Part shown: piece after piece, positions 1 through 64,000 of the stretch
How the letters are laid out: each line of letters starts with the position of its first letter
Position numbering within the stretch: the first letter of the stretch is position 1
Assembly (NCBI GenBank): GCA_025998675.1
Contig: AP024673.1
Location: forward strand, 895,221 to 959,220
Direction of reading: 5' to 3'
From: Fimbriimonadales bacterium
Lineage (GTDB): Bacteria; Armatimonadota; Fimbriimonadia; Fimbriimonadales; GBS-DC
DNA length: 64,000 bases
Notes under the pieces: generated by a model
Database searches by the model: none
What the model saw: only the letters and a program-made list of their open reading frames with translations
Told to the model about the DNA's origin: nothing
Translations under genes and position numbers: made by a program

Positions 1-1
1 G

Positions 2-307
2 CTGCTGGTCGCGCCGCTCACGGGTCCGTGGGAGGCGTGGCTGCTCCTGTGGCTGGGCGGCGGGTTCTGCCTCACGACGGTACTGACGCTGTGCGGCGCG
101 CTGGTTGCCCAGACTGCCGTACGCGGCGCACTGCTCGCGGGGCTGACCTTTCCCCTGCTCCTGCCGCTGTTGCTGATCCTTATCGCGGGCACACGCCAGG
201 CGCTGGAAGGGCTGTTCCCAGCAGAGCCGTTGCAGGGCGTGTTCGGCTATGCGCTGGCGCTCGGCGCGGGCGGCGCGTGGGTGTTCGAAAAGGTGTGGCG
301 CGAATAG
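2..307 (+). CDS. ccmB: CcmB-like heme exporter permease, C-terminal part
   Basis: Only the last 101 residues lie in the window; the frame is open from base 2 and stops with TAG at 305-307. The fragment is very hydrophobic, with two to three membrane segments, a CGALVAQTAVRG stretch and a FPLLLPLLLILIAGTRQ segment. This is the pattern of the C-terminal half of CcmB, the membrane subunit of the CcmAB transporter used in System I cytochrome c maturation. A five-heme cytochrome c gene at 4136 would need such a pathway. The assignment rests on pattern recognition of a fragment; another small ABC permease is possible. Confidence 0.6.
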   Translation: MLVAPLTGPWEAWLLLWLGGGFCLTTVLTLCGALVAQTAVRGALLAGLTFPLLLPLLLILIAGTRQALEGLFPAEPLQGVFGYALALGAGGAWVFEKVWRE

Positions 308-309
308 CC

Positions 310-1467
310 CTACGCGCCCAGCGACTGTCCCGTATCAGGGTCAAACAGGTGCAGATACTCCAGGTGCAGCCGTATCGGTACGGCGTCGCCTTCGCTGAGT
401 TTCACGCGCGCGCTCAACTGGGCAATCGCCGTCGCGCCGTCAATCAGCAGATGCACATCGTTGCGGTCGCCGTGCGGCTCCACCACATCGACCGTCGCGT
501 GGATAGGCTCCGACAGGATGGCGTCGGGCGGCGCGGTGCGGTCAGTATAAATGTCCTGCGGGCGGATACCCATCAGCACGCCCCTGCCCACCCTCTGCGC
601 AAGCGCGCGCGCGTGCGACTCCAGCACAGGCACGGCGTTTGCGCCAATCTGCAGCGCGGGCTTGCCTGCGTACTCCACCACTTGCGCTGGCAGCAGGTTC
701 ATCGGCGGCGTGCCGATAAAGGTCGCCACGAAGGTGTTCGCAGGGCGGAAGTAGACCTCTTCGGGCGTCCCAACTTGCTGCAGCACACCGTCTTTCATGA
801 CCGCGATGCGCGTGCCGAGCGTCATCGCCTCTTTCTGGTCGTGCGTCACATAGAGGGTGGTGACGCCCAGTCGCTCCTGAAGCTTTTTGAGTTCGGCGCG
901 GGTCTGGTCGCGCAGTTTCGCATCGAGGTTCGACAGCGGCTCGTCCATCAGGAACACTTTGGGCTGGCGCACAATCGCGCGCGCCAGAGCGACGCGCTGG
1001 CGCTGTCCGCCCGAAAGCTCTTTGGGCAGGCGATGCAGCAGGCTCTCGATTTCGAGCATCTGCGCGACCTGGCGCACACGCGCGTCGATGCGATTCTTGA
1101 TGGCGCGCGCCTCGCCCAGATGCGTGAGTTGCCACAGCGCGCCCTTCAGCTCGCGCAGGCGCAGCCCAAACGCGATATTATCGTACACGCGCATATGCGG
1201 ATAGAGCGCGTAGTTCTGGAACACCATCGCGATGTCGCGGTCGCGCGGCGAGACCTCGTTGACGCACCGCTCACCGATGTAAATCTCGCCTTCGGTGGGG
1301 TCTTCCAGCCCCGCCAGCATCCGCAGGGCAGTCGTCTTGCCGCAGCCCGAGGGACCCACCAGCACCATGAACTCGCCCGGCTGAATGTGCAGGGTCAACT
1401 GATTGACCGCCGTTACCGCGCCGAAGCGTTTGGTGACCTGCTCAAAGCGCACACTCTCTGCTGTCAT
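310..1467 (-). CDS. Sugar-type ABC transporter ATPase (UgpC/MalK family)
   Basis: A 385-residue cytoplasmic ATPase that would energise import of a sugar or glycerol-phosphate type solute. Visible motifs are Walker A GPSGCGKTT (about residues 38-46), Q-loop VFQNYALYP, signature LSGGQRQRVALARA (about 151-164), Walker B VFLMDEPLSNLDA (about 171-183) and switch His in YVTHDQKEA. A TOBE-like regulatory domain fills the last third, as in MalK/UgpC. A stretch at about residues 106-127 looks longer than in typical family members. The ATG overlaps the stop of the upstream hydrolase gene as ATGA, so the two are probably co-translated. No permease or binding protein is adjacent, so this may be a shared ATPase; the substrate is not deducible. 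Confidence 0.9.
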   Translation of the reverse strand: MTAESVRFEQVTKRFGAVTAVNQLTLHIQPGEFMVLVGPSGCGKTTALRMLAGLEDPTEGEIYIGERCVNEVSPRDRDIAMVFQNYALYPHMRVYDNIAFGLRLRELKGALWQLTHLGEARAIKNRIDARVRQVAQMLEIESLLHRLPKELSGGQRQRVALARAIVRQPKVFLMDEPLSNLDAKLRDQTRAELKKLQERLGVTTLYVTHDQKEAMTLGTRIAVMKDGVLQQVGTPEEVYFRPANTFVATFIGTPPMNLLPAQVVEYAGKPALQIGANAVPVLESHARALAQRVGRGVLMGIRPQDIYTDRTAPPDAILSEPIHATVDVVEPHGDRNDVHLLIDGATAIAQLSARVKLSEGDAVPIRLHLEYLHLFDPDTGQSLGA

Positions 1468-2369
1468 TGCAGTCCCAGTTTCTTGCGCCAGTAGCGTGCG
1501 TAGCCCAGCGCAATCAGTTCGTAGCCCGCGCCGAGGTCGTAGCTGCTCGGATCGACGCTCTGCTCGTGCATCTCGGCGTTGCCGTACTCGCGCATGCGCT
1601 GGATAAGTTCCGCGTCTGGAACGCCCTGTTCGACGAGGGCGCGGGTGAATCCTGCCCAGTCGAGCAGGCGCGTTTCCAGTTCGTCCAGATGGCGCGCCAC
1701 ATCGTCGTACAGTCCGAAATGGGTCAGCGCGAGTTGACGAATCGGCATGGCGCGCAGTTTTGCGAGGCTGGCTTGCCACGCCTCGATGTCCAGTTCAGGC
1801 GGCGGGGTCGGCGGGCGCACATAGGTCGTGCCGGGCATCCGCACCCCCGCGATGTCGCCTGCAAACAGCACGCCCGTCGACTCATCCAGATACGCATGGT
1901 GATGGCGCGCGTGTCCGGGCGTATCCACCGCCAGCAGCGTGCGCCCGGCGGCTTCGATGCGCTCGCCGTCGCGCACCACCCGCAGCCGCGCCTCAGGCAC
2001 GGGCACAACCTCGCCCCAGAGCCGCTCCATCATCTCCCCGTACAGACGCGACGCGCTGGCAAGCAGGCGGCTGGGGTCTATCAGGTGCGGCGCGCCCACG
2101 GGATGCACATACGCGACGGCGTTGGGCAACCGCTGCAGTAGCCAGCCCAGCGCGCCCGCGTGATCCAGGTGGATATGCGTGACAATCAGATGGCGCACAC
2201 GCTCCAGCGCCACGCCCCGCGCCTGCACCTCGCGCAGCAGCGTCTCCGCCGTGCTGGTCGCGCCCACCTCCACCAGCGCAGCGTCCGTACCGTCGTCCAG
2301 CAGATACGCCGCTATCGCCAGCGGGTAGCCCAGAAACTGCAGGTCAATCAGCTCCACTTGCGCGTGCAT
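1464..2369 (-). CDS. Metallo-beta-lactamase-fold hydrolase
   Basis: A 301-residue protein with the metallo-beta-lactamase fold. The THIHLDHAG motif supplies the HxHxDH metal ligands near residue 68. A later His lies in DTPGHARHHH and the metal-bridging Asp in LFAGDIAG, followed by LTHFGLYDD. The architecture fits the glyoxalase-II-like/RNase Z-like hydrolase group and probably binds two zinc ions in the cytoplasm; the substrate is unknown. The ATG at 2367-2369 was chosen because the sequence upstream is not conserved-looking and the domain begins at once (VELIDLQFLGYPLAI). It is the first gene of a two-gene unit with the ABC ATPase, joined by an ATGA overlap. Confidence 0.85.
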   Translation of the reverse strand: MHAQVELIDLQFLGYPLAIAAYLLDDGTDAALVEVGATSTAETLLREVQARGVALERVRHLIVTHIHLDHAGALGWLLQRLPNAVAYVHPVGAPHLIDPSRLLASASRLYGEMMERLWGEVVPVPEARLRVVRDGERIEAAGRTLLAVDTPGHARHHHAYLDESTGVLFAGDIAGVRMPGTTYVRPPTPPPELDIEAWQASLAKLRAMPIRQLALTHFGLYDDVARHLDELETRLLDWAGFTRALVEQGVPDAELIQRMREYGNAEMHEQSVDPSSYDLGAGYELIALGYARYWRKKLGLQ

Positions 2370-2517
2370 CACCCATCGATTCTGAACACTGGCTGAATTC
2401 CCTGCCGAAACTGGGTAAAATACGCGCGAGCAGCGGAACACGGAAGTACCCGCTGGAGTCTGATGAGTCGCTTGTGGCTATGCCCCCACAGGTGGAAGAA
2501 TCGAGAGGAGGAGTCTG

Positions 2518-3411
2518 ATGCGGTTTTTTATTGGAATTACGATAGCGACGCTTGGAAGCCTGCTGCTGAACATAGCAGCTGCAGCGGAGTCCATCGCGGT
2601 TGTACCGCGCAATAGCTACCTGATTCGCCCTGTTGCGAGCGCACGGGAACTGGCGAACCAGATTCGCACGGAGCCTGTGGTGGCGCAGCGATATGCTCGC
2701 CATTTCAAGCGGAGTGCGTGGGAGTTTGCCGAATATGTCGAGAAAAACCTGCGTCTCACGCGGTTGGAGCGGGCGCAGACCTTCAATGTCTATTATTCGC
2801 CGCCGGACAACCGCCTGATGGTGGTGCGGCGCACGCTGCCGAAGGGCACACCCGTGTTTGTGGAGCGGGCGACCGGCAAGCCAGTTCTGAAGGCGAACTG
2901 TGGCAATCCCCTGACACCTGCAGCATCGATTCCGACGCCACAAGCGACCCTCCCGATGGAGCTTGCCAGCGCCGCGACGCCCACGCCCGTCCTCGCCGAC
3001 ATGATCGACGCGCCCCAGACGCCCACCATCGCGCTGACCGAGATTGCCGACGCGCCCATAGAAGAAGTAGTCGCCGCCGATGTGCTGCCCACCGAGACGC
3101 TGGTCGAGACTTTACCAGAGACCGCGCCAGAACCAGCCGCGCCGCCTGCACTTGAGGCTGTAGCGACCCCGTCGAGCCCCCAGCTACCGCCGGCAATCAC
3201 AGGCGGGGGCTTCAACTGGCTGCCGTTCCTGCCCATAGTGGCGCTGTTGACACCGCGCGGGGGCAATGACTTCGAGCCGATCCCAGAGCCGACCAGCCTC
3301 CTGGCGCTCGGTGCAGGGCTGAGCTTGTTTTATCCGCTCTCGCGCAGGGCGTTCAGGCGTTCCCAGAACTCCAGCCACCGCACGGGCGACTCCAGCACAC
3401 GCTCGGCATAG
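2518..3411 (+). CDS. Exported protein with PEP-CTERM-like tail
   Basis: A 297-residue protein of unknown function. An N-terminal signal peptide (MRFFIGITIATLGSLLL) precedes a folded region of about 100 residues containing HFKRSAWEFAEYVEKNL. A long low-complexity Pro/Thr/Ala/Glu linker follows (about 140-240). The tail reads IPEPTSLLALGAGLSLFYPLSRRAFRR: a PEP motif, a hydrophobic helix and a basic end, as in PEP-CTERM exosortase substrates. The start has a strong GAGGAGGAG ribosome site. Unusually, the frame runs on about 20 residues past the basic cluster, and its last 82 bases overlap recO on the other strand. An exosortase gene is not visible here. Confidence 0.75.
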   Translation: MRFFIGITIATLGSLLLNIAAAAESIAVVPRNSYLIRPVASARELANQIRTEPVVAQRYARHFKRSAWEFAEYVEKNLRLTRLERAQTFNVYYSPPDNRLMVVRRTLPKGTPVFVERATGKPVLKANCGNPLTPAASIPTPQATLPMELASAATPTPVLADMIDAPQTPTIALTEIADAPIEEVVAADVLPTETLVETLPETAPEPAAPPALEAVATPSSPQLPPAITGGGFNWLPFLPIVALLTPRGGNDFEPIPEPTSLLALGAGLSLFYPLSRRAFRRSQNSSHRTGDSSTRSA

Positions 3412-4082
3412 CGCAGAGCGGCGCGGAGCAGACTCCTGACCTCGTCGGGGCGAGCGATAGATATACCCGGCTCGCCCCGCATTGTTTCCTTGAGGTGTGC
3501 AATCGACGCTCCACTCAAAGGAACGCCCTCACGACTCGGCGCGCACGCCGCGCATAAGAGGAATCCGTCTCCAATCACAAACGCCCTGTTCTCTGCTTCG
3601 CTGGCGCAACCGCAGCGCGCGCATTGCCCCAACTCAGGCGCATAGCCCAGTATCGCCAGCCAGCGCCACAGCGTCTCCGCCGCGACTGTCTCAGGCGTCG
3701 CCCCCTGCGCCAGCGACGCTAATCCCTCCAGAAGTGTGGCGTAGACCTCTGGCTCAGGATGCTCCTCAGGCAGCCATCGGTCAAGCGTTTCGCACAGCGC
3801 GAGCGCAACGGTCAACCGCTCGAGGTCGGCGCGCACGCCTGTATAACTCTGCACCAGCTGCGGCTGCGCCAGCAGCTTCTGGGCGCGCCCCTCGATCACC
3901 CGCGCCTTGAGCCGATTCAGCGGCTCCGTGAGCATCCCCATCTTGCTGGTGGGTTTACGCGCGCCGCGCACACGCACCCGAACAGCGCCATATTCAGGCG
4001 TGAACAGGCGTACCCACTTGTCATGCTCGCCTGCATACCACCGACGCAGCACAATCCCCTCCACCACTGTCTCACGCGCCAT
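3330..4082 (-). CDS. recO: DNA repair protein RecO
   Basis: A 250-residue RecO, the mediator that helps RecR load RecA on SSB-coated single strands in RecF-pathway repair and anneals DNA. The N-terminal OB-fold begins ETVVEGIVLRRWYAGEHDKWVRLFTPEYGAVRV. A helical domain follows, and the zinc site is formed by Cys 154, 157, 177 and 180 (CARC and CAAC). Length is typical. The start ATG lies 7 bases downstream of a TACAAT hexamer and lacks a Shine-Dalgarno, suggesting a leaderless message. Its 3' end overlaps the convergent PEP-CTERM-like gene by 82 bases, and it is divergent from the cytochrome gene. Confidence 0.93.
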   Translation of the reverse strand: MARETVVEGIVLRRWYAGEHDKWVRLFTPEYGAVRVRVRGARKPTSKMGMLTEPLNRLKARVIEGRAQKLLAQPQLVQSYTGVRADLERLTVALALCETLDRWLPEEHPEPEVYATLLEGLASLAQGATPETVAAETLWRWLAILGYAPELGQCARCGCASEAENRAFVIGDGFLLCAACAPSREGVPLSGASIAHLKETMRGEPGISIARPDEVRSLLRAALRYAERVLESPVRWLEFWERLNALRESG

Positions 4083-4089
4083 CAGGCGA

Positions 4090-4095
4090 ATTGTA
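4090..4095 (-). promoter_or_regulatory. -10-like hexamer of recO
   Basis: TACAAT on the minus strand, 7 bases before the recO ATG, with no ribosome-binding sequence between. This implies a leaderless or near-leaderless transcript. It lies only 16 bases from the -10 of the divergent cytochrome gene. Confidence 0.5.
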
Positions 4096-4111
4096 CCGTG
4101 TGAAAATGTGC

Positions 4112-4117
4112 TATAAT
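4112..4117 (+). promoter_or_regulatory. -10 hexamer of the multiheme cytochrome gene
   Basis: Perfect TATAAT located 18 bases before the cytochrome start, followed by a GGAGGA ribosome site at about 4123-4128. TTGTAC at 4091-4096 could act as a -35, but the 15-base spacing is short. Confidence 0.5.
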
Positions 4118-4135
4118 ACGCTGGAGGAGCAGACG

Positions 4136-5977
4136 ATGTTGAAATGGAGACGCGCGGGTATGGTGGGGCTTTATAGCGCGCCGCTGATGACGCTAATGGC
4201 GCTGGGCGGCGGCAACTTTCATCTGCCCGGCTCGCAGCCCAACCCTGAAGGCTACAATTTTCAGTCTACGGAACTGTGTTCGTATTGCCATGGCGAGAGC
4301 CGTTATGCCTATAATCCCGACACAGGGGAAGGTCCCGACCCGAACTTCACCACAGACCACGAGCCGCACTTTCAGTGGATGGGCGGGATGATGGCGCAGG
4401 CGGCGCGCGATCCTGTGTTCCGCGCCGCGCTCACCATCGCCGAACAGGACGCGCCCGGCGTGGGGCAGTTCTGCTGGCGCTGCCATTCCCCCAGTGCATG
4501 GCTGGAAGGACGCTCCGTGCCCTACGACGGCTCCAACTTCGAGCATGACGACCTCAAGGGTATCCAGTGCGACCACTGCCATCGCATGGTAGACCCCCGC
4601 AGCGCGGAGGGACAGGCGAACTCCGACATGCCCGTGCCCGGCATCGGCAACGGAATGTATGTGATCAGCCCTGAGTCTGCCAAGCGCGGTCCACGCGACG
4701 ACTCGCTGGCAAACCACGAATGGATTTACTCGCCCTTCCACAAGAGCAGCAGCTTCTGCGGCGTGTGCCACGATGTGAGCAACCCGCTGCTGGCGCAAGA
4801 CCCGCGCACGCAGGCGCCCCACGAATACTTCCCGATTGACCGCATCTACAGCGAGTGGAAACTGAGCGACTACGCGCGGCGCGGGATTGAATGCCAGACC
4901 TGCCACATGCCGCGTATCCCCGGCAAAGCCGCCAGCTACGATTTCCTGCCCGTGCGCCCCGACCTGGCGCAGCACTCGTTCCTGGGCGGCAACTACTGGG
5001 TGCCCCAAATCCTGCCGATGTTCTGGAACTACGACGAGCGCGAGCTGGATGCGCTGATTGCAGGACGCAACCGCACGGTTGACTTCCTGCGCACCTCCGC
5101 GAAGCTGAACATCGTCCAGCTGCCGAAGGCGGGTAGCCCGATTGTGTTCCGTGTCTACAACCGCACCGGGCACAAGTTCCCCAGCGGCGACCCCGAATCG
5201 CGACGCGCGTGGCTCCATGTGGAGTTCCTCGACAGCAAAGGGCGTGTGATCGGCGAATCGGGACGCTACGACTTCGACACGGCGACCCTGCACGAAGACC
5301 CACAGTCGAAAATCTATCGCGTCAAACTGGCGCAGGGCAACACGCCGACCTTCCACATGATTCTGGCGAACAATGTGCTGCAGGATAACCGCATCCCGCC
5401 GCAGGGCTTCCGTCGCAGCGCGTTCCAGCAGTTCAATATTGCGCCTGTGGGGGCGAACTACCGCGACGGGCAGTTCTGGGACGATACGGCGTACACCCTG
5501 CCGCCCGGCACAGTGAAAGTGCGCGCCACGCTCTACTTCCAGGTGATGACGCGCGAGTATGTCGAGTTCCTGCGCGATGCGAACACCACCGACAACTGGG
5601 GACAGCAGCTCTATCAGGCGTGGCTCGCCAGCGACAAGGCGCCGCCGATTGCGATTGCTACCGCCGTCTACCCGCCCGACAAAAACCGTCCTACCCGCCC
5701 GAGCAACTTGCAGGGGCAGGCGCCCTCCGCTTATCGCGCCGTGCTGACCTGGAACGGATCGAGCGACGATGACAAGGTGGTCTACTACGAAATCTGGCGG
5801 CGCGCGCCCTTTGAGAGCCGATTCCGAAAAATCGGAACCACCTTCGCCGACGAGACCACCTACACCGACTCGACGCTCCACCCCGACACCGAGTATCAGT
5901 TCTATGTCCGCGCGGTGGACGCCAGCGGGAATGTCTCTCAGATAAGCAACACCGTCACCGTGCGCACACAGCCCTGA
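4136..5977 (+). CDS. Five-heme cytochrome c with C-terminal fibronectin III domain
   Basis: A 613-residue exported electron-transfer protein. A short hydrophobic leader (about residues 8-25) is followed by five CxxCH heme sites: CSYCH 48-52, CWRCH 113-117, CDHCH 145-149, CGVCH 208-212 and CQTCH 253-257. This arrangement resembles the cytochrome c-554 group of multiheme proteins. A beta-rich region free of heme motifs follows. The last ~90 residues form a fibronectin type III domain (VYYEIWRRAP, TDSTLHPDTEYQFYVRAVDASGNVS). The start ATG was chosen for its GGAGGA site. The protein probably acts outside the cytoplasm; the redox partner is unknown. The CcmB-like gene at base 2 is a plausible maturation partner. 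Confidence 0.88.
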   Translation: MLKWRRAGMVGLYSAPLMTLMALGGGNFHLPGSQPNPEGYNFQSTELCSYCHGESRYAYNPDTGEGPDPNFTTDHEPHFQWMGGMMAQAARDPVFRAALTIAEQDAPGVGQFCWRCHSPSAWLEGRSVPYDGSNFEHDDLKGIQCDHCHRMVDPRSAEGQANSDMPVPGIGNGMYVISPESAKRGPRDDSLANHEWIYSPFHKSSSFCGVCHDVSNPLLAQDPRTQAPHEYFPIDRIYSEWKLSDYARRGIECQTCHMPRIPGKAASYDFLPVRPDLAQHSFLGGNYWVPQILPMFWNYDERELDALIAGRNRTVDFLRTSAKLNIVQLPKAGSPIVFRVYNRTGHKFPSGDPESRRAWLHVEFLDSKGRVIGESGRYDFDTATLHEDPQSKIYRVKLAQGNTPTFHMILANNVLQDNRIPPQGFRRSAFQQFNIAPVGANYRDGQFWDDTAYTLPPGTVKVRATLYFQVMTREYVEFLRDANTTDNWGQQLYQAWLASDKAPPIAIATAVYPPDKNRPTRPSNLQGQAPSAYRAVLTWNGSSDDDKVVYYEIWRRAPFESRFRKIGTTFADETTYTDSTLHPDTEYQFYVRAVDASGNVSQISNTVTVRTQP

Positions 5978-5987
5978 TTGAAACAGT

Positions 5988-6013
5988 GCGACAGGGGAGG
6001 CTTCCCCTGTCGC
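5988..6013 (+). terminator. Terminator-like hairpin after the cytochrome gene
   Basis: Perfect 10-bp stem GCGACAGGGG / CCCCTGTCGC with a 6-base loop, 10 bases past the stop codon. No T tract follows, so it may slow or terminate transcription only in part, or protect the 3' end. Confidence 0.55.
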
Positions 6014-6062
6014 CTGCACATCCTGCCCAGCCGCTTCGGGTACAATCTCCTGCAGGGGTTCT

Positions 6063-6716
6063 ATGATGAAACGGTCTGGGTTTACCCTGATTGAGCTACT
6101 GGTTGTTATCGCGATTATCGCGGTGCTGGCGGCGCTGATTTTCCCCGTGTTCGCCTCCGCACGCGCCAAAGCCCGTCAAAACACATGTTTGTCGAACCTG
6201 CGTCAAATCGGTATTTCCATCGAGCTGTACGCGATGGACCACGACGACCTCTACCCGCTCGCCGTGGATGTCATCGACAGAAATAGCCCCGAAATCTGGA
6301 GCGACTACCCCTACTGGCAGGTGTGGATTCCCTACCTGCCGCTGCTGCACGAGGCGCTCCAACCCTACCAGAAAAGCCGCGAAATCTGGAAGTGCCCCTC
6401 CGATATTGGCATGGAAATCGCCGACTTTTCGGGCACGCCCTTCCCTGCCCGTCCGTCCGTGTATGAACAGTACGGCTCCAGCTACTTCTTCCGCACGGAG
6501 ATTGCCTTTCGGCAACTGCGGATTGGCGGCATGCAGCGTCCCGCCGAGACGAACATGGTGTTCGATGCGTCGGGCAAGTGGCACGGGAGCAAGCCGCGCT
6601 TCGCGCCCGAATACCCGCCCGACCCCAACTACCGCTACAACTGCCTGTTTGCCGACCTGCATGTGAAAAACATCACGCTCGAGCAGATGTGGCAGGCGTG
6701 GGGTGTGGAGTTATGA
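6063..6716 (+). CDS. Prepilin-like protein with type IV N-methylation signal
   Basis: A 217-residue pseudopilin-like protein. The N-terminus [20 protein letters not shown] is a class III prepilin signal: cleavage after Gly, N-methylation of Phe and Glu at +5. A segment with conserved RAKARQNTCLSNLRQIG follows. The C-terminal FADLHVK, together with the overall layout, matches the DUF1559/prepilin-processing-associated family that is abundant in Planctomycetota and Armatimonadota. Either ATG at 6063 or 6066 could start it. It overlaps the amidohydrolase start by four bases (ATGA), an odd pairing functionally but indicating co-transcription. Confidence 0.85.
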   Translation: MMKRSGFTLIELLVVIAIIAVLAALIFPVFASARAKARQNTCLSNLRQIGISIELYAMDHDDLYPLAVDVIDRNSPEIWSDYPYWQVWIPYLPLLHEALQPYQKSREIWKCPSDIGMEIADFSGTPFPARPSVYEQYGSSYFFRTEIAFRQLRIGGMQRPAETNMVFDASGKWHGSKPRFAPEYPPDPNYRYNCLFADLHVKNITLEQMWQAWGVEL

Positions 6717-8047
6717 TTCTGCGCGCGCGCTGGGTGCTGCCAATCAGTAGCGAGCCTATCGCCGACGGCGAAGTGGTGGTCGAGGGTGAACAAATTGCCG
6801 AAGTGCGCCCGCGCCGCGACGCATCGGGCGGCGATGTGCTGGATTTCGGCGACGCCATTCTGATGCCTGCGCTGGTGAATGGGCACTGCCATCTGGAATA
6901 CACCGCCCTGCGCGGGCTGAACGACCGCACGCCGTTTTTCGAGTGGATTCGCGCGCTGGTGGCGCTCAAGGCGCGCTGCCCGTCGGAGTTCTGGCTGCCC
7001 TCGGCGATGCTGGGCGCGGCGGAGCTGATTGCCAGCGGGGTTGGGTTTGTAGCGGACAACACCGATTCGGGCGTGAGCGTGGAAGCGCTGGCGCGTACAG
7101 GCTTGCACGGGCGCGTCTATCAGGAGGTGTTCGGGATCGAGCCAGAGCCAGACGACGCTGGTATCTTACGCTCGCTCACGGCGAAGCTGGAGGCGCACCG
7201 GCAGACCCTGCAGCGTTATGAGGCGTCGGAGCGCGTCGCGCTGGGCGTTGCGCCGCACGCGATTTACACCGTGCGCGACAGCCTGATGCGCGCCCTGCGC
7301 CAGTACGCCTCCGAGCAGTCGCTGCCGCTGAGCATCCACGCCGCCGAGTCGTCGGAAGAGGTCGCCCTCGCGCGCGCGGGTTCTGGCTCGTTCGCCGAGA
7401 TGTTCACCGAGCGCAAAATCCCCTACCTGCACCCGCGCACGCCGCCAATTGAGTACCTGCACAACGCGGGGGTTCTGGCAGCCGATGTGCAGCTGGTGCA
7501 TGCGACTCGTGCAGAGCCGCGCGAGCTGGAGCTGATGGCGCGCGCAGGCGTGAGCGTCGCGCACTGCCCCCGCTCCAACGCACGCCTGCTGACAGGGATT
7601 GCACCCGTGTACGCCATGCAGCGGCTGGGCATCCCCATCACGCTGGGCACAGACAGCGCGGTGAGCGCGGGCAGTCTGGACCTCTGGGAGGAGCTGCGTT
7701 TCGCTGCGCTGGCGCAACGCGCCGCCAGCTACGCCGCCCGCCCGACCTGGCAGGAGTGGGTGCGCATGCTCACGCTGGACGGCGCGAAAGTCTTCGGCGT
7801 CGACGCGCGGCTTGGCTCGCTGGAGGCGGGCAAATCTGCAACGCTGATTGCCCTCCGCACGACGCGCCCTGCGTATGTTTCTATGCCCGACCCCTACGCC
7901 GCGCTCACGCTTATCACCCGCAGCGAGGATGTCGCGCTCACGATGGTGGGCGGGCGTATCCTGTATCGCGACGGGCAAATAATCGGGATGGATACAGGCA
8001 ATCTGCGCCGCACCATCACCGATATGCTCAGTGCCCTACCTGAATAG
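6713..8047 (+). CDS. Amidohydrolase of the COG0402 deaminase group
   Basis: A 444-residue metal-dependent deaminase or amidohydrolase. NGHCHLEY (about residues 58-65) gives the HxH metal pair. Further ligands are the His in LSIHAAES, the His in LVHATRAEP and the Asp in LGTDSAVSAGSLDLWEE. An N-terminal beta-sandwich (ILRARWVLPI...DGEVVVEGEQIAEVRP) and its C-terminal return (GSLEAGKSATLIAL) are present. The LRGLNDRTPFFEWIRALVALK segment resembles aminodeoxyfutalosine deaminases of the menaquinone futalosine route and related S-adenosylhomocysteine deaminases; the substrate cannot be fixed here. The start codon overlaps the prepilin stop. Confidence 0.85.
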   Translation: MILRARWVLPISSEPIADGEVVVEGEQIAEVRPRRDASGGDVLDFGDAILMPALVNGHCHLEYTALRGLNDRTPFFEWIRALVALKARCPSEFWLPSAMLGAAELIASGVGFVADNTDSGVSVEALARTGLHGRVYQEVFGIEPEPDDAGILRSLTAKLEAHRQTLQRYEASERVALGVAPHAIYTVRDSLMRALRQYASEQSLPLSIHAAESSEEVALARAGSGSFAEMFTERKIPYLHPRTPPIEYLHNAGVLAADVQLVHATRAEPRELELMARAGVSVAHCPRSNARLLTGIAPVYAMQRLGIPITLGTDSAVSAGSLDLWEELRFAALAQRAASYAARPTWQEWVRMLTLDGAKVFGVDARLGSLEAGKSATLIALRTTRPAYVSMPDPYAALTLITRSEDVALTMVGGRILYRDGQIIGMDTGNLRRTITDMLSALPE

Positions 8048-8051
8048 AGTG

Positions 8052-9176
8052 ATGCATAAGTCGTACCCGAACTGGCTGGAATTGGATTGGGGCGCCCTGC
8101 AGCAAAATGCGCGCGCAGTGCAGGCGTATCTGGGCGCGGGGCGCACGCTGTGGGCGGTCATCAAGGCGGACGCCTACGGACACGGCGCAGTGCGCGTGGC
8201 GGACGCGCTGCTGCAGGCGGGCGTGTCGCACTTCATCGTGGCGAGCCTCGACGAAGCCATCGAGCTGCGCGAGGCGTTGCCCCAGCGCGCCTTCCGCCTG
8301 ATGACCCTCTACCCGCCGACGACTCTCGATGAGTGGCGCACTGCCGCCGCGTATGGGGTGGAGTGCGTGATCGACTCTCTGGAGGGCTACACGCTGGCGT
8401 GCGCGGCGGCGCAGGCGACGGAACGCGCCCTGCCCGTGCATCTGGAGCTGGACACGGGCATGAGCCGACTGGGGCTGACGCCCGAACAGATTGCGCCGTT
8501 TCTGGAGCGATTCCGCCCCGACGCGCCCCTCGCCTGGCAGAGCGCGTTCACCCATTTCGCCTGCGCCGACAGCGACCCGGAGTTCACCCGTGAGCAGTTG
8601 CGCCTGTTTCGGGAGGGCGTGCGTCAGCTGCAGGCGGGCGGCTTCCCCAAAACGCCCCTGCACGCCGCCGCCAGCGCAGGGATGCTCACGACCCCTGAAA
8701 GTCTGCTCGATGCCGTGCGCTGCGGCTTGCTCCTGCACGGAATCGCTCCGACAGGCTTGGGGACGCACTCGCTGTGCCAGTCGCTGCGCCCGGTGCTAAG
8801 CTGGCGGGCGCGGGTGGTCTCCGTGCGCACGATTCCGAAGGGACAGGGTGTGAGCTACGGCGCGCGGTTTCGGGCGCGTCGCCCCACCCGAGTCGCCACG
8901 CTCAGCGTCGGCTACGCCGACGGCTACCCGATTGGACTGACCAACCGCGCGCCGATTGCCCTGCGCGGCAAACTTGCGCCCCAGATTGGGCGCGTATGCA
9001 TGGACATGCTGATGGTGGACGCGACCGACATCCCCGAAGTGCAGGTGGGCGACATCGCCACGCTCATTGGGCAGGACGGCGACGCAGTTGTGCGTGTGGA
9101 GACCCTCGCGCAGCTGCTGGACACCACCCCGCACGAACTCACCACGCGGCTGGGCAGGCGCGCCCGCCGCCTCTGA
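8052..9176 (+). CDS. alr: Alanine racemase
   Basis: A 374-residue PLP enzyme that interconverts L- and D-alanine for peptidoglycan. The PLP lysine lies in WAVIKADAYGHGA near residue 37. The second catalytic residue is the Tyr in GVSYGARFRA. The C-terminal beta domain carries SVGYADGYPIGL and RVCMDMLMVDAT. ATG 8052 lies 4 bases after the amidohydrolase stop and puts the domain (NWLELDWGALQQN) at once. An upstream in-frame start at 8031 would overlap the previous gene. Ribosome site weak; translation may be coupled. Confidence 0.95.
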   Translation: MHKSYPNWLELDWGALQQNARAVQAYLGAGRTLWAVIKADAYGHGAVRVADALLQAGVSHFIVASLDEAIELREALPQRAFRLMTLYPPTTLDEWRTAAAYGVECVIDSLEGYTLACAAAQATERALPVHLELDTGMSRLGLTPEQIAPFLERFRPDAPLAWQSAFTHFACADSDPEFTREQLRLFREGVRQLQAGGFPKTPLHAAASAGMLTTPESLLDAVRCGLLLHGIAPTGLGTHSLCQSLRPVLSWRARVVSVRTIPKGQGVSYGARFRARRPTRVATLSVGYADGYPIGLTNRAPIALRGKLAPQIGRVCMDMLMVDATDIPEVQVGDIATLIGQDGDAVVRVETLAQLLDTTPHELTTRLGRRARRL

Positions 9177-9179
9177 AGG

Positions 9180-9185
9180 TATAAT
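9180..9185 (+). promoter_or_regulatory. -10 hexamer of folD
   Basis: Perfect TATAAT 8 bases before the folD ATG, with CCCGCCTG between and no ribosome-binding sequence. The geometry suggests a leaderless mRNA starting at or within two bases of the ATG. Confidence 0.5.
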
Positions 9186-9193
9186 CCCGCCTG

Positions 9194-10078
9194 ATGGAGA
9201 ACCTGCCCCGAACCTGTGCGCCGAACTCAGACGCGCTGCTGCTGGACGGCAAGCGCGTCGCGATGCATATCCGCGAACAGCTCAAGACGCGCGTAGCGAC
9301 CCTGCATCAGCGCGGGATTATCCCCTGCCTCGCCGTGATGCTCGTCGGCGACGACTCCGCCTCACATACCTATGTGCGCACGAAGGCGAAAGCGTGCGAG
9401 TCGGTGGGCATCCGCTCCATCGTGCGCCATTTCCCCGCGAGCGCGTCGCAGGCGGCGCTGGAAGCGCAGCTGGACGCATGGAACGCCGACCCTAGCGTGC
9501 ATGGCGTGCTGATTCAGCATCCTGTGCCCGCGCCGCTGGACGAGGCTGCCCTGCTGCGCCGATTAGACCCGCGCAAGGATGTGGACGGCATCACGCCTCA
9601 TTCGCTGGGCGCGCTGGTCGCGGGCGAGCCTGCCTTCGGCGCGTGTACCCCGCTGGGGATTATCGCGCTGCTGGATGCCTACCAGCTGCCCATCGAGGGC
9701 AAACACGCGGTGGTGGTGGGGCGCAGTGTGATTCTGGGCAAGCCGATGGCGCTGATGCTGCTCAATCGCCATGCGACGGTCACGATCTGCCATTCGCGCA
9801 CGCGCGATCTGGTCAGCTACACCCGCGCGGCGGACATTCTGGTCGCGGCGGTGGGCAAGCCAGAGTTCATCACGGGCGCGATGCTCAAGCCCGGCGCAGT
9901 GGTCATCGACGCGGGCTACAATCGCGTGGAGGGGCGCACGGGCGATGTGGGCGATGTGGCGTTCGAATCTGCCGCGCCGGTCGCCAGCGCGATTACCCCC
10001 GTGCCCGGCGGGGTCGGACCGATGACCGTCGCAATGCTGCTGCACAACACGGTGGACGCCGCCGAACGGTACGGATGA
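9194..10078 (+). CDS. folD: Methylenetetrahydrofolate dehydrogenase/cyclohydrolase FolD
   Basis: A 294-residue bifunctional enzyme that converts 5,10-methylene-THF to 10-formyl-THF with NADP. The catalytic Tyr/Lys are in SHTYVRTKAKACE, and DVDGITPHSLG and the NADP-binding VVVGRSVILGKPMALMLL are present, as is the family hallmark PGGVGPMT near the end. One variation is GVLIQHPVP where most members have QLPLP. A perfect TATAAT sits 8 bases before the ATG. The methyltransferase gene starts 1 base after the stop. Confidence 0.95.
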   Translation: MENLPRTCAPNSDALLLDGKRVAMHIREQLKTRVATLHQRGIIPCLAVMLVGDDSASHTYVRTKAKACESVGIRSIVRHFPASASQAALEAQLDAWNADPSVHGVLIQHPVPAPLDEAALLRRLDPRKDVDGITPHSLGALVAGEPAFGACTPLGIIALLDAYQLPIEGKHAVVVGRSVILGKPMALMLLNRHATVTICHSRTRDLVSYTRAADILVAAVGKPEFITGAMLKPGAVVIDAGYNRVEGRTGDVGDVAFESAAPVASAITPVPGGVGPMTVAMLLHNTVDAAERYG

Positions 10079-10079
10079 G

Positions 10080-10808
10080 ATGCAACCGCACGAGTACCAG
10101 CGGATGTTCCAGCACGAGGGCGACTACTGGTGGTTCGTGGCGCGTCGTCGGCTGGCGCTGGCGCTATTGACCGCGCACCTGCCAGAGGTCTGCGGGCGCA
10201 TTCTGGACGCGGGCTGCGGCACGGGCGCACTGCTGAGCGATTTGCACACGCGCGGCTGGCAGGCAATCGGGGTAGACCTTGCGCGAGAGGCGTTGTGTCT
10301 GGCGCGTCGGCGGGGGGCGTTCCCCGTCGTGCAGGCGCGGCTGGAGGCGTTGCCTCTGCGCAGCGAAAGCGTTCAGGTCGCCTTCGCGCTCGATGTGCTG
10401 GAACACCTGCCCGACGAGCGTCCCGCGCTACGGGAGTTGTATCGCGTGTTGCAGGGCGGGGGCTATCTGATTGTGAGCGTGCCCGCGTATGCGTGGCTGT
10501 GGAGCAAGCACGATGTCGCGCTGGCGCACTATCGTCGCTACACGGCGCGCGCGCTCCAGACGCGCCTGTGCGAGGCGGGCTTCGAGGTGTGCAGGCTCTC
10601 CTATTCGCTGGGGCTGTTGCTGCCGTTGATTGCGCTTGCCCGCTGGCTGGATCGGTTGCGTCCGGGCGCGCCCGCCGCGACGGTTCTGCCTGTGCCCCGC
10701 TGGCTCAACCGCGCGCTCATTCGCCTGCAGGAGTGGGAGACGCGCTGGCTCTTGCGTCGTCGCCTGCCGTTCGGGGTGAGCCTTGTGGCGGTCGCCCGGC
10801 GTCCGTGA
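10080..10808 (+). CDS. Class I SAM-dependent methyltransferase
   Basis: A 242-residue methyltransferase. The SAM-binding glycine loop is ILDAGCGTGALL (about residues 40-51). The acidic strand-2 end is GVDLAREAL, and motif IV is VAFALDVLEHLPDE. The C-terminal part has a hydrophobic segment (SLGLLLPLIALARWL) that may touch the membrane. It resembles the Methyltransf_11 group that often acts on lipids or glycans, but no acceptor can be named. It starts 1 base after folD, so the two are likely translated together. Confidence 0.8.
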   Translation: MQPHEYQRMFQHEGDYWWFVARRRLALALLTAHLPEVCGRILDAGCGTGALLSDLHTRGWQAIGVDLAREALCLARRRGAFPVVQARLEALPLRSESVQVAFALDVLEHLPDERPALRELYRVLQGGGYLIVSVPAYAWLWSKHDVALAHYRRYTARALQTRLCEAGFEVCRLSYSLGLLLPLIALARWLDRLRPGAPAATVLPVPRWLNRALIRLQEWETRWLLRRRLPFGVSLVAVARRP

Positions 10809-10810
10809 AA

Positions 10811-11362
10811 TTACTCGAACAGCTCGCGCACCTGCACACGGAAGTCGGGGAGCAGTTCGCCGCCCGTGAGCGTGTCGTCGGCATGCAGAGTCTGCACCTC
10901 CAGCGGGGCGGTGTAGCGGTACACCTCACGACGCTCAGGAAACAGCAGCCACACCTCGCGCGCGCCCGACTCGAAATACTCCGCCACTTTCTGCAGCAGC
11001 TCGGCGGCGCGCTCCGACGGCGAGACCACCTCCACCGCCAGATCAGGCGCCCCGTCCACAAACTCGTTCGGCGAGACGCCCTGCGGCAGGCGCGCCCGCG
11101 CCATCACCGATGCGTCGGGACTGCGCAGATTGCCGTTGCGCATCCGAAACCCGACCGACTCGCTGTAGAGGGCAACCTCAGGCGTCTTGACCGCGTGCAG
11201 GCGTGCAATCAGGTTGCTGACAATCTCCCCATGTCGAGCGCCTGTGGGCACAGCAGCTAACCTCCCGCCGACCAGCTCATACTTGCGCCCATCATCGGGC
11301 AGGCGGAGCAGGTCGGACTCTGTGAGCTTTCTGCGTCGGGCGCGTGTCTTCGCAGTCGCCAT
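10811..11362 (-). CDS. Uma2-family (DUF820) PD-(D/E)XK-like protein
   Basis: A 183-residue member of the Uma2/DUF820 family, which adopts a PD-(D/E)XK nuclease-like fold. Typical landmarks are DDGRKYELVGGRL, SPDASVMARARLP, GAPDLAVEVVSPSE and EYFESGAREVWLLFPERREVYRY. The Asp of APDL and the Glu in VEVVSP with the downstream hydrophobic strand form the putative active site. The role in the cell is unknown; such genes occur in many copies in cyanobacteria and related phyla. It is convergent with the methyltransferase gene, only 2 bases from its stop. A paralogue lies at 39755-40318, and both have a TATACT hexamer 16-18 bases upstream. Confidence 0.85.
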   Translation of the reverse strand: MATAKTRARRRKLTESDLLRLPDDGRKYELVGGRLAAVPTGARHGEIVSNLIARLHAVKTPEVALYSESVGFRMRNGNLRSPDASVMARARLPQGVSPNEFVDGAPDLAVEVVSPSERAAELLQKVAEYFESGAREVWLLFPERREVYRYTAPLEVQTLHADDTLTGGELLPDFRVQVRELFE

Positions 11363-11432
11363 CGCAATCCCCGCGTGCAGTATACCCGTCGAGGGCAGGA
11401 ATCGTCCGCTCGGCGGCGTACAGAGGGGGGTA

Positions 11433-11942
11433 ATGCCCTGCCCCGAACTGAAGGATGTGGTGCATGCCCTGCTGTTTGTGGCGGACGCGCCGCTGAGCCT
11501 GCAGACGCTGTGCGAGGCGACCGGCGAGCCTGCCGAGGCGGTAGAGGCGGCGTTGCAGGCGTTGCGCGACGAGCTGGCGGCGCGCGGCGCGATTCAGCTC
11601 GTCCCGCTGGCGGGAGGCTACCAGCTCGCCACCAAGCCCGAGTACGCGTTTTATATCGCCCGCCTGCTGAACCCGCCGCAGAAGCGACTCTCGCGCGCCG
11701 CGCTGGAGACGCTCGCGATTATCGCCTACGAACAGCCCGTCACGCAGGCGCAGATTGACGCCCTGCGCGGGGTGGACAGCAGCCATACCGTGCGCCAGCT
11801 GCTCGCGCGCGGACTGATTCAGGAACTCGGACGCAAAGACGCCCCTGGCAAACCCGCGCTTTACGGAGTCACGCCCCAGTTCCTGCACTACTTCGGACTG
11901 AACAGTCTGGAGGAGCTGCCCGAGAAGCCCCAGAGCGACTAA
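11433..11942 (+). CDS. scpB: Segregation and condensation protein B
   Basis: A 169-residue ScpB, the winged-helix kleisin partner that with ScpA and SMC forms bacterial condensin. The start MPCPELKDVVHALLFVADAPLSLQTL and the centre RLSRAALETLAIIAYEQPVTQAQIDALRGVDSSHTVRQLLARGLI are characteristic. The ATG follows a GAGGGGGG ribosome site. scpA is not in the window. The next gene downstream is the interrupted chemoreceptor, with a 154-base gap. Confidence 0.93.
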   Translation: MPCPELKDVVHALLFVADAPLSLQTLCEATGEPAEAVEAALQALRDELAARGAIQLVPLAGGYQLATKPEYAFYIARLLNPPQKRLSRAALETLAIIAYEQPVTQAQIDALRGVDSSHTVRQLLARGLIQELGRKDAPGKPALYGVTPQFLHYFGLNSLEELPEKPQSD

Positions 11943-12040
11943 TCCTTGTATCCAATCTGTAGCGCACAATTTCAGCGGTTTAGCGCGCATGTCCCTGATA
12001 ACCTCCTAAAGATGGGGCACAAGATATCCATAATAATTAC

Positions 12041-12080
12041 TGGTTTGGTCGCGACGCCAATCACGGATCGCGCCAAACCA
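12041..12080 (+). promoter_or_regulatory. Long inverted repeat in the chemoreceptor leader
   Basis: TGGTTTGGTCGCGA at 12041-12054 faces TCGCGCCAAACCA at 12068-12080; the arms match except for one missing base. The structure ends just before the AGGAGAGG ribosome site, 16 bases upstream of the ATG. It could be an operator or an RNA hairpin controlling translation. The rest of the 11943-12096 gap shows nothing else recognisable. Confidence 0.45.
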
Positions 12081-12182
12081 AGAGGAGAGGTGGATTATGC
12101 ATGTCGTACAAAACATTGGGTGTTCGCTCCATTTGACGGAGCAGGGTTTGGCGCTACGGAAGCAGTTCTTACGCATTACCCC

Positions 12183-12193
12183 GGAGCGGGTAC
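12183..12193. repeat. Target-site duplication, left copy
   Basis: GGAGCGGGTAC directly abutting the left IS end; an identical 11-mer lies at 13632-13642. The length fits IS4-type elements. Confidence 0.9.
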
Positions 12194-12213
12194 CTTAAAG
12201 GGGTAGGTTTTTT
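12194..12213 (+). repeat. IS left terminal inverted repeat
   Basis: CTTAAAGGGGTAGGTTTTTT, perfectly matched in reverse complement by 13612-13631. Read in the chemoreceptor frame it supplies a TAA stop. Confidence 0.93.
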
Positions 12214-12272
12214 GGGGGTAGCCCGACACACAAAAAAAGAGAGCCGCCAACCGATGGGATACAATCCCTACT

Positions 12273-13400
12273 ATGCACACAACGACGGCTCTCGAACGAC
12301 TGGAACAACTATACCTGACCATCCGCACCCATCTGCCACACCTCACAAAACCCCAAGCCTACACCCTCGCCCTCTACAGCTTCGGGATCGTCGCGACCAG
12401 TACCTGCGGACTGACCACCCTCGCGACTTGCCTCGCTCTCCTGCTCAACCAACCCTTCAACACCGTCCGCCAACGCCTGCGCGAATACTATAAAGACGCC
12501 TCCCACAAAAAAGGAACCCACCGACGCGAACTTGACCCCGCCACCTGCTTCGCGCCCCTGATGCGCTGGATTACCCACCTCTGGAGCGATACACGCCTGA
12601 TACTTGCCTTAGACGCCACCACTCTCGGACAACGCTTTACCGCCCTCACGGTCAGTGTGCTGTATCGCGGACGCGCTCTGCCTGTCGCGTGGAAGATACT
12701 CCCTGCCACGCAACAGGGCAGCTGGCGTCCCCACTGGGAAGCCCTGCTGCGCGCGTTGCAGGGGAGCATCCCTGCTTCTTGGACGGTGTTGGTCTGCGCC
12801 GATAGAGGGCTGTACGCCCCGTGGCTGTTTGAGTTGATTACGGCGCTGGGGTGGCATCCGTTTTTGCGCATCAACGCACAAGGGCAGTATCATCTGGAGA
12901 ACGACCCGACGGTGCGCGAGTTGGCGACGGTTGCGCCGTGCGCGGGCACGCACTGGTGCGGGCGTGTGGTGTGTTTCAAAGCGAACCCGTTGCCGTGTAC
13001 GCTGTTGGCGTGCTGGGAAGTTGGGCACAAAGAAGCGTGGCTGATTGTGACCGACCTGTCGCCTGAGGAGGCGTGCGTTGCGTGGTACGCGAAGCGGGCG
13101 TGGATAGAGAGCGGGTTTTCGGACTTGAAGCGTCGGGGCTGGCAGTGGCACAGGACGCAGATGCAGGATGGTGCGCGTGCGGCGCGTGTGTGGTTGGCGT
13201 TGGCGATAGCGACGCTGTGGGTGATGAGCGTTGGGGGTTCTGTGGACGAGGCGCGGTTGGGGGCGCGTGGCAAGGTGAGTTGTTTTCGGTTGGGGCGGCT
13301 GGCGTTGTGGGCGCAGTGGCTTTCGGGGGATGCTGGGGCGTGGGGTATGTTGTCGGATTGGGAGCGTTCGTCGCGTGCGCCGCCGCGTCGGGGCAAGTAG
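12273..13400 (+). CDS. IS4-like DDE transposase
   Basis: A 375-residue transposase. The catalytic acids are Asp in LILALDATTLGQ, Asp in VLVCADRGLYAPWL and Glu in YAKRAWIESGFSDLKRRGWQW. The last is the Y-x2-R-x3-E-x6-K signature of IS4-type enzymes. A helical N-terminal domain precedes the RNase H fold. A TACAAT hexamer at 12260-12265 lies 7 bases before the ATG with no ribosome site, so the element may make a leaderless transcript. Base use on the plus strand shifts from C/A-rich in the first half to G/T-rich in the second. Confidence 0.92.
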   Translation: MHTTTALERLEQLYLTIRTHLPHLTKPQAYTLALYSFGIVATSTCGLTTLATCLALLLNQPFNTVRQRLREYYKDASHKKGTHRRELDPATCFAPLMRWITHLWSDTRLILALDATTLGQRFTALTVSVLYRGRALPVAWKILPATQQGSWRPHWEALLRALQGSIPASWTVLVCADRGLYAPWLFELITALGWHPFLRINAQGQYHLENDPTVRELATVAPCAGTHWCGRVVCFKANPLPCTLLACWEVGHKEAWLIVTDLSPEEACVAWYAKRAWIESGFSDLKRRGWQWHRTQMQDGARAARVWLALAIATLWVMSVGGSVDEARLGARGKVSCFRLGRLALWAQWLSGDAGAWGMLSDWERSSRAPPRRGK

Positions 13401-13548
13401 GTTATGCGTTGTGTGTGCGGCGCGTCTGCGTGCTGTGTGGGGCAGGCGTGTGCGGTTGTTGGCGCGTGGCGGGTGTGTGCAGAGGTGTTTAGGGGTGGGG
13501 TATGGCTGATGTGTGGCTTAGTTGGGCGCGTATTGGGGGGAGACGGCT

Positions 13549-15066
13549 GTGGTGATGTGGCGTTTTTCAGGGTTTTTGGCGGTGTTGGGGAGGCTGGTTT
13601 GTGCCCCTGCGAAAAAACCTACCCCTTTAAGGGAGCGGGTACAGGCGCTTTGCGCCGCGAGTGAGTATCTGGAGCAACTGGCTCCCCAACTTGTCCGCGA
13701 GTTCTACGACTTCCAGTTCCAGTTTTCCGAGACAGTTCACTTTTTCAATCAGTATGCCCAGCAACGCGGGATGTCCCTCGCAACCCTGCGACAACGGCTG
13801 GAGCAGGCGCAGCTTCAGTATTTCCTCGAGATTTTCCGCGAAGCGAAACGCGGCGGCGAGTTTGGCGCCGCGTTCCTCGAGAAGCGCCTTCACATCGGCT
13901 ACATTCATAACGAGATCAACTTACCGATGAAGTGGTATCTCGGCTCCTACGCGCTCTATGCGGAGTTGCTTAAGAAATACCTCTTAGAAAACGCGGAGAT
14001 AGAGCCGCTGCTGGCTCAAGAGGCTTTCGCGGCAATCCTGTCCGTGTTTTTATACGACATTCAGGCGGTGAGCGACTCGTTTATCGTGATGCTGATGCGC
14101 GATCTGGGCGTGGACACCGCTCAGATTCGAGTGGACTCGGCGACGAAGGATTTGACCGATCACTTTGGCGAGGTACGGCGCATTTTCGGGAGCGCCATCC
14201 GGGAAACCGTGCAGACGGGCGCGCAGCTGGAGCGCGCCTCGCAGGAGCTGTCTGAAACGGCAACTCAGACCAAACTTGCGGTGAGCCAGATTGCCTCCGC
14301 GATAGACCAGGTCGCGCGCGTCACAGCGCATCAGGCGCAGCAGACCGCCCATACGACCGAATCTGTGCGACAGCTCACCGCAGGCATTCAGGAAATCGCG
14401 GCAGGCGCGCAGTCGCAGGCGCAATCGGTGCAACGAGCGCTTCTGGTCATCGGGCGCGTCGGCGAGAACATCCGAAAAACTTCGGAGCATGTCGCGGAGA
14501 TGGGGCGCCAGTCGAGCCAGATTAGCGAGATGATTGAGGTCATCAATCAAATCGCTTTCCAGACCCACCTGCTGGCGCTGAACGCCGCGATAGAGGCGGC
14601 GCGTGCGGGCGAGGCAGGACGCGGATTCGCGGTAGTCGCCAAAGAGGTGCAGCAACTCGCCGAACGCTCCGCTCAGTCCGCCAAAGATGTGGGGCGCATC
14701 GTGGCAGAGATTCAGAATGTGGTGAGCGCCGCCGTGCAGTCGATGCAAACCTCTGTGGAGCAGTTCGAGCAGGAGCTGGTGGCAGCCGTGCAGCAGGTGC
14801 AGGAGGTCGTCGTGCAGTACCAATCGGTCGCTCAGAACATGGGCGCGAACGCCGCCGTTGTGCGCGACGCCGTCGAGGAGGTTGCCAGCGCGAGCGAACA
14901 GACCAGTGCGGCAACACAGCAGGTGAGCGCGTCCACTCAGCAGATGGCGGCGCAGGTGGAACAGGTTGCCCAGTGGGCGGCGCAACTCCGCGAGACGGCG
15001 AATACCCTGAAAGACAACCTGCGGTATTTCAAGGTTGCACACGCTCCGCAGGCAGTCGCGGCGTGA
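13549..15066 (+). CDS. Possible IS-driven remnant of the globin-coupled chemoreceptor
   Basis: The part of the chemoreceptor downstream of the insertion remains open and in frame with the IS end. A GTG at 13549 has a GGAG ribosome site 6 bases before it; ATG 13555 and TTG 13522 are alternatives. The product would be about 505 residues with about 28 foreign residues replacing the native first 32, followed by almost the entire globin and signalling domains. Whether it is expressed, and whether the globin domain tolerates the new N-terminus, cannot be read from sequence. Confidence 0.5.
13612..13631 (-). repeat. IS right terminal inverted repeat
   Basis: Exact reverse complement of 12194-12213. 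Confidence 0.93.
13632..13642. repeat. Target-site duplication, right copy
   Basis: GGAGCGGGTAC, identical to 12183-12193. Its GAGCGGGTA codons rejoin the chemoreceptor frame. Confidence 0.9.
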
Positions 15067-15095
15067 ACCGCACCAGCTTCCTTCTGCCTCCGCTC

Positions 15096-15129
15096 GGGCG
15101 GGGCGTGGCGATGGCGCTGTGCCCCGCCC
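15096..15129. terminator. Hairpin between convergent chemoreceptor and pdxH
   Basis: GGGCGGGGC (15096-15104) and GCCCCGCCC (15121-15129) form a 9-bp G+C stem with a 16-base loop, in the 66-base gap between two converging genes. Possible bidirectional terminator; no T tract. Confidence 0.4.
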
Positions 15130-15132
15130 AAC

Positions 15133-15768
15133 TCATGGCGCGAGCCTCACGCGCGCCCACAAGCCGTCAGGCTGGCGCGTAAACAGCAGGCGGTCGTGCA
15201 AGCGGTTCCGACGCCCCTGCCAGAACTCAATCGAATCGGGGATGAGCCGATAGCCCGTCCAGTAGGGCGGACGGGGCACAGGGCGACCCTCGAATTCGCG
15301 TTCCACCTCTGCAGCGCGCTGCTCCAGCCACTCACGGCTGGGAATCGACTCGCTCTGGGGCGAGACCCATGCTGCGAGCTGATGCCCCCGCGGCCGACGC
15401 GCAAAATAGGCGTCCGCCTCTGCGTCGCCCACCTGCGTAATCCGTCCCCGGATTCGAATCTGTCGCTCCAGCGCGCCCCACCAGAACACCAGCGTCGCAT
15501 ACGGGCGGTGCGCGAGTTGTCTGCCCTTCGCGCTGTTGCCGTTCGTGTAGAACACCAGCCCTTCGTCGTCCAGCCCGCGTAGCAGCACAAACCGCGCGTC
15601 GGGGTTGCCCTGCTCGTCTACCGTCGCCAGGCACATCGCATTTGGCTCAATCAGGTTCGCCTCGACCGCCGTCTCCAGCCAGCGACGCAGTAGCGCTATT
15701 GGGTCGTCCCCAGCCTCGTCTTCGGTCAACTCGCCCAGCTCATAACTCTTGCGAATATCCTCGATCAC
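15133..15768 (-). CDS. pdxH: Pyridoxamine 5'-phosphate oxidase
   Basis: A 211-residue FMN-dependent oxidase making pyridoxal 5'-phosphate from PNP or PMP. Family landmarks are PNAMCLATVDEQGNPDARFVLLRGLDDEGLVFYTN, SAKGRQL, ALVFWW-type strand ATLVFWWGALERQIRIRG, and the C-terminal signature IEFWQGRRNRLHDR. The GTG at 15768 is preferred: a GGAG site lies at the proper distance inside the end of the DUF1080 gene, whereas a TTG at 15786 would overlap that gene. Only 4 bases separate the two genes, so they share a transcript. PLP supply suits the neighbouring PLP enzymes (alr, threonine aldolase), though this is only suggestive. Confidence 0.93.
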   Translation of the reverse strand: MIEDIRKSYELGELTEDEAGDDPIALLRRWLETAVEANLIEPNAMCLATVDEQGNPDARFVLLRGLDDEGLVFYTNGNSAKGRQLAHRPYATLVFWWGALERQIRIRGRITQVGDAEADAYFARRPRGHQLAAWVSPQSESIPSREWLEQRAAEVEREFEGRPVPRPPYWTGYRLIPDSIEFWQGRRNRLHDRLLFTRQPDGLWARVRLAP

Positions 15769-15772
15769 GGCT

Positions 15773-16429
15773 TTACTCCAGCGCAATCAACTCGACCGTG
15801 CGGAAGTGAATCTCGCCGCCCTCCGACTGGAGCGCAATCTTGCCCGCCAGCACTTCCGCGCCCGTGCCCTCGTTGACCACCTCGCCGTTCACCTTGAGGA
15901 TTACCTGATCGTTGTAGACGATAATCTCGTACTGGTTCCATTCGGGGGCGGGCTTTTCGGCGTTCTTTTTGCGCCAGCGATGCCGCTCCGCGTTTTTGTC
16001 GACATACTCCGGGTCGGTCTGCAGCGGCGCGCCGTCGATGAGCCAGAAGTCGCCCGCGTTCATATGCATCAGCTGCGCCTCCACCGAGCGGGGCCAGATT
16101 TTATGCTCCCCATGCACGCGCAGCAGCACGCCGCTGTTGCCGGGCTTTTTGTCAGGCGCCCAGCGCCATTCGACCTTGAGAATGTAGTTTTTGTAGTCGC
16201 GTTCGGTGTAGATATAGCCCAGCGGTTCGCCCTTGCAGATGAGAATGCCGTCCTCCACGCGCCACACATCCTCCATTCTGGCGTTCGGGTCGGCAAGGTA
16301 CGCCTTCCAGCCCGTCAGGTCGCGCCCGTTGAAGAGCTTGATGACCTGCACGCGCTTACTCTCCTGCGCGCCCAGCACACCGCACGCCAGCGCCAGACTC
16401 CACAGCGCAATAGCCCACAGGATTCGCAT
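15773..16429 (-). CDS. Exported DUF1080 (3-keto-disaccharide hydrolase-like) protein
   Basis: A 218-residue protein with a clear signal peptide ([22 protein letters not shown]). A single DUF1080 domain starts at [16 protein letters not shown] and contains [33 protein letters not shown] and NSGVLLRV. This beta-sandwich family, abundant in Planctomycetota and relatives, includes 3-keto-disaccharide hydrolases and carbohydrate-binding forms. It is probably extracytoplasmic. It is the first gene of a unit with pdxH and divergent from threonine aldolase. Confidence 0.85.
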
Positions 16430-16501
16430 CGTCGTCTCCTGCGCGCGGGATTCGGCAAGCGCTTGGAGATTCCTACCGACCGCATGGGGTAGTATAACAG
16501 C

Positions 16502-17530
16502 ATGCGCGTAGACCTGCGTTCCGATACCGTGACCCTGCCGACGCCCGCGATGCGCCGCGCGATGGCGGACGCCGAACTCGGCGACGATGTGTACGGCGAA
16601 GACCCAACCGTGAACCGCCTGCAGGCGCGAGTCGCCGAACTGCTGGGACACGAAGCCGCCCTGTTCACCCCGTCGGGCACGATGGCGAACGAAATCGCCG
16701 TCAAGGTGTGGACGCAGCCCGGCGACGCCATCCTCGTCGACGCCGAGAGCCACATCCTGCACTACGAACTGGCGGGTCCCGCCGTGATAGCAGGCGTGCA
16801 GGTGGAGACCTACCCCATCGAGAACGGCGTGTTCCAGCTTCAGGAGATTGAGCGGCGCATTCGGATTGCCGACGACCACACGCCCGGTACGCGCCTGCTG
16901 TGTATCGAGAACACGCACAACCGCTGCGGCGGCACGATACTGCCTCCTGAAATGATGCCCGACCTGCGCGCGCTGGCGGATCGGCGCGGGCTGCGCATCC
17001 ATCTGGACGGCGCGCGGCTGTTCAACGCGAGCGTCGCACGGGGCGTCTCGCCGCAGGCGTGGACGCGCGCCGCCGACTCGGTGATGATTGCCTTCTCCAA
17101 GGGGCTGTGCTGCCCTGTCGGTTCCGCGCTGGCGGGTTCGGAAGCGTTCATTCGCGAGGCGCATCGCGTGCGCAAGCTGCTGGGCGGCGGGATGCGTCAG
17201 GCGGGCGTGCTGGCGGCGGCGTGCCTCGTCGCGCTGGACGCCATGATTGACCGCCTCGCCGAAGACCACGCCCGCGCTCGACGCCTCGCCGAAGCCATCG
17301 CCGAACTGCCCGGCTTCGAGGTGAACCTGCCGACCGTGCAGACGAACATGGTGTATGTGCAGACGGCGCGCCCCGCACAGGAGATTGAACGCGCGCTGGC
17401 GGCGGAAGGCGTGCTGTGCATCGCGCTGGATCCCTACCGCCTGCGCCTCGTGACGCACCATGACATCGACGACGCCGCGCTGGAGTATGCCATCCGCGCC
17501 TTCCAGCGTGTTTCGGGTATCCTATCATAG
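16502..17530 (+). CDS. ltaE: Low-specificity L-threonine aldolase
   Basis: A 342-residue fold-type I PLP enzyme that cleaves L-threonine or allo-threonine to glycine and acetaldehyde. The opening [35 protein letters not shown] and [12 protein letters not shown] are diagnostic. The PLP Asp lies in [10 protein letters not shown] and the Schiff-base Lys in [23 protein letters not shown] hexamer ends only 3 bases before the ATG, too close for an ordinary leader. The gene precedes the YebC-family gene by 12 bases. Confidence 0.93.
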
Positions 17531-17542
17531 GAGGCACGAGCG

Positions 17543-18289
17543 ATGGCTGGACATTCCAAATGGCACAACATCCGCATTCGCAAGGGCAAGCAGGACGCGC
17601 TGCGCAGCAAACTCTTCACGAAGCTGGCGCGCGAGATTACCGTCGCGGCGAAGCAGGGCGGCGGCAACCCCGACGCGAACCCGCGCCTGCGACTCGCCAT
17701 CGAGAAGGCGCGTGAGAACCACATGCCCGCCGACAACATCAAACGCGCCATCCAGAAAGGTACTGGGGAGCTGGAAGGCGCAAGCTACGAGGAAATCACC
17801 TACGAGGGCTACGGTCCCGGCGGCGTCGCGATTATGGTGGAATGCATGACCGACAACCGCAACCGCACCGTCGCCGAGCTGCGCCACCTGTTCTCCAAGC
17901 ACGGGGGCAACCTGGGTGAGACGGGCAGCGTCGCCTGGCAGTTCCAGCGGCAGGGCGTAATCACCATCCCCGCCGAAGCCATCTCCGAAGAGGAGCTGCT
18001 GGAGATTGCGCTGGAGGCGGGCGCAGAGGATGTGAGCCAGGAAGAGGAATTCTATCGCGTGACGACGAGCGTCGAGGACTTCCATCGCGTGCGCGAGGTG
18101 TTGCAGGAGCGCGGGCTGCCGATTGCCGAAGCGCAGCTGGAGTTGACGCCGACCACCACCGTGCGCGTGGAGGGCGAGACCGCGCAAAAACTCATGCGCC
18201 TGCTGGAAGTCCTTGAAGACCATGACGATGTGCAGAACACCTACGCGAACTTCGACATCCCCGACGAAGCGTTCGCCAGCGTCTCGTAA
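17543..18289 (+). CDS. YebC/PmpR-family transcriptional regulator/translation factor
   Basis: A 248-residue YebC/TACO1 family protein. The N-terminus MAGHSKWHNIRIRKGKQDALRSKLFTKLAREI and EGYGPGGVAIMVECMTDNRNRT are hallmarks. The family includes DNA-binding regulators and factors that help ribosomes at proline stretches; which role applies here is not decidable. Good AGGAGG-like site (ATAGGAGGCACGAGCG) before the ATG. It is followed by the rhomboid gene after 17 bases. Confidence 0.93.
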   Translation: MAGHSKWHNIRIRKGKQDALRSKLFTKLAREITVAAKQGGGNPDANPRLRLAIEKARENHMPADNIKRAIQKGTGELEGASYEEITYEGYGPGGVAIMVECMTDNRNRTVAELRHLFSKHGGNLGETGSVAWQFQRQGVITIPAEAISEEELLEIALEAGAEDVSQEEEFYRVTTSVEDFHRVREVLQERGLPIAEAQLELTPTTTVRVEGETAQKLMRLLEVLEDHDDVQNTYANFDIPDEAFASVS

Positions 18290-18306
18290 GGTAGGTTGAG
18301 GCGCGC

Positions 18307-19425
18307 ATGCGCGTCCCGTTGCCCCTCGCGACCCTCGGCATGCTGGGGGTTAACACCGCGATTGTGCTGTGGCTTCCGTCCCGCGCCGAATCGGTCGAGG
18401 CGTGGGGCTTCGTGCCTGCTCAGCCGTCGCTGGTGAGTGCGCTGACCAGCCTGTTCGTGCATGCGGGCTGGCTGCACTGGCTCAAAAACGCGCTCTTTCT
18501 GGGGCTATTCGGGGCGTATGTGGAGCGGGCGCTGGGGGCAGGGCGCTGGCTGACTCTGTATTTCGCGAGCGGCTTCGGCGCGCTGGGCGTCCACTGGGCG
18601 ATGAGCCTCACCATTCAGCCGTCGCTCTATCGGGAGGGCATCGTGGGCGCGTCGGGCGCGATTTCGGGGCTGGTGGGCTACTTCGCGTTGCGCTTCTATC
18701 GGCGGCGCGTGCGGCTGCTGTGGGCGTCGCCGAACCGCTGGGGGCTGGGCGTGCCGATGTGGGTCGGCGTGCTGCTGTGGGTGCTGCTGCAGGGCGCGGG
18801 CGCGATTCTGGAGGCGGGTCAGCCCACTCCCTCCGCGATTGGCTACTGGGCGCATCTGGGCGGGTTTGCGACGGGGCTGCTGCTCGCGCTGATGTGGGGC
18901 GCGGGCGCGCAGGGCGAACGCGAGTTCGCGCTGGAGCAGGTGACGCGCGCGTTGCAACAGGGCGCGGCGGGCGACGCGCTCCGCTGGCTGCAGCCCCTCT
19001 CGCCCGACGACGCGCCGCAAGTGAGCTACCTCAAGGGCGCGGCGTGGGCGATGCTGGGCGACGCCGACGAAGCGCGCCCCCTGCTGCAGGACGCCCTGCG
19101 CCGCGCGCTCCAGCGGAGCGATTACGAACAGGCGTCCGCCGCCGCCGACCTGCTCTGCGAGCTGGAGCAGCTGCACACGCTCGATGCGCCGACCCTGCAC
19201 GCGCTGTTTCAGGGCGTGCGCGACCGTCCGCGCGCCCTGCGCTGGCTGGAGACGCTCACCCGCCGCCCCGACCTGCCCGAACGCCCCGAATGGCTGCTGC
19301 TGCACGCCCGCCTGCTCCAGCAACAGGGACAGACCGACGCCGCGCACGCCGTGCTGCAACGCCTCATCGCCGACCACCCCGACTCCCTGCAAGCCGACCT
19401 CGCCAAACTGCAGACGCGGCGGTAG
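18307..19425 (+). CDS. Rhomboid-family intramembrane serine protease with TPR-like tail
   Basis: A 372-residue membrane protein. About six hydrophobic helices fill residues 5-200. The family landmarks are [18 protein letters not shown] on an early helix, the nucleophile Ser in [11 protein letters not shown] and the catalytic His in [15 protein letters not shown]. The remaining ~170 residues form helical TPR-like repeats ([28 protein letters not shown]) on the cytoplasmic side. It would cleave transmembrane substrates; the nearby prepilin is not known to be one. Confidence 0.88.
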
Positions 19426-19454
19426 CGGCGTGCCCAGTGGGTACACTTCCCGAC

Positions 19455-20252
19455 ATGCCTCGCATGCGGAGGGCGTGGGGTTTTACGCTGATTGAGCTGC
19501 TGGCAGTGATTGCGATTATCGCTCTGCTGGCGGCGTTGCTGTTTCCCGTGCTGAGCCGGGCGCGTGAGAAGGCGCGCCAGAGCCAGTGCCTGAGCAATCT
19601 GCGGCAGCTCGCCGCCGCGCTCGCGATTTACCGCGCCGACTACGACGGACGCAACCCCGGCATGGGCGACGGCACTTACTGCCCCGGCGTGGTCAACCCG
19701 CAGTTCTACCCGCGCTGGATCGGCGGTATCCGCACCACGGCGCAAGGACAGTGGGTTCCCTGCCACTGGGTCATCGAACCTCCGTTAGACCCCAACGCCC
19801 CTGTGGGCGCGCTCTGGCAGCAAACGGGCGTGAAACAGGGCGCGCTGTACGCCTATGTGCGCAACGAACAGGTCTACATCTGCCCCTCCGACCCGCGCGG
19901 GCAGGAAAAACGACTGAGCTACTCGATGAACTTCGTGGCGGGCTTCATTCCCGAAGCGGTGGTGGAGCGCCCCGCCCAGTTCGCCGAGATGGTGGACGAG
20001 CAGGCGACGCTCAACGACGGCGATTTGACCGCGTTCGATACGCAGGGACGCTACTTCAACTGCCCAACAATCACCCACTTCAACGGGTCGAACCTCGCCT
20101 TTTTCGATGGGCACGCGCGCTGGTTTCGGGCGACGCACACCGTCGAGCGCGTGCGCGAATGCCAGTATACGATTCCCGCGCACTACTTCTGCCCGATGAT
20201 TCCCTTCCCCGACGCGGGCGGCTACACGCTGAACTGCGCGCAGGATCCCTAA
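19455..20252 (+). CDS. Prepilin-like protein with H-X9-DG motif
   Basis: A 265-residue protein with a class III prepilin leader ([29 protein letters not shown]) and the following [16 protein letters not shown]. Near the C-terminus, [14 protein letters not shown] is an exact H-X9-DG motif of the prepilin-processing-associated family. The middle holds several Cys (YCPGV, VPCHW, YICPSD). It is probably surface-exposed or part of a type II secretion/type IV pilus-like assembly. A second member lies at 6063-6716 with about the same N-terminal layout. ATG 19455 or 19464 could be used. Confidence 0.87.
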
Positions 20253-20267
20253 TCGCCGCGCCTGCGA

Positions 20268-22589
20268 CTACCCCACGAACAGGCGCGACTTGCTCAGCTC
20301 CATCTGCATCGTCACGAGCCGATGGTAGACGCCCTCGCGCGCCATCAGCTCGTCGTGCGTGCCGACCTCCACCACGCGCCCGCGTTCCAGCACGATAATC
20401 CGATCGGCGTTGCGCAGCGTCGACAGGCGGTGCGCAATCGCAATCGTCGTGCGGTTCTGCACCAGCCGCTCCAGCGCCTCCTGAATCAGCCGCTCGGTCT
20501 CGGTGTCCACCGACGCGGTCGCCTCGTCCAGAATCAGGATCTGCGGGTCGCGCAGGATGGCGCGGGCAATCGCGATGCGCTGCCGCTCGCCGCCTGACAG
20601 CCGATGCCCGCGCTCGCCGACCCAAGTGTCGTAGCCGTCGGGGAAGCGCATGATGAAATCGTGCGCGTTCGCCGCCTTCGCCGCTTCGATAATCTCCTCC
20701 AGCGTCGCGTCGGGGCGCGCGTAGGCGATGTTCTCGCGAATCGTGCCTGGGAACAGGAAGTTGTCCTGTAGCACGACGCCGATGTGTCGCCGCAGGTCTT
20801 GCATGCGCACCTCACGCAGGTCTTTGCCGTCCAGCAGGATACGCCCGCGCGTCGGGTCATAAAAGCGGCAAATCAGGTTAATCAGCGTCGTCTTGCCCGA
20901 CCCCGACGGACCGACCAGCCCAATCATCTCGCCAGGGCGGATGTGCAGGCTTACCTCGTGCAGCACCAGATGATGCTTCTCGTAGCCGAAGGAGACATTC
21001 TCCAGGATGATTTCGCCCTTGACTTCGGTCAGGGGCTGGGCGTTGGGCGCGTCGCGCACTTCGGGTTCGGTGTCCAGCACCTCGAACACGCGCTCGGCGG
21101 CGGTCACCGTGCGTGACGCCCAGTCCATAATGTTGGTGATGATGCTCAGCGGCCCAAACAGCATCCCGATATATGACAGGAACGCCACCAGCTTGCCGAG
21201 TTCGAAGTTGCCCTCCAACACGCCGCGCCCGCCCACATACCAAATCACAAACGAGCTGGACATCACCAGAAACGAGATGAGCGGGAACACACTCGCGTTG
21301 ATTTTGCCCGCCACCATGCCCGTCTCGGCGATTTCGAAGTTGCGCTTGTCGAAGGTCTGGATTTCGCGCTGCTCTTGGGTGAAAGCTTTCACCTCGCGGA
21401 TACCTGAAAGCGTGCCGCCCAAGTGCGCGGTCAGGCGCGACCAGCGATGCCAGTGCCGCCGCCAGACGCGAATCACCCGTCGCCACGCATAGCGCGAGAG
21501 CCACACAATAAACGGCGCAGGCAGCAGCACCAGCAGGCTGAGTTTCCAGTCCATCAGCACCATCACGGTCGCGATGCCGATAATCATCAGTAGGTTGAGC
21601 GCAATCGTCGGCGCGCTGTTGACCACAAAGTCGTACAGGGCGTCCGTATCGCGCGTCACACGGCTCATAATCGAACCCGTCTGCCGCTTGTCGAAGTAGC
21701 TGAGCGAGAGCCACTGCAGGTGTTGATAGAGCTGCGAGCGCAGGTTGAACGAGATTTCGCTGCCCAGCCATGCGTTCAGTCGCCCGCGCAGGATGTTGAC
21801 GCCTGTGCCGAACAGTCGGATGCCAATCAGCGCGCCGAGCAGCCAGCCAAACAGATGCGCGTTCGAGCGGGGCACCAGCACCTCGTCGATGAGAATCTTG
21901 GTCAGGTACGGCGGGGTCAGCTCCACCGCGGCGGTCAGTATCGCCAGGAAGGTGGAGAGCCCCATATACTTCCAGTAGGGGCGCACCAGCCCCATCAGGC
22001 GCAGCAGCACCTGCTTTTGGGAGCGGCACGCGGGGCACGAGACGCTGTCTTCGGGGATAGGGCGCCCACACTTCTCGCACACCAGCTGCTTGTGTTCGAA
22101 CGGAGGCGGCTCTTCATTCTTGAGCATCGCCTCGATGCGCAGGCGTGCCTGCCCGAACAGATGCGCCAGCGCGCTACTGTAGCGAACCAGCTCCAACACG
22201 CGCCCATCATGCAGCGCCGCCTCCAGCGCGGACGCGCCGACCAGCTGCGTCGTGCGCACTTGGGCGATGTCCGTCAGGGGGACGACCAGCTGTATCGAAA
22301 CGCGCGGCGCGCTGCCGTTCAAGTAGGGCGCGCCGTTGGCATGCAATCCCCCGTTCTGGCTACCGTTTCTGCGCAGCCATGGCAGGCGCGCGCTGGTGCT
22401 GGTCTCAACAGGGGTGTGATCGACGCGCAGGGTCAGCAGGGTCTCATTCGCCAGCACGAGCCAGCTCTCGCCGAACCGCCCGTCTGGCGACAAATCGGAC
22501 GCCAGCGCGAACTCGAGGTTCGCAGTGCCCATCCGTTGCTCGACGGCCGCGCGCACAAACTCAGGCAGCCGTCGTTGCGCCGTATCCAT
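20268..22589 (-). CDS. ABC exporter with N-terminal zinc-ribbon extension
   Basis: A 773-residue fused permease-ATPase of the MsbA/LmrA type. The ATPase domain has Walker A GPSGSGKTT, signature LSGGERQRIAIARAI, Walker B ILILDEATASVD and the His-switch AIAHRLST. Six membrane helices lie at about 200-500. The first ~200 residues are extra: a beta-rich region (WLVLANETLLTLRVDH, VVPLTDIAQVRTTQL) followed by a zinc-ribbon CEKCGRPIPEDSVSCPAC. The ATG is 9 bases after a TATAAT. Substrate unknown; lipids or drugs are typical of the type. Confidence 0.9.
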   Translation of the reverse strand: MDTAQRRLPEFVRAAVEQRMGTANLEFALASDLSPDGRFGESWLVLANETLLTLRVDHTPVETSTSARLPWLRRNGSQNGGLHANGAPYLNGSAPRVSIQLVVPLTDIAQVRTTQLVGASALEAALHDGRVLELVRYSSALAHLFGQARLRIEAMLKNEEPPPFEHKQLVCEKCGRPIPEDSVSCPACRSQKQVLLRLMGLVRPYWKYMGLSTFLAILTAAVELTPPYLTKILIDEVLVPRSNAHLFGWLLGALIGIRLFGTGVNILRGRLNAWLGSEISFNLRSQLYQHLQWLSLSYFDKRQTGSIMSRVTRDTDALYDFVVNSAPTIALNLLMIIGIATVMVLMDWKLSLLVLLPAPFIVWLSRYAWRRVIRVWRRHWHRWSRLTAHLGGTLSGIREVKAFTQEQREIQTFDKRNFEIAETGMVAGKINASVFPLISFLVMSSSFVIWYVGGRGVLEGNFELGKLVAFLSYIGMLFGPLSIITNIMDWASRTVTAAERVFEVLDTEPEVRDAPNAQPLTEVKGEIILENVSFGYEKHHLVLHEVSLHIRPGEMIGLVGPSGSGKTTLINLICRFYDPTRGRILLDGKDLREVRMQDLRRHIGVVLQDNFLFPGTIRENIAYARPDATLEEIIEAAKAANAHDFIMRFPDGYDTWVGERGHRLSGGERQRIAIARAILRDPQILILDEATASVDTETERLIQEALERLVQNRTTIAIAHRLSTLRNADRIIVLERGRVVEVGTHDELMAREGVYHRLVTMQMELSKSRLFVG

Positions 22590-22598
22590 ACGCGCGTT

Positions 22599-22604
22599 AT
22601 TATA
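22599..22604 (-). promoter_or_regulatory. -10 hexamer of the ABC exporter gene
   Basis: Perfect TATAAT on the minus strand, 9 bases before the ATG and with no ribosome site between, again pointing to a very short or absent 5' leader. Confidence 0.5.
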
Positions 22605-22636
22605 CCTCTGATGAGTGTGAAGCAAGTGTTAAGGTG

Positions 22637-23053
22637 TCAGCGCCTCGTTGCGGTAGCCCCACGCGCCGTTCCAGTCGTAGGTCGGACGCGCACCTGCAAC
22701 CAAGTCGCCAAAGGCATCGGTAATCGGCGCAGGCGAATACGCACCCGTCGGGCTGCTCGTCGCCGCCAAGTCCCCACGCAGGCTCCAGTGCTTGTATTCT
22801 GTGCCCGCGTTGCTTACCTGCTGGTACATCGACCCACCGTAGCCGTAGTATACCCACTGCAACGGGTTATTAAGTGCCTTCGCGATATGATTTCAACTTG
22901 CGAATAGGGGCAGACACACAGGTCTGCCCCTACAGAGGCGCCCTTTTGTAGGGGCAACCCTGTGTGGTTGCCCCTGACGCAGGGTTGCGCATGTCGAAAA
23001 TCTACCGCATAGGCACTTACTACTTTGCCAACTGCAGCGTGTCGCCTGAATAC
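22637..23053 (-). pseudogene. Broken duplicate of part of the RHS core
   Basis: Bases 22637-22867 are a near-identical copy of 24360-24590 in the RHS gene; most differences lie in the first ~70 bases and the remainder looks identical. The reading frame encodes [15 protein letters not shown]...[18 protein letters not shown] and then stops. Homology resumes at 23021-23053 (matching about 24597-24640 with a small deletion) after a 153-base insert holding two palindromic repeats. It therefore is a decayed partial duplication, on the same strand and downstream of the RHS gene and its TPR neighbour. Confidence 0.8.
22905..22975. repeat. Two interspersed palindromic repeats inserted in the RHS remnant
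   Basis: First unit 22905-22932: arms TAGGGGCAGAC and GTCTGCCCCTA around a 6-base loop. Second unit 22949-22975: arms TAGGGGCAACC and GGTTGCCCCT. A third member (GTAGGGGCGCAC/GTGCGCCCCTAC) is at 57209-57236. These resemble REP-like elements dispersed in many thermophile genomes. Confidence 0.7.
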
Positions 23054-23824
23054 CTAAATAAATGAGCGAGGATGAGTACGCTTAGCAATATCATACCAGT
23101 ATCTTGATGTGCGGAAATCGCCCATCTGCTCAGCTAAGTATCCCAAGTAATATGCCGCTAACGCACGCTCACGTGGATAGGGAGAACGACTATAAATCTG
23201 AGTAAGATAGTACCGCGCCACTGAGTACTGACCACGCTCTATGGCAACGCGTGCCATTCCTAACATCGCTAAGGGGGCTCCCAGAGCGTGAGCTTCACGG
23301 TAGTGCTGTTCCGCTAAATTCAGTGTGTGGTTATCGTGATTTTTCTCATATAATGTTAGTCTGAGATCACCCAAAACACGCAGTATCTGACCACGTTCAA
23401 CTCCCTTGAACGGGTGTTGTAGCGCCCAATAGGCGACCTTTATCGCTTCCTCAGTAGCCCCACAATTTTGGAGCGCATACACTAACCCTAAATATCCCAG
23501 AACCTCTTGGGGATGCTTCGCCACGATTCGTCGTGCATATACCATAGAATCTCTCCAGCGTCCTTGGTTTTGATAGTAAACCATTACCGAGACTAATGCA
23601 TTTACATCATTAGGATCTATCGTTAAACGTTTCTTGGCATTTTCATAAGACATAGGCATTTTTTCAGGTGCAGGGAAAAGAATCGGTCGGATGCCCCTTA
23701 TTCCGTGCTGTGGTGCCTTTTGTGGCGATAAAACCAATAGGAACGCTGTCCCAAAAGCTATTATCGCAACCCCGAACCATATCCAATACACCGCACGATT
23801 GAGCCTCTTGTCGTCCCTTCTCAC
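23054..23824 (-). CDS. Membrane-anchored TPR protein behind the RHS gene
   Basis: A 256-residue protein with one N-terminal membrane helix (VYWIWFGVAIIAFGTAFLLVL, about residues 12-32) and then TPR-like helical repeats (ALVSVMVYYQNQGRWRDSMVYARRIVAKHPQE, GYLGLVYALQNCGATEEAIKVAY). It starts with GTG, 20 bases after the RHS stop on the same strand, so it is almost surely co-transcribed. It is clearly more A+T-rich than the flanking core genes. Its position is that of an immunity gene in RHS toxin modules, but no known immunity family is recognised; a general scaffold role is equally possible. Confidence 0.75.
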   Translation of the reverse strand: MRRDDKRLNRAVYWIWFGVAIIAFGTAFLLVLSPQKAPQHGIRGIRPILFPAPEKMPMSYENAKKRLTIDPNDVNALVSVMVYYQNQGRWRDSMVYARRIVAKHPQEVLGYLGLVYALQNCGATEEAIKVAYWALQHPFKGVERGQILRVLGDLRLTLYEKNHDNHTLNLAEQHYREAHALGAPLAMLGMARVAIERGQYSVARYYLTQIYSRSPYPRERALAAYYLGYLAEQMGDFRTSRYWYDIAKRTHPRSFI

Positions 23825-23844
23825 GAATAATCACCACCCTCACA

Positions 23845-26800
23845 TTAGTAGTAAATCAGATTTGCATACTTGCCATGAATGGATGGATCGTAAACTTCCA
23901 CGCGCCCTGTACCAGGATTCTGTACTACAGGAGGATACGGTGAGCCAATGCCTGGAGGCAGGGGATAAAGAGGAAACTCAGGTTTAGAGGGCATCGGAAA
24001 CCTGATGGTACATCTTATAAACAGCAACTCGAAAGATACCTCTATACCATTTTTGCCCGCCTCAAAGTCGACATCTATTCCTGGAGGAAAATTGAAGTCA
24101 ATTTCAACATCGCCTCCTCCAGGCAGATATTCAGGAGGTGTTGGTGTCCACAAATCAAGTATATTAACATAGCCACGTCCATTAACCCATACGTACTCGA
24201 GTCCACTCGGATCCACTGCGTTCACGGGGTCATTCACGCAATACCCATACGCATTCAGCGTCAACGGCGCATAGACAGACCCCAACCACGGATCCTGCTG
24301 CAAGAACCTGCCTACTGTCGGGTCGTACCAGCGCACGCCTACATTCTGCAAGCCGCCCGTCAGCGCCTCGTTCCGATAGCCCCACGCCCCGTTCCAGTCG
24401 TAGGTCGGACGCGCGCCTGCTATCGTGTCGCCAAAGGCATCGGTAATCGGCGCAGGCGAATACGCACCCGTCGGGCTGCTCGTCGCCGCCAAGTCCCCAC
24501 GCAGGCTCCAGTGCTTGTATTCTGTGCCCGCGTTGCTTACCTGCTGGTACATCGACCCACCGTAGCCGTAGTATACCCACTGCAACGGGTCGCTGCTACT
24601 TTGCCGACTGCCCTCCGCTACCAGCGTGTCGCCTGAATACAGGTACACTACCTCCAAACTCCCACGCACCGCACGCACACGACGCCCCAAACCGTCATAC
24701 TCGTACACCCAGCCAACGCCACTGTCCTGTTCCTTCTGCAGACTCACCAAGTTCCCTTCCGCGTCATAGCCCAACAACCAAGTCTCATTCCCCACACGAC
24801 GCACCACGACATTCCCGTCCGCATCGTGTTCCCACGCTTGACCATTGAGCGACACCAACTGGTTCGCCGCGTTGTATGCCATCACATCCGTGAAGGTCTG
24901 CCCGTTCACCGTGCGCGTGCGTGTCAGACGGTTGCCCACCAAGTCGTAGGTGTACGCAATCGTGTAGGGGTTCGTACCCGTGCGCACCTCCCGAATGAGC
25001 TGCCCCTGATGGTCGTAGGTGTAGGTCGTGGTCGCCGACAGCTGCAACGCGCCTTGCGCATCGGGCAGATGCTCCTCTTTCGTCTCTATGCGCCCCAGCG
25101 CGTCGTAGGAGTAAACCTCCTTCCGAAACGGAACCGTGCCCGCGCGCCATTCCATCTCCCGAACGCGTTCGGGATAGGGGCTGTTGTAATAGCGGTAGAC
25201 AACCTCGGTACCGTTGCCGTATCGTACCCGTTGCAAGCGACCTGTGCCCGCCTCGCGAATGTAGTGCACTTCAGGCTGCGCCGCGTTGCCCGTGTGCACT
25301 TTCTCCAGCGCGCCCGCCGCGTCGTAGACATAATGATACCGCTTTAGGGTCTGCCCTGCGCTATCCTTGAGGGTGAACTCGGTCAACTGCCCGCGCGTCC
25401 AACCGTACTCTACCGCGCCTTCAAGGGAATAGTTCTGCGCGTTTGCCCGCTTGTCGTAGTAGCTAATCCGCTCCAGTTCGCCCGTTGTGGCGCGGTATTC
25501 CCACACGGTACGCCGTGCGCTCTGGGCGCGAGTTTCCTCCATCTCCAGCAGTTGCCCCTCCAAATCGTAAGTGTACCGAATCAGAGCGTTGGGCGTCTGC
25601 TTCTCGCGCGGGCGTCCCCAGCTATCGTACTTATAGCGGACGGTCTGCCCGCGCGCGTTCGTGGCTTGCTCCACCCAGCCGAGCGCGTTGCGCTGCACCG
25701 TCCCGCCGTGCCCAAGCGCGTCCTGCACTTGGGTGGTGTGTCCGTAGGCGTCGTAGAGGTACTTCTGCGTGCGGTGTCCTTCAGCGTCCCACGCCTCTTG
25801 CAGCAGTCCGCGTGTGGTATCCCACACATAGGTGGTTATCGCCTCGCCGCCTGCGCCTGTGCCCGTCAGCTCTTTGACCTGCTCCAAGTCGCCGAAGGCG
25901 TTGTAGGTGTAGAACTTTCGGTACTTACCCGACGGCGTCAGCGCGTCGCGAACGCTGCGCAGGCGGTTCAACGCCGTATACTCCAGCTCTACGGCTTTGC
26001 CCGCGCCGTCCTCCACGCGCGTGAGGTTGCCCCGCTCGTCCCAGCAGAAGTGGTAGACGGCGCCTGCAGGCGTCTGCGCGCTCTGGAGCTGGAAGAGGCT
26101 GTTCCAGTGCATCTGCGATACGCGCCCCAGCGGGTCAATCGTGCGGTTGAGCCGTCCCAGCGCGTCGTACTCGTAGGTCAGAAAGCGCCAGTTGCCGTCG
26201 GAGTCTTGGCTGACGGCGTAGTGCACGCGCCGCACCGTTGCGCCGAGCGTGGAGGCGCACTGCCCGCTGATGTCAATCACGGGGCAGGCGCGGATGGGCG
26301 TGGCGCACACCTCCGTGCGGAGCAGCCCACCGCCAAAGTCGCCGCCAGATCCTGGGCGTCCCAGCACACGAAACCCCGTGCACTCAAAAGTATGATAGCT
26401 GGTCGTGTCGTATTCGTACACCACGCCCAACCCTTCCCGATTATCAATCTGGGTGAGCACATAGCGCGGCGCGAACTCGTTGCCGAAGTTTGTGTAGCTG
26501 AACTGATAGGCATACGGGGTCGGGTCTGTGGTTCCGTCGTACGAGAGCGGGGGAAAGATGACCCGCGCCAAGCGCGGCGTATTCCCGCCCATCTCGTTCA
26601 AGGTCGGCAGATACTCAAATCGCCATACTTGTTCGGGCACATTCGGCGCGCCCTCCACACGCACGGCAGCCAACTTACCTCGCCACGCAGGCGGCGCGTC
26701 CTGTCCGTAGTAGCTCAATCGCAACGCCCGCCCTGTGGTATCGACCACGCGCGTCAACTCCCCGCTAACGGGATTGTACTCCAACGCCACGCCCTGATTG

Positions 26801-27942
26801 TGCAGGTCGCGGATGGCGACTAAGCGCCCTGAGAGGTCAAAGACCCAGCGCGTCTGCGAGGGGCGAATGAGGTGGTATTCACTGTCGGCGCGTACCAGTC
26901 GGTCGTAGACTCCCTTCATCGCGACATAGCTCCCGTCGGGCTGCTCCGCGAAGACCACGATGCGTCCATCAGGCTCCTCAAGCCTTATGCCCTCCGCAAC
27001 GGGCACGAGGCGCGCCTCGTAGCTATGCCGCCAGCCAATCCCCAGCGCGCCCGTGCGCGTGTCCAAAGCGTTGTAGGTCAAGCCGAACGCTACCCCCGAT
27101 TGCCCGCCCCACGCAATCAGACCCAAGCCCACCACAAGATTGCCGTTGGCGGGATTGATGACGCCATAGGGCACGGGGAAGCTGCCTTGCCACGGGAAGG
27201 GCGCGCCGAAGGTGTTGGGCGCGGGCGCAGTCGCCTGCACATCGGTGCGGCTAATCGTGAGCCAGCTCCCCCCTGCAGGCGCGACCACCTGCACGGCATA
27301 GGGGTTCGGCGTCGGCACGGGGATAGAGACGACCTGCAACGGCGCGTCGTTGAATGCGATGGAGGTTGTGTATTGGGCGCCTGTGATGCGGTCGCGCAGG
27401 TTGATTTGGGCTGTGCCCGACGGGACGCCTACATAGTCGCCCAGTTGGACGGCGAACTGCAGCGTGTACCACCCGCTGGGCGCGGGGAAGCTGCCCCACG
27501 AGGCGTCGGCGGACTGTCCGAAGCTGAATAGCACAATCATTAGGTCGGCGTCATCCACAGTGCCGTCGCCGTTGAGGTCGGCGTCGCCGCCCGTCGCGCC
27601 GAACTGGAACTGCACGGCTAACAGGTCGCTATCGTCTACAGTGCCGTCGCGCGTGACATCGCCATTTGGAAGTGTGAGGGTGGGCACATCAGGGGGACAG
27701 GGTGCTGTAAGGCTGCTGAAGAGTTCTGAAAGATGGGAGTTGCTAAGTGAAGAGTGTAATTCTGTATTTACACTATTTACCCCCCCCCGTGTGAGGTTGG
27801 CATTGGCGACGGCAGATGGGGCAGCCAGCGACGGCGCGACCATCGCGATACCCAGCACGGTAGCGATACCCTTTCCGACAGTACCCTGCGCCAGTGTGTG
27901 GCGCACTCGCTTCAGACTCCAGCCCTTTTGCAGACCCAGCAT
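23845..27942 (-). CDS. Large RHS/YD-repeat protein with dockerin-like insert and variable tip
   Basis: A 1,365-residue exported protein. After a signal-like segment (about 25-45) comes a tandem EF-hand dockerin-like cassette (about 94-142: [15 protein letters not shown] and [14 protein letters not shown]). The bulk is RHS/YD repeats ([34 protein letters not shown]). The conserved core end is [19 protein letters not shown]...[19 protein letters not shown]. The last ~116 residues form a divergent, A+T-richer tip with no recognised toxin motif. ATG 27942 is chosen for its GGAGGT site; an ATG 15 bases upstream is less likely. A G9 tract lies at codons 52-55. Confidence 0.92.
27780..27788 (-). repeat. 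G9 homopolymer near the start of the RHS gene
   Basis: Nine consecutive C on the plus strand (G on the coding strand), covering codons for Arg52-Gly53-Gly54-Val55. One-base slippage would frameshift the remaining 1,310 residues. Confidence 0.9.
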
Positions 27943-27998
27943 CGTTCTGACCTCCATCGGTTCAGTGCTTGCCCCCTGATTTTGCGGGGCGCATCTAC

Positions 27999-28027
27999 AT
28001 TATAGCACAGAATTTCGCGATTGTCAA
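27999..28027 (-). promoter_or_regulatory. Consensus promoter of the RHS gene
   Basis: On the minus strand TTGACA (28022-28027) and TATAAT (27999-28004) are separated by exactly 17 bases, a perfect sigma-70 type promoter. The leader would be about 50 bases and holds a small GCCCC/GGGGC hairpin (27971-27990). The remaining gap to 28195 is G-rich with a short GGAGCC/GGCTCC stem; nothing else was recognised. Confidence 0.8.
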
Positions 28028-28184
28028 GGGGGGACGGGGGGAATTGTGGGAATTTGGTGGTTTTTCCTGCGAGTCTTGGGGAGCCGCAAGGATAAAGGCT
28101 CCGCCTGTCGTTTAGCGGTGATTTTCTCGAGTAATCCCCAAAGTGGTGTACAATCTAAACAACGCACATGCGCACAAAATGGGC

Positions 28185-28190
28185 TATAAT
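28185..28190 (+). promoter_or_regulatory. -10 hexamer of the sugar-dehydrogenase-like gene
   Basis: Perfect TATAAT 5 bases before ATG 28196; a second ATG is at 28202. No ribosome site, consistent with leaderless transcription starting in or next to the start codon. Confidence 0.45.
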
Positions 28191-28195
28191 AGGCT

Positions 28196-29887
28196 ATGCG
28201 CATGCGCTCAGGCTTTTGGATGGCAGGGCTTGTCTTGGCAGGCAGTTTGCACGCTCAGACACTGGTCGATTCAGACCTTACTTACGACACCGTTGTCAGC
28301 AGCGGGCTGTCGTTCCCAATTGCGATGGCGTTTTTAGACCCGTCTGACCCCACGCGCTTTTTCGTGATTGAGAAAGCCAGCGGGCGCGTCAAGCTGGTGC
28401 AAAACGGCGCAGTGGTCAGCACCGTGCTGGACCTGCCCGTGAACAACGCCAGCGAGCGCGGGCTGCTCGGCATCGCGCTGCACCCCGACTTCGCCACAAA
28501 CGGCTATGTCTACCTCTACTACACCCGCTCCAGCACTGGTTCAGACTCCTCCACTTCGTCAGCGTGGACAGATAACCGCGTGGAGCGGTATCGCTGGAAC
28601 GGCTCTGCGTTGGTGGAGCCGACACTGATTGTGGCGTTCCCGCGCGACACCACGCAAAACAACGGTCCCAACCACGATGGGGGCGTCATACTGTTCGGAC
28701 CTGACAGCAAACTCTACGGCGTTACGGGCGACCTGAATCGCGGCACGCTCAGCAACCCGCGTATCGAGCAGAACACCAGCGCGACGGCGGTGGCAGGCGT
28801 GGGCGGCGTCTTTCGGCTCAACCCCGACGGCTCCATCCCGCCCGACAACCCGTTCGTGAGCCATGCCGACCCGCGCATTCAACGGCTGTGGGCGTATGGC
28901 ATCCGCAACAGCTTCGGCATGGACTTCGACAGCCTCACGGCGCGCCTGTGGCTCACCGAAAACGGACCGAATGTGTACGACGAAATCAACCTCGTCGGGC
29001 GCGGCTTCAACAGCGGCTGGCTGAAGCTTATGGGACCCGACTCGCGCAACGCAGCCTACTCGGAGAACGGCAACCAAGCCTACGACGCCAGCGACTTGGT
29101 CTACCTGCCGAACGCCTACTATGCCGACCCTGTCTTCTCGTGGCTGCAACCGATTGGCGTGACGAGCATCGTATTTGTGCGCTCGGCACGGTTCGACGCG
29201 GGCATGCGCGACGAGGTCATCGTCGGCGAGAGCAATAACGGCAGGCTGTATCGCTTCACGATGAACGCCACACGCGACGACTTCGTGCTGACGGGCGCGC
29301 TCGCCGACCGCGTGGCGGATTCTGCGACCGAGCGCAACCTGCAGACCTTCGGCACGAACTGGGGCGTGGTGACCGACTTGCGGGTCGGTCCCGATGGCTA
29401 CCTGTATGTGGTGAGCCTGTACGCGAATCGGGTGTACCGCATCCGTCCTGTGAACCCACCAACGATTGTGTCGGGTCAGGCGCGGCTGGAGGGCAAGCAA
29501 GGGCTGCCGCTGGGCGCGCCGCTCACGCTCGAACTGCGTCAGGACGGCAACACCGTGCAGACCATCACCACAACGCTGGACGCCTACGGGCGGTTCTCGG
29601 AGCGCGTGGCGAGCGCAGGCGTCTACACGGTTCGCGCGAAGGCGGCGGGCTACCTGTCCGTGAGCGTGTCGGGCGTCTCCATCGCGAGCGGCGGCTACGC
29701 CTATCTGAACCTGCGCTTTGAAACGCTGGGCGATGTGAACGGCGACGACCTCATCGACGACGCCGACTTGCTGGCGGTGCTGTTCGCCTTCGGCAGCGAC
29801 GACCCCAGCGCCGACCTGAACAGCGACGGCGTGGTGGACGACGCCGACTTGCTCACCGTGCTGTTCAACTTTGGCGCAGGGGGCTAA
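28196..29887 (+). CDS. Secreted PQQ-type sugar dehydrogenase-like protein with dockerin-like tail
   Basis: A 563-residue exported protein. A signal peptide (MAGLVLAGSLHAQ) precedes a six-bladed propeller of the soluble aldose/glucose dehydrogenase group: GLSFPIAMAFLDP, SERGLLGIALHPDFATNGYVYLYYT, NHDGGVILFGPDSKLYGVTGD, WAYGIRNSFGMDFD, WLTENGPNVYDEINL. A carboxypeptidase-regulatory-like beta domain follows (SGQARLEGKQGLP...LDAYGRFSERV, about 425-510). The final ~50 residues are a dockerin-like pair (GDVNGDDLIDDADLLAVLFAFG and DLNSDGVVDDADLL), ending FGAGG rather than the FGxGC of its neighbours. PQQ dependence is inferred from family. Confidence 0.85.
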   Translation: MRMRSGFWMAGLVLAGSLHAQTLVDSDLTYDTVVSSGLSFPIAMAFLDPSDPTRFFVIEKASGRVKLVQNGAVVSTVLDLPVNNASERGLLGIALHPDFATNGYVYLYYTRSSTGSDSSTSSAWTDNRVERYRWNGSALVEPTLIVAFPRDTTQNNGPNHDGGVILFGPDSKLYGVTGDLNRGTLSNPRIEQNTSATAVAGVGGVFRLNPDGSIPPDNPFVSHADPRIQRLWAYGIRNSFGMDFDSLTARLWLTENGPNVYDEINLVGRGFNSGWLKLMGPDSRNAAYSENGNQAYDASDLVYLPNAYYADPVFSWLQPIGVTSIVFVRSARFDAGMRDEVIVGESNNGRLYRFTMNATRDDFVLTGALADRVADSATERNLQTFGTNWGVVTDLRVGPDGYLYVVSLYANRVYRIRPVNPPTIVSGQARLEGKQGLPLGAPLTLELRQDGNTVQTITTTLDAYGRFSERVASAGVYTVRAKAAGYLSVSVSGVSIASGGYAYLNLRFETLGDVNGDDLIDDADLLAVLFAFGSDDPSADLNSDGVVDDADLLTVLFNFGAGG

Positions 29888-29955
29888 GTTGTCCCCTGCA
29901 CAATTGCCAGATTCGGGCAATTCGCGGAACTTGCGCCCAATTTGTCCGAATCAAA

Positions 29956-29984
29956 GGGTACATTCGGCTGTGCGGCTGCATTAA
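29956..29984 (+). repeat. Conserved leader element, copy 1
   Basis: A 29-base stretch beginning GGGTACATT and ending GGCTGCATTAA, 20 bases before the ATG at 30004. It matches 32839-32867 at 26 of 29 positions, upstream of the paralogous gene. It probably carries the shared promoter, with CATTAA as a weak -10. Confidence 0.6.
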
Positions 29985-30003
29985 TAAACTGGAGGACCCA
30001 ATC

Positions 30004-31119
30004 ATGAAACGGAGCATCTGGATTTTTGGACTCACAGCGAGCGCGCTGTTGGCAAGCCTGAGCGCGCCCGCGCCGGCGCAGAATGTCGAATGCTGTAGCT
30101 ACCAGGTACGGCACAACTTCCGTATCTGCCTGCCGAACTGCCAGTTTTCCTCTGTAGACTGGACATGGCGCACGCAAGCGTCCGCCTGGAACCCGCTCAC
30201 GACGAACACCAACAACGGCACGCAGACCTACAATATCCCCAGCTCGGACACCAAGTGCGCGAATGTCGTCGTAGGTCAGGACTGCGCCTTCGCCACCGCG
30301 TGCGCTCGGTTTCAAGTTGACCCGATTCCGGGCACGCCGTGCATTCGGGGATTCCACGAGGCGTTTGGACGCGCCTGTGTGCGCTGTCGTCGCTACGGCG
30401 CGCAGGCAGTAAGCGCGTCTGCCATCACCATCAACTGCGGAAGCGTGAACTCCGCGGGCACGATTACCTGGCAGCCCCACCTGCAGGATACGATTCAGGG
30501 CGGCTGCGGCGTTCAGATGGTAGACCCTGTGACGCTTCAGCTGGTCAACCCGCGCACGGGCGAGCGGCGCGAAGACAGGCTGTTCGAGCTGCGCTCGCGC
30601 GGTCCGCTCAGCTGGGAAGGGCAGGATGTGGACGGCGACGGCTGGTTTGACGCCGCACGCATCAAGTATTGCTGCCTTCCTGATATAATTGATGGCGGTA
30701 TTGCCGTGTCCATCGGCGGCGAGTCGCTGCGATCTCAGGGCGGACAGCTGGAGATTGAGGTTCAACGCGGCATCGTAACGCGCGCCTCCAAGAGCGGCGT
30801 CTTCGACGGCGTCCAGCTGCCGAATGTGGGCGACCCCATGCCTGCAGAGATTGAGGTTCCCGCCGAGTTTGACCTGTCGTTCGAAGCTCCGCAGGGCTGG
30901 CAGTTGGCGGCGCTTCAGATTGGCGGCGGCGGCGAGTCGGGCGGCACGCCTCCCCCGCCGGGCGATGTGGATGGCAACGGCTGCGTGGACGACGCCGACC
31001 TATTGCAGGTGCTGTTCGCCTTTGGCGGTCAGGGCGGCGAAGCGGATGTGAACGGCGACGGCATCGTCGACGACGCCGATTTGCTGATTGTGCTGTTCAA
31101 CTTCGGCGCGGGATGCTGA
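30004..31119 (+). CDS. Secreted Cys-rich protein with dockerin-like tail (paralogue A)
   Basis: A 371-residue exported protein of unknown function. The signal peptide ends at APAPAQ. The next ~230 residues hold a Cys-rich domain: CCSYQVRHNFRICLPNC, then about ten further Cys including CIRGFHEAFGRACVRCR. A short EF-like DVDGDGWFDAARI follows. A Gly/Pro hinge (GGGGESGGTPPPP) leads to the tandem dockerin-like cassette GDVDGNGCVDDADLL / DVNGDGIVDDADLL and the end NFGAGC. The protein is paralogous throughout to 32887-34011. GGAGGA ribosome site before the ATG. A hairpin terminator follows. Confidence 0.8.
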   Translation: MKRSIWIFGLTASALLASLSAPAPAQNVECCSYQVRHNFRICLPNCQFSSVDWTWRTQASAWNPLTTNTNNGTQTYNIPSSDTKCANVVVGQDCAFATACARFQVDPIPGTPCIRGFHEAFGRACVRCRRYGAQAVSASAITINCGSVNSAGTITWQPHLQDTIQGGCGVQMVDPVTLQLVNPRTGERREDRLFELRSRGPLSWEGQDVDGDGWFDAARIKYCCLPDIIDGGIAVSIGGESLRSQGGQLEIEVQRGIVTRASKSGVFDGVQLPNVGDPMPAEIEVPAEFDLSFEAPQGWQLAALQIGGGGESGGTPPPPGDVDGNGCVDDADLLQVLFAFGGQGGEADVNGDGIVDDADLLIVLFNFGAGC

Positions 31120-31142
31120 TCTTCTCCCCCCTCTCGCTCAAC

Positions 31143-31169
31143 ACTCCCCGCCTGAGTCAGGCGGGGAGT
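31143..31169 (+). terminator. Hairpin terminator after paralogue A
   Basis: ACTCCCCGCC and GGCGGGGAGT form a perfect 10-bp stem around TGAGTCA, itself able to pair further, followed by TTT. Confidence 0.75.
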
Positions 31170-31196
31170 TTCAACACACGAGCGAGGGTTCTGTGC

Positions 31197-31202
31197 TATA
31201 AT
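31197..31202 (+). promoter_or_regulatory. -10 hexamer upstream of gene 31220
   Basis: Perfect TATAAT 17 bases before the ATG with a GTGAGGTG ribosome site between, i.e. a short normal leader. Confidence 0.5.
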
Positions 31203-31219
31203 ATCGGGTGAGGTGCATA

Positions 31220-32791
31220 ATGAACCGAAAGAGAGCGATTGGAATAACAATCGCGATGCTTTTCGCGTCGTCTGTCATGGCGCAAAATAATGTGCAGATT
31301 ACCATCAATCTGGTGAACCCGGTGCTGAACGAGTACCAGATGACGGTTCAGAACAACAACACGGGCTGGTGGGTGGATCAGACGCATGTGCTGTATACCA
31401 CCGCAGGGGTTTTGCAGGCGACCAACACGCCGCCCAGCTGGGCACACCTGCCTGATGTGCCCTGGGACGCCATCCCCCACAACCTGCGCTTTGAGGCAAG
31501 CACGCCTGCAGCGCGGATTGCGCCGGGCGCGTCCCAGACCTTCGGCTTCAAAATGAACACGCCCACCCCCGTCGAGGACTGGTACATCCAGTTTCGCGTG
31601 GTGAATGCAAGCAACGCCACCAAAGAGTACGCCTTTCGCGTCAAGGTACAACAGACGCTGCCGACGCCCAAGGACGCAGTGGGCGCAACCGCGGGACAGT
31701 TCGCCTATCCGGGCAATAGCGAAGTGCGCTTCCAGTACGACTACGAGTATGCGACACCCGCCACCCAGTTTGCACACAGGGTGCTGGACGCCGATTCAAC
31801 GGAACGCGATCGCGTGTTCTACCCCGAAATACCCGACCCGCCCCACCTGGAACACTACTTCATAGGCAACCTCGCGCGCGATGTGGACGCCAATGGGGGC
31901 ACAGCCGGCGAACTGTGGGCGTTCGAATCGGAACACGCTCACTGGTGCAGCGGGAGTAATGGGTTTCAGTCGCTGCGCTGGCTGAGGGATGGAACCCCCA
32001 TCCCGCTGTTGCCCATGTCGTGGCGGTTCGCGCCGTCGGTGCGCCAGAGCGATGGCTCGCGCAGGGTACAGCTTACGGTGGAGAATCGCGGCAATAGAGA
32101 GCTTCGCGGCGACCTCTACCTCTACACGCAGGGAACGCAGTTATTGCGGGGGAGCGCGCTGCTGAACTGGCGTGCCCTCTTCCGACCGGACCTGCAGCAA
32201 CCGCTCACCCTCCAGCCGCGTCAATCGGCGACGATTGAATTCCTCGTGCCTGCCAGCGCTCCCGCCACGCGCTTTTTCTACGCGGAGTTCAGCAGCGGCG
32301 CGAATCGGCTCACATGGGCGCAGCAGGAAATCAACAGCCCGATACTGATTGGCTATCTGGGCGCGCTGGGCGCGAACCGCCCCGTGCGAGTGCAGGTAAT
32401 TAACCCCAACACGGGCGGCAGCCTCAATAAACTCACCATCGCCGATGCACGCGGGGTCTGGCGCATCCCGCTAGAGGACGGCGATGAGGCTATCCTGGAC
32501 GATTCGGGCTTCTACACACCCGTGTGGCTGGTGACGGTCAAGGCACGGGGCGCACTCTCGCAGCTGTTCACAGAGGTGCTGTTGCCCGGCGGCGACACGC
32601 TCGACCCCTACCTGCGTTCGCAGCTTGTGCTGGGCGATGTGAACGGCGACGATTGTATCGACGACGCCGACCTGTTGCTGGTGCTTTTCAACTTCGGCAG
32701 CGGCAACGCTCCCGCGGACCTGAACCTCGATGGCGTGGTGGACGACGCCGATTTGCTTCTGGTGCTGTTCAACTTCGGCGCAGGGTGCTGA
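31220..32791 (+). CDS. Secreted beta-rich protein with dockerin-like tail
   Basis: A 523-residue exported protein of unknown function. A signal peptide (AIGITIAMLFASSVMAQ) precedes about 440 residues that look beta-rich and Ig-like (NNVQITINLVNPVLNEYQMTV, RVQLTVENRGNRELRGDLYLYT, LQPRQSATIEFLVPASA). No enzyme motif is recognised. The C-terminal cassette is GDVNGDDCIDDADLLLVLFNFG / DLNLDGVVDDADLLLVLFNFGAGC. ATG 31220 is chosen over GTG 31208 because of the ribosome site and the signal peptide start MNRKRAIG. It lies between the paralogous pair. Confidence 0.8.
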   Translation: MNRKRAIGITIAMLFASSVMAQNNVQITINLVNPVLNEYQMTVQNNNTGWWVDQTHVLYTTAGVLQATNTPPSWAHLPDVPWDAIPHNLRFEASTPAARIAPGASQTFGFKMNTPTPVEDWYIQFRVVNASNATKEYAFRVKVQQTLPTPKDAVGATAGQFAYPGNSEVRFQYDYEYATPATQFAHRVLDADSTERDRVFYPEIPDPPHLEHYFIGNLARDVDANGGTAGELWAFESEHAHWCSGSNGFQSLRWLRDGTPIPLLPMSWRFAPSVRQSDGSRRVQLTVENRGNRELRGDLYLYTQGTQLLRGSALLNWRALFRPDLQQPLTLQPRQSATIEFLVPASAPATRFFYAEFSSGANRLTWAQQEINSPILIGYLGALGANRPVRVQVINPNTGGSLNKLTIADARGVWRIPLEDGDEAILDDSGFYTPVWLVTVKARGALSQLFTEVLLPGGDTLDPYLRSQLVLGDVNGDDCIDDADLLLVLFNFGSGNAPADLNLDGVVDDADLLLVLFNFGAGC

Positions 32792-32838
32792 ACCGCGTCC
32801 TACACAAATGCCGCGCCAACGAATTCGTTGCTCTACAT

Positions 32839-32867
32839 GGGTACATTGGACTGTGTGGCTGCATTAA
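32839..32867 (+). repeat. Conserved leader element, copy 2
   Basis: Twenty-six of 29 bases match 29956-29984 and the position relative to the ATG is the same (19 bases). The leader thus duplicated together with the gene. Confidence 0.6.
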
Positions 32868-32886
32868 GAGAATGGAGGATGAAACC

Positions 32887-34011
32887 ATGCGACGACATTA
32901 CGGGATATTGGCGATATTGGCGATTGCCTTTAGCGCACTGACGACCACGATGGCGCAGAACCAGCAACCATGCTGTCGCTTCCGAGTCGTGCATAACTTC
33001 AGGGTGTGCCTGCCGCAGGGCTGTCAGCCACAGGTGACATGGACATGGAACACGCTGGCGGCAGTGTGGGATTTGAACAACCTGCCGCCTATCATCAACA
33101 CGAACAGCGGGACGCAAACTTATAGCGTGCCCAGCAACGACAACCAGAGTACGCAGGCGGTAATTACCGTCGGGAATCAGACCTGCGCGAGCGCCTTCGC
33201 CTCAGCGGGGTTTAATATCAGCTGGATTCCAGGCAGCCCTAACTGCGTGCAGGGGGCGCACTACGCCAACGGCAGTGCCTGCGCCTTCTGCCGCATGCAC
33301 GGCGCGAACGCGGGCGCGAACTCGCACATCACGATTGCCTGCCCCAGCATGACACAGGGGACGGTAGTCTGGCAACCCTTCCTGCAGGATTTCGTCGGCG
33401 GCGAGTGCAGCACGCAGATGTATGACCCCGTTATCGTCAGAGCCATTGACCCCTCAGGACAGCCTCAGAATATCGAGTTGTTCAGCCTGCGTGGACGCGG
33501 CTTCCAGTGGCAGGGGCAAGATGTCGACGGCGACGGCTGGTACGACGATGCTCGTATCAGAGGCAATGAGCCTCGCAAAGTCGGTTATGTCACGCTCCTG
33601 AAAGGAAGAACAGACGGCGCAGTGTCCCGCTTGCGACTGGCTTGGGACGACGACGGAATCATTACAGAGTCGGAAGCCACGGGCGAATTCGCAGATATTC
33701 AACTCCCTCAGGTCGGCGAACCGCTGCCAGATGAGGGTGTTCGTGTGCCCGCGACTTTCGAACTTCCGTTTGAACTCCCCGACGGCTGGTCTGTCGAATC
33801 CATCGAGATGGGCGGGGGCGGGGTAGCCGGGCAGGACATCCCGCGCACGCCTGGCGATGTGAACGGCGACGGCTGTGTGGATGACGCTGATTTGCTGGCA
33901 GTGCTGTTCGCCTTCGGCGGTGAAGGCGGCGAGGCAGATGTGAACGGCGACGGCATCGTCGACGACGCCGACCTGCTGATTGTGCTGTTCAACTTCGGCG
34001 CAGGGTGCTAA
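32887..34011 (+). CDS. Secreted Cys-rich protein with dockerin-like tail (paralogue B)
   Basis: A 374-residue exported protein paralogous to 30004-31119. The signal peptide ends TTTMAQ. CCRFRVVHNFRVCLPQGC, NSGTQTYSVPSND and GSACAFCRMHGANA align with the equivalent segments of the other copy, as does DVDGDGWYDDARI. The tail is GDVNGDGCVDDADLL / DVNGDGIVDDADLL, ending NFGAGC. GGAGG ribosome site at 32874-32878. Its TAA overlaps the convergent serA stop by 4 bases, leaving no room for a separate terminator. Confidence 0.8.
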   Translation: MRRHYGILAILAIAFSALTTTMAQNQQPCCRFRVVHNFRVCLPQGCQPQVTWTWNTLAAVWDLNNLPPIINTNSGTQTYSVPSNDNQSTQAVITVGNQTCASAFASAGFNISWIPGSPNCVQGAHYANGSACAFCRMHGANAGANSHITIACPSMTQGTVVWQPFLQDFVGGECSTQMYDPVIVRAIDPSGQPQNIELFSLRGRGFQWQGQDVDGDGWYDDARIRGNEPRKVGYVTLLKGRTDGAVSRLRLAWDDDGIITESEATGEFADIQLPQVGEPLPDEGVRVPATFELPFELPDGWSVESIEMGGGGVAGQDIPRTPGDVNGDGCVDDADLLAVLFAFGGEGGEADVNGDGIVDDADLLIVLFNFGAGC

Positions 34012-35207
34012 AGCGCCACAAGCGTCGCCGCGAAGATGCTCTCGTGGCTGCGGATGGCATGCAGGGTGTCCTCTGGTGGCGCGCTATCGAGCTGGATGCG
34101 CGCCACCGCCGCCTCCGCGCCCGCGAAGATAATATTCTCCGTCTCCTGCACATTGATGTTCGCCTCGCGAAGGCAGTCGAACACATGCGCGAGAACGCCC
34201 ACCCGATCCAGATGGCGCACCACCAGCAGGTACTTGGCGGGCGTGCGGTCGGCAAGGTTGACCACATTCGGCACGCGCCCGGTGTGCATATAGGTCTGCA
34301 CGATATGCACCACCTCGGCGGCGATGGCTTCCTGCGCCTGCTGGGTGGACGCGCCGATGTGATGCGTGCCGTACACCAGCGGTAGGTTCGCCAGTGGGTT
34401 CTGGAACGCGCCCTCCCCTGCGCTGGGTTCGCCTTCAAACACATCCAGCCCCGCGCGGATTTCCTTCTCACGCACCGCCCACGCAAGCGCGTCCTCGTCC
34501 ACCACCTCAGAGCGCGCCGTGTTGATGAAGTACGCCCCGCGCCGCATCGCCTCGAAGAAGGCGCGATTGCATAGATGCCTTGTGTCGGGGGTCAGGGCGA
34601 CATGCACGCTCACGATATCCGCTTCGCTGGCGACATCGAGGGGCGTGGCGCGATAGCCAACGCCGAATTGCTCCGCGCGTTCAGGGGTGAGCGAGCGGCT
34701 CCACGCAATCACGCGCAGCCCGAACGCCCGCGCGCGGATAATCATCTCGCGCCCGATGTTGCCCACGCCAATCAGCCCCAGCGTGCAGCCATACACGCCC
34801 CGCGCGACGCTGAACTCTTTTTTGTTCCACTGCCCTGCGCGCAGCTGCGCCACATTGTCGGGAATGCGCCGATCCAGCGATAGGATGAGCCCGAACGCCA
34901 GCTCCGCCACAGCAATCGCGTTTTTGCCGGGGCAGTTGGCGACATAAATCCCCAGGCGCGAGGCGGTCGCCACATCGATGGTGTTGACGCCCGCGCCCGC
35001 GCGTATCACCAGGCTCAGTTGCCCCGCCTCCAGCATCGGCGCCGTGACTTTCGTGGAGCGCACCACCAGCACATCGGGGTTGTGTGTGCGGATGGCGTCT
35101 ACCAGCGCGTCGTCCTTGAGGCTGGGGTCGTACACCACGCTGCAGCCCAGCGCTTTCAGCCCCTCCAGCCCGCTCTGCTCAAACTTATCCGCGACGAGGA
35201 TCTTCAT
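34008..35207 (-). CDS. serA: D-3-phosphoglycerate dehydrogenase with ACT domain
   Basis: A 399-residue NAD-dependent dehydrogenase opening serine synthesis. The nucleotide fold is GCTLGLIGVGNIGREMIIRARAFG. The catalytic residues are Arg in NTARSEVVDE, Glu in DVFEGEPSAGEG and His in GTHHIGAST. The last ~75 residues form an ACT regulatory domain (YLLVVRHLDRVGVLAHVFDCLREANINVQE), so feedback by serine is likely. It is the shorter form without the extra ASB domain. It has a GGAGG site and sits within the surface-protein cluster without obvious functional link. Confidence 0.93.
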   Translation of the reverse strand: MKILVADKFEQSGLEGLKALGCSVVYDPSLKDDALVDAIRTHNPDVLVVRSTKVTAPMLEAGQLSLVIRAGAGVNTIDVATASRLGIYVANCPGKNAIAVAELAFGLILSLDRRIPDNVAQLRAGQWNKKEFSVARGVYGCTLGLIGVGNIGREMIIRARAFGLRVIAWSRSLTPERAEQFGVGYRATPLDVASEADIVSVHVALTPDTRHLCNRAFFEAMRRGAYFINTARSEVVDEDALAWAVREKEIRAGLDVFEGEPSAGEGAFQNPLANLPLVYGTHHIGASTQQAQEAIAAEVVHIVQTYMHTGRVPNVVNLADRTPAKYLLVVRHLDRVGVLAHVFDCLREANINVQETENIIFAGAEAAVARIQLDSAPPEDTLHAIRSHESIFAATLVAL

Positions 35208-35270
35208 CGAGTGCCTCCGTATTGCCTGTTCGCCATCTCACGCGAGACTCCTGCGCGCGAATCGCCGCTG

Positions 35271-35299
35271 GTACGAAGTGCGGAGGTGCAGCTTCTGCG
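35271..35299 (+). repeat. Interspersed palindromic repeat, degenerate copy
   Basis: GTACGAAGTGCGG then GGTGCAGCTTCTGCG matches 60875-60903 at 24 of 29 positions. A partly complementary arm (GAAGC...CACTCC) follows to about 35328. The 282-base gap 35208-35489 otherwise holds only the -10-like sequence of the next gene. Confidence 0.5.
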
Positions 35300-35449
35300 A
35301 ACGCCGAAGCAGACGCATCCACACTCCAGAAGACGCGCCTGCGTCATGCGCGGACAGGGGGACGGCTGAAAACTTACAGCAACGACACTCAGAGATAATT
35401 TGCTGTCTCTGATACGCCAACGGAAGGAACTCATCTTGCCATCAAGAAG

Positions 35450-35455
35450 TATAAT
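35450..35455 (+). promoter_or_regulatory. -10 hexamer of the propeller-protein gene
   Basis: Perfect TATAAT 34 bases before the ATG at 35490. TTGCCA at 35436 is too close to serve as its -35. Confidence 0.4.
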
Positions 35456-35489
35456 TCCTACGAAACTTACTGGCGGTCGGAGGAAGACG

Positions 35490-38429
35490 ATGCGGACGAT
35501 AAGCATACTCGTTATGGCGCTGCTTGTGTGCATGGGGGATGCACAAGATCGGATTTCTGCGCGAGCGCAGCTTCTCCACTTTGCGCCCACCCAGTTGGCG
35601 TTCCAGCCCGATGGACGCCATCTTGTGATGATGCGTCACGACTTCATGGCACTCTACGATACGCTCCAGAACAAAGTTGTTCGTGTGATGACACCCCAGC
35701 AGATTGGAGCGGCCTTGTTTGTGGACACCAACGGCTCCATGATAGCCGTGACTCAGCAATCTGCCCCTGCTGTTTACGAAACGAACACTCTGCGTCTGAT
35801 TCGCAGATTCGACTCCTCTCTCGAGCTCCTTCGGCTTTCGCCGACGGGCGCTTGGGTTGCGTTGCGCAGCCGCGGTCAAAGCAGCGCAACTATCTACTTT
35901 GTGAACCTGTACGATGGTCGTTCATACAGTTATACCCATGATAATTTATATTCACATTTTTACGCCGTTCTGAGGTATCCCAAGGTATGCTTTGCTCCAG
36001 ATGAACAGCGCGCGGTTGTGGTCGTCGCGCTACGAGACCCTGCGCCTCCTCAAGCGTTTGTGATTCGCCTGACGGACGGCGCTGTGGAGAATCAGTTTGA
36101 GTTCGGGCACGCAGACACGCTACCGATAGGACTATCTGTCTCTCCAACAGGGCGCTCGATGGCGGTCTTCGCGTGGCACCGCGAAGCCACTACAGGCGAT
36201 CTATTGTATCTGGACCTGCAGACAGGAAGCGAGCAAAATCTTAGTGGAATGGCTGAAGTGGATCGCACGGGCATTGCCTGGCTCTCAGACGAGACTCTAT
36301 TGTTCGGTACAGGTTATGAAATCCTGACTTTTACCAACGGCATCCGACAAAAGGCGATTGCGACAGGATTTGCCGCGTGGGATATTGCGGTACAACCAGG
36401 TACGCAGCGCCTTTTCGCCGCCCATAGACAGGGCGTGCACACGATAGACGCTGAAGACGCGCAATCCACTGTTTATGAAGGCAGAACCCCTCAGGCGTTC
36501 TGGGCTTACCACTATACCCTGCTTTCCCCAAACCGCGAGTGGGTGGTCGTGCCGAAGTTCGACGGTATCGCTCGCCAGTGGGGGCTATCCCTACTCCGGG
36601 CGCGCGATCTGACAGAAATACGCTGGATAGCCACTGGCAGCTTGACACCCCCCCTCGCGATTTCCAACGACGCGCAACGGCTGGTAATCTTCTCAGGGGG
36701 TGGACTGTTCCGCATGATTGATGTGGATTCGGGGCAAACGCTCTGGCAGCGCACCTACTCTTCGTCGGCAACCCCTTCAGCCCTCTTCATCCCTGATGGC
36801 AGTGGAATTATCCTATGCCTTGGAAACCAGCTGTACCGCATCGACAACGGGGGCAACCAGTTGTGGCAGACCCAGATTCCAGCGTTCTCCTTGAGACCAT
36901 TTGCCCTGACCGCCGATAACAAAATCCTCGCCCTGCGCGGCATGTTCAACCGCAGCGAGCTGATTCAAATCGATTTGGAAACGCTGGAGGTAGGAATACT
37001 TTATCAGGGCTTCCACGGACTTCAACACGCCGCTCTGACCCCGGACGGCGACTACCTGGCGCTCAGCCGAAGAGACAGCAGCGACTTCTGCAGTATCCTT
37101 CTCTTCCGATACCCCTCAATGGAACAGGTAACAGCGCTGCTAATTGAAAACTACTATTACTATGATCCTGTTGCTGGTCTCCAGCGTATCCCTGTGGCTC
37201 TGGACTCCTACGCGGGCAATAACGAGTTCCATGTGCTTGCTTTGGGAACCGTGAACATTATCGACGCTGAAACAGCGCGCCTCGTGCGTCGTATCCCCCT
37301 GCAGGACCCTTATGGGAGCGCTTTCTGGCGTACTCCGAACGGCTGGATTACCCACACCGCCAGTACTACAGAACAGAACCCCCTACTTGTATTCCACTAC
37401 GCCAGCGACACGCCGCGAATTAGCGCCATTTCAGTTCCTGCTGCCAGAGCGGTGTTTGCAGACGAGCAACAGGTGCTTTTCTCAGGCGATATCGGCGGCG
37501 TCTTATGGAACACGAACGCCGAGCCGTGGGACTACCAGCGACTTGCCATCTTCTTGCGCGAGTTTGCAGGCAGTGGAACGATAGGAGGCGCCTGCGTTGT
37601 GGGAGAGGGTTACCTCGTGACGATGGGTTTTCAGGGAAGTGGATACTACTGGTATGCATATGAGTGGCCGACACTGCGCTTTCTCACAGGCAACTCCCTC
37701 GCCTATGGCGACCTACTTGCGAGGCGGTACGATTCTTTTGTGCGCGACCGAGAGCTCTACAACTGGGTTACAGGGCAAGCTGTGTGGCGCATCGCCGACA
37801 CGGGGTTATCGGGTATCCGGTCTGTGACCTTCTCTCCAAACGGGCACTACGCCTTGATTTGGCTGAACTCTGGCGTCTCGTGGATGTACGACACCCGCAC
37901 GAACCAGCCGCTCTGGAGTCGGGCGCAAGACCTGTCCTTAGCCAAATTCTCTCTTGACTCGCGCTACCTTCTGAACTATTCCAGCGTGTACGATGTGCAG
38001 ACAGGCGCCCTTGTGCTCTCCGCACCCCAGCTCCAATCTGCAGTCTACTTCGACGGGCGCTTCGCTGTGTTGTCTGAACGAACTCCAGAAGGCGTCAGCG
38101 TGTATCGCATTGTGGACTTCCCCACAATGCGCGTAATTGCCCAGCTCGACGCAACTCAGACAGTCACAACTTACGATGTGAGTTTCGCGGCTTCCCCCGA
38201 CAACCGATGGCTTATGTTCACCGCGCGTGAGTACAGTGCCCTGTTCCCCAATCCCTACGGTCGGGTGGAAGGCGACGCGAATCTGGATGGCTGCGTGGAC
38301 GACGCCGATTTGCTGCTTGTGTTGTTCAGCTTCTCCAGCACGGGAGGGCTCGCAGACCTCACCTTCGACGGGATAGTGGACGACGCTGATCTGCTGCGCG
38401 TACTCCTAAACTTCGGGAACGGCTGCTGA
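35490..38429 (+). CDS. Large secreted beta-propeller protein with dockerin-like tail
   Basis: A 979-residue exported protein. A signal peptide (MRTISILVMALLVCMGDAQ) is followed by many WD40/YVTN-like propeller blades across about 30-930 (FQPDGRHLVMMRHDFMALYDTL, SPTGRSMAVFAWHREATTGDLLYLDL, SPNGHYALIWLNSGVSWMYDTRT). The C-terminus is a dockerin-like pair (GDANLDGCVDDADLLLVLFSF / DLTFDGIVDDADLLRVLLNFGNGC). GGAGGA ribosome site; the upstream in-frame extension from 35400 lacks a signal and is not used. Function unknown; binding or display is likelier than catalysis. Confidence 0.82.
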   Translation: MRTISILVMALLVCMGDAQDRISARAQLLHFAPTQLAFQPDGRHLVMMRHDFMALYDTLQNKVVRVMTPQQIGAALFVDTNGSMIAVTQQSAPAVYETNTLRLIRRFDSSLELLRLSPTGAWVALRSRGQSSATIYFVNLYDGRSYSYTHDNLYSHFYAVLRYPKVCFAPDEQRAVVVVALRDPAPPQAFVIRLTDGAVENQFEFGHADTLPIGLSVSPTGRSMAVFAWHREATTGDLLYLDLQTGSEQNLSGMAEVDRTGIAWLSDETLLFGTGYEILTFTNGIRQKAIATGFAAWDIAVQPGTQRLFAAHRQGVHTIDAEDAQSTVYEGRTPQAFWAYHYTLLSPNREWVVVPKFDGIARQWGLSLLRARDLTEIRWIATGSLTPPLAISNDAQRLVIFSGGGLFRMIDVDSGQTLWQRTYSSSATPSALFIPDGSGIILCLGNQLYRIDNGGNQLWQTQIPAFSLRPFALTADNKILALRGMFNRSELIQIDLETLEVGILYQGFHGLQHAALTPDGDYLALSRRDSSDFCSILLFRYPSMEQVTALLIENYYYYDPVAGLQRIPVALDSYAGNNEFHVLALGTVNIIDAETARLVRRIPLQDPYGSAFWRTPNGWITHTASTTEQNPLLVFHYASDTPRISAISVPAARAVFADEQQVLFSGDIGGVLWNTNAEPWDYQRLAIFLREFAGSGTIGGACVVGEGYLVTMGFQGSGYYWYAYEWPTLRFLTGNSLAYGDLLARRYDSFVRDRELYNWVTGQAVWRIADTGLSGIRSVTFSPNGHYALIWLNSGVSWMYDTRTNQPLWSRAQDLSLAKFSLDSRYLLNYSSVYDVQTGALVLSAPQLQSAVYFDGRFAVLSERTPEGVSVYRIVDFPTMRVIAQLDATQTVTTYDVSFAASPDNRWLMFTAREYSALFPNPYGRVEGDANLDGCVDDADLLLVLFSFSSTGGLADLTFDGIVDDADLLRVLLNFGNGC

Positions 38430-38442
38430 GCGCCCCCCCCAA

Positions 38443-38520
38443 GCCATGCGAAGAGAGCCGCGACTTGGTTTCTCCCATGTAGCAGAGAGAGCCAAGTCGG
38501 CGGCTCCCAGCATGCATGGC
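38443..38520. terminator. Long nested hairpin between two convergent genes
   Basis: Outer arms GCCATGC (38443-38449) and GCATGGC (38514-38520) enclose inner arms GAGCCGCGACTTGG (38455-38468) and CCAAGTCGGCGGCTC (38492-38506), which pair with one bulge. It occupies the gap between the propeller gene and metK and could stop transcription from both sides, or be an inserted repeat. Confidence 0.5.
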
Positions 38521-38551
38521 CAAGACTGACCCGCCTGCAGGCAAGGGTTCT

Positions 38552-39688
<1,137 letters not shown>

Positions 39689-39719
39689 CTAATTGCCTCC
39701 TCTTGACTAACTGGGCGAG

Positions 39720-39725
39720 ATTATA
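39720..39725 (-). promoter_or_regulatory. -10 hexamer of metK
   Basis: Perfect TATAAT on the minus strand, 31 bases before the metK ATG, followed by AGGAGG. The region shows no riboswitch-like structure. Confidence 0.5.
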
Positions 39726-39754
39726 CCTGACGGCGCGTCCTGCAGACGCTCCCA

Positions 39755-40318
39755 TCACAGATCGAACAATTCGCTCACCCGACACCGAAAGTCGGGCAGC
39801 AGGTCGCCGCCCGTGAGTTCGTCTTCCGCCGTGAGCGTGCGCGACTCGAACGGCGCGGTGTAGACCTTCACCGTGCGCGTTTCGGGGAACAGCAGCCATA
39901 CCTGTTGCGCGCCCGACTCGAAGTATTCGCCAATCTTGCGCAGCAGGTCGGTCGCGTCTTCACTGGGGGAGACAATCTCGACAGCGAGGTCGGGCGCGCC
40001 CGCCTCAAAGCCTTTGGAGGGCTTGCCGTCGGGCAGGCGTTCCTTGCGCGTGAAGACGACATCGGGGCTGCGAATGTTGCCGTTTGCCATCCGAAAGCCT
40101 GCCTGCGAGCCTGCGACATACCCCTGACGGCTGGAGTCACATCCCAGGATTTTCGCGCCCAGTCGCATTCCGATTACATCATGCTCGTGTCCAGCAGGCA
40201 CTTCTTTCGCCTCCCCATCGACCAGTTCGTACTTGCGTCCGTCGTCGGGCAGGCGCAGGAACTGTTCCTCCGTGAGCCTGCGACGGCGCTTCGGCGTGCG
40301 CACAGCGGTTTTTGCCAT
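39755..40318 (-). CDS. Second Uma2-family (DUF820) protein
   Basis: A 187-residue paralogue of 10811-11362, sharing DDGRKYELVDGE, RSPDVVFTRKERLPDGKPS, GAPDLAVEIVSPSEDATDLLRKIGEYFESGAQQVWLLFPETRTVKVYTAPFE and the C-terminal DLLPDFRCRVSELFDL. The PD-(D/E)XK-like core residues are kept. The start is ATG 40318 (MAKTAVRTPKRRRR). A TATACT hexamer lies 18 bases upstream, as in the other copy. Likely co-transcribed with nothing; biological role unknown. Confidence 0.85.
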   Translation of the reverse strand: MAKTAVRTPKRRRRLTEEQFLRLPDDGRKYELVDGEAKEVPAGHEHDVIGMRLGAKILGCDSSRQGYVAGSQAGFRMANGNIRSPDVVFTRKERLPDGKPSKGFEAGAPDLAVEIVSPSEDATDLLRKIGEYFESGAQQVWLLFPETRTVKVYTAPFESRTLTAEDELTGGDLLPDFRCRVSELFDL

Positions 40319-40421
40319 CCCGATACACCCCAGCGGAGTATACCCCGCTGAGGCGCGCCAGCAGGTACAATCCGCCGCACGGGGTATACAATTGCCCAAC
40401 CGACCAATCAGGGGGCATAGG

Positions 40422-40817
40422 ATGAGCTATTCACAGGGCGATTCGCTGAATGCGGACGAGAAACTCTGGGGGATGCTGGCGCACCTGCTGACGCTGGTGG
40501 GCTATGTGGTTTCGCTGGGGCAGTATATCGCGCCGCTGGTGATTTACCTGATTTACAAAGACCGCTCGACCTTCGTGGCGTTTCATGCGCTGCAGGCGCT
40601 TTTCTTCCAGCTGCTGGCGCTGGCAGTGGGGATTGTGCTGGTGCTGTTCTCTATCGTGACGCTGGGGCTGGGGCTGTTGCTGGCGGCGCCGCTGGCGATT
40701 GCGCTGGCAATCGCGGTGCTGGTCTACACCATTATCGCGGCGATTGAGGCGAACAAGGGCAACTGGTACGAGCTGCCGCTGGCGGGGCGCTGGGCGCGCA
40801 CGACGCTTCGGATATGA
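40422..40817 (+). CDS. Small DUF4870-family membrane protein
   Basis: A 131-residue integral membrane protein. The pattern DEKLWGMLAHLLTLVGYVVSLGQYIAPLVIYLIYKDRSTFVAFHALQALFFQ is typical of DUF4870 (Tic20-like) proteins; three to four helices are predicted by eye. Function unknown. Its stop overlaps the start of glnE as ATGA, so the two genes are expressed together. Confidence 0.8.
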   Translation: MSYSQGDSLNADEKLWGMLAHLLTLVGYVVSLGQYIAPLVIYLIYKDRSTFVAFHALQALFFQLLALAVGIVLVLFSIVTLGLGLLLAAPLAIALAIAVLVYTIIAAIEANKGNWYELPLAGRWARTTLRI

Positions 40818-43783
40818 TTGACGCCATCCCGTTCGAGCAGCCCGACCGCGCAGAACGCCTGTGGGCGCGCTGGCGCGGCGAGGGGCTGCAGGCGGAGCTG
40901 TTCGATCGGTTCGCGCCGACGCTTGCCGACGCCCTGCGCCGCGCGCCCGACCCCGACCGCCTGCTGGTGAACTTCGACCGCTGGCTCGAATCGCTAAGCG
41001 CACGGCTGACCTACTACCGCCTGTTCGCCGAGACGCCCCGCGCGCTGGAGCCTGCCCTCACCGTGCTGAGCGCGTCCGACTATCTCACCGACACGCTGCT
41101 GCAGAACCCTGAGCTGAGCGAGATTCTGCTCGATGTGCGCCTGCTGACGCGCCCGCGCCCGCGCGCCGACCTGCGCCGCGAACTCAACCGCCTGATGCGC
41201 GCCTGCGCCTCCTTCTGGATGCGCCTCGACCGCCTGCGCGCCTTCAAGCAACAGGAGTACCTGCGCATCGCCGCGCTCGACCTGCTGGGACGCGCGACGC
41301 TGAGCGAGACCGCCCGCGCCCTTGCCGACCTTGCCGATGTGTGCGTCGACGCCGCGCTGGAGGCGTGCCATCGCGAACTGGCGCCCCAGCACGGCGTCGC
41401 GGGCGAACACGGGCTGTGCGTGCTGGCGATGGGCAAATGGGGCGGACGCGAACTCAACTACAGCTCAGACATCGACCCCATCTTCATTCACGCCGACGCG
41501 CCCCGCTTCACAGGCAGCCCCGACCCCCAGCGCTACCTCACCCGCCTTGCCGAAACGCTGGTCAAAGCGCTTTCCGAACCGATGCGGCGCGGGATTGTGT
41601 TCCGCGTCGATGTGCGCCTGCGCCCCGAAGGACGGCTGGGACCGCTCACGCGCAGTGTGTCGTCCGCCCTGCATTACTACGAAACCTGGGCGGAGGCGTG
41701 GGAGCGTCAGGCGATGCTCAAAGCGCGCCCCTGCGCAGGCGACCTGCAGGTGGGCGAGGCGTTTCTGGAGCGACTGCAGGCGTGGCTGTATCGCCCGTCG
41801 CTGAGCGAGACCGACCTTGCCGAAATCGTGCGCCAGCGCGAGCGGATGGAAGCCCAGACGCTGGCGCGCGGCACATCCGACGCCGACCTCAAAAACGGCT
41901 GGGGCGGCATCCGCGACATCGAGTTCGCCGTGCAGGCGTTGCAACTGATGCTGGGCGGACGGCTGCCCCGCCTGCGCACGCCCGCAACGCTGGACGCCCT
42001 GCAACGCCTCAAACACGCGCGTCTCCTCGACCCCGCGCAGGCGCACGCCCTGCAGGAGGCGTATGTGTTCCTGCGCGCCGCCGAGCATCGCCTGCAACTG
42101 CAGTTCGGGCATCAGACGCACCTGCTGCCGACCGCCCCCGCCGCCCGCCTGCGCCTTGCCCGACTGATGGGCTTCCCAGACGCCGACGCCTTCGAACACG
42201 CCCTCCAGCAACACCGCCGCGTCGCCCGCGCCTTCCGCGAACAAATCCTGCGCCTGCCCAACCAGACATCAGGGACATCCCAATCGAGCGCTGGGACATC
42301 CCAATCGAGCGGATGGAACCCTGCGGATGGGCTGGCGCGTTATTTGCCGTTGCTGGGCGCGGAGGGGGGCGAGGCGGTCTGGGCGGATGCGCTGGCGTCG
42401 CTGGGGTTTGGCGATGGGGCGCGGGCGTATCGGTCGCTGTGCGCGAGCGTCGCCGACGCCCCGCCCGATGTGCGTCGCGCGTTCGAAGCCGTGTTGCCTG
42501 CGCTGCTGCTGGCGTGCGCCCGCACGCCCGACCCCGACCGCGCCCTCACAGGCTTGCAACGGCTGGCGGAGGCGTTCCCCAGCCCGACGGGGCTCTATCT
42601 GGCGTTCGCCGAGTCGCCTGAGGTGTTGCATCGGCTGGCGGAGCTGGCGCAGTCGCCCGTACTGCTGAACCGCCTGCTGGCGCATCTGGAGCTGCTGGAG
42701 ATGCTGTTCGGCGAGGAGATAGTCGCGCGCGGGGCGAAGAGCCTGCAGGCGCATCGCGACGCGCTTGCCGAGCGGCTGGCGCGTTGCCGACGGGCAGAGG
42801 CGCAATTGACCAGCCTTGCCGCGTATGCCCGACGCGAGCAGTTGCGCATCGGCGCGCGCGACCTCTGGAGCGAGACGACGCCGCTGCAGACCGCCCGCGA
42901 TTTGTCGGCGCTGGCGCGCGCCGTGCTTGCCGCGCTGTGGGAGCATATCGCGCCCGACCAGACGCTGTGGCTGATTGGGTTCGGCAGTCTGGGCGCGGGC
43001 GAGCTGGGCTACACCAGCGACTGGGATGTCGCCTTCGCCTGCCCCGACGACGCCGACCTGCCGACGCTGGAGCGGCGCGTGCAGGCGTTCCTGACGCACT
43101 GCCAGCGGCTGACCGAGCAGGGGGTGTTCCCGCCTGTGGACACGCAGTTGCGCCCCGAAGGCAAAGCGGGCGCGCTGGCGCGTACCTTGTCGGGCTGGCG
43201 GGCGTACTATGCGCAGGCGGCGGCGCCGTGGGAGCGGCTGGCGGCGCTGCGGGCGGATGTGCTGAACGCCGACGCCGACGCGCCGATTGTCGCCGTGCTG
43301 AACGAGTTCCGCTATGGCAAGCCGCCCCTGCCCGACGAGCGCGAGGCGATGCGCCGTCTTATCCTGCGCGCCCTCACCGAACGCGCCCCCAGCCAGACCC
43401 TGCAGACGCACCTCAAGCTGGGCTACGCGGGGCAGAACGCGATTGAGTTCCTGACGCACTGGCTGGTCGTGCAGCACGCGACTCCGACCGACTGCCCCGC
43501 CGACAGTCGCACGCTGACGCAGCTGGAGTGGCTGTGGCGACGGGGCGCGCTGGAGCCTGCCGACTACGACGCCCTGCGCGAGGCGTGGCTGTTTCTGTAC
43601 CAGTTGCGCAATCGGCTGGCGCTGTTGTTTGACCCCGCGCCTGACGCGCTGCCCGACGACGCGCGATTACCGCTGATTGCCCGCAGCCTGAACTACGATT
43701 CGCCCGACGCCCTGCGCCGCGTGCTGACAGAACACCAGCGCGCCGTGCAGGCGATTACACGGCGCGCGTGGGCAATCAATTAG
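40814..43783 (+). CDS. glnE: Bifunctional glutamine synthetase adenylyltransferase/deadenylase
   Basis: A 989-residue GlnE that adenylylates and deadenylylates glutamine synthetase under PII control. The N-terminal nucleotidyltransferase has GKWGGRELNYSSDIDPIFIH and RVDVRLRPEGRLGP. The C-terminal one has GFGSLGAGELGYTSDWDVAFAC and DTQLRPEGKAGALA. A linker at about residues 485-505 (SGTSQSSAGTSQSS) stems from a 21-base tandem duplication. Domain order and length are normal. The window contains no glnA. Confidence 0.95.
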   Translation: MIDAIPFEQPDRAERLWARWRGEGLQAELFDRFAPTLADALRRAPDPDRLLVNFDRWLESLSARLTYYRLFAETPRALEPALTVLSASDYLTDTLLQNPELSEILLDVRLLTRPRPRADLRRELNRLMRACASFWMRLDRLRAFKQQEYLRIAALDLLGRATLSETARALADLADVCVDAALEACHRELAPQHGVAGEHGLCVLAMGKWGGRELNYSSDIDPIFIHADAPRFTGSPDPQRYLTRLAETLVKALSEPMRRGIVFRVDVRLRPEGRLGPLTRSVSSALHYYETWAEAWERQAMLKARPCAGDLQVGEAFLERLQAWLYRPSLSETDLAEIVRQRERMEAQTLARGTSDADLKNGWGGIRDIEFAVQALQLMLGGRLPRLRTPATLDALQRLKHARLLDPAQAHALQEAYVFLRAAEHRLQLQFGHQTHLLPTAPAARLRLARLMGFPDADAFEHALQQHRRVARAFREQILRLPNQTSGTSQSSAGTSQSSGWNPADGLARYLPLLGAEGGEAVWADALASLGFGDGARAYRSLCASVADAPPDVRRAFEAVLPALLLACARTPDPDRALTGLQRLAEAFPSPTGLYLAFAESPEVLHRLAELAQSPVLLNRLLAHLELLEMLFGEEIVARGAKSLQAHRDALAERLARCRRAEAQLTSLAAYARREQLRIGARDLWSETTPLQTARDLSALARAVLAALWEHIAPDQTLWLIGFGSLGAGELGYTSDWDVAFACPDDADLPTLERRVQAFLTHCQRLTEQGVFPPVDTQLRPEGKAGALARTLSGWRAYYAQAAAPWERLAALRADVLNADADAPIVAVLNEFRYGKPPLPDEREAMRRLILRALTERAPSQTLQTHLKLGYAGQNAIEFLTHWLVVQHATPTDCPADSRTLTQLEWLWRRGALEPADYDALREAWLFLYQLRNRLALLFDPAPDALPDDARLPLIARSLNYDSPDALRRVLTEHQRAVQAITRRAWAIN
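42272..42313 (+). repeat. In-frame 21-base tandem duplication in glnE
   Basis: Two adjacent copies of GGGACATCCCAATCGAGCG plus two variable bases. Each adds seven residues to the linker between the two catalytic halves, so the frame is kept. Confidence 0.85.
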
Positions 43784-43799
43784 GCAATCGTTGGGCGCG

Positions 43800-44531
43800 T
43801 CAGCGGGAGTGAATCATCAGGTTCCCGCTGGCTAAGGTTCCCCATGCGCTGTAGACAAGCATATTCGAGTCGTCGTACACCCAGAGCATGAAGGCGTCGT
43901 TGGCGCCGGGCGTACCACCGTCCCAGACAGCCACCCAGAACCGATAGCTTCCCGACCCGTTGAGGGTTGCCAGCCCGCTGAAGTAGCCCTCCTGAGCGTT
44001 GGGCGTATACACCCAGTCAATCACAAACGATTTCAGATTCAGCCGCCAACCGTGGTCCTGATATTCGAGGCTGCCCCGTACCGTGCCGTTGCGCTGCACC
44101 TGCGCCACAAACCCAAATGTCTGGCGCGCTCCGTCCAGCTCCAGCCATCCGCCCCCTGTGATAAAACCGAAGGCGCTGGGCTGGTACGCCGTGACGAGCA
44201 TCACCTGCTGCCAGTTGCTCCCATCGCTCACTGCCCAGACGGTGAAAGTGCCCGCGAAAGGCGGCGACCAGACCCACGACACACTCCCGCTTTCAGACAC
44301 CGCGAGCGAATCGGTCGCGTATACCTGATTGCCATAGGAGTCGTACACCACAAACTGCACGCTGGACGCTCCGTTGACAACCGAAAACTGGAACTCAACG
44401 GGGGTACCGACAGCGACAGGCTCCGAGGATTGGCTCTGCCCGTCGCCGACCACTCCTGTGGCAATCCCTGCGGTGAACGCGGCTTGTATCACTGCCAGAC
44501 TCAAGAACAAAACAATAGTCCATCGACGCAT
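43800..44531 (-). CDS. Exported ITGGGW-type beta-sandwich protein
   Basis: A 243-residue protein with a signal peptide (MRRWTIVLFLSLAVIQAAFTAG). A first Ig-like region (VEFQFSVVNGASSVQFVVYDSYGNQVY) is followed by a domain starting GFITGGGWLELDGARQTFGFVAQVQRNGTVRGSLEYQDHG. That pattern recurs in secreted proteins of many phyla (post-COAP-1-like, from memory). Function unknown. ATG 44531 has a well-spaced GGGAGG; the ATG at 44537 is too near it. Confidence 0.7.
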   Translation of the reverse strand: MRRWTIVLFLSLAVIQAAFTAGIATGVVGDGQSQSSEPVAVGTPVEFQFSVVNGASSVQFVVYDSYGNQVYATDSLAVSESGSVSWVWSPPFAGTFTVWAVSDGSNWQQVMLVTAYQPSAFGFITGGGWLELDGARQTFGFVAQVQRNGTVRGSLEYQDHGWRLNLKSFVIDWVYTPNAQEGYFSGLATLNGSGSYRFWVAVWDGGTPGANDAFMLWVYDDSNMLVYSAWGTLASGNLMIHSR

Positions 44532-44625
44532 AGTCATCCCTCCCGGAAAGGTTGTTCCATCCATGCATGCGTCGGCGACAGGTACATGTATGGGGAGGGT
44601 CTCTGGGTGTAATACAGATAACACG

Positions 44626-44651
44626 GTGGGGCGAGGCTTCCCTCGCCCCAC
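44626..44651 (-). terminator. Hairpin after sufD
   Basis: Perfect 11-bp stem GTGGGGCGAGG / CCTCGCCCCAC with a 4-base loop, 30 bases past the sufD stop on its strand. No clear T tract. Confidence 0.55.
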
Positions 44652-44680
44652 GGAGTGGCTGGGTGCAGATACAAAACGCG

Positions 44681-46054
44681 CTACGCGAGTTCGATTTCCT
44701 CGTCCAGCTCCGCCAGATCCATGAAGTAGCGCGGCGCGTCGCCCTTGAGCTTGCTCGCCAGCAGCTTCTGCAGCGACAGGCGCAGGTCGCTTGGCTTAAT
44801 CTCGCGCAGCACGACCTCGAAAAAGCCCATCACAATCAGCGCTTCGGCGGCGGCGGGGTCAATCCCGCGCGAGCGCAGGTAGAACACCTCGTCGGGCTGG
44901 ATGGGTCCAATCGTTGCGCCGTGCGTGCAGCGCACCTCGTTCGCGCCAATCTCCAGATTCGGGATGCTGTACGCCTGCGCCGTGTCGCTCAGCAGCAGGT
45001 TGCGGTTCGCCTGATAGGCGTCGGTGTGCTGCGCCTTCGGATGCACCCGTATCATGCCCGAAAAGACGGAGACTGCCTCGTCGTACAGTGCGCCTTTGTA
45101 GAGGAGGTCGCTCATCGTGTTGCCGACGCGGTGGTCCTGCAGCGTGCGGAAATCGAGGTGCTGCTTGCCGTCGCCGAAGAACAGCCCCAGCGGGCGCGCC
45201 TCTGCGCCGGGCTCGACCATCCAGTGCTGCAGCACCGTGCGTCCCAGCTGCGCCCCCAGCCCGACATTCAGCGACAACGCGCGGCTATCGCGGCGCTGTT
45301 CGTAGTCGACGCTGCTGATGAAGATGCTCTCGCGTCCCATGCGCTGCACAATCGCGTGGCGCAGGTCGCTATTGGGCTGGTTGAACACCTCGACCGCGCC
45401 CAGCGCGAACACCGGGGCGTCCTCAGGCGAGAAAAACGACTGCACGATATTCGCCGCGCTGCCCTGCTCGCAGACAATCACCGTGTGCGGCAGGTGCACG
45501 CCCGGCGTCTCGAACCAGTGGATGATTTCGATGACGCCCTCGACCTGAACATCCTTCGGGAGGTAGATATACAGCCCGCCGTCCCATGCCGCCGTGTGCA
45601 GCAAGGTGAGTTTATCGCCCGGAATAGGCTCCAGCCGTCCCAGATGGTTTTCCAGCAGTTCGGGGTTGTTCTGCAGGGTTTCGTACAGATCGCGCACCTG
45701 CACGCCCTGCGCGCGCAGTGCGTCGGGAATGTGCGCCTCGAAGCCGAACCCGACGCGATGATAGACCTGAATCGTGGGCTGCTCGGTCAGGAACGGCGGC
45801 ATGTGCGTCGGCGCGTCGCCTGTGGGGGCGTCCTGCCAGCCGACCGCCATGTAATCTTCCAGATGGAGGGTGGTGATGTCCGTGTAGCGCCAGTCTTCCT
45901 GTTTCGGGCTGGGCATCGGCAGGCTCAGAAACCGCTCCCATGCCTCCAGTCGGCGCTGAAGATGCCATTCTGGCTCGCCGCGCATGCGCGCGACCTGCTC
46001 AATTCGCTCTCGACTCAAACCCTGCGGGACATCCTTGAGAACCTCTTGCGTCAT
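44681..46054 (-). CDS. sufD: Fe-S cluster assembly protein SufD
   Basis: A 457-residue SufB/SufD family protein, part of the SufBCD scaffold for iron-sulfur cluster assembly. The N-terminal helical part includes LPMPSPKQEDWRYTDITTLHLEDY. The beta-helix core includes LPHTVIVCEQGSAANIVQSFFS and HLDFRTLQDHRVGNTMSDLLYKGALYDEAVSVFSGMIRVHPKAQHTDAYQANRNLLLS. The C-terminal GATIGPIQPDEVFYLRSRGIDPAAAEALIVMGFFEVV is diagnostic. AGGAGG before the ATG. sufB and sufC are not adjacent in the window. Confidence 0.93.
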   Translation of the reverse strand: MTQEVLKDVPQGLSRERIEQVARMRGEPEWHLQRRLEAWERFLSLPMPSPKQEDWRYTDITTLHLEDYMAVGWQDAPTGDAPTHMPPFLTEQPTIQVYHRVGFGFEAHIPDALRAQGVQVRDLYETLQNNPELLENHLGRLEPIPGDKLTLLHTAAWDGGLYIYLPKDVQVEGVIEIIHWFETPGVHLPHTVIVCEQGSAANIVQSFFSPEDAPVFALGAVEVFNQPNSDLRHAIVQRMGRESIFISSVDYEQRRDSRALSLNVGLGAQLGRTVLQHWMVEPGAEARPLGLFFGDGKQHLDFRTLQDHRVGNTMSDLLYKGALYDEAVSVFSGMIRVHPKAQHTDAYQANRNLLLSDTAQAYSIPNLEIGANEVRCTHGATIGPIQPDEVFYLRSRGIDPAAAEALIVMGFFEVVLREIKPSDLRLSLQKLLASKLKGDAPRYFMDLAELDEEIELA

Positions 46055-46070
46055 TCGATAGCCTCCTGAT

Positions 46071-46087
46071 ATTTAGCGTGGCTAAAT
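46071..46087. promoter_or_regulatory. Palindrome in the sufD promoter region
   Basis: ATTTAGC-GTG-GCTAAAT, a perfect 7-3-7 inverted repeat 17 bases before the sufD start; CATAAT on the minus strand overlaps its upstream edge. Candidate operator for an iron or Fe-S regulator; which one cannot be told. Confidence 0.5.
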
Positions 46088-46167
46088 TATGGCACATCGG
46101 GCGCTCCCATGTCAAGCCTTGCCCGCTCTGTGCAGGAAATCTCCCGCCCGTACCGAATCGGCAGCCT

Positions 46168-49100
46168 ATGTTAAGGCGAGCCTTATCATTCGGAGTAGCG
46201 TTCCTTCTTGGCGTTAGTGTGTATGCGTTTGCTGACTCGTCGGGCGTAAGCGCCGAGCTGTTCAAAAACCTGCGCCCGCGCAATATCGGACCCGCCAACA
46301 TGGGCGGTCGCGTCACGGACATCGAGGGCATCCCCGGCAATCCCAGCACCGTCTATGTGGCGACGGGCACAGGCGGACTGTGGAAGACCACCAACTGGGG
46401 CATCCGCTGGACGCCGCTGTTCGACGAGCAGGAGACGACCTCCATCGGCGACATTGCGCTCGACCCGCAGAACCCCGACATCGTCTGGGTGGGCACAGGC
46501 GAGGCGAACACGCGCAACAGCATCTCCATCGGCTGCGGTATCTACAAATCCGTAGATGGGGGCAAAACATGGCAGTATCTGGGGTTGCGTGAGACGCGCC
46601 AGATTAGCCGTATTATTGTCCACCCGCGCGACTCGAACACGGTGTGGGTCGCCGCCATCGGCTCCCCCTTCGGACCGAACCCCGAACGCGGCGTGTTTAT
46701 GACCACCGACGGCGGCAAGACTTGGGAGAAGGTGCTTTACATCGATGAGCATCACGGCGCGTCCGACCTCGATATTGATCCTGTGAACCCGAACATCCTG
46801 TACGCGGGCATGTGGCGCTTCGAGCGCAAGCCCTGGACGCACACCAGCGGCAGCGAGCAGGGCGGCGTGTTCCGCTCCACAGACGGCGGGCGCACATGGC
46901 AGAAAATCACGAGCGGACTGCCCCGCCTGATGGGGCGTATCGGCGTTAAAGTCGCCCCCAGCAACCCGAACATCGTCTATGTGATTGCCGAGTCGAACGA
47001 TGGCACGCTGTTCCGCTCGACCGATCGGGGCGAGACCTTCCAGCGCGTCAGCACGGAGACGAACATCGTCTCGCGCGGGTTCTACTATACCGACCTGCGC
47101 GTGTGCCCCAGCGACCCGAACCGCCTCTACTTCCTGGCGACCCAGTTGCGCGGCTCCATCGACGGCGGGCGCACCTCCTATCAGATGGCGGCGACCGTGC
47201 ATGTGGACCATCACGCGCTCTGGATAGACCCGCAGAATCCCAACATCCTCTGGAACGGCAACGACGGCGGGCTGGCGTTCTCGCTGAATCGCGGCGAGGA
47301 CTGGGATGTGGTCGCTAACATCCCGCTGGCGCAATTTTATCAGATTCACTGCAGCATGGAGGCGCCCTTCTATCAGGTGGCGGGCGGGCTGCAGGACAAC
47401 GGCAGCTGGATGGGCTGGGCGCGCAATAAAGAGGGCGGCATCGTCAACGAACACTGGCGCATGGTTAGTTTCGGCGACGGATTCTACTGTCTCATCCACC
47501 CGCGCGACCCGAACATGGTCATCAGCGAGTCACAGGGGGGCAACATCGTGCGCACGAATCTGGCGACAGGCGTGCAGGAGAACATCAGCCCGCAGGCGCG
47601 CCGCAGCGACGGCGGTCCCGCCAGCGAACTCAAGTACCGCTTCAACTGGAACACGCCCATCGTCCCCTCGCCCCACAACCCTGACACGGTCTATGTCGGC
47701 GGGAATGTGGTGTTCAAGTCCACCGACTTCGGCACGACCTGGGCCGTCATCAGCCCCGACCTGACCACCAACGACCCCGAAAAGCAGAAAGATGCGGGCG
47801 GACCCATCTGGGTGGAGAACACCACCGCCGAGTACCACTGTACGATTATCAGCCTTGCGGAGTCGCCCCTGCAGCGCGGACTGCTGTGGGTGGGCACGGA
47901 CGACGGACGCCTGTGGAAAAGCCCCGACGACGGCAAAAGCTGGATCGAGCTGACCCAGCGCGTGCCGAACCTGCCTGCCAACTCGCCCGTGTCGCATGTC
48001 GAGCCGTCGCGCCACGACCCGAACACGGCGTATGTCGCCTTCGACCGCCACCTGCTGAACGACTTCAAGCCCTACCTCTACAAGACGACCGACGGCGGCA
48101 ACACATGGCAACCCCTGACCAACGGACTGCCCGATGAAGCGTATGTGTTCGGGATGTGCGAGGACCCACGCAATCGGAACCTGCTGTACGCGGGCACGGA
48201 ACGCGGGCTGTTTGTGTCGTTCGACGGCGGGCAGAACTGGCAGCGCATGCCCAACCTGCCGCCCGTGCCCGTTCACGACATTATGGTCCATCCCCTGATG
48301 AACGACCTGGTCGTCGGCACGCATGGGCGCAGCGTCTATGTGCTGGACGACATCACGCCGTTGCAGGAAGCCTCGCCTGAAGTGCTGGACAAGCCCGCGC
48401 ACCTGTTCACCCCGCCTGTCGCGTGGCGGCACTCCAGCCGCATGACGCGCTACGGACGCGGCGACCGCCCGATTGTGTCGCCGAACCCGCCCTACGGCGC
48501 GATGATTACCTTCCATCTCAAGGAGCGCCCGAAAGAGGGGCGTGTGCGCCTCCAGATCCTCGACTCGCAGGGCAACCTGCTGCGCGAGCTGACGCGCGTG
48601 CCCCAGACGCCCGGCGTGCATCGCGTGGTGTGGGACCTGCGCACGCGCGGCGAGGCGACAGAGACCGACGAGGAGAGCCAGACGCCCCAGCCCAACACGG
48701 GACCGCTGGGACCGCAGGTGCTGCCCGGAACCTATCGCGTCAAGCTCATCGCGGGCGACTTCGAGATGGAGCAACCGCTGACGGTGAAGGTGGAGCCTGC
48801 GCTGGAGCCGTACCTGACGGGCATGAAGGCGGGCTACCAGTTCGCGCTGGAGACGCTGGGGATGATCCGCCAGCTGAACCGCGCGATGACCGTGTTGAAC
48901 AGCGTCGAGGCGCAGCTGAACAACCTGCGTCAGGTCGCCCGCCAGCAGAACCTCAGGATGCCCGAAGACCTCGACAAGGCGATTGGCGAGCACCTGAAGC
49001 AGATTGGCGAGCTGAAGGCGCAGGTAGACAACCCGAACACGGGGCTGGCGTATGCGCGCAGCGCGCGCCTGCGCGGCAGGCTGAACGCCGTCTACGGACA

Positions 49101-49275
49101 GATGGGCAGCAACACGGGTCCCACCCTCGCGCAGGTCGCCTACTTCAACGAGGTCAAGGCGGAGTTCGAGCAGGTGTACGGCTCGATTCGCGCCTACCTC
49201 ACCACAACTGCCCCGCAGCTCAGCGAGCAGCTCAAATCCAGCGGTATGCCCGCGCTGCTCATTGGGGAGCTGTGA
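46168..49275 (+). CDS. Secreted BNR/VPS10-type propeller protein
   Basis: A 1,035-residue exported protein with a signal peptide (MLRRALSFGVAFLLGVSVYAFA). Sortilin/BNR-like propeller repeats follow, with Asp-box style turns (GIYKSVDGGKTWQYLGL, GVFMTTDGGKTWEKVLY, GVFRSTDGGRTWQKIT, YKTTDGGNTWQPLTNGLP). Around 780-840 lies an Ig-like FlgD-type domain (RLQILDSQGNLLRELTRVPQTPGVHRVVWDLR). A helical end region of about 170 residues completes it. Similar proteins are often annotated as glycosyl hydrolases, but no catalytic residues can be assigned. A strong terminator follows. Confidence 0.85.
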   Translation: MLRRALSFGVAFLLGVSVYAFADSSGVSAELFKNLRPRNIGPANMGGRVTDIEGIPGNPSTVYVATGTGGLWKTTNWGIRWTPLFDEQETTSIGDIALDPQNPDIVWVGTGEANTRNSISIGCGIYKSVDGGKTWQYLGLRETRQISRIIVHPRDSNTVWVAAIGSPFGPNPERGVFMTTDGGKTWEKVLYIDEHHGASDLDIDPVNPNILYAGMWRFERKPWTHTSGSEQGGVFRSTDGGRTWQKITSGLPRLMGRIGVKVAPSNPNIVYVIAESNDGTLFRSTDRGETFQRVSTETNIVSRGFYYTDLRVCPSDPNRLYFLATQLRGSIDGGRTSYQMAATVHVDHHALWIDPQNPNILWNGNDGGLAFSLNRGEDWDVVANIPLAQFYQIHCSMEAPFYQVAGGLQDNGSWMGWARNKEGGIVNEHWRMVSFGDGFYCLIHPRDPNMVISESQGGNIVRTNLATGVQENISPQARRSDGGPASELKYRFNWNTPIVPSPHNPDTVYVGGNVVFKSTDFGTTWAVISPDLTTNDPEKQKDAGGPIWVENTTAEYHCTIISLAESPLQRGLLWVGTDDGRLWKSPDDGKSWIELTQRVPNLPANSPVSHVEPSRHDPNTAYVAFDRHLLNDFKPYLYKTTDGGNTWQPLTNGLPDEAYVFGMCEDPRNRNLLYAGTERGLFVSFDGGQNWQRMPNLPPVPVHDIMVHPLMNDLVVGTHGRSVYVLDDITPLQEASPEVLDKPAHLFTPPVAWRHSSRMTRYGRGDRPIVSPNPPYGAMITFHLKERPKEGRVRLQILDSQGNLLRELTRVPQTPGVHRVVWDLRTRGEATETDEESQTPQPNTGPLGPQVLPGTYRVKLIAGDFEMEQPLTVKVEPALEPYLTGMKAGYQFALETLGMIRQLNRAMTVLNSVEAQLNNLRQVARQQNLRMPEDLDKAIGEHLKQIGELKAQVDNPNTGLAYARSARLRGRLNAVYGQMGSNTGPTLAQVAYFNEVKAEFEQVYGSIRAYLTTTAPQLSEQLKSSGMPALLIGEL

Positions 49276-49307
49276 GCCGCTGGGGCACGCAATACACTGC
49301 ATGAGCG

Positions 49308-49338
49308 GTCAGGGCGCGCAAACCGCGCCCTGACTTTT
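49308..49338 (+). terminator. Intrinsic terminator after the BNR protein gene
   Basis: Perfect 11-bp stem GTCAGGGCGCG / CGCGCCCTGAC with a 5-base loop followed by TTTT. Confidence 0.88.
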
Positions 49339-49350
49339 GCGCATCAGGGG

Positions 49351-49356
49351 TAAAAT
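49351..49356 (+). promoter_or_regulatory. -10-like hexamer of the UPF0175 gene
   Basis: TAAAAT 9 bases before ATG 49366, no ribosome site; probable near-leaderless transcript of the toxin-antitoxin pair. Confidence 0.4.
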
Positions 49357-49365
49357 CGTATCACG

Positions 49366-49692
49366 ATGGCAGCAGCACGGTGGCTATTGGACGAAATAGC
49401 GAAGTTGTGGGAGATTCAGCCCGAGCGAGTCTCGGACGCACTCTCTCGCGCGCTGGAAGCAGACCCTGAACTACGCTGGGCAGTTGTAGTAGGCGCTTAT
49501 CTGAACGAACAAATCAGCCTCTCGAAGGCGGCAGAGCTATTGGGGGAGAATCGCTGGACACTCCAGGCGGAATTCCAGCGGCGCGGTATCCCTCTCCGTC
49601 TGGGAGCCTCAAGTTTTGAGGAACTGCAGGCTGAAGTCGAAAGCTTAGTGACTCATGCGGGCGACCATCCAGAAAACTCCGAATGTCCGTAA
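49366..49692 (+). CDS. UPF0175-family putative antitoxin
   Basis: A 108-residue protein of the UPF0175 type. The helix-turn-helix-like core is VVVGAYLNEQISLSKAAELLGENRWTLQAEFQRRGIPLRLG, as in small DNA-binding antitoxins that pair with DUF3368 PIN proteins. It sits directly before the PIN gene on the same strand. It would repress its own promoter and neutralise the toxin; both roles are inferred from family and context. Confidence 0.75.
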   Translation: MAAARWLLDEIAKLWEIQPERVSDALSRALEADPELRWAVVVGAYLNEQISLSKAAELLGENRWTLQAEFQRRGIPLRLGASSFEELQAEVESLVTHAGDHPENSECP

Positions 49693-49749
49693 GCGCGTGT
49701 GTGTGTTGTCTCGAATAATTCCCAACCCGATCGCTGTATATCGGACACC

Positions 49750-50238
49750 ATGAGAAACCGCTCATCATACATGTTGTTAGACACAACCGTGATTAATAAC
49801 TTCTTACAAGCAGTCCGTGTGGATCTCTTACAACAGATTCAAGTCCATATGTGCGCCTGCCCTGCAGTACTGGAGGAAATCCAGGTCGGTATACATGGCG
49901 GCAAAGTCCCTCAAGGACCACTAGATTGGTTGTCGGTTGTGAATCTCAGTGCGGACGAGAATGCCTACGCAATCAGACTGCGCAATCGCTTGGGCAAGGG
50001 CGAGTCTGAATCCATCGCTGTCGCACTTATGCGCCGCTGGCAGTTGGCAACCGACGACCGTGATGCACGGCTCATTGCGAGACAGCTTCAGATAAGCACG
50101 ACGGGTACCATAGGAATTCTCGCTCTCTGCACTCGCAATCATATTGTAAACTTGGAGCAGGCGAACGAAATATTAATGCGCATGGTGTCAGCTGGATATT
50201 ACGCGCCTGTGAGTCGTTTGGGCGACTTTGTGCGCTGA
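49750..50238 (+). CDS. PIN-domain (VapC/DUF3368-like) putative toxin
   Basis: About 162 residues. The PIN-domain acids are Asp in MLLDTTVINNFLQ, Glu in ACPAVLEEI, Glu in LGKGESESIAVAL and the Asp pair in LATDDRDARLIA. ISTTGTIGILAL is typical of the DUF3368 subgroup. The enzyme would be a Mg-dependent RNase. Start uncertain: ATG 49750 or 49771 (the latter gives MLLDTTV, a usual PIN start), or GTG 49699. Noticeably more A+T than its neighbours, consistent with transfer. It converges on the RND gene across a terminator. Confidence 0.78.
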   Translation: MRNRSSYMLLDTTVINNFLQAVRVDLLQQIQVHMCACPAVLEEIQVGIHGGKVPQGPLDWLSVVNLSADENAYAIRLRNRLGKGESESIAVALMRRWQLATDDRDARLIARQLQISTTGTIGILALCTRNHIVNLEQANEILMRMVSAGYYAPVSRLGDFVR

Positions 50239-50257
50239 TGTCCCCAACACGAGCAAA

Positions 50258-50280
50258 GGGCGACCCTGCGCGGGTCGCCC
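50258..50280. terminator. Bidirectional hairpin between PIN and RND genes
   Basis: Perfect 9-bp stem GGGCGACCC / GGGTCGCCC, 5-base loop, in the 50-base gap between convergent genes; no T tract. Confidence 0.6.
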
Positions 50281-50288
50281 CCATGTTC

Positions 50289-53200
50289 TCAGCGCGGGAC
50301 GACCTCTTCCTCGTCGCGTTCGGCAGGCTCGACAGCCGCCGCCTGATCCACAGGAACCGCGCCGCGCCGCCAGATGAGCTTGCCCAGCCAGCGCGTGAAG
50401 TCGTCCATCACCGTGTAGGTACACGGGATGACCAGCAGGGTCAACAGCGTGCTGACGGTCAATCCGCCAATCAGCACGATGCCCAGCGGCGCACGGAATT
50501 CGGAGCCGCGCCCGACCGCCAGCGCAATCGGCACCATCGCCAGCACCAGCGACAGGGTTGTCATCAGAATCGGGCGCAGGCGCGTCTCGCCCGCCTCCAG
50601 CAACGCCTCGTCGCGCGGCAAGCCCCGTTGGCGCAGGGTGTTGGCATAGTCCACCAGCAGGATGGCGTTCTTGCCCACGATGCCCACCAGCGCGATGATG
50701 CCAATCATCGAGATGATATTCAGCTCGGAGCGGAACACAATCAGCCCCAGCAGCGCGCCCACCAGCGCCTGCGGCTGGCTGAACATGATGATGAACGGGT
50801 AGAGCCAGTTCTCGAACAGCGCGACCATCAGTAGGTAGACGAGGATGAGCGCGAGCAGCAGCGCCTGCGCCATGTAGACGCCCTCGCGCGCCATCACCTC
50901 GTTCTCGCCAAACCACACGGCGCGCACGCCCGGCGGGATCGCGTTCGCCTCCGCCAGCTTCGCGTCGATGACCTGTCGCATGTTACCCGGCGTATAGCCC
51001 GGCAGCAGGTTCGCCGTGACGGTGACGCGCCGCTGGCGGTCGGTGCGCTCGATCTTGGTCGGTCCGTCGCCCAGCGCGACGGTCGCCACATCGCGCAGGT
51101 AGACGGGCGCGCCCTGCACATAGCCCACCACAAGGTCGTTCAGGTCGCTCTGTCGCTGGCGCTGGTCTTCGCGCACGCGCACGCGAATGTCGTACTCCTG
51201 TCCGCCCTCGCGGTACTTCGCGCTCGTGTCGCCCTCGTAAGCGGTGCGCAACGCGGCGGCTATCTCCGCGAGGCTCAGTCCCAGCGAGGTCGCCTTCTCG
51301 CGATCGACGCGCACCTGCAACTCCGGCTTGCCCGACGACCACGACAGGTCGGGGTCTTTGATGCCCGGAATCTGCGCAATCAGATTGCGCACATTGGTCG
51401 CGGTTGCCAGCAGCGTTTCGGTGTCCTTGCCGACCAGCGCAATCTGGATGGGCGCGCCGAAGCCCCCGCCGCGAAAGCCCGACACGGCGTTCATGGTGAT
51501 TTGCGCGCCCGGAATTTCGCCCACCTTCTCGCGTAGCTCGGCGACAACCTCGATGTCGCGGCGCGTGCGCAGCTGCTCGTCGTGTTTGACCCAGAACATC
51601 AGGCTGTCGAGCAGCGCCTTCTTCTCATGCAGGGTGATTTGCAGCCCTGCGAAGCGCGGTCCTGCATCGCCTGCGCCCAAAAAGCCCGCCGACAGCCGCC
51701 CCAGCCGCGTCGAGACATACTTCACTTCGGGAATCGACAGCGCGGCTTGCTCGATGCGTTGCGCCACGCGGTCGGTCTGCTCCAGCGAGGCGTCGGGCGG
51801 CATCTCGATGGTCACGGTAATCAGCCCCTGATCCTGCGAGGGCGCGAAGCGGAACGGCAGCAGCGGGCTGCCGCTGATGGCGGAGCCAATCACCAGCACA
51901 AACACGGCGACCAGCGCGCCGTTCGCCGTCAAAATCACCAGCCAGCGATGGCGCAGCGACCACGCCAGCGTGCGCCGATAGCCGCGCTTGAGCGCGTTCA
52001 GGCGATTGTCGAACCATCGGAAAAAGCCGCGCGGCTCCTCCACCGCCTCGCCCCGACGATAGAGCCGACTCGCCAGCATCGGCGTGAGCGTGAACGACAC
52101 AATCAGCGAGAACAGCACCGTCACGGCGACGGTCAACCCGAACGAGCGGAAGAACTGTCCCGTGACGCCGCCCATGAAGGCAATCGGCAGGAACACCACC
52201 ACATCGACGAAGGTGATGGTAATCGCCGCCAGCCCGATTTCGGTGCGTCCGTTGTACGCCGCTTCCATCGGCTCCTCGCCCATCGACAGGTGACGGTAGA
52301 TGTTCTCAATCACCACAATCGCGTCGTCCACCAGCACGCCCACCGCCAGTGAGAGCGCGAGCATGGTCATGAAGTTGATGGTGAAGCCGAAGAAATACAT
52401 CGCGATGAACGCCGCGAAGAAACAGGTCGGAATCGCCAGCGAGACAATCAGCGCGCCGCGGATGTTATACAGAAACAGGTAGATAATCACCACCACGAGG
52501 AAAATCGCGATGCCGAGCGCGAGGCGCAGGTCCGCAAGGCTCTCCTTGACAGCGTCCGCCTCATCCTGCGTGACGGTGAACTTCAGGTCGGGGTACTCGC
52601 TCTGAATGCGGGCAATCTGCTGGCGCACGCCCTCCGAGACCTCAATCGCGTTGCCGTCGCTGGTCTTCTGGATGACCAGCGTGACATCCTCTTTGCCGTT
52701 GACGCGGGTGACCTCCGTGCGTTCGACCACGCCGTCGCGCACTGTCGCGACATCCTTGAGGCGAATCACGCTGCCGCGCGCCATCGGGTTGCGGTTATTC
52801 GGCAGGAAAATCTCCAGTTCGCGCAGTTCCTCAATCGAGGCGAACTCGCCCAGCAGGCGCACATTGTAGTCGCGTTCGCCCTCGGTGATGCGTCCCGCAG
52901 GCACATTCAGGTTCGCGCCCTGCAGCGTGCGCACAATCGTGTTGATGGACAACCCGTAGGCGTTCAGCCGCTGCTTATCTACCAGCACCTGAATCTCGCG
53001 CTTCTCGCCGCCCGCCACCGCCACGCCCGCCACCCCAGGCACGCTGGAGAGGCGATCCTTGATGAAGTTATCGGCGAGGTCGCGCAGCTCGTAGGCGGGG
53101 CGATTGCCCGTCAGCGAGAGGTACATCGTCGGCTGCGACTGCGTATCGAGCTTGAGAATGGACGGGCGTTCCGCGCCGTCGGGCAACTGGTTCAGAATCG

Positions 53201-53540
53201 TGTTCAACTTCGCCTGCACATCGAGGTAGGCGTCCGACAGGTTCGTGCCAATGTTATACTCCAGCACGACCTGCGAGAGGCTGAACTGCGAGGTCGAGCT
53301 GATCTGGCGCAGTCCTTCCACGCCCGCCACCGCGTCCTCGATGGGCTTGGTGATGAGCGTCTCTACCTCTTCCGGCGACGCGCCGGGGTACGCCGTGACC
53401 ACCGTAATCACGGGGAAGTCCACCTTCGGCTGCAGCTCGACCTGCATGCGTCCCAGCGCGTAATAGCCCAGCACGAGTATGGCGACCACGAACACCATGA
53501 TGGTGACGGGTCGGTTCAGAGCCAATCGGGTCATCCACAT
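50289..53540 (-). CDS. RND efflux transporter, HAE1-like
   Basis: A 1,083-residue inner-membrane RND pump. The opening WMTRLALNRPVTIMVFVVAILVLGYYAL is typical of the first helix. PVITVVTAYPGASPEEVETLITKPIEDAV and the TM4 proton-relay pair in SLAVGVLVDDAIVVIENI are visible. The second half repeats this layout with GIVGKNAILLVDYANTLRQRG. Such pumps export drugs, solvents or lipids using the proton gradient. GGAGG site 7 bases before the ATG. Last gene of the tetR-tolC-adaptor-RND operon, 12 bases after the adaptor. Confidence 0.95.
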   Translation of the reverse strand: MWMTRLALNRPVTIMVFVVAILVLGYYALGRMQVELQPKVDFPVITVVTAYPGASPEEVETLITKPIEDAVAGVEGLRQISSTSQFSLSQVVLEYNIGTNLSDAYLDVQAKLNTILNQLPDGAERPSILKLDTQSQPTMYLSLTGNRPAYELRDLADNFIKDRLSSVPGVAGVAVAGGEKREIQVLVDKQRLNAYGLSINTIVRTLQGANLNVPAGRITEGERDYNVRLLGEFASIEELRELEIFLPNNRNPMARGSVIRLKDVATVRDGVVERTEVTRVNGKEDVTLVIQKTSDGNAIEVSEGVRQQIARIQSEYPDLKFTVTQDEADAVKESLADLRLALGIAIFLVVVIIYLFLYNIRGALIVSLAIPTCFFAAFIAMYFFGFTINFMTMLALSLAVGVLVDDAIVVIENIYRHLSMGEEPMEAAYNGRTEIGLAAITITFVDVVVFLPIAFMGGVTGQFFRSFGLTVAVTVLFSLIVSFTLTPMLASRLYRRGEAVEEPRGFFRWFDNRLNALKRGYRRTLAWSLRHRWLVILTANGALVAVFVLVIGSAISGSPLLPFRFAPSQDQGLITVTIEMPPDASLEQTDRVAQRIEQAALSIPEVKYVSTRLGRLSAGFLGAGDAGPRFAGLQITLHEKKALLDSLMFWVKHDEQLRTRRDIEVVAELREKVGEIPGAQITMNAVSGFRGGGFGAPIQIALVGKDTETLLATATNVRNLIAQIPGIKDPDLSWSSGKPELQVRVDREKATSLGLSLAEIAAALRTAYEGDTSAKYREGGQEYDIRVRVREDQRQRQSDLNDLVVGYVQGAPVYLRDVATVALGDGPTKIERTDRQRRVTVTANLLPGYTPGNMRQVIDAKLAEANAIPPGVRAVWFGENEVMAREGVYMAQALLLALILVYLLMVALFENWLYPFIIMFSQPQALVGALLGLIVFRSELNIISMIGIIALVGIVGKNAILLVDYANTLRQRGLPRDEALLEAGETRLRPILMTTLSLVLAMVPIALAVGRGSEFRAPLGIVLIGGLTVSTLLTLLVIPCTYTVMDDFTRWLGKLIWRRGAVPVDQAAAVEPAERDEEEVVPR

Positions 53541-53552
53541 AGCGTTGCCTCC

Positions 53553-55016
53553 TTACTGTTCCAGCACGCGCACGGGTTGCCCGTCGCTGAGCAGGTCCTG
53601 TCCGCGCGTGACGACGGTCTCGCCTGCGCGCACGCCCTCGGCATAAACGACCTGCGTGTTGGTCGCAATCACCTTCAGCGTGCGCTGTTTCGCGACGCCG
53701 TTCTCGACAACGAACACGCGCGTGATTCCGCCCTTCTCCAGCAGGGCGAGTTTGGGCGTGAGCGGCACATTTTTGAATTCGCGGATGAGGATTTCGCCGC
53801 GTGCGAAGAGTCCTGTCTTGAGCGGCAGGTCGCTGGGGTTGGCGAGGCTCACGCGGATGCGCAGGTTGCGCGCCTGGTCGGCGACGGCGGGGTAGATGGC
53901 TTCGATGCGCGCGTTGAAGGCGCGGTCGGGGAAGGCGTCCACGCGCACGGAGACGGGCATCCCGACGCGCACGGAGCGCAGCAGCACTTCGGGCAGCGTG
54001 CCCTCAAAGTAAAGCCGATCGAGCGACACGATGCGCGCCACGGGCGTGCCCGCGCCTGCGACGACGCCCACTTCAACCAGACGCTGGGCGACCACGCCAT
54101 CGAACGGGGCGCGAATCACGGTGTCGGCGAGTTGCTGGCGCAGCAGGGCGAGGCTCGCCTGAGCTTGCTGGAGCGCGGCGCGCGCGGCTTCCACGCGGCG
54201 CTGCGCCAGTTCGTCCTGCGCTTTGCCCAGAGTCGCCTGACGATACGCCTCCTCTGCCTGGCGCACGGCTTGCTCGGCGGCTTCAATCTCCTCCTGACGC
54301 GGTCCCTCGCGCACGAGGCTGAGCGCTTCTTCCGCCTGACGCAGTTGCGCGCGCGCCGCCTCGAACGCCGTCTGCGCCGAGTCGAGCTGCTGCTTGGGGA
54401 TTGCGCCCTGCTGATAGAGTTGCTGGGCGCGTTCGTAGTTGGCGCGGGCGAGTTCGAAGTTCGCGCGGGCGGCGGCGACCGCTTGCTCCGCCTGCTGGCG
54501 CTCCTGCGGACGCGCGCCAGTCTGCAGCGCACGCAGGCGGGCGCGCGCCGACTCCAGCGCGGCTTTCGCGGCGCGAATCTGCGCGTCCGTCTGGTCGGGC
54601 TGCGTGCGGGCGGCAATCTCCGCCTGACGCAGGTTCGACTCCGCCGCGCGCACCGCCGCCTCCGCCTGCCGAATCTGCAGGTTCAGGTCGGTCGCATCCT
54701 GCACCGCCAGCACATCCCCCTTGCGCACGCGCTGCCCTTCCAGCACGGGCGCCTCGATAATCCTGCCCCCCAGCTTGGTCGCGACGGTCGTGTCGTTGTA
54801 CGATTGCAGTTCGCCCGTGACCGAGGCGGTCTCGAACAGGTTGCCCGATTCGATGGTAGCAACGGCGACGGTGACGGCGGCGGCTTCGCTGGCTTGCGCT
54901 TGCGGCGCCGGCGCGCCGCCTCCTCCTCCGCGCCCACACCCTGCCATCACTATCGCAAGCGATGCAACCATCGATACGATACCGTACTGGCTCCATCGTC
55001 GGGTAATCGGTTTCAT
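53553..55016 (-). CDS. RND periplasmic adaptor lipoprotein
   Basis: A 487-residue membrane-fusion protein. The signal ends in the lipobox VMAGC, so it is probably a lipoprotein. A glycine-rich spacer and a split biotinyl-lipoyl domain (LGGRIIEAPVLEGQRVRKGDVLAVQD / ADTVIRAPFDGVVAQRLVEVG) follow, with a very long Ala/Gln/Arg-rich coiled-coil hairpin between them (about 105-300). A beta-barrel (PVSVRVDAFPDRAFNARIEAIYP) and membrane-proximal domain end it. ATG 55016 has an AGGAGGAG site. Bridges the RND pump to the TolC-like channel. Confidence 0.92.
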   Translation of the reverse strand: MKPITRRWSQYGIVSMVASLAIVMAGCGRGGGGGAPAPQAQASEAAAVTVAVATIESGNLFETASVTGELQSYNDTTVATKLGGRIIEAPVLEGQRVRKGDVLAVQDATDLNLQIRQAEAAVRAAESNLRQAEIAARTQPDQTDAQIRAAKAALESARARLRALQTGARPQERQQAEQAVAAARANFELARANYERAQQLYQQGAIPKQQLDSAQTAFEAARAQLRQAEEALSLVREGPRQEEIEAAEQAVRQAEEAYRQATLGKAQDELAQRRVEAARAALQQAQASLALLRQQLADTVIRAPFDGVVAQRLVEVGVVAGAGTPVARIVSLDRLYFEGTLPEVLLRSVRVGMPVSVRVDAFPDRAFNARIEAIYPAVADQARNLRIRVSLANPSDLPLKTGLFARGEILIREFKNVPLTPKLALLEKGGITRVFVVENGVAKQRTLKVIATNTQVVYAEGVRAGETVVTRGQDLLSDGQPVRVLEQ

Positions 55017-55030
55017 AGTCTCCTCCTGCA

Positions 55031-56344
55031 TTACAAGCGTGTGTACTGCGTATCGATCGCGCCCACCGCACGCAGCAGCGCGGCGTAGGCGTCCAGATAG
55101 TCAAACTGGGCGTTCACGAGGTTCGTCTGCGCCTGCGTGAAGGCGAGTTCAGCGTCGCTGATTTCGAGCTGGGGCGAGACGCCCGCCTCGAAGCGCACGC
55201 GCGCCAGTCGCAGCGCCTCCGTCGCCTGTTCCAGCCCCTTCTGGGCGACTGCAAGCCGCTTCTGGGCGTCCTGCAGGTTCAGGTACGCCTGACGCACCTC
55301 CAAGGCGACGCCCTCTTTCGCCTGTTGCAGGCGCAACTCGGCGATTTGCAGCTCGTCGCGCGCCTGCGCCTCGCGCGCGCGCGTAATCCCGCCGTCCCAG
55401 ATGGGCACGGACAGCACGGCGACGCCTGTGTAGGTCTCGCGGCGCGGGTTGAACGCCGAGGTGTTCAGGTTGAAGTCCGCCTGACCCGTCAGCACGATGC
55501 TGGGCAGCACGCCGCGTCGGGCGACCTGAATGTTCACCTGCGCCAGCTCCACGCCCCGTTGCGCGGCGAGGATTTCGGGGCGGTTCTGGTACGCCTGCTG
55601 AGTCAGCGTCTCCAGCGGTTCGGGCGTCAGTTCGGGCAGGCGTTCGGGCTTGACCACCTGCACGGGCGCGTTCAGGTCGCGTCCCAGCAGGTTGTTCAGC
55701 GCGGCGGCGGCGAGTTCGCGCTGGTTGCGGGCGTTCAGCAGGGCTTGCTCGGCTTGCGCCACGGCGGTCTCAGCGCGCAACAGGTCAAACTGCGCCGCGA
55801 CGCCCGCCTCCACCTGCGCGCGTATCAGGCGCAGCCGCTCCTGCGCGTTGCGCAGCGCCTCTTCCGCCACACGCACGAACTCGTCCGCACGCGCCACGCC
55901 CTGATACGCCTGCACCACCTGCAAAATCGTGTCGTTGCGCGTGCGCTCCAGCTCCAGCTCGCTCAGGTTCAGAGTCACACTTGCCGCGCGCACCGCCGCC
56001 CGCACAATCCCGCTGATGTCCACCACCTGCGTCAGCGTGATGCGCGCCGTGCGGTTCTCGAGGTTGCCCAGCCGAACCGTTTGCGGTCCGAACTGCGCCT
56101 GTGCGACGCGGTCAAAACGGGTGTAGGTCGCGTTGCCCTGTATCGTGAAGTTGGCGTTGCTGCGCGCCTCGCGGAGCGCGTTGCGGGTTCTGTCGACGCT
56201 CAGTGCGCTAATCTGTACCGCGCGGTTGTTTTTCAGCGCGAGCGACACCGCCTCCTGAAGCGTGAGCGGCTCGCCTGACTGCCCATACGCGCCCGCAGCG
56301 GCAGCCGCCGCCAGCCCAAGCCACAATCCTATGCGCGCCTTCAT
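55031..56344 (-). CDS. TolC-family outer-membrane efflux protein
   Basis: A 437-residue TolC-type protein. The signal peptide is MKARIGLWLGLAAAAAAGAYGQ. Two OEP repeats, each helical hairpin plus strands, are visible: LTLQEAVSLALKNNRAVQISAL...AAALNNLLGRDL and LETLTQQAYQNRPEILAAQRGVELAQVNIQVARRGVLPSIVLTGQ...SVPIWDGG. It presumes a diderm envelope. ATG 56344 overlaps the tetR stop as ATGA. Second gene of the efflux operon. Confidence 0.93.
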   Translation of the reverse strand: MKARIGLWLGLAAAAAAGAYGQSGEPLTLQEAVSLALKNNRAVQISALSVDRTRNALREARSNANFTIQGNATYTRFDRVAQAQFGPQTVRLGNLENRTARITLTQVVDISGIVRAAVRAASVTLNLSELELERTRNDTILQVVQAYQGVARADEFVRVAEEALRNAQERLRLIRAQVEAGVAAQFDLLRAETAVAQAEQALLNARNQRELAAAALNNLLGRDLNAPVQVVKPERLPELTPEPLETLTQQAYQNRPEILAAQRGVELAQVNIQVARRGVLPSIVLTGQADFNLNTSAFNPRRETYTGVAVLSVPIWDGGITRAREAQARDELQIAELRLQQAKEGVALEVRQAYLNLQDAQKRLAVAQKGLEQATEALRLARVRFEAGVSPQLEISDAELAFTQAQTNLVNAQFDYLDAYAALLRAVGAIDTQYTRL

Positions 56345-56988
56345 CGGTTCTCCTCCTTGATCAGTCGTTCGGGGTTCACAAACGCGGGTTTGTAAAACGC
56401 CAGAATCCGCTCCACAATCTGCTCCAGCGGTTCGTGTTCGCACTCCATCATCCATTCCATCTGGCACAGGCGGTAGAGTCGGATTGCCTGATGCGCCAGC
56501 TCTTCTGGGGAGACATCGGTGCGGTATTCGCCCGTTTGCTGCCCGCGGCGGAAGCCCTCGACGGCGTATTCGGTCGCCTCGCGCACGATGTCCATCACCT
56601 GCGCGCGCAGCTGCTCGCTATTGCATGCGGCGACCATCAGCGAACGGCTCACCAGCAGCGAGCGCGCGTCGCGACGGGCAATAAACAGCATCACCTGCCG
56701 CAGCACCTCCCACTGGCTGGGGGCGTTCTCTGGCGCCAGCGACTCCAGAAACTCGTACACCTCGTCGGCGAGGTCGCGGATGTAGGCGTGCAGCAGATGC
56801 TCTTTGGTCGGGAAGTAGGTGAAGAAGGTGCCTTTGGCGACATCGGCGAGTTCGGTGATTTCCTCGACGGTCACCTGTTCAAAGGGTTTCTGCTGCATCA
56901 ACGCGAGGGCCGCCTCGATGAGCCGCTGGCGCGTCTCCTCTCGGCGGCGCTCGCGTCGACTCGGACGGGTTAACGATGGTTTGCTCAT
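56341..56988 (-). CDS. TetR-family repressor of the efflux operon
   Basis: A 215-residue TetR regulator. The N-terminal helix-turn-helix is RQRLIEAALALMQQKPFEQVTVEEITELADVAKGTFFTYFPTKEHLLHAYI. The C-terminal half is an all-helical ligand and dimer domain. A TTG 12 bases upstream could also start, but ATG 56988 is chosen. First gene of tetR-tolC-adaptor-RND and preceded by a palindromic operator that overlaps the expected transcription start, so autoregulation released by a pump substrate is likely. Confidence 0.93.
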   Translation of the reverse strand: MSKPSLTRPSRRERRREETRQRLIEAALALMQQKPFEQVTVEEITELADVAKGTFFTYFPTKEHLLHAYIRDLADEVYEFLESLAPENAPSQWEVLRQVMLFIARRDARSLLVSRSLMVAACNSEQLRAQVMDIVREATEYAVEGFRRGQQTGEYRTDVSPEELAHQAIRLYRLCQMEWMMECEHEPLEQIVERILAFYKPAFVNPERLIKEENR

Positions 56989-57025
56989 AGCGCGTGCCAA
57001 CCTTCAGTCTAACGCTGTTTAGGAT

Positions 57026-57051
57026 ACCGACGGTCAATCATGACCATCGGT
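57026..57051. promoter_or_regulatory. TetR operator candidate
   Basis: ACCGACGGTCA-ATCA-TGACCATCGGT, an 11-4-11 palindrome with a single mismatch, located immediately downstream of the -10. A partial further half-site (GGTCAGACCG) lies at about 57067-57076. Confidence 0.8.
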
Positions 57052-57055
57052 CAAG

Positions 57056-57085
57056 ATTATACCACAGGTCAGACCGATTTGTCAA
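57056..57085 (-). promoter_or_regulatory. Consensus promoter of the efflux operon
   Basis: Minus-strand TTGACA (57080-57085) and TATAAT (57056-57061), 18-base spacer. Transcription would begin near 57049, inside the operator. Confidence 0.85.
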
Positions 57086-57096
57086 GGGGTATGGGG

Positions 57097-57385
57097 CTTA
57101 AGGGGGAGGTTTTTTCGCAACCTGCCTGTAGAGAAGACGGCGAAAGCCGTTCCTATCCAACCAAGCCGACCTGCGTCGGCTCAGCCCCCCAGCCACCGCA
57201 GGCAGGGTGTAGGGGCGCACGGCTGTGCGCCCCTACATAACCACGCGCCCCTGCAAAAGGCAACAGCCCGCGCAGGCAGGCTTCGTGTTGTAGGAACGGC
57301 TTCAGCAGTCGTGCGAACGCGCGCGTTTCCATATTCTGGGTACGCCCCCCCACGGCGCACACCTCAAAAAAACTACCCCTCTAAG
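57097..57385. mobile_element. Possible MITE or IS remnant with IS4-like ends
   Basis: The left end CTTAAGGGGGAGGTTTTTTC continues as CGCA, like the right end of the IS at 13631. The right end read inward is CTTAGAGGGGTAGTTTTTTT. Both resemble the 20-bp repeat of that IS but have diverged. The ~289-base interior has no gene; it holds an AGCCGA/TCGGCT stem, a palindromic repeat at 57209-57236 and a run of C. No convincing target duplication is visible. The right end supplies the stop codon of the helicase gene. Confidence 0.5.
57209..57236. repeat. Interspersed palindromic repeat
   Basis: Arms GTAGGGGCGCAC and GTGCGCCCCTAC around a 4-base loop, a relative of the two units at 22905-22975. Confidence 0.7.
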
Positions 57386-60300
57386 AGGGTAACTCCTCCG
57401 GTCGCCAAAGTCCCATCGAGCAGACAATCTGCGGGTCAGGCAGGGACGGTTCGGAGTCGGCGGCGACCTCGCAGAGTCGGTCGTTGTCGGCGTAATGGCA
57501 GAGCATCTCCAGCAACGCCTCGTTGGCGACGCCGAGCTTCATCTGGCGTCGGAGCGCGTCCTCGGCGGCGCGCTTGAGCGGGTAGCGATGGAGCAGCTCC
57601 AGCAGGCGGTCGATTTGCCGCTGCTGATCGAGCGAGAAGAGGGTGCGGTTCTGGGCGAGTTGCGCGCGCCACTGCTTGAGGCGCTCGTAGAGTTTGCGCC
57701 GCGCGCTGCGCAGGGTTCCGAGCTGTCCGCCCAGCAGCGCCTGCTCCTGTTGCACAATCTGGAAGCACTGCTGCACGAGGGTGTGGTGCTTCTGGGCGCG
57801 GGGCATGGGGGGCGCGTCGGGCGCGCACGCCGCCGCACGAAAGACGCCCGCCAGCGACTGCGACACGAGGGCGCCCTGCGCGTCCACATACACCAGCGTA
57901 TCGCTCCCGTCGGGGAAGCGCAGGTAGGTAATCACGCCCGAAGGTTGCACGCGCGGGTCGGCGGTTTCGGGCACGGCGCGCGTGGCGGCGACGACCTTCG
58001 GAAGCGCGAGCGCCGCTTTCTGGTCGGCTTTCGATGCGCTGTTCCACACCTGCAACGCGAGGCTGGGCAGGTCGATGTCCTCATCGCGGGAGTCGTCGTC
58101 CAGCACGCCCGCTTTTTCGGTGAACAGGTCGCGCAGGCGCGCGGCGGTTTCCTCTTCAAAAAACACCTCGTCCGTGCCAATCACTTCCTGATTCGCCTGC
58201 AGGCGTTCCACCAGCCGCTGGCGCAGGCGGATGATGCGCTCCACGCCGTCGGCGGGCAGAAACGAGTAGACGAGAATCGTGTCGTGCTGCTGCCCGATGC
58301 GGTCGACGCGCCCCGCACGCTGGATCAGACGGATAATCGCCCAAGGCAGGTCGTAGTTCACCACGATATGCGCGTCCTGCAGATTCTGTCCCTCCGCCAG
58401 CACATCGGTGGCAATCAGCACGCGCAGCTCGGTCTGATTGGGGGGCAAGCCCCCGCTGGAGCGGGGGCTAAATCGGCGCGCGACCATGTAGGGGTCATTC
58501 GTATCGCTGGCGACGACGTCGAGGTCGGCAATCCCACGCTGGCGGAGCTGCTCGCCCAGATAGCGTGCGGTGTCGGCGAACTGGGTGAAGATGAGCACCT
58601 TCTCGTTGGGGTGCTGCTGAGTCAGCAGACGGTAGAGCGCGTCCAGCTTGGCGTCGGCGCTGGGGTTCCAGTCGCCCGCGCGATTCAGCACATCCAGCAG
58701 CTTCTGGGCGTCGTCCAGCAGGTGTTGCTTCAAGTCGGCGGTGAAGAAGCGGGCGTCGAGCCAGCGAAACCGCCCGGCGTTGGCGCGGTAGCGTTCGTAG
58801 GTGCGCTGGGCGGCGGCGCGATAGGCGTCCAGCGTGCGCCCAGAAGGCGTTTCAGGCACATCGGACGCCGCGTCGCCGGCGTCGTCCTCGTCGGGCTCGG
58901 CAAGCAGCTCGGCGTCGGAATCGCTGAGGGCGGTGTCCAGCAGCGCGGCGTCCTGCGCGCCGATAGGGAGAGGCAGGTTGTTCTCCAGCGCATGAAGCGT
59001 CACAAGGTTGCGCACGATGTGGCGCTCGACCGAAAGCAGGAAGCTGTAGCCGCTCGATTCGAGGCGCTTGAACAGATTCGTGCGCGAGAAGCCAATCAGC
59101 CGTCGCCCCGCGCGAGCCAGATTCTCCAGCAGGCGTTTTTCGGCGTCGCTGGCTGTGGCGTCGGCGTTCGGGCGGAGGTAGTTCGCCAGCCCGTAGCGCG
59201 GGAGCGTGAGCGACTCAATCACGCGCACCACCGACTCGCTGAAGAGGCGGGCATACTGGTCGTCAGGGTTCTGTTCGTCGATGGGAAACGCCATGCGCTT
59301 GGGCTGGCGCACGGGGAAATATTTCCTTTGCCCGTTCAGCAGCACATAGTAGCGTCCGATTTGCTCGTCGTAGTGGGCGTAGTGGCGTATGATGAACTGG
59401 CGCGTGCGGCGCACCAGGTACAGACGCATCAGGTCGCGCCAGTCGTCGGGCGAGTTGCTCACCTCGAATGCGCGCAGGCTGGTGGGCAGGGCGCGATAGG
59501 TCGCGACGAAGTCCGCCTCGTTTTTGCCTGCGTCCGCCCACCACTGAAAGAATCGTTCGGGGCGGATGCGCAGGTCGGCGTCCTCGTCCACAAACAGGCG
59601 CAGCTGGTTGGCGAGGTCGGCAAACTCCTTGTTGTAGGGGGTGGCGGTGAGCAGCAGCACGCGCGGCTCGTTCTGTTCGATGTAGTCGCGGATGGCGCGA
59701 TAGCATTTGCCCTCGCGGTTGCGCAGGTTGTGGCTCTCGTCGATAATCAGCAGGCGGTAGCGGGGCAGGCGCGGCAACTCCTGGATGGCTCTGCCGATGG
59801 AGAGCACGCGCCCGGTAATCTGGTACTGCTGGAGGTGCCACTCCCACATCGGCACAAGGGCGGGCGGGCACAGCACGAGGGTGTTCACATCGGCGTCTTC
59901 CTGAAGGATGCGCGCGATGGCGGTCGCCATCAGCGTCTTGCCCAGCCCGACCACATCGCCCAGCAGCACGCCCCCGCGCCGATGAAGATAGTGAACCGCC
60001 AGGGAGACCGCCGCCGCCTGAAAATCGAGCAACACATTCTCGAACAGTTTCGGCATCTGGAAGGCATGCTCGCCCTGACGCGCCTCCTCGCACAGGTGAT
60101 ACGCCATCTTGAGGTAGACATGGTAGGGGCGCACGAGGTCCTCACGCGCCCAGCTGGTCTCGATAATCTCCGCCAGTGTGTCAGTGAGGTCGATCGCCTC
60201 CGGGTCGTTCCAGCGGTCGTTGAACCACTGGAGAAGTTTCTGGGCGGCGTCCTGTTCCACCACATCCACATTCAGCTCGCCCTGATGCTTCAGCCCTGCG

Positions 60301-60797
60301 AGGGTGAGGTTGCTGCTGCCCACGAAGCCGATGAGCGGCGCCACGGCGTCGGGGCGCTGCACCAGATAGAGTTTCGCGTGCAGGGGGTGCTTGAGAAACG
60401 CCTTGACGAACACCTTACGCTGGCGGAGCTGGCGCGCCAGCTGGCGCAGGGTGCGCTCCGCCTCGTCGGTGGGCACGCCGAACTCGATTTGCTCCTTGAA
60501 ACTCTCGGTCAGACGGCGCACCATCCGCGCGCGCGTCGGTCCGTCGAGCGTCGGCGACTCGCGCGTCAGGCGATAAAGCTGCTTCATCTCCTCCTCAGGC
60601 GGGCGATGCATGCCCACCAGCAGGCGGCAGGCGCGATCTTCGTCCCCACCCTCCAGCCGCTCCACCAGGTCGGATAGCTGATCCCAGCCACGCAGGTTCA
60701 AATAGCCCACACAGAAGGAGCAGGCGACCGCCTCGGTCATCACCTGCTGGAGCCCGTCCGTGAGCCGTTGCTCGATATTATCGAAAATCCGCGGCAT
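57381..60797 (-). CDS. PLD-like and SNF2-family helicase, putative defence protein
   Basis: A 1,138-residue protein. The N-terminal ~200 residues are phospholipase D-like (HAKLYLVQ at about 140-147 and GFVGSSNLTLAGL). A SNF2-type helicase follows: motif I LLGDVVGLGKTLMA (about 278-291), II LLIIDESHNLRN, III LLLTATPYN, V VLIATDVLAEGQNLQ and VI IQRAGRVDRIGQ. A long C-terminal region comes after. DNA translocation with the PLD part as nuclease or binding module is inferred. ATG 60797 follows GGGAGG. An in-frame palindromic repeat encodes SPRSSGGLPPN before motif V. It is divergent from a DNA methyltransferase gene; the layout recalls DISARM and BREX-like loci. Confidence 0.88.
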   Translation of the reverse strand: MPRIFDNIEQRLTDGLQQVMTEAVACSFCVGYLNLRGWDQLSDLVERLEGGDEDRACRLLVGMHRPPEEEMKQLYRLTRESPTLDGPTRARMVRRLTESFKEQIEFGVPTDEAERTLRQLARQLRQRKVFVKAFLKHPLHAKLYLVQRPDAVAPLIGFVGSSNLTLAGLKHQGELNVDVVEQDAAQKLLQWFNDRWNDPEAIDLTDTLAEIIETSWAREDLVRPYHVYLKMAYHLCEEARQGEHAFQMPKLFENVLLDFQAAAVSLAVHYLHRRGGVLLGDVVGLGKTLMATAIARILQEDADVNTLVLCPPALVPMWEWHLQQYQITGRVLSIGRAIQELPRLPRYRLLIIDESHNLRNREGKCYRAIRDYIEQNEPRVLLLTATPYNKEFADLANQLRLFVDEDADLRIRPERFFQWWADAGKNEADFVATYRALPTSLRAFEVSNSPDDWRDLMRLYLVRRTRQFIIRHYAHYDEQIGRYYVLLNGQRKYFPVRQPKRMAFPIDEQNPDDQYARLFSESVVRVIESLTLPRYGLANYLRPNADATASDAEKRLLENLARAGRRLIGFSRTNLFKRLESSGYSFLLSVERHIVRNLVTLHALENNLPLPIGAQDAALLDTALSDSDAELLAEPDEDDAGDAASDVPETPSGRTLDAYRAAAQRTYERYRANAGRFRWLDARFFTADLKQHLLDDAQKLLDVLNRAGDWNPSADAKLDALYRLLTQQHPNEKVLIFTQFADTARYLGEQLRQRGIADLDVVASDTNDPYMVARRFSPRSSGGLPPNQTELRVLIATDVLAEGQNLQDAHIVVNYDLPWAIIRLIQRAGRVDRIGQQHDTILVYSFLPADGVERIIRLRQRLVERLQANQEVIGTDEVFFEEETAARLRDLFTEKAGVLDDDSRDEDIDLPSLALQVWNSASKADQKAALALPKVVAATRAVPETADPRVQPSGVITYLRFPDGSDTLVYVDAQGALVSQSLAGVFRAAACAPDAPPMPRAQKHHTLVQQCFQIVQQEQALLGGQLGTLRSARRKLYERLKQWRAQLAQNRTLFSLDQQRQIDRLLELLHRYPLKRAAEDALRRQMKLGVANEALLEMLCHYADNDRLCEVAADSEPSLPDPQIVCSMGLWRPEELPS
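58448..58469. repeat. Palindromic repeat inside the helicase gene
   Basis: AGCCCCCGCT and AGCGGGGGCT form a perfect 10-bp stem with a 2-base loop; flanking bases extend G/C runs. Translated in frame it gives about a dozen residues (SPRSSGGLPPN) between the third and fifth helicase motifs. Confidence 0.75.
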
Positions 60798-60812
60798 GCG
60801 CCTCCCTCTGCT

Positions 60813-60827
60813 GAGAGAAGGATACCC
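60813..60827 (-). promoter_or_regulatory. Shared leader motif, helicase side
   Basis: GGGTATCCTTCTCTC on the minus strand, 30 bases before the helicase ATG. The same first 12 bases occur before the divergent methyltransferase gene. TATCCT may act as -10 or the whole motif as an operator. Confidence 0.55.
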
Positions 60828-60874
60828 TAAGTGCCTTTGCGCTACATTTGCAACATGTGCGCAAAGCGCCGTCC

Positions 60875-60928
60875 GTATGAAGTGCGGAAGCGGAGCTTCC
60901 GCGCGGCTGAAGCTCCCGCTTCCGCACT
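60875..60928. repeat. Interspersed palindromic repeat between the defence genes
   Basis: Arms AGTGCGGAAGCGGAGCTTC (60881-60899) and GAAGCTCCCGCTTCCGCACT (60909-60928) pair almost perfectly. The left part matches 35271-35299. A second hairpin (GCACGCC/GGCGCGTGC) follows to about 60976. Confidence 0.75.
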
Positions 60929-61036
60929 CCATAGTCGCAGGGTGCGGGCAACAAGCACGCCTCTGCAGGCGCGTGCGAGGCAATTAACGAACTCTGACCG
61001 CGTAGTTGGTATTAAACCTCCCTAACAAACCCTATC

Positions 61037-61051
61037 GGGTATCCTTCTATC
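61037..61051 (+). promoter_or_regulatory. Shared leader motif, methyltransferase side
   Basis: GGGTATCCTTCTATC 40 bases before the methyltransferase ATG; 14 of 15 bases equal the helicase-side motif in inverted orientation. CAGAGGG precedes both starts. Confidence 0.55.
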
Positions 61052-61076
61052 ATCCGATAATCACAGAGGGTGCGCC

Positions 61077-64000
61077 ATGCAGAATCTCTACGCGCCGATT
61101 GAGCGGATATTGCATAGTGAACGGTTGGGCGAGCGGCTGGGCGAGCTGTTTTGCAGCGTGCTGAACTGGGGCGCGCTGCGTGCGCAACCCCTCACGCTCA
61201 AAGTCAACGCGCCCGTGAATCAGACGTTGACCCTGTACCCGATTGCCCAGATGAGCGGCTTGCCCGTGTTCCGGGTGGACTGGCACGCTGCCCGCCTGCC
61301 TTCTCTTACCGCCCGACGCGCCGTCTATCGCGCCCTCGCGCCCACCTACACCGAACACCTGCTCTGCTACAGCAACGCCAATCACTCCGAACTCGTTTTC
61401 ACATGGGCGCGCCAACGCCCCGACGGCAAAACTGAACTCCGCTCGCTCCCGTATACCCGCGGCGCGCCCGCCCGCACCACCCTCGAACGACTCGCCGAAC
61501 TCCAGTTCAGCATGCAAGAACTCCTGCAGGGCGAACCCAGCCTCGCCGCCGTGCTGGACAAACTCAACCGCGCCTTCGATGTCGAAAGCCTCTCCAAACA
61601 GTTCTATCAGGAGATTGCCAACTGGTACTTCTGGGCGTGCCAGGAAGTGCGATTCCCCATGCCCCCTGAAGAGACCAACCGCGACGCCTATATCGCCCAG
61701 AGCGTTATCCGCCTCATCACCCGACTGCTGTTCTGCTGGTTCCTCAAAGCCAAAGGGCTGATCCCCGACGCGCTGTTCGACGAGCGCACACTCACGACCC
61801 TCCTCAAAGGCGACGAGCCGCTCGCCGCCAGCGCACAAACCCGCTTCTACAAAGCCATCCTACAAAACCTCTTTTTCGCCACGCTGAATCAGGAACAAGA
61901 CCAGCGCGCCTTCCGCAAACGCAACCCCAACGGGCTGGACCCCCATCGCGGCATCACCAACCTCTACCGCTACGAAGACCTCTTCACGGACCCGAACCGC
62001 TTTCTGGAGCTGGTGCGTCCCATCCCGTTCCTCAACGGCGGGCTGTTTGAATGCCTCGATGAGGTCTACCGCAAAGAGGAGAACCGCCCCGACCGCCGCA
62101 TCGACGGCTTCTCCGACCACCCCAAAAACCCCCTGCATGTGCCCGACTATCTCTTCTTCAGCGAGGAGCGCACGGTAGACATCAGCCGCGCCTTCGGCGA
62201 GAAACGCACCGCCCGCGTGCGCGGACTCATCCACATCCTCAAACGCTACAACTTCACCGTGACCGAAAGCACGCCGCTGGACCAGCAGGTCGCGCTCGAC
62301 CCCGAACTCGCGGGCAAGGTGTTCGAAAACCTGCTGGCAGCCTACAACCCCGAAACCGCCACCACCGCCCGCAAAGCCACTGGCTCCTACTACACCCCGC
62401 GCGAGATTGTCGACTTTATGGTCGAAGAGTCGCTGATTCGCGTGCTACACGACGCGCTTCAGCAAGCGCACCCCGACGCGCCCCACATAGAACCCCGCCT
62501 GCGCCAGCTGTTCGACGAAAACGACGACGCCAACCCCTTCAACGAAGCCGAAACCCGCGCGCTCATCGACGCTCTCGACGCGCTCAAAACGATTGACCCC
62601 GCCTGCGGCTCCGGCGCGTTCCCGATGGGCATGCTGCACAAACTCGTGTTCCTGCTGGGCAAACTGGACCCCCGCAACGAACGCTGGAAAGAGAAACAGA
62701 TCGAACGCGCCCGCGCCCTCCCCGGCCCCGAAGTGCGCGAGAAGGTCATCGAGGACATCGAAAACGCCTTCGAACGCAACGAGCTGGACTACGGGCGCAA
62801 ACTGTTCCTGATCGAAAACGGCGTCTACGGCGTCGACATCCAGCCCATCGCCGTGCAGATTGCCAAAATGCGCTTCTTCATCGCGTTGATTGTAGACCAG
62901 CAGCCCGACCCCAGCCAGCCCAACAGCGGCGTCCGCCCGCTGCCGAACCTCGAAATCCGATTCGTCGCCGCCGACACGCTCAAGCGCATCCGCCAGAAAC
63001 CGCAGGAGGCGATTCCCGACCCGCACATCGAGCAGCTCAAAGCGCAGATTCGGCAGGTGCGCCAGCAATACTTCACCGCCCGCACGCCCGAAACCAAGCA
63101 GAAGCTGCGCCAGAAAGACGCCGACCTGCGCCAGCAACTCGCCCAGGAACTCAAAAAAAGCGGCTGGGACGACGCCGCCGCCCAAAAACTCGCCCGCTGG
63201 AACCCCTACGACCAGAACGCCTCCGCCCCCTTCTTCGAACCCGAATGGATGTTCGGCGTTTCGGAAGGCTTCGATATTGTCATCGGCAACCCGCCCTACA
63301 TCCAGCTCCAGAAAGCCTATGACGCCAAACGCAAATACGCCGACCTCTATATCGACGAAGGCTACTTCACCTTCGACCGCAGGGGCGACATCTACTGCCT
63401 CTTTTACGAGCGCGGGCTGGAGCTGCTCCGCTCTGGCGGAATCCTGGCGTACATCACCTCCAACAAGTGGATGCGCGCGGGCTACGGCGAAAAACTGCGC
63501 CAGTATTTCGCCGAAAAAACCAACCCCCTGCTGCTGATTGACCTCGGACCGGGCGTGTTCGAAAGTGCCACGGTGGATACGAACATCCTGCTGGCGCAAA
63601 AAGCATCCAATCAGAAGCGCCTGCACGCGCTGACCTACACCGACCGCGCGAAGAGCCTGCGCGAGGCGACGCAGACCCAGAGCGTCGTGCTGAACAACCT
63701 CTCCACAGGCGCATGGTTCATCGGCGGCGACGCCGAACAGCGACTAAAAGGGAAAATCGAGGCTCTCGGCAAACCCCTGCGCGACTGGGAGGTGAAAATC
63801 TATCGCGGCATTCTGACGGGCTTGAACGAGGCGTTCATTATTGACACGGCGACGCGCGAGCGAATTTTAGACGCCTGCAAAGACAACGCCGAACGCCAGC
63901 GCACCGAAGCGCTTATCAAACCCATCCTGCGCGGACGCGACATCAAACGCTACGCCTACGAGTGGAAGGGGTTGTGGGTGATTGGTACCTTTCCAGCCCT
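61077..64000 (+). CDS. Eco57I/PglX-like N6-adenine DNA methyltransferase, 3' end outside window
   Basis: At least 974 residues; no stop before the window ends. The SAM-binding motif is DPACGSGAFPMGML (about 506-519) and the catalytic motif NPPY lies at 738-741 in FDIVIGNPPYIQL. ATGSYYTPREIVDFMVEE before the SAM motif is typical of Eco57I-type and BREX PglX enzymes. The first ~430 residues are a large N-terminal domain of unclear role (RLITRLLFCWFLKAKGLIP); a nuclease site was not identified by eye. ATG 61077 follows CAGAGGGTG. Divergent from the PLD-SNF2 helicase, so probably one defence locus. Confidence 0.9.
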   Translation, partial: MQNLYAPIERILHSERLGERLGELFCSVLNWGALRAQPLTLKVNAPVNQTLTLYPIAQMSGLPVFRVDWHAARLPSLTARRAVYRALAPTYTEHLLCYSNANHSELVFTWARQRPDGKTELRSLPYTRGAPARTTLERLAELQFSMQELLQGEPSLAAVLDKLNRAFDVESLSKQFYQEIANWYFWACQEVRFPMPPEETNRDAYIAQSVIRLITRLLFCWFLKAKGLIPDALFDERTLTTLLKGDEPLAASAQTRFYKAILQNLFFATLNQEQDQRAFRKRNPNGLDPHRGITNLYRYEDLFTDPNRFLELVRPIPFLNGGLFECLDEVYRKEENRPDRRIDGFSDHPKNPLHVPDYLFFSEERTVDISRAFGEKRTARVRGLIHILKRYNFTVTESTPLDQQVALDPELAGKVFENLLAAYNPETATTARKATGSYYTPREIVDFMVEESLIRVLHDALQQAHPDAPHIEPRLRQLFDENDDANPFNEAETRALIDALDALKTIDPACGSGAFPMGMLHKLVFLLGKLDPRNERWKEKQIERARALPGPEVREKVIEDIENAFERNELDYGRKLFLIENGVYGVDIQPIAVQIAKMRFFIALIVDQQPDPSQPNSGVRPLPNLEIRFVAADTLKRIRQKPQEAIPDPHIEQLKAQIRQVRQQYFTARTPETKQKLRQKDADLRQQLAQELKKSGWDDAAAQKLARWNPYDQNASAPFFEPEWMFGVSEGFDIVIGNPPYIQLQKAYDAKRKYADLYIDEGYFTFDRRGDIYCLFYERGLELLRSGGILAYITSNKWMRAGYGEKLRQYFAEKTNPLLLIDLGPGVFESATVDTNILLAQKASNQKRLHALTYTDRAKSLREATQTQSVVLNNLSTGAWFIGGDAEQRLKGKIEALGKPLRDWEVKIYRGILTGLNEAFIIDTATRERILDACKDNAERQRTEALIKPILRGRDIKRYAYEWKGLWVIGTFPA

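Follow-up and report, generated by a model that had tools for sequence, protein, structure and literature searches.

An insertion sequence within a predicted HemAT-type receptor gene

The window, i.e. the whole stretch of 64,000 nucleotides analyzed here, contains a gene for a putative oxygen-sensing chemoreceptor (HemAT1) that is split by an insertion sequence (IS), which raises the question whether the receptor has been lost, can be restored by excision of the element or is produced from a start within the IS. The features of the locus are compiled in Table 1. As the original prediction had stated, the element possesses perfect 20-bp ends and is flanked by an 11-bp direct repeat; comparison of the bases in both flanks showed that this duplication is exactly 11 bp and no longer. 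The insertion point lies in codon 33 of HemAT1. The claim that exclusion of bases 12194-13642 rebuilds the receptor gene was likewise confirmed: when 12097-12193 is fused to 13643-15066, 506 residues are read without interruption up to the stop codon, and an IS-free HemAT1 is defined by the junction in which ...CCGGAGCGGGTAC is directly joined to AGGCGCTTT.

Table 1. Positions of the features at the interrupted HemAT1 locus, in window coordinates
Feature	Position	Strand	Remarks
scpB-like gene, upstream conserved neighbour	11391..11942	+	
HemAT1 5' fragment	12097..12198	+	32 native residues, then 1 residue and TAA from the IS end (12196-12198)
Target duplication, left copy, GGAGCGGGTAC	12183..12193	+	11 bp
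IS4-family insertion sequence (by sequence hallmarks)	12194..13631	+	1,438 bp; identical second copy at G000:C1:484758-486195
Left terminal inverted repeat, CTTAAAGGGGTAGGTTTTTT	12194..12213	+	
Transposase, 375 aa	12273..13400	+	DDE_Tnp_1 7.5e-12; NF033591 (IS4) 2.5e-31, score under the cut-off
Open frame from IS right end into HemAT1	13522..15066	+	Protoglobin 7.9e-20
Candidate starts	GTG 13549, GTG 13552, ATG 13555	+	downstream of GGGGGGAG (13535-13542)
Right terminal inverted repeat	13612..13631	-	20/20 match to left end
Target duplication, right copy, GGAGCGGGTAC	13632..13642	+	11 bp
HemAT1 3' part	13643..15066	+	remaining globin domain and MCP signalling domain
pdxH-like gene, downstream conserved neighbour	15133..15786	-	

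The rejoined protein matches Pfam Protoglobin over residues 16-177 (1.2e-23), in agreement with the globin homology expected for its N-terminal part, and MCPsignal (PF00015, 1.6e-36). HemAT1 contains the conserved hairpin-tip sequence of the MCP signalling domain; unlike intact members of this family, however, it is split at codon 33. The start codon is supported by the orthologs, in which the ATG is conserved together with a purine-rich ribosome-binding site. Candidate sigma-28-like boxes lie upstream of the HemAT1 orthologs but are too weak in the window copy to be claimed.

The structure of the sensor domain was predicted for the intact ortholog of the related genome G007 (pLDDT 90). This model matches HemAT of Bacillus subtilis (HemAT-Bs) with a Z score of 18.4 and 2.0 Å over 151 residues and also other globin-coupled sensors (matched entries 1OR4, 2W31 and 8H17). 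In the alignment of the HemAT1 family, Tyr54 is invariant and His121, which aligns to the histidine of HemAT-Bs, is nearly invariant; from the residue roles in HemAT-Bs we take these to be the distal tyrosine and the proximal histidine, respectively. Hence, HemAT1 orthologs share with HemAT-Bs (PDB 1OR4/1OR6) the globin fold, the histidine in IH..I.LP.KWY, the tyrosine of FY and the layout of a soluble protein with a globin and an MCP signalling part, whereas HemAT1 is only ~17% identical to HemAT-Bs and is interrupted; binding of heme and O2 and steering of swimming would be its putative functions. Taken together, homology and the structural model identify the split gene as that of a predicted HemAT-type globin-coupled chemoreceptor. 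According to the G007 model, the IS cuts the protein in the first turn of a long helix starting near residue 29. The native part of the 5' fragment comprises the N-terminal extension and the Z helix, and the IS cuts off this extension, together with a short conserved helix at residues 15-24 that carries an invariant Arg, from the remaining HemAT1.

The element carries the hallmarks of the IS4 family

IS4-family elements are characterized by a D(60-110)D(100-150)E triad, the signature Y(2)R(3)E(6)K, a single ORF and a duplicated target that spans roughly one turn of the helix (PMC2266710, De Palmenaer 2008). The transposase of the element harbors the catalytic triad D114, D177 and E279, the spacing of which, D(62)D(101)E, lies inside this range, as well as the signature (YAKRAWIESGFSDLK, residues 272-286). 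It is encoded by a single ORF of 375 aa without a frameshift, and the duplication of 11 bp corresponds to about one helix turn. By these published hallmarks the 1,438-bp element is classified as an IS4-family insertion sequence, although NF033591, the NCBIfam IS4 transposase model, scores it with 109 bits, under the cut-off of 152, and the combination of its CT-ends with an 11-bp duplication is not an exact match to any of the listed subgroups. Ends with 5'-CT have been described for IS10, ISPepr1 and some IS50 elements, all with duplications of 7-9 bp, while duplications of 10-13 bp pair with -AATR ends in subgroup IS4 (PMC2266710); for 5'-CTTAAAGG ends with an 11-bp duplication, Table 1 of that study holds no matching subgroup row. 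A comparison of the transposase with solved structures yielded no meaningful match.

Copies, origin and age of the insertion

The genome containing the window, a single contig of 2.99 Mb, has only one other full copy of the element, which is 100% identical over 1,438 bp and flanked by its own, different 11-bp duplication CGCCGCGCGGG. A search for the transposase in the genome contigs returned one relative only. A copy with 93.6% identity, whose ends are perfect and which is flanked by an 11-bp duplication of its own target (CTCCGTGAGGT), is found in 'Armatimonadetes bacterium DC' (LDYB01000025.1), so that an 11-bp target duplication is seen at three independent sites. Chance repeats are ruled out by the second genomic copy and its own duplication. 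The HemAT-type gene of Armatimonadetes bacterium DC has the same contig coordinates as that of G016, which belongs to another genus of the same family, and the two are very probably one and the same genome. Among other species of the genus to which the window belongs, even the most similar copies are far more divergent (47% protein identity), which suggests lateral transfer of the IS.

The original prediction considered the insertion young, partly because of the perfect ends. In an active IS, perfect ends are the norm and are maintained; alone they give no date, and this argument had to be dropped. The young age itself is supported by the identity of the copies, the empty site in relatives described below and the undamaged frame. 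There is no difference between the two genomic copies in 1,438 bp, the 11-bp duplication is intact and the 506 codons of HemAT1 carry no other lesion. dN/dS between HemAT1 orthologs ranges from 0.05 to 0.14, with 0.10 between the window gene and G007, its nearest intact ortholog. Selection has therefore acted on HemAT1 through most of its past, and because of the identical copies, the intact duplication, the lack of further lesions and the dN/dS of 0.10, an insertion that is recent relative to species divergence (dS about 1) is supported, although these data set no absolute date.

The IS copies at L002 and L043 lie within or beside G+C-rich palindromic repeats (CCCCTCTCCCGCCGCGCGGGAGAGGGG; GGTTCCCCCTGC..GCAGGGG), possibly a target preference of the IS. 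Short elements with IS-like ends (2-4 mismatches) occur at 57096-57385 of the window and at L051 1501-1707 (G000:C1:741923-742129). Beyond the two full copies, the genome contains 12 near-matches to the IS end, compared with 0 for the reversed control, and the short elements are probably decayed, non-autonomous (MITE-like) members of one family.

A candidate translation start in the right end of the IS

Since the right end of the IS is open in the frame of the receptor and the HemAT1 frame downstream is undamaged, translation might start within the IS and give rise to a globin-MCP protein that lacks the native Z helix and may bind heme and signal. Three in-frame start codons lie 6-12 bases downstream of GGGGGGAG, although Shine-Dalgarno-like runs of this kind arise by chance in G-rich sequence, and a related IS lacks the ATG, which argues that the fusion is accidental. 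Transposase and receptor frame share their direction; a promoter scan of the region around the IS, however, revealed no site above chance near the IS end. Protoglobin is still detected in the fusion frame, and in the model of the fusion the globin core is intact (pLDDT 87) and matches HemAT-Bs with a Z score of 15.7, as compared to 18.4 for the intact ortholog. Against this stand the low model confidence and the hydrophobic character of the new N-terminus and the conservation of the displaced N-terminal segment, including its invariant Arg, in relatives. We thus consider the production of a receptor from the IS end unlikely.

HemAT1 is intact, damaged or absent in related genomes

HemAT1 is flanked by two genes that we take to be scpB and pdxH, names that were recognized from sequence and not by a family search. 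Between these neighbours, HemAT1 is present in intact form and without the IS in G007 (82% identity to the window gene over the globin part) and G011. The gene is hence uninterrupted in relatives, and a separate gene beginning in the IS end is not a universal feature of the locus, in line with the original view that an IS has entered a gene for a HemAT-type receptor, which is further substantiated by the second identical copy with its own duplication. An assembly or annotation artefact, or two parts that have always been separate genes, is extremely improbable in view of the target duplication, of the second, identical copy next to another duplicated target and of the uninterrupted syntenic orthologs; the intact syntenic orthologs rule out both.

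The genome G008, the HemAT1 of which is the sister of the window gene in the gene tree (support 99/97), has an empty target site with a single copy of AGAGCGGGTAC, identical to GGAGCGGGTAC in 10/11 positions. Its HemAT1 (G008:C6; L074 3884-4746) nevertheless carries a 655-bp internal frameshifting deletion that removes codons 141-356 and joins the globin and signalling domains, a lesion which, judged by its sequence, is independent of the IS insertion in the window. In G002, G003, G004 and G010, scpB directly adjoins pdxH and HemAT1 is absent between them. These HemAT1-less loci and the G008 deletion are known from draft assemblies. In G006, one contig leads from scpB into HemAT1 and ends at residue 92, while a second contig has 45 bases of the scpB 3' end in common with it and then passes directly to pdxH (L105 end; L075 1770-1990); presence and absence of HemAT1 may therefore coexist in G006.

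HemAT1 as a probably dispensable paralog

Apart from HemAT1, the window's genome encodes an intact second HemAT paralog, HemAT2 (508 aa), which is also intact in most of the genus. In all, six MCP signalling domains were detected above the cut-off, and with HemAT2 and four other chemoreceptors remaining, the interruption of HemAT1 does not imply a loss of aerotaxis. CheW-domain proteins and flagellins were found in this genome as well.

We consider it likely that a recent insertion of an IS4-family element inactivates HemAT1, a dispensable paralog that has been lost repeatedly, and that O2 sensing probably proceeds via HemAT2. The dispensability and repeated loss are indicated by the G008 deletion, the scpB-pdxH loci devoid of HemAT1 and the branching in G006. 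An active cut-and-paste element has entered codon 33 and duplicated 11 bp, and the 5' part of HemAT1 now terminates after 33 residues at the TAA inside the IS. As the native promoter and start appear to be cut off from the receptor, native HemAT1 is presumably not made. HemAT1 would thus be an extra O2-sensing receptor lost repeatedly in the genus, where we infer loss instead of gain although the scpB-pdxH arrangement devoid of the gene might be the ancestral one, and oxygen sensing would probably continue via HemAT2.

The original prediction had proposed that the element could excise and bring back aerotaxis, or that it could be a polymorphism, which would mean that IS-carrying and IS-free cells occur side by side. 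While all sequence needed for an exact restoration of HemAT1 is present, and presence and absence of the gene may coexist in G006, the branching there concerns the gene and not the IS of the window, and the single-contig assembly displays one allele. Moreover, cut-and-paste transposition of the IS4 type leaves a gap instead of healing the site exactly, and precise excision seldom occurs. Because of this general behaviour the IS is unlikely to act as a regular reversible switch, and we regard the coexistence of both forms as very improbable; literature searches for precise excision and for insertion sequences of Armatimonadetes returned nothing specific. Repeated loss of a dispensable paralog is better supported than a reversible switch. 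The IS in the window, the deletion in G008 and the presence/absence branching in G006 might also be read together as signs of a contingency-like locus, at which fluctuating selection on oxygen taxis would lead to repeated inactivation or deletion and perhaps regain of HemAT1 while HemAT2 is kept, a scenario that we deem rather unlikely.

As a gene interruption, the insertion in the window is routine IS biology, the value of which lies in a clean, recent jump with the empty site known in relatives; it adds an IS4-like element that belongs to none of the subgroups exactly, as well as several short elements with similar ends. Only the parallel lesion of the sister species, drawn from draft assemblies, goes beyond routine: if sister species have lost one oxygen receptor in parallel, they would provide a small case in which the turnover of chemoreceptor paralogs can be tested.

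Two further observations concern neighbouring subjects. In G003:C32 (4346-6840), a HemAT-type receptor is flanked by two CheW-domain genes and clusters in the tree with HemATs from other genera. Elsewhere in the window (28196-38429), a dockerin-like motif occurs twice in a row at the end of several adjacent ORFs (GDVNGDGCVDDADLLxVLFxFG...ADVNGDGIVDDADLLIVLFNFG).

Follow-up and report, generated by a model that had tools for sequence, protein, structure and literature searches.

A dockerin-like cassette with a putative disulfide clasp as a candidate surface anchor of secreted proteins in a family of Armatimonadota

Why should several different secreted proteins of one bacterium end in the same short cassette of calcium loops, and why should most of them stop at a cysteine? 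The question is raised by a 64,000-nucleotide stretch of a Fimbriimonadales genome (contig AP024673.1, positions 895,221 to 959,220 of the forward strand; hereafter the window), in which an earlier note, made from the sequence alone, had described five such proteins between positions 28196 and 38429. It had proposed that their common end is a shared sorting, anchoring or cross-linking signal rather than part of a cellulosome. Widespread dockerins exist for which no cohesin is known.

On our reading of the window ORFs, the five genes are real and in frame, and their ATG starts (28196, 30004, 31220, 32887 and 35490) are reasonable. Each product ends, as the note had claimed, in two near-identical EF-hand units, here given as GDxNxDGxVDDADLLxVLFxFG, which together form a cassette of 53 residues; four of the five proteins end in NFG[AN]GC and one in NFGAGG, again as described. 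The exception is a secreted glucose/sorbosone dehydrogenase-like (GSDH) propeller (28196..29887, + strand; Pfam GSDH 3.1e-50), whose Cys-less cassette (29726-29884, +) ends in GAGG and has Leu at the loop-1 Cys position; its paralogue L135 likewise carries a Cys-less cassette. The other four, all on the + strand, have cassettes whose calcium loop 1 bears a Cys codon at position 7, with a second Cys as the last residue, a pair that would clasp the domain. They are a secreted Cys-rich protein (30004..31119; cassette 30958-31116; Cys codons 30982-30984 and 31114-31116), a secreted protein with no family assigned (31220..32791; cassette 32630-32788; Cys codons 32654-32656 and 32786-32788) that has a 78% identical orthologue in L039, a paralogue of the first (32887..34011; cassette 33850-34008; Cys codons 33874-33876 and 34006-34008), and a secreted beta-propeller-like protein (35490..38429; cassette 38268-38426; Cys codons 38292-38294 and 38424-38426). 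The N-terminal parts of these five proteins are unrelated save in the pair 30004/32887 (51% identity; about 41% over the N-terminal parts), the one pair singled out before. The structural model of 32887 comprises a beta domain plus a dockerin; its N-terminal domain was modelled confidently as beta, but only the dockerin part had a convincing fold match in the PDB. Both 30004-31119 and 32887-34011 have an all-beta N-terminal domain that is rich in Cys, many of these being invariant.

The placement of the cassette is not strictly C-terminal, because a secreted RHS/YD-repeat protein encoded outside 28196-38429 (23845..27957, - strand) carries a copy directly behind its signal peptide (27508-27666, -), without the Cys pair. 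Both RHS repeats and PF00404 scored over the cut-off in this protein, and a paralogue (L168, G000:C1:1868096) has the same N-terminal layout. A further protein (L134, G000:C1:508022) has its cassette at or near the mature N-terminus. Just upstream of the window's RHS gene, at 27999-28027 (-), lies a perfect sigma-70 consensus promoter (TTGACA, 17 nt, TATAAT, with an extended -10 TG).

We built a profile from the six window cassettes, searched it against the 2.99-Mb genome at E<=10 and read the ORF at each locus. This yielded 91 matches, the weakest with an E-value of 3.5e-8. The cassette lies within 30 residues of the stop codon in 86 of the 91 proteins, and 88, judged crudely by hydrophobicity, have an N-terminus like a signal peptide. 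The genome-wide excess of terminal Cys on which the earlier note had staked its claim in advance was found, as 56 of the 91 cassette proteins, all among the 86 with C-terminal cassettes, end exactly in Cys. Its 'island' survives as a mild local cluster (six cassette genes in 11 kb, where the genome-wide mean is one per 33 kb) and not as something peculiar to this locus. The N-terminal parts fall into 44 clusters to which the cassette is common, and its helix residues are highly conserved. HAF repeats, DVUA0089, PPC and propellers are the commonest N-terminal families; in 85 members, the 25 commonest Pfam or NCBIfam families include no glycoside hydrolase. The relatives are MAGs of Armatimonadota/Fimbriimonadales. 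In the window's own family all 18 sampled genomes carry it, in 14 to at least 57 copies each (57 being the number of candidates scored per genome and hence a lower bound); in most genomes of a large family of the same order (f3) it is absent or present in few copies. An AxA^Q-type cleavage motif was seen in 64 of the 88 signal-peptide-like N-termini (L119-L192 and the window; cassette proteins only), and these proteins, once mature, would therefore start with Gln, possibly as pyroglutamate.

What kind of domain is the cassette? AlphaFold, run on 89 cassettes, gave a dockerin fold (pLDDT 89.6), the best PDB match of the cassette model was 2y3n_B (TM 0.81, rmsd 1.2), and a PDB sequence search returned seven distinct chains, all dockerin-type or from known dockerin-bearing enzymes. 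The cassette is thus modelled as a dockerin with two loop-helix motifs, and the conserved loop ligand residues suggest that both loops bind calcium. With Dockerin_1 (PF00404) and the cellulosomal dockerins (2y3n, 1ohz) it shares the fold, the two calcium loops and, probably, clasped ends, but its inter-repeat linker is shorter, it often falls below the Pfam cut-off, it has no detectable cohesin, and its clasp would be a disulfide instead of ring stacking. PF00404 gave 15 matches in the genome at E<=0.001.

A name for this kind already exists, 'GC-type dockerin domain-anchored protein' (NCBIfam NF041540), and it includes the anchor concept. Like that family, the cassettes have two C-terminal dockerin repeats (86 of 91), a final GC (56 end in Cys) and a match that reaches the last profile position; unlike it, they include a large Cys-less subtype and N-terminal placements. 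The six window proteins scored 17.3-27.1 bits against NF041540 as whole proteins, under the cut-off of 29, and in a six-frame search two window cassettes (genome 926184 and 929073) were at or over 29 bits (32887 scored 27.1 bits as a whole protein and 30.2 in the six-frame search). At E<=0.01, 42 of 85 cassette members matched. Our literature search found no paper on 'GC-type dockerin', nor on dockerin together with PEP-CTERM. New here are the clasp evidence for the terminal Cys, the PEP-CTERM swap and the family-wide absence of a recognisable cohesin.

We then asked what the terminal Cys might do, counting Cys in profile-aligned cassettes, 83 of them complete C-terminal ones from the same genome and 100 from relatives. 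In the window's genome, of the 60 proteins whose calcium loop 1 has Cys as its seventh residue (A1 column 9), all 60 also have a terminal Cys; the remaining 23 cassettes have neither (16) or the terminal Cys only (7; pairing p 5e-12). Among the relatives the loop-1 Cys is accompanied by the terminal one in 59 of 60, with 29 cassettes having neither and 11 the terminal Cys only (p 5e-15). Two of the seven terminal-only cassettes in the window's genome have a Cys one residue earlier (column 8) and three have one right before repeat 1, so such shifted variants still keep a pair; against pairing, the orthologous families of L172 and L163 have a terminal Cys with no local partner. Reduced to one state for each of the 44 N-terminal clusters, 34 have both Cys, 7 neither and 3 are mixed (p 7e-6). 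A tree-based control had 48 columns to work with and almost no supported branches, and only two supported independent pairs emerged from it. In loop 2 no cassette has Cys at the corresponding position, though the repeat is almost identical. Loop variants in relatives include GDTNGDGC and GDGCTDD.

Parity points the same way. Ten proteins of this genome have no other Cys, and their cassettes hold two (seven proteins) or none (three), never one or three. The total Cys number is even in 61 of 86 proteins, a value that none of 20000 shuffles of cassette against remaining Cys parity attained; relatives repeat this more weakly (even in 55 of 87; 321 of 20000 shuffles as high), and two relatives without other Cys go against it with three cassette Cys each. 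In 18 of the 83 cassettes (L147, L161, L165, L192 and others) calcium loop 2 (NCDG) contributes a third Cys, which tends to accompany an odd number of upstream Cys, as if it paired with the N-terminal domain.

In the cassette model, beta-bridge residues are predicted at the loop-1 Cys (residue 16) and at residue 59, which adjoins the terminal Cys. These would face each other, because in the dockerin fold the first motif begins next to where the second one finishes; the partners of the two predicted bridges were assigned by analogy with that fold. Cellulosomal dockerins have their ends held together by a stabilising 'intramolecular clasp' (PMC4728124, PMC5864761). An intramolecular disulfide with the loop-1 Cys is the most likely explanation of the terminal Cys. 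The pairing and the matched parity argue against thiol cross-linking or lipidation, and we infer that the residue is structural and not a means of attachment. That part of the earlier proposal which made the terminal Cys a sorting or cross-linking group is not supported: this Cys has a partner within the cassette, the two being mostly present or absent jointly, Cys-less versions exist, and N-terminal cassettes are beyond the reach of C-terminal processing.

The anchoring part of the proposal fared better. DVUA0089-type proteins end in the cassette in the window's family; in five sister-family genomes (L221, L223, L224, L225, L228) they end in PEP-CTERM, and four others have a dockerin-like domain without Cys in that place. 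The window's own genome encodes a DVUA0089-type protein (L230) that ends in VPEPASMVALGAGLAGLLGLRRRKK, a PEP-CTERM end, and is about 40% identical to its cassette-ended paralogues. Because the swap is found both within a genome and between families, the cassette appears to occupy an anchor slot; the comparison of sequences fits anchoring, short of proof. That the RHS proteins have their cassettes at the N-terminus speaks for a docking module and against a C-terminal signal that is cleaved off.

The two kinds of end have in common this C-terminal slot on homologous proteins and their large number per genome. PEP-CTERM consists of a motif, a transmembrane helix and a basic tail and is linked to exosortase, whereas the cassette is a folded domain without these; no hydrophobic segment follows the cassettes, whose last residues are FGxGC or FGxxGE, and the window contains no PEP-CTERM-like tail. 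Both systems coexist here, the genome having 29 PEP-CTERM matches and one exosortase. The idea that the cassette simply replaces PEP-CTERM was rejected, since both are abundant in the window's family. The single exosortase gene (L231, G000:C1:1236000-1246500) lies near ORFs that, judged by eye, are nucleotide-sugar epimerase-like and sugar-transferase-like, surroundings that resemble EPS-linked PEP-CTERM systems.

Our preferred reading, to which we give a probability of roughly 0.6, is that the cassette is a clasped, non-cellulosomal dockerin that serves Sec-exported proteins as a non-covalent surface anchor through a putative envelope receptor. Need it bind anything at all? It could instead be a calcium-bound, disulfide-closed end cap that protects against unfolding and carboxypeptidases and has no partner; a clasp and calcium loops are stabilising devices, N-terminal cassettes also occur, and the cohesin searches described below, in this genome and in 113 genomes, detected none. 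We consider this unlikely, since a tag shared by 44 N-terminal clusters, with highly conserved helix residues and one sequence kept over some 90 loci, is not what would be expected of a mere cap, and since it alternates on homologous proteins with PEP-CTERM, a sorting signal.

The cohesin profile PF00963 had no match in the window's genome at E<=10 and none over the cut-off in any of the 113 genomes of the order. By every profile test, then, the earlier note's view that this is not a cellulosome holds, and the searches gave no sign of a cohesin-bearing scaffoldin. Divergent cohesins are known to evade profile searches (PMC11557425), and the closest fold is a type II dockerin that was solved in complex with a cohesin, so that the tag might dock to divergent scaffold cohesins in a cellulosome- or amylosome-like assembly of many proteins. 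Given the empty profile searches and the leading N-terminal families, which are HAF repeats, DVUA0089, PPC and propellers and not glycoside hydrolases, we regard such a complex as distinctly improbable.

The note had suggested looking for co-occurring sortase-like genes, and PF04203 found none in the genome. A T9SS origin was rejected, as the three weak matches to the tail profile TIGR04183 all lay below the cut-off. MYXO-CTERM/myxosortase resembles the present case in placing a Cys in the C-terminal tag of many surface proteins; there, the Cys precedes a transmembrane helix that is removed by cleavage, and lipidation of this Cys has been proposed (PMC11980579), whereas here the Cys is the last residue, is paired with another Cys, and comes without a transmembrane segment or basic tail. 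That the C-terminal Cys is a covalent anchor or cross-linker, through lipidation as proposed for MYXO-CTERM or through intermolecular disulfides, would suit the 56 of 86 C-terminal cassettes that end exactly in it but is very hard to credit when it is mostly lost jointly with the second cassette Cys, parity is matched, Cys-less and N-terminal cassettes exist, and neither a sortase nor MYXO-CTERM-type features (PMC11980579) were found.

If the cassette is a clasped dockerin that anchors proteins non-covalently, its path can be sketched as follows. The signal peptides suggest that cassette proteins would be exported by Sec. An envelope oxidase, for which the VKOR encoded in the genome is a candidate, might then join the loop-1 and terminal Cys, as their covariation and parity would imply. 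The disulfide would clasp the ends of the tag, a task for which cellulosomal dockerins use a hydrophobic 'intramolecular clasp', and both loops, to judge from their conserved ligands, would load calcium. So loaded, the tag may dock non-covalently to an envelope receptor, as the dockerin fold and the anchor swap suggest; this putative receptor could be cohesin-like and too divergent for detection, or of another fold. The cassette would thereby fill the role that PEP-CTERM has in sister lineages and paralogues. A wider version, in which a disulfide-clasped dockerin and a non-cohesin receptor form a surface-anchoring system across the Armatimonadota family, with dozens to about 90 proteins per genome and in parallel to PEP-CTERM/exosortase, is one that we put forward only tentatively.

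Among dockerins with no known cohesin, this lineage is a clean case: some 90 proteins are tagged, 113 genomes of the order lack a recognisable cohesin, and homologues show direct swaps with PEP-CTERM. The pairing of the Cys residues would account for the Cys at the end of such dockerins. Confirmation would make the cassette a compact docking tag that depends on calcium, and a handle on its receptor.
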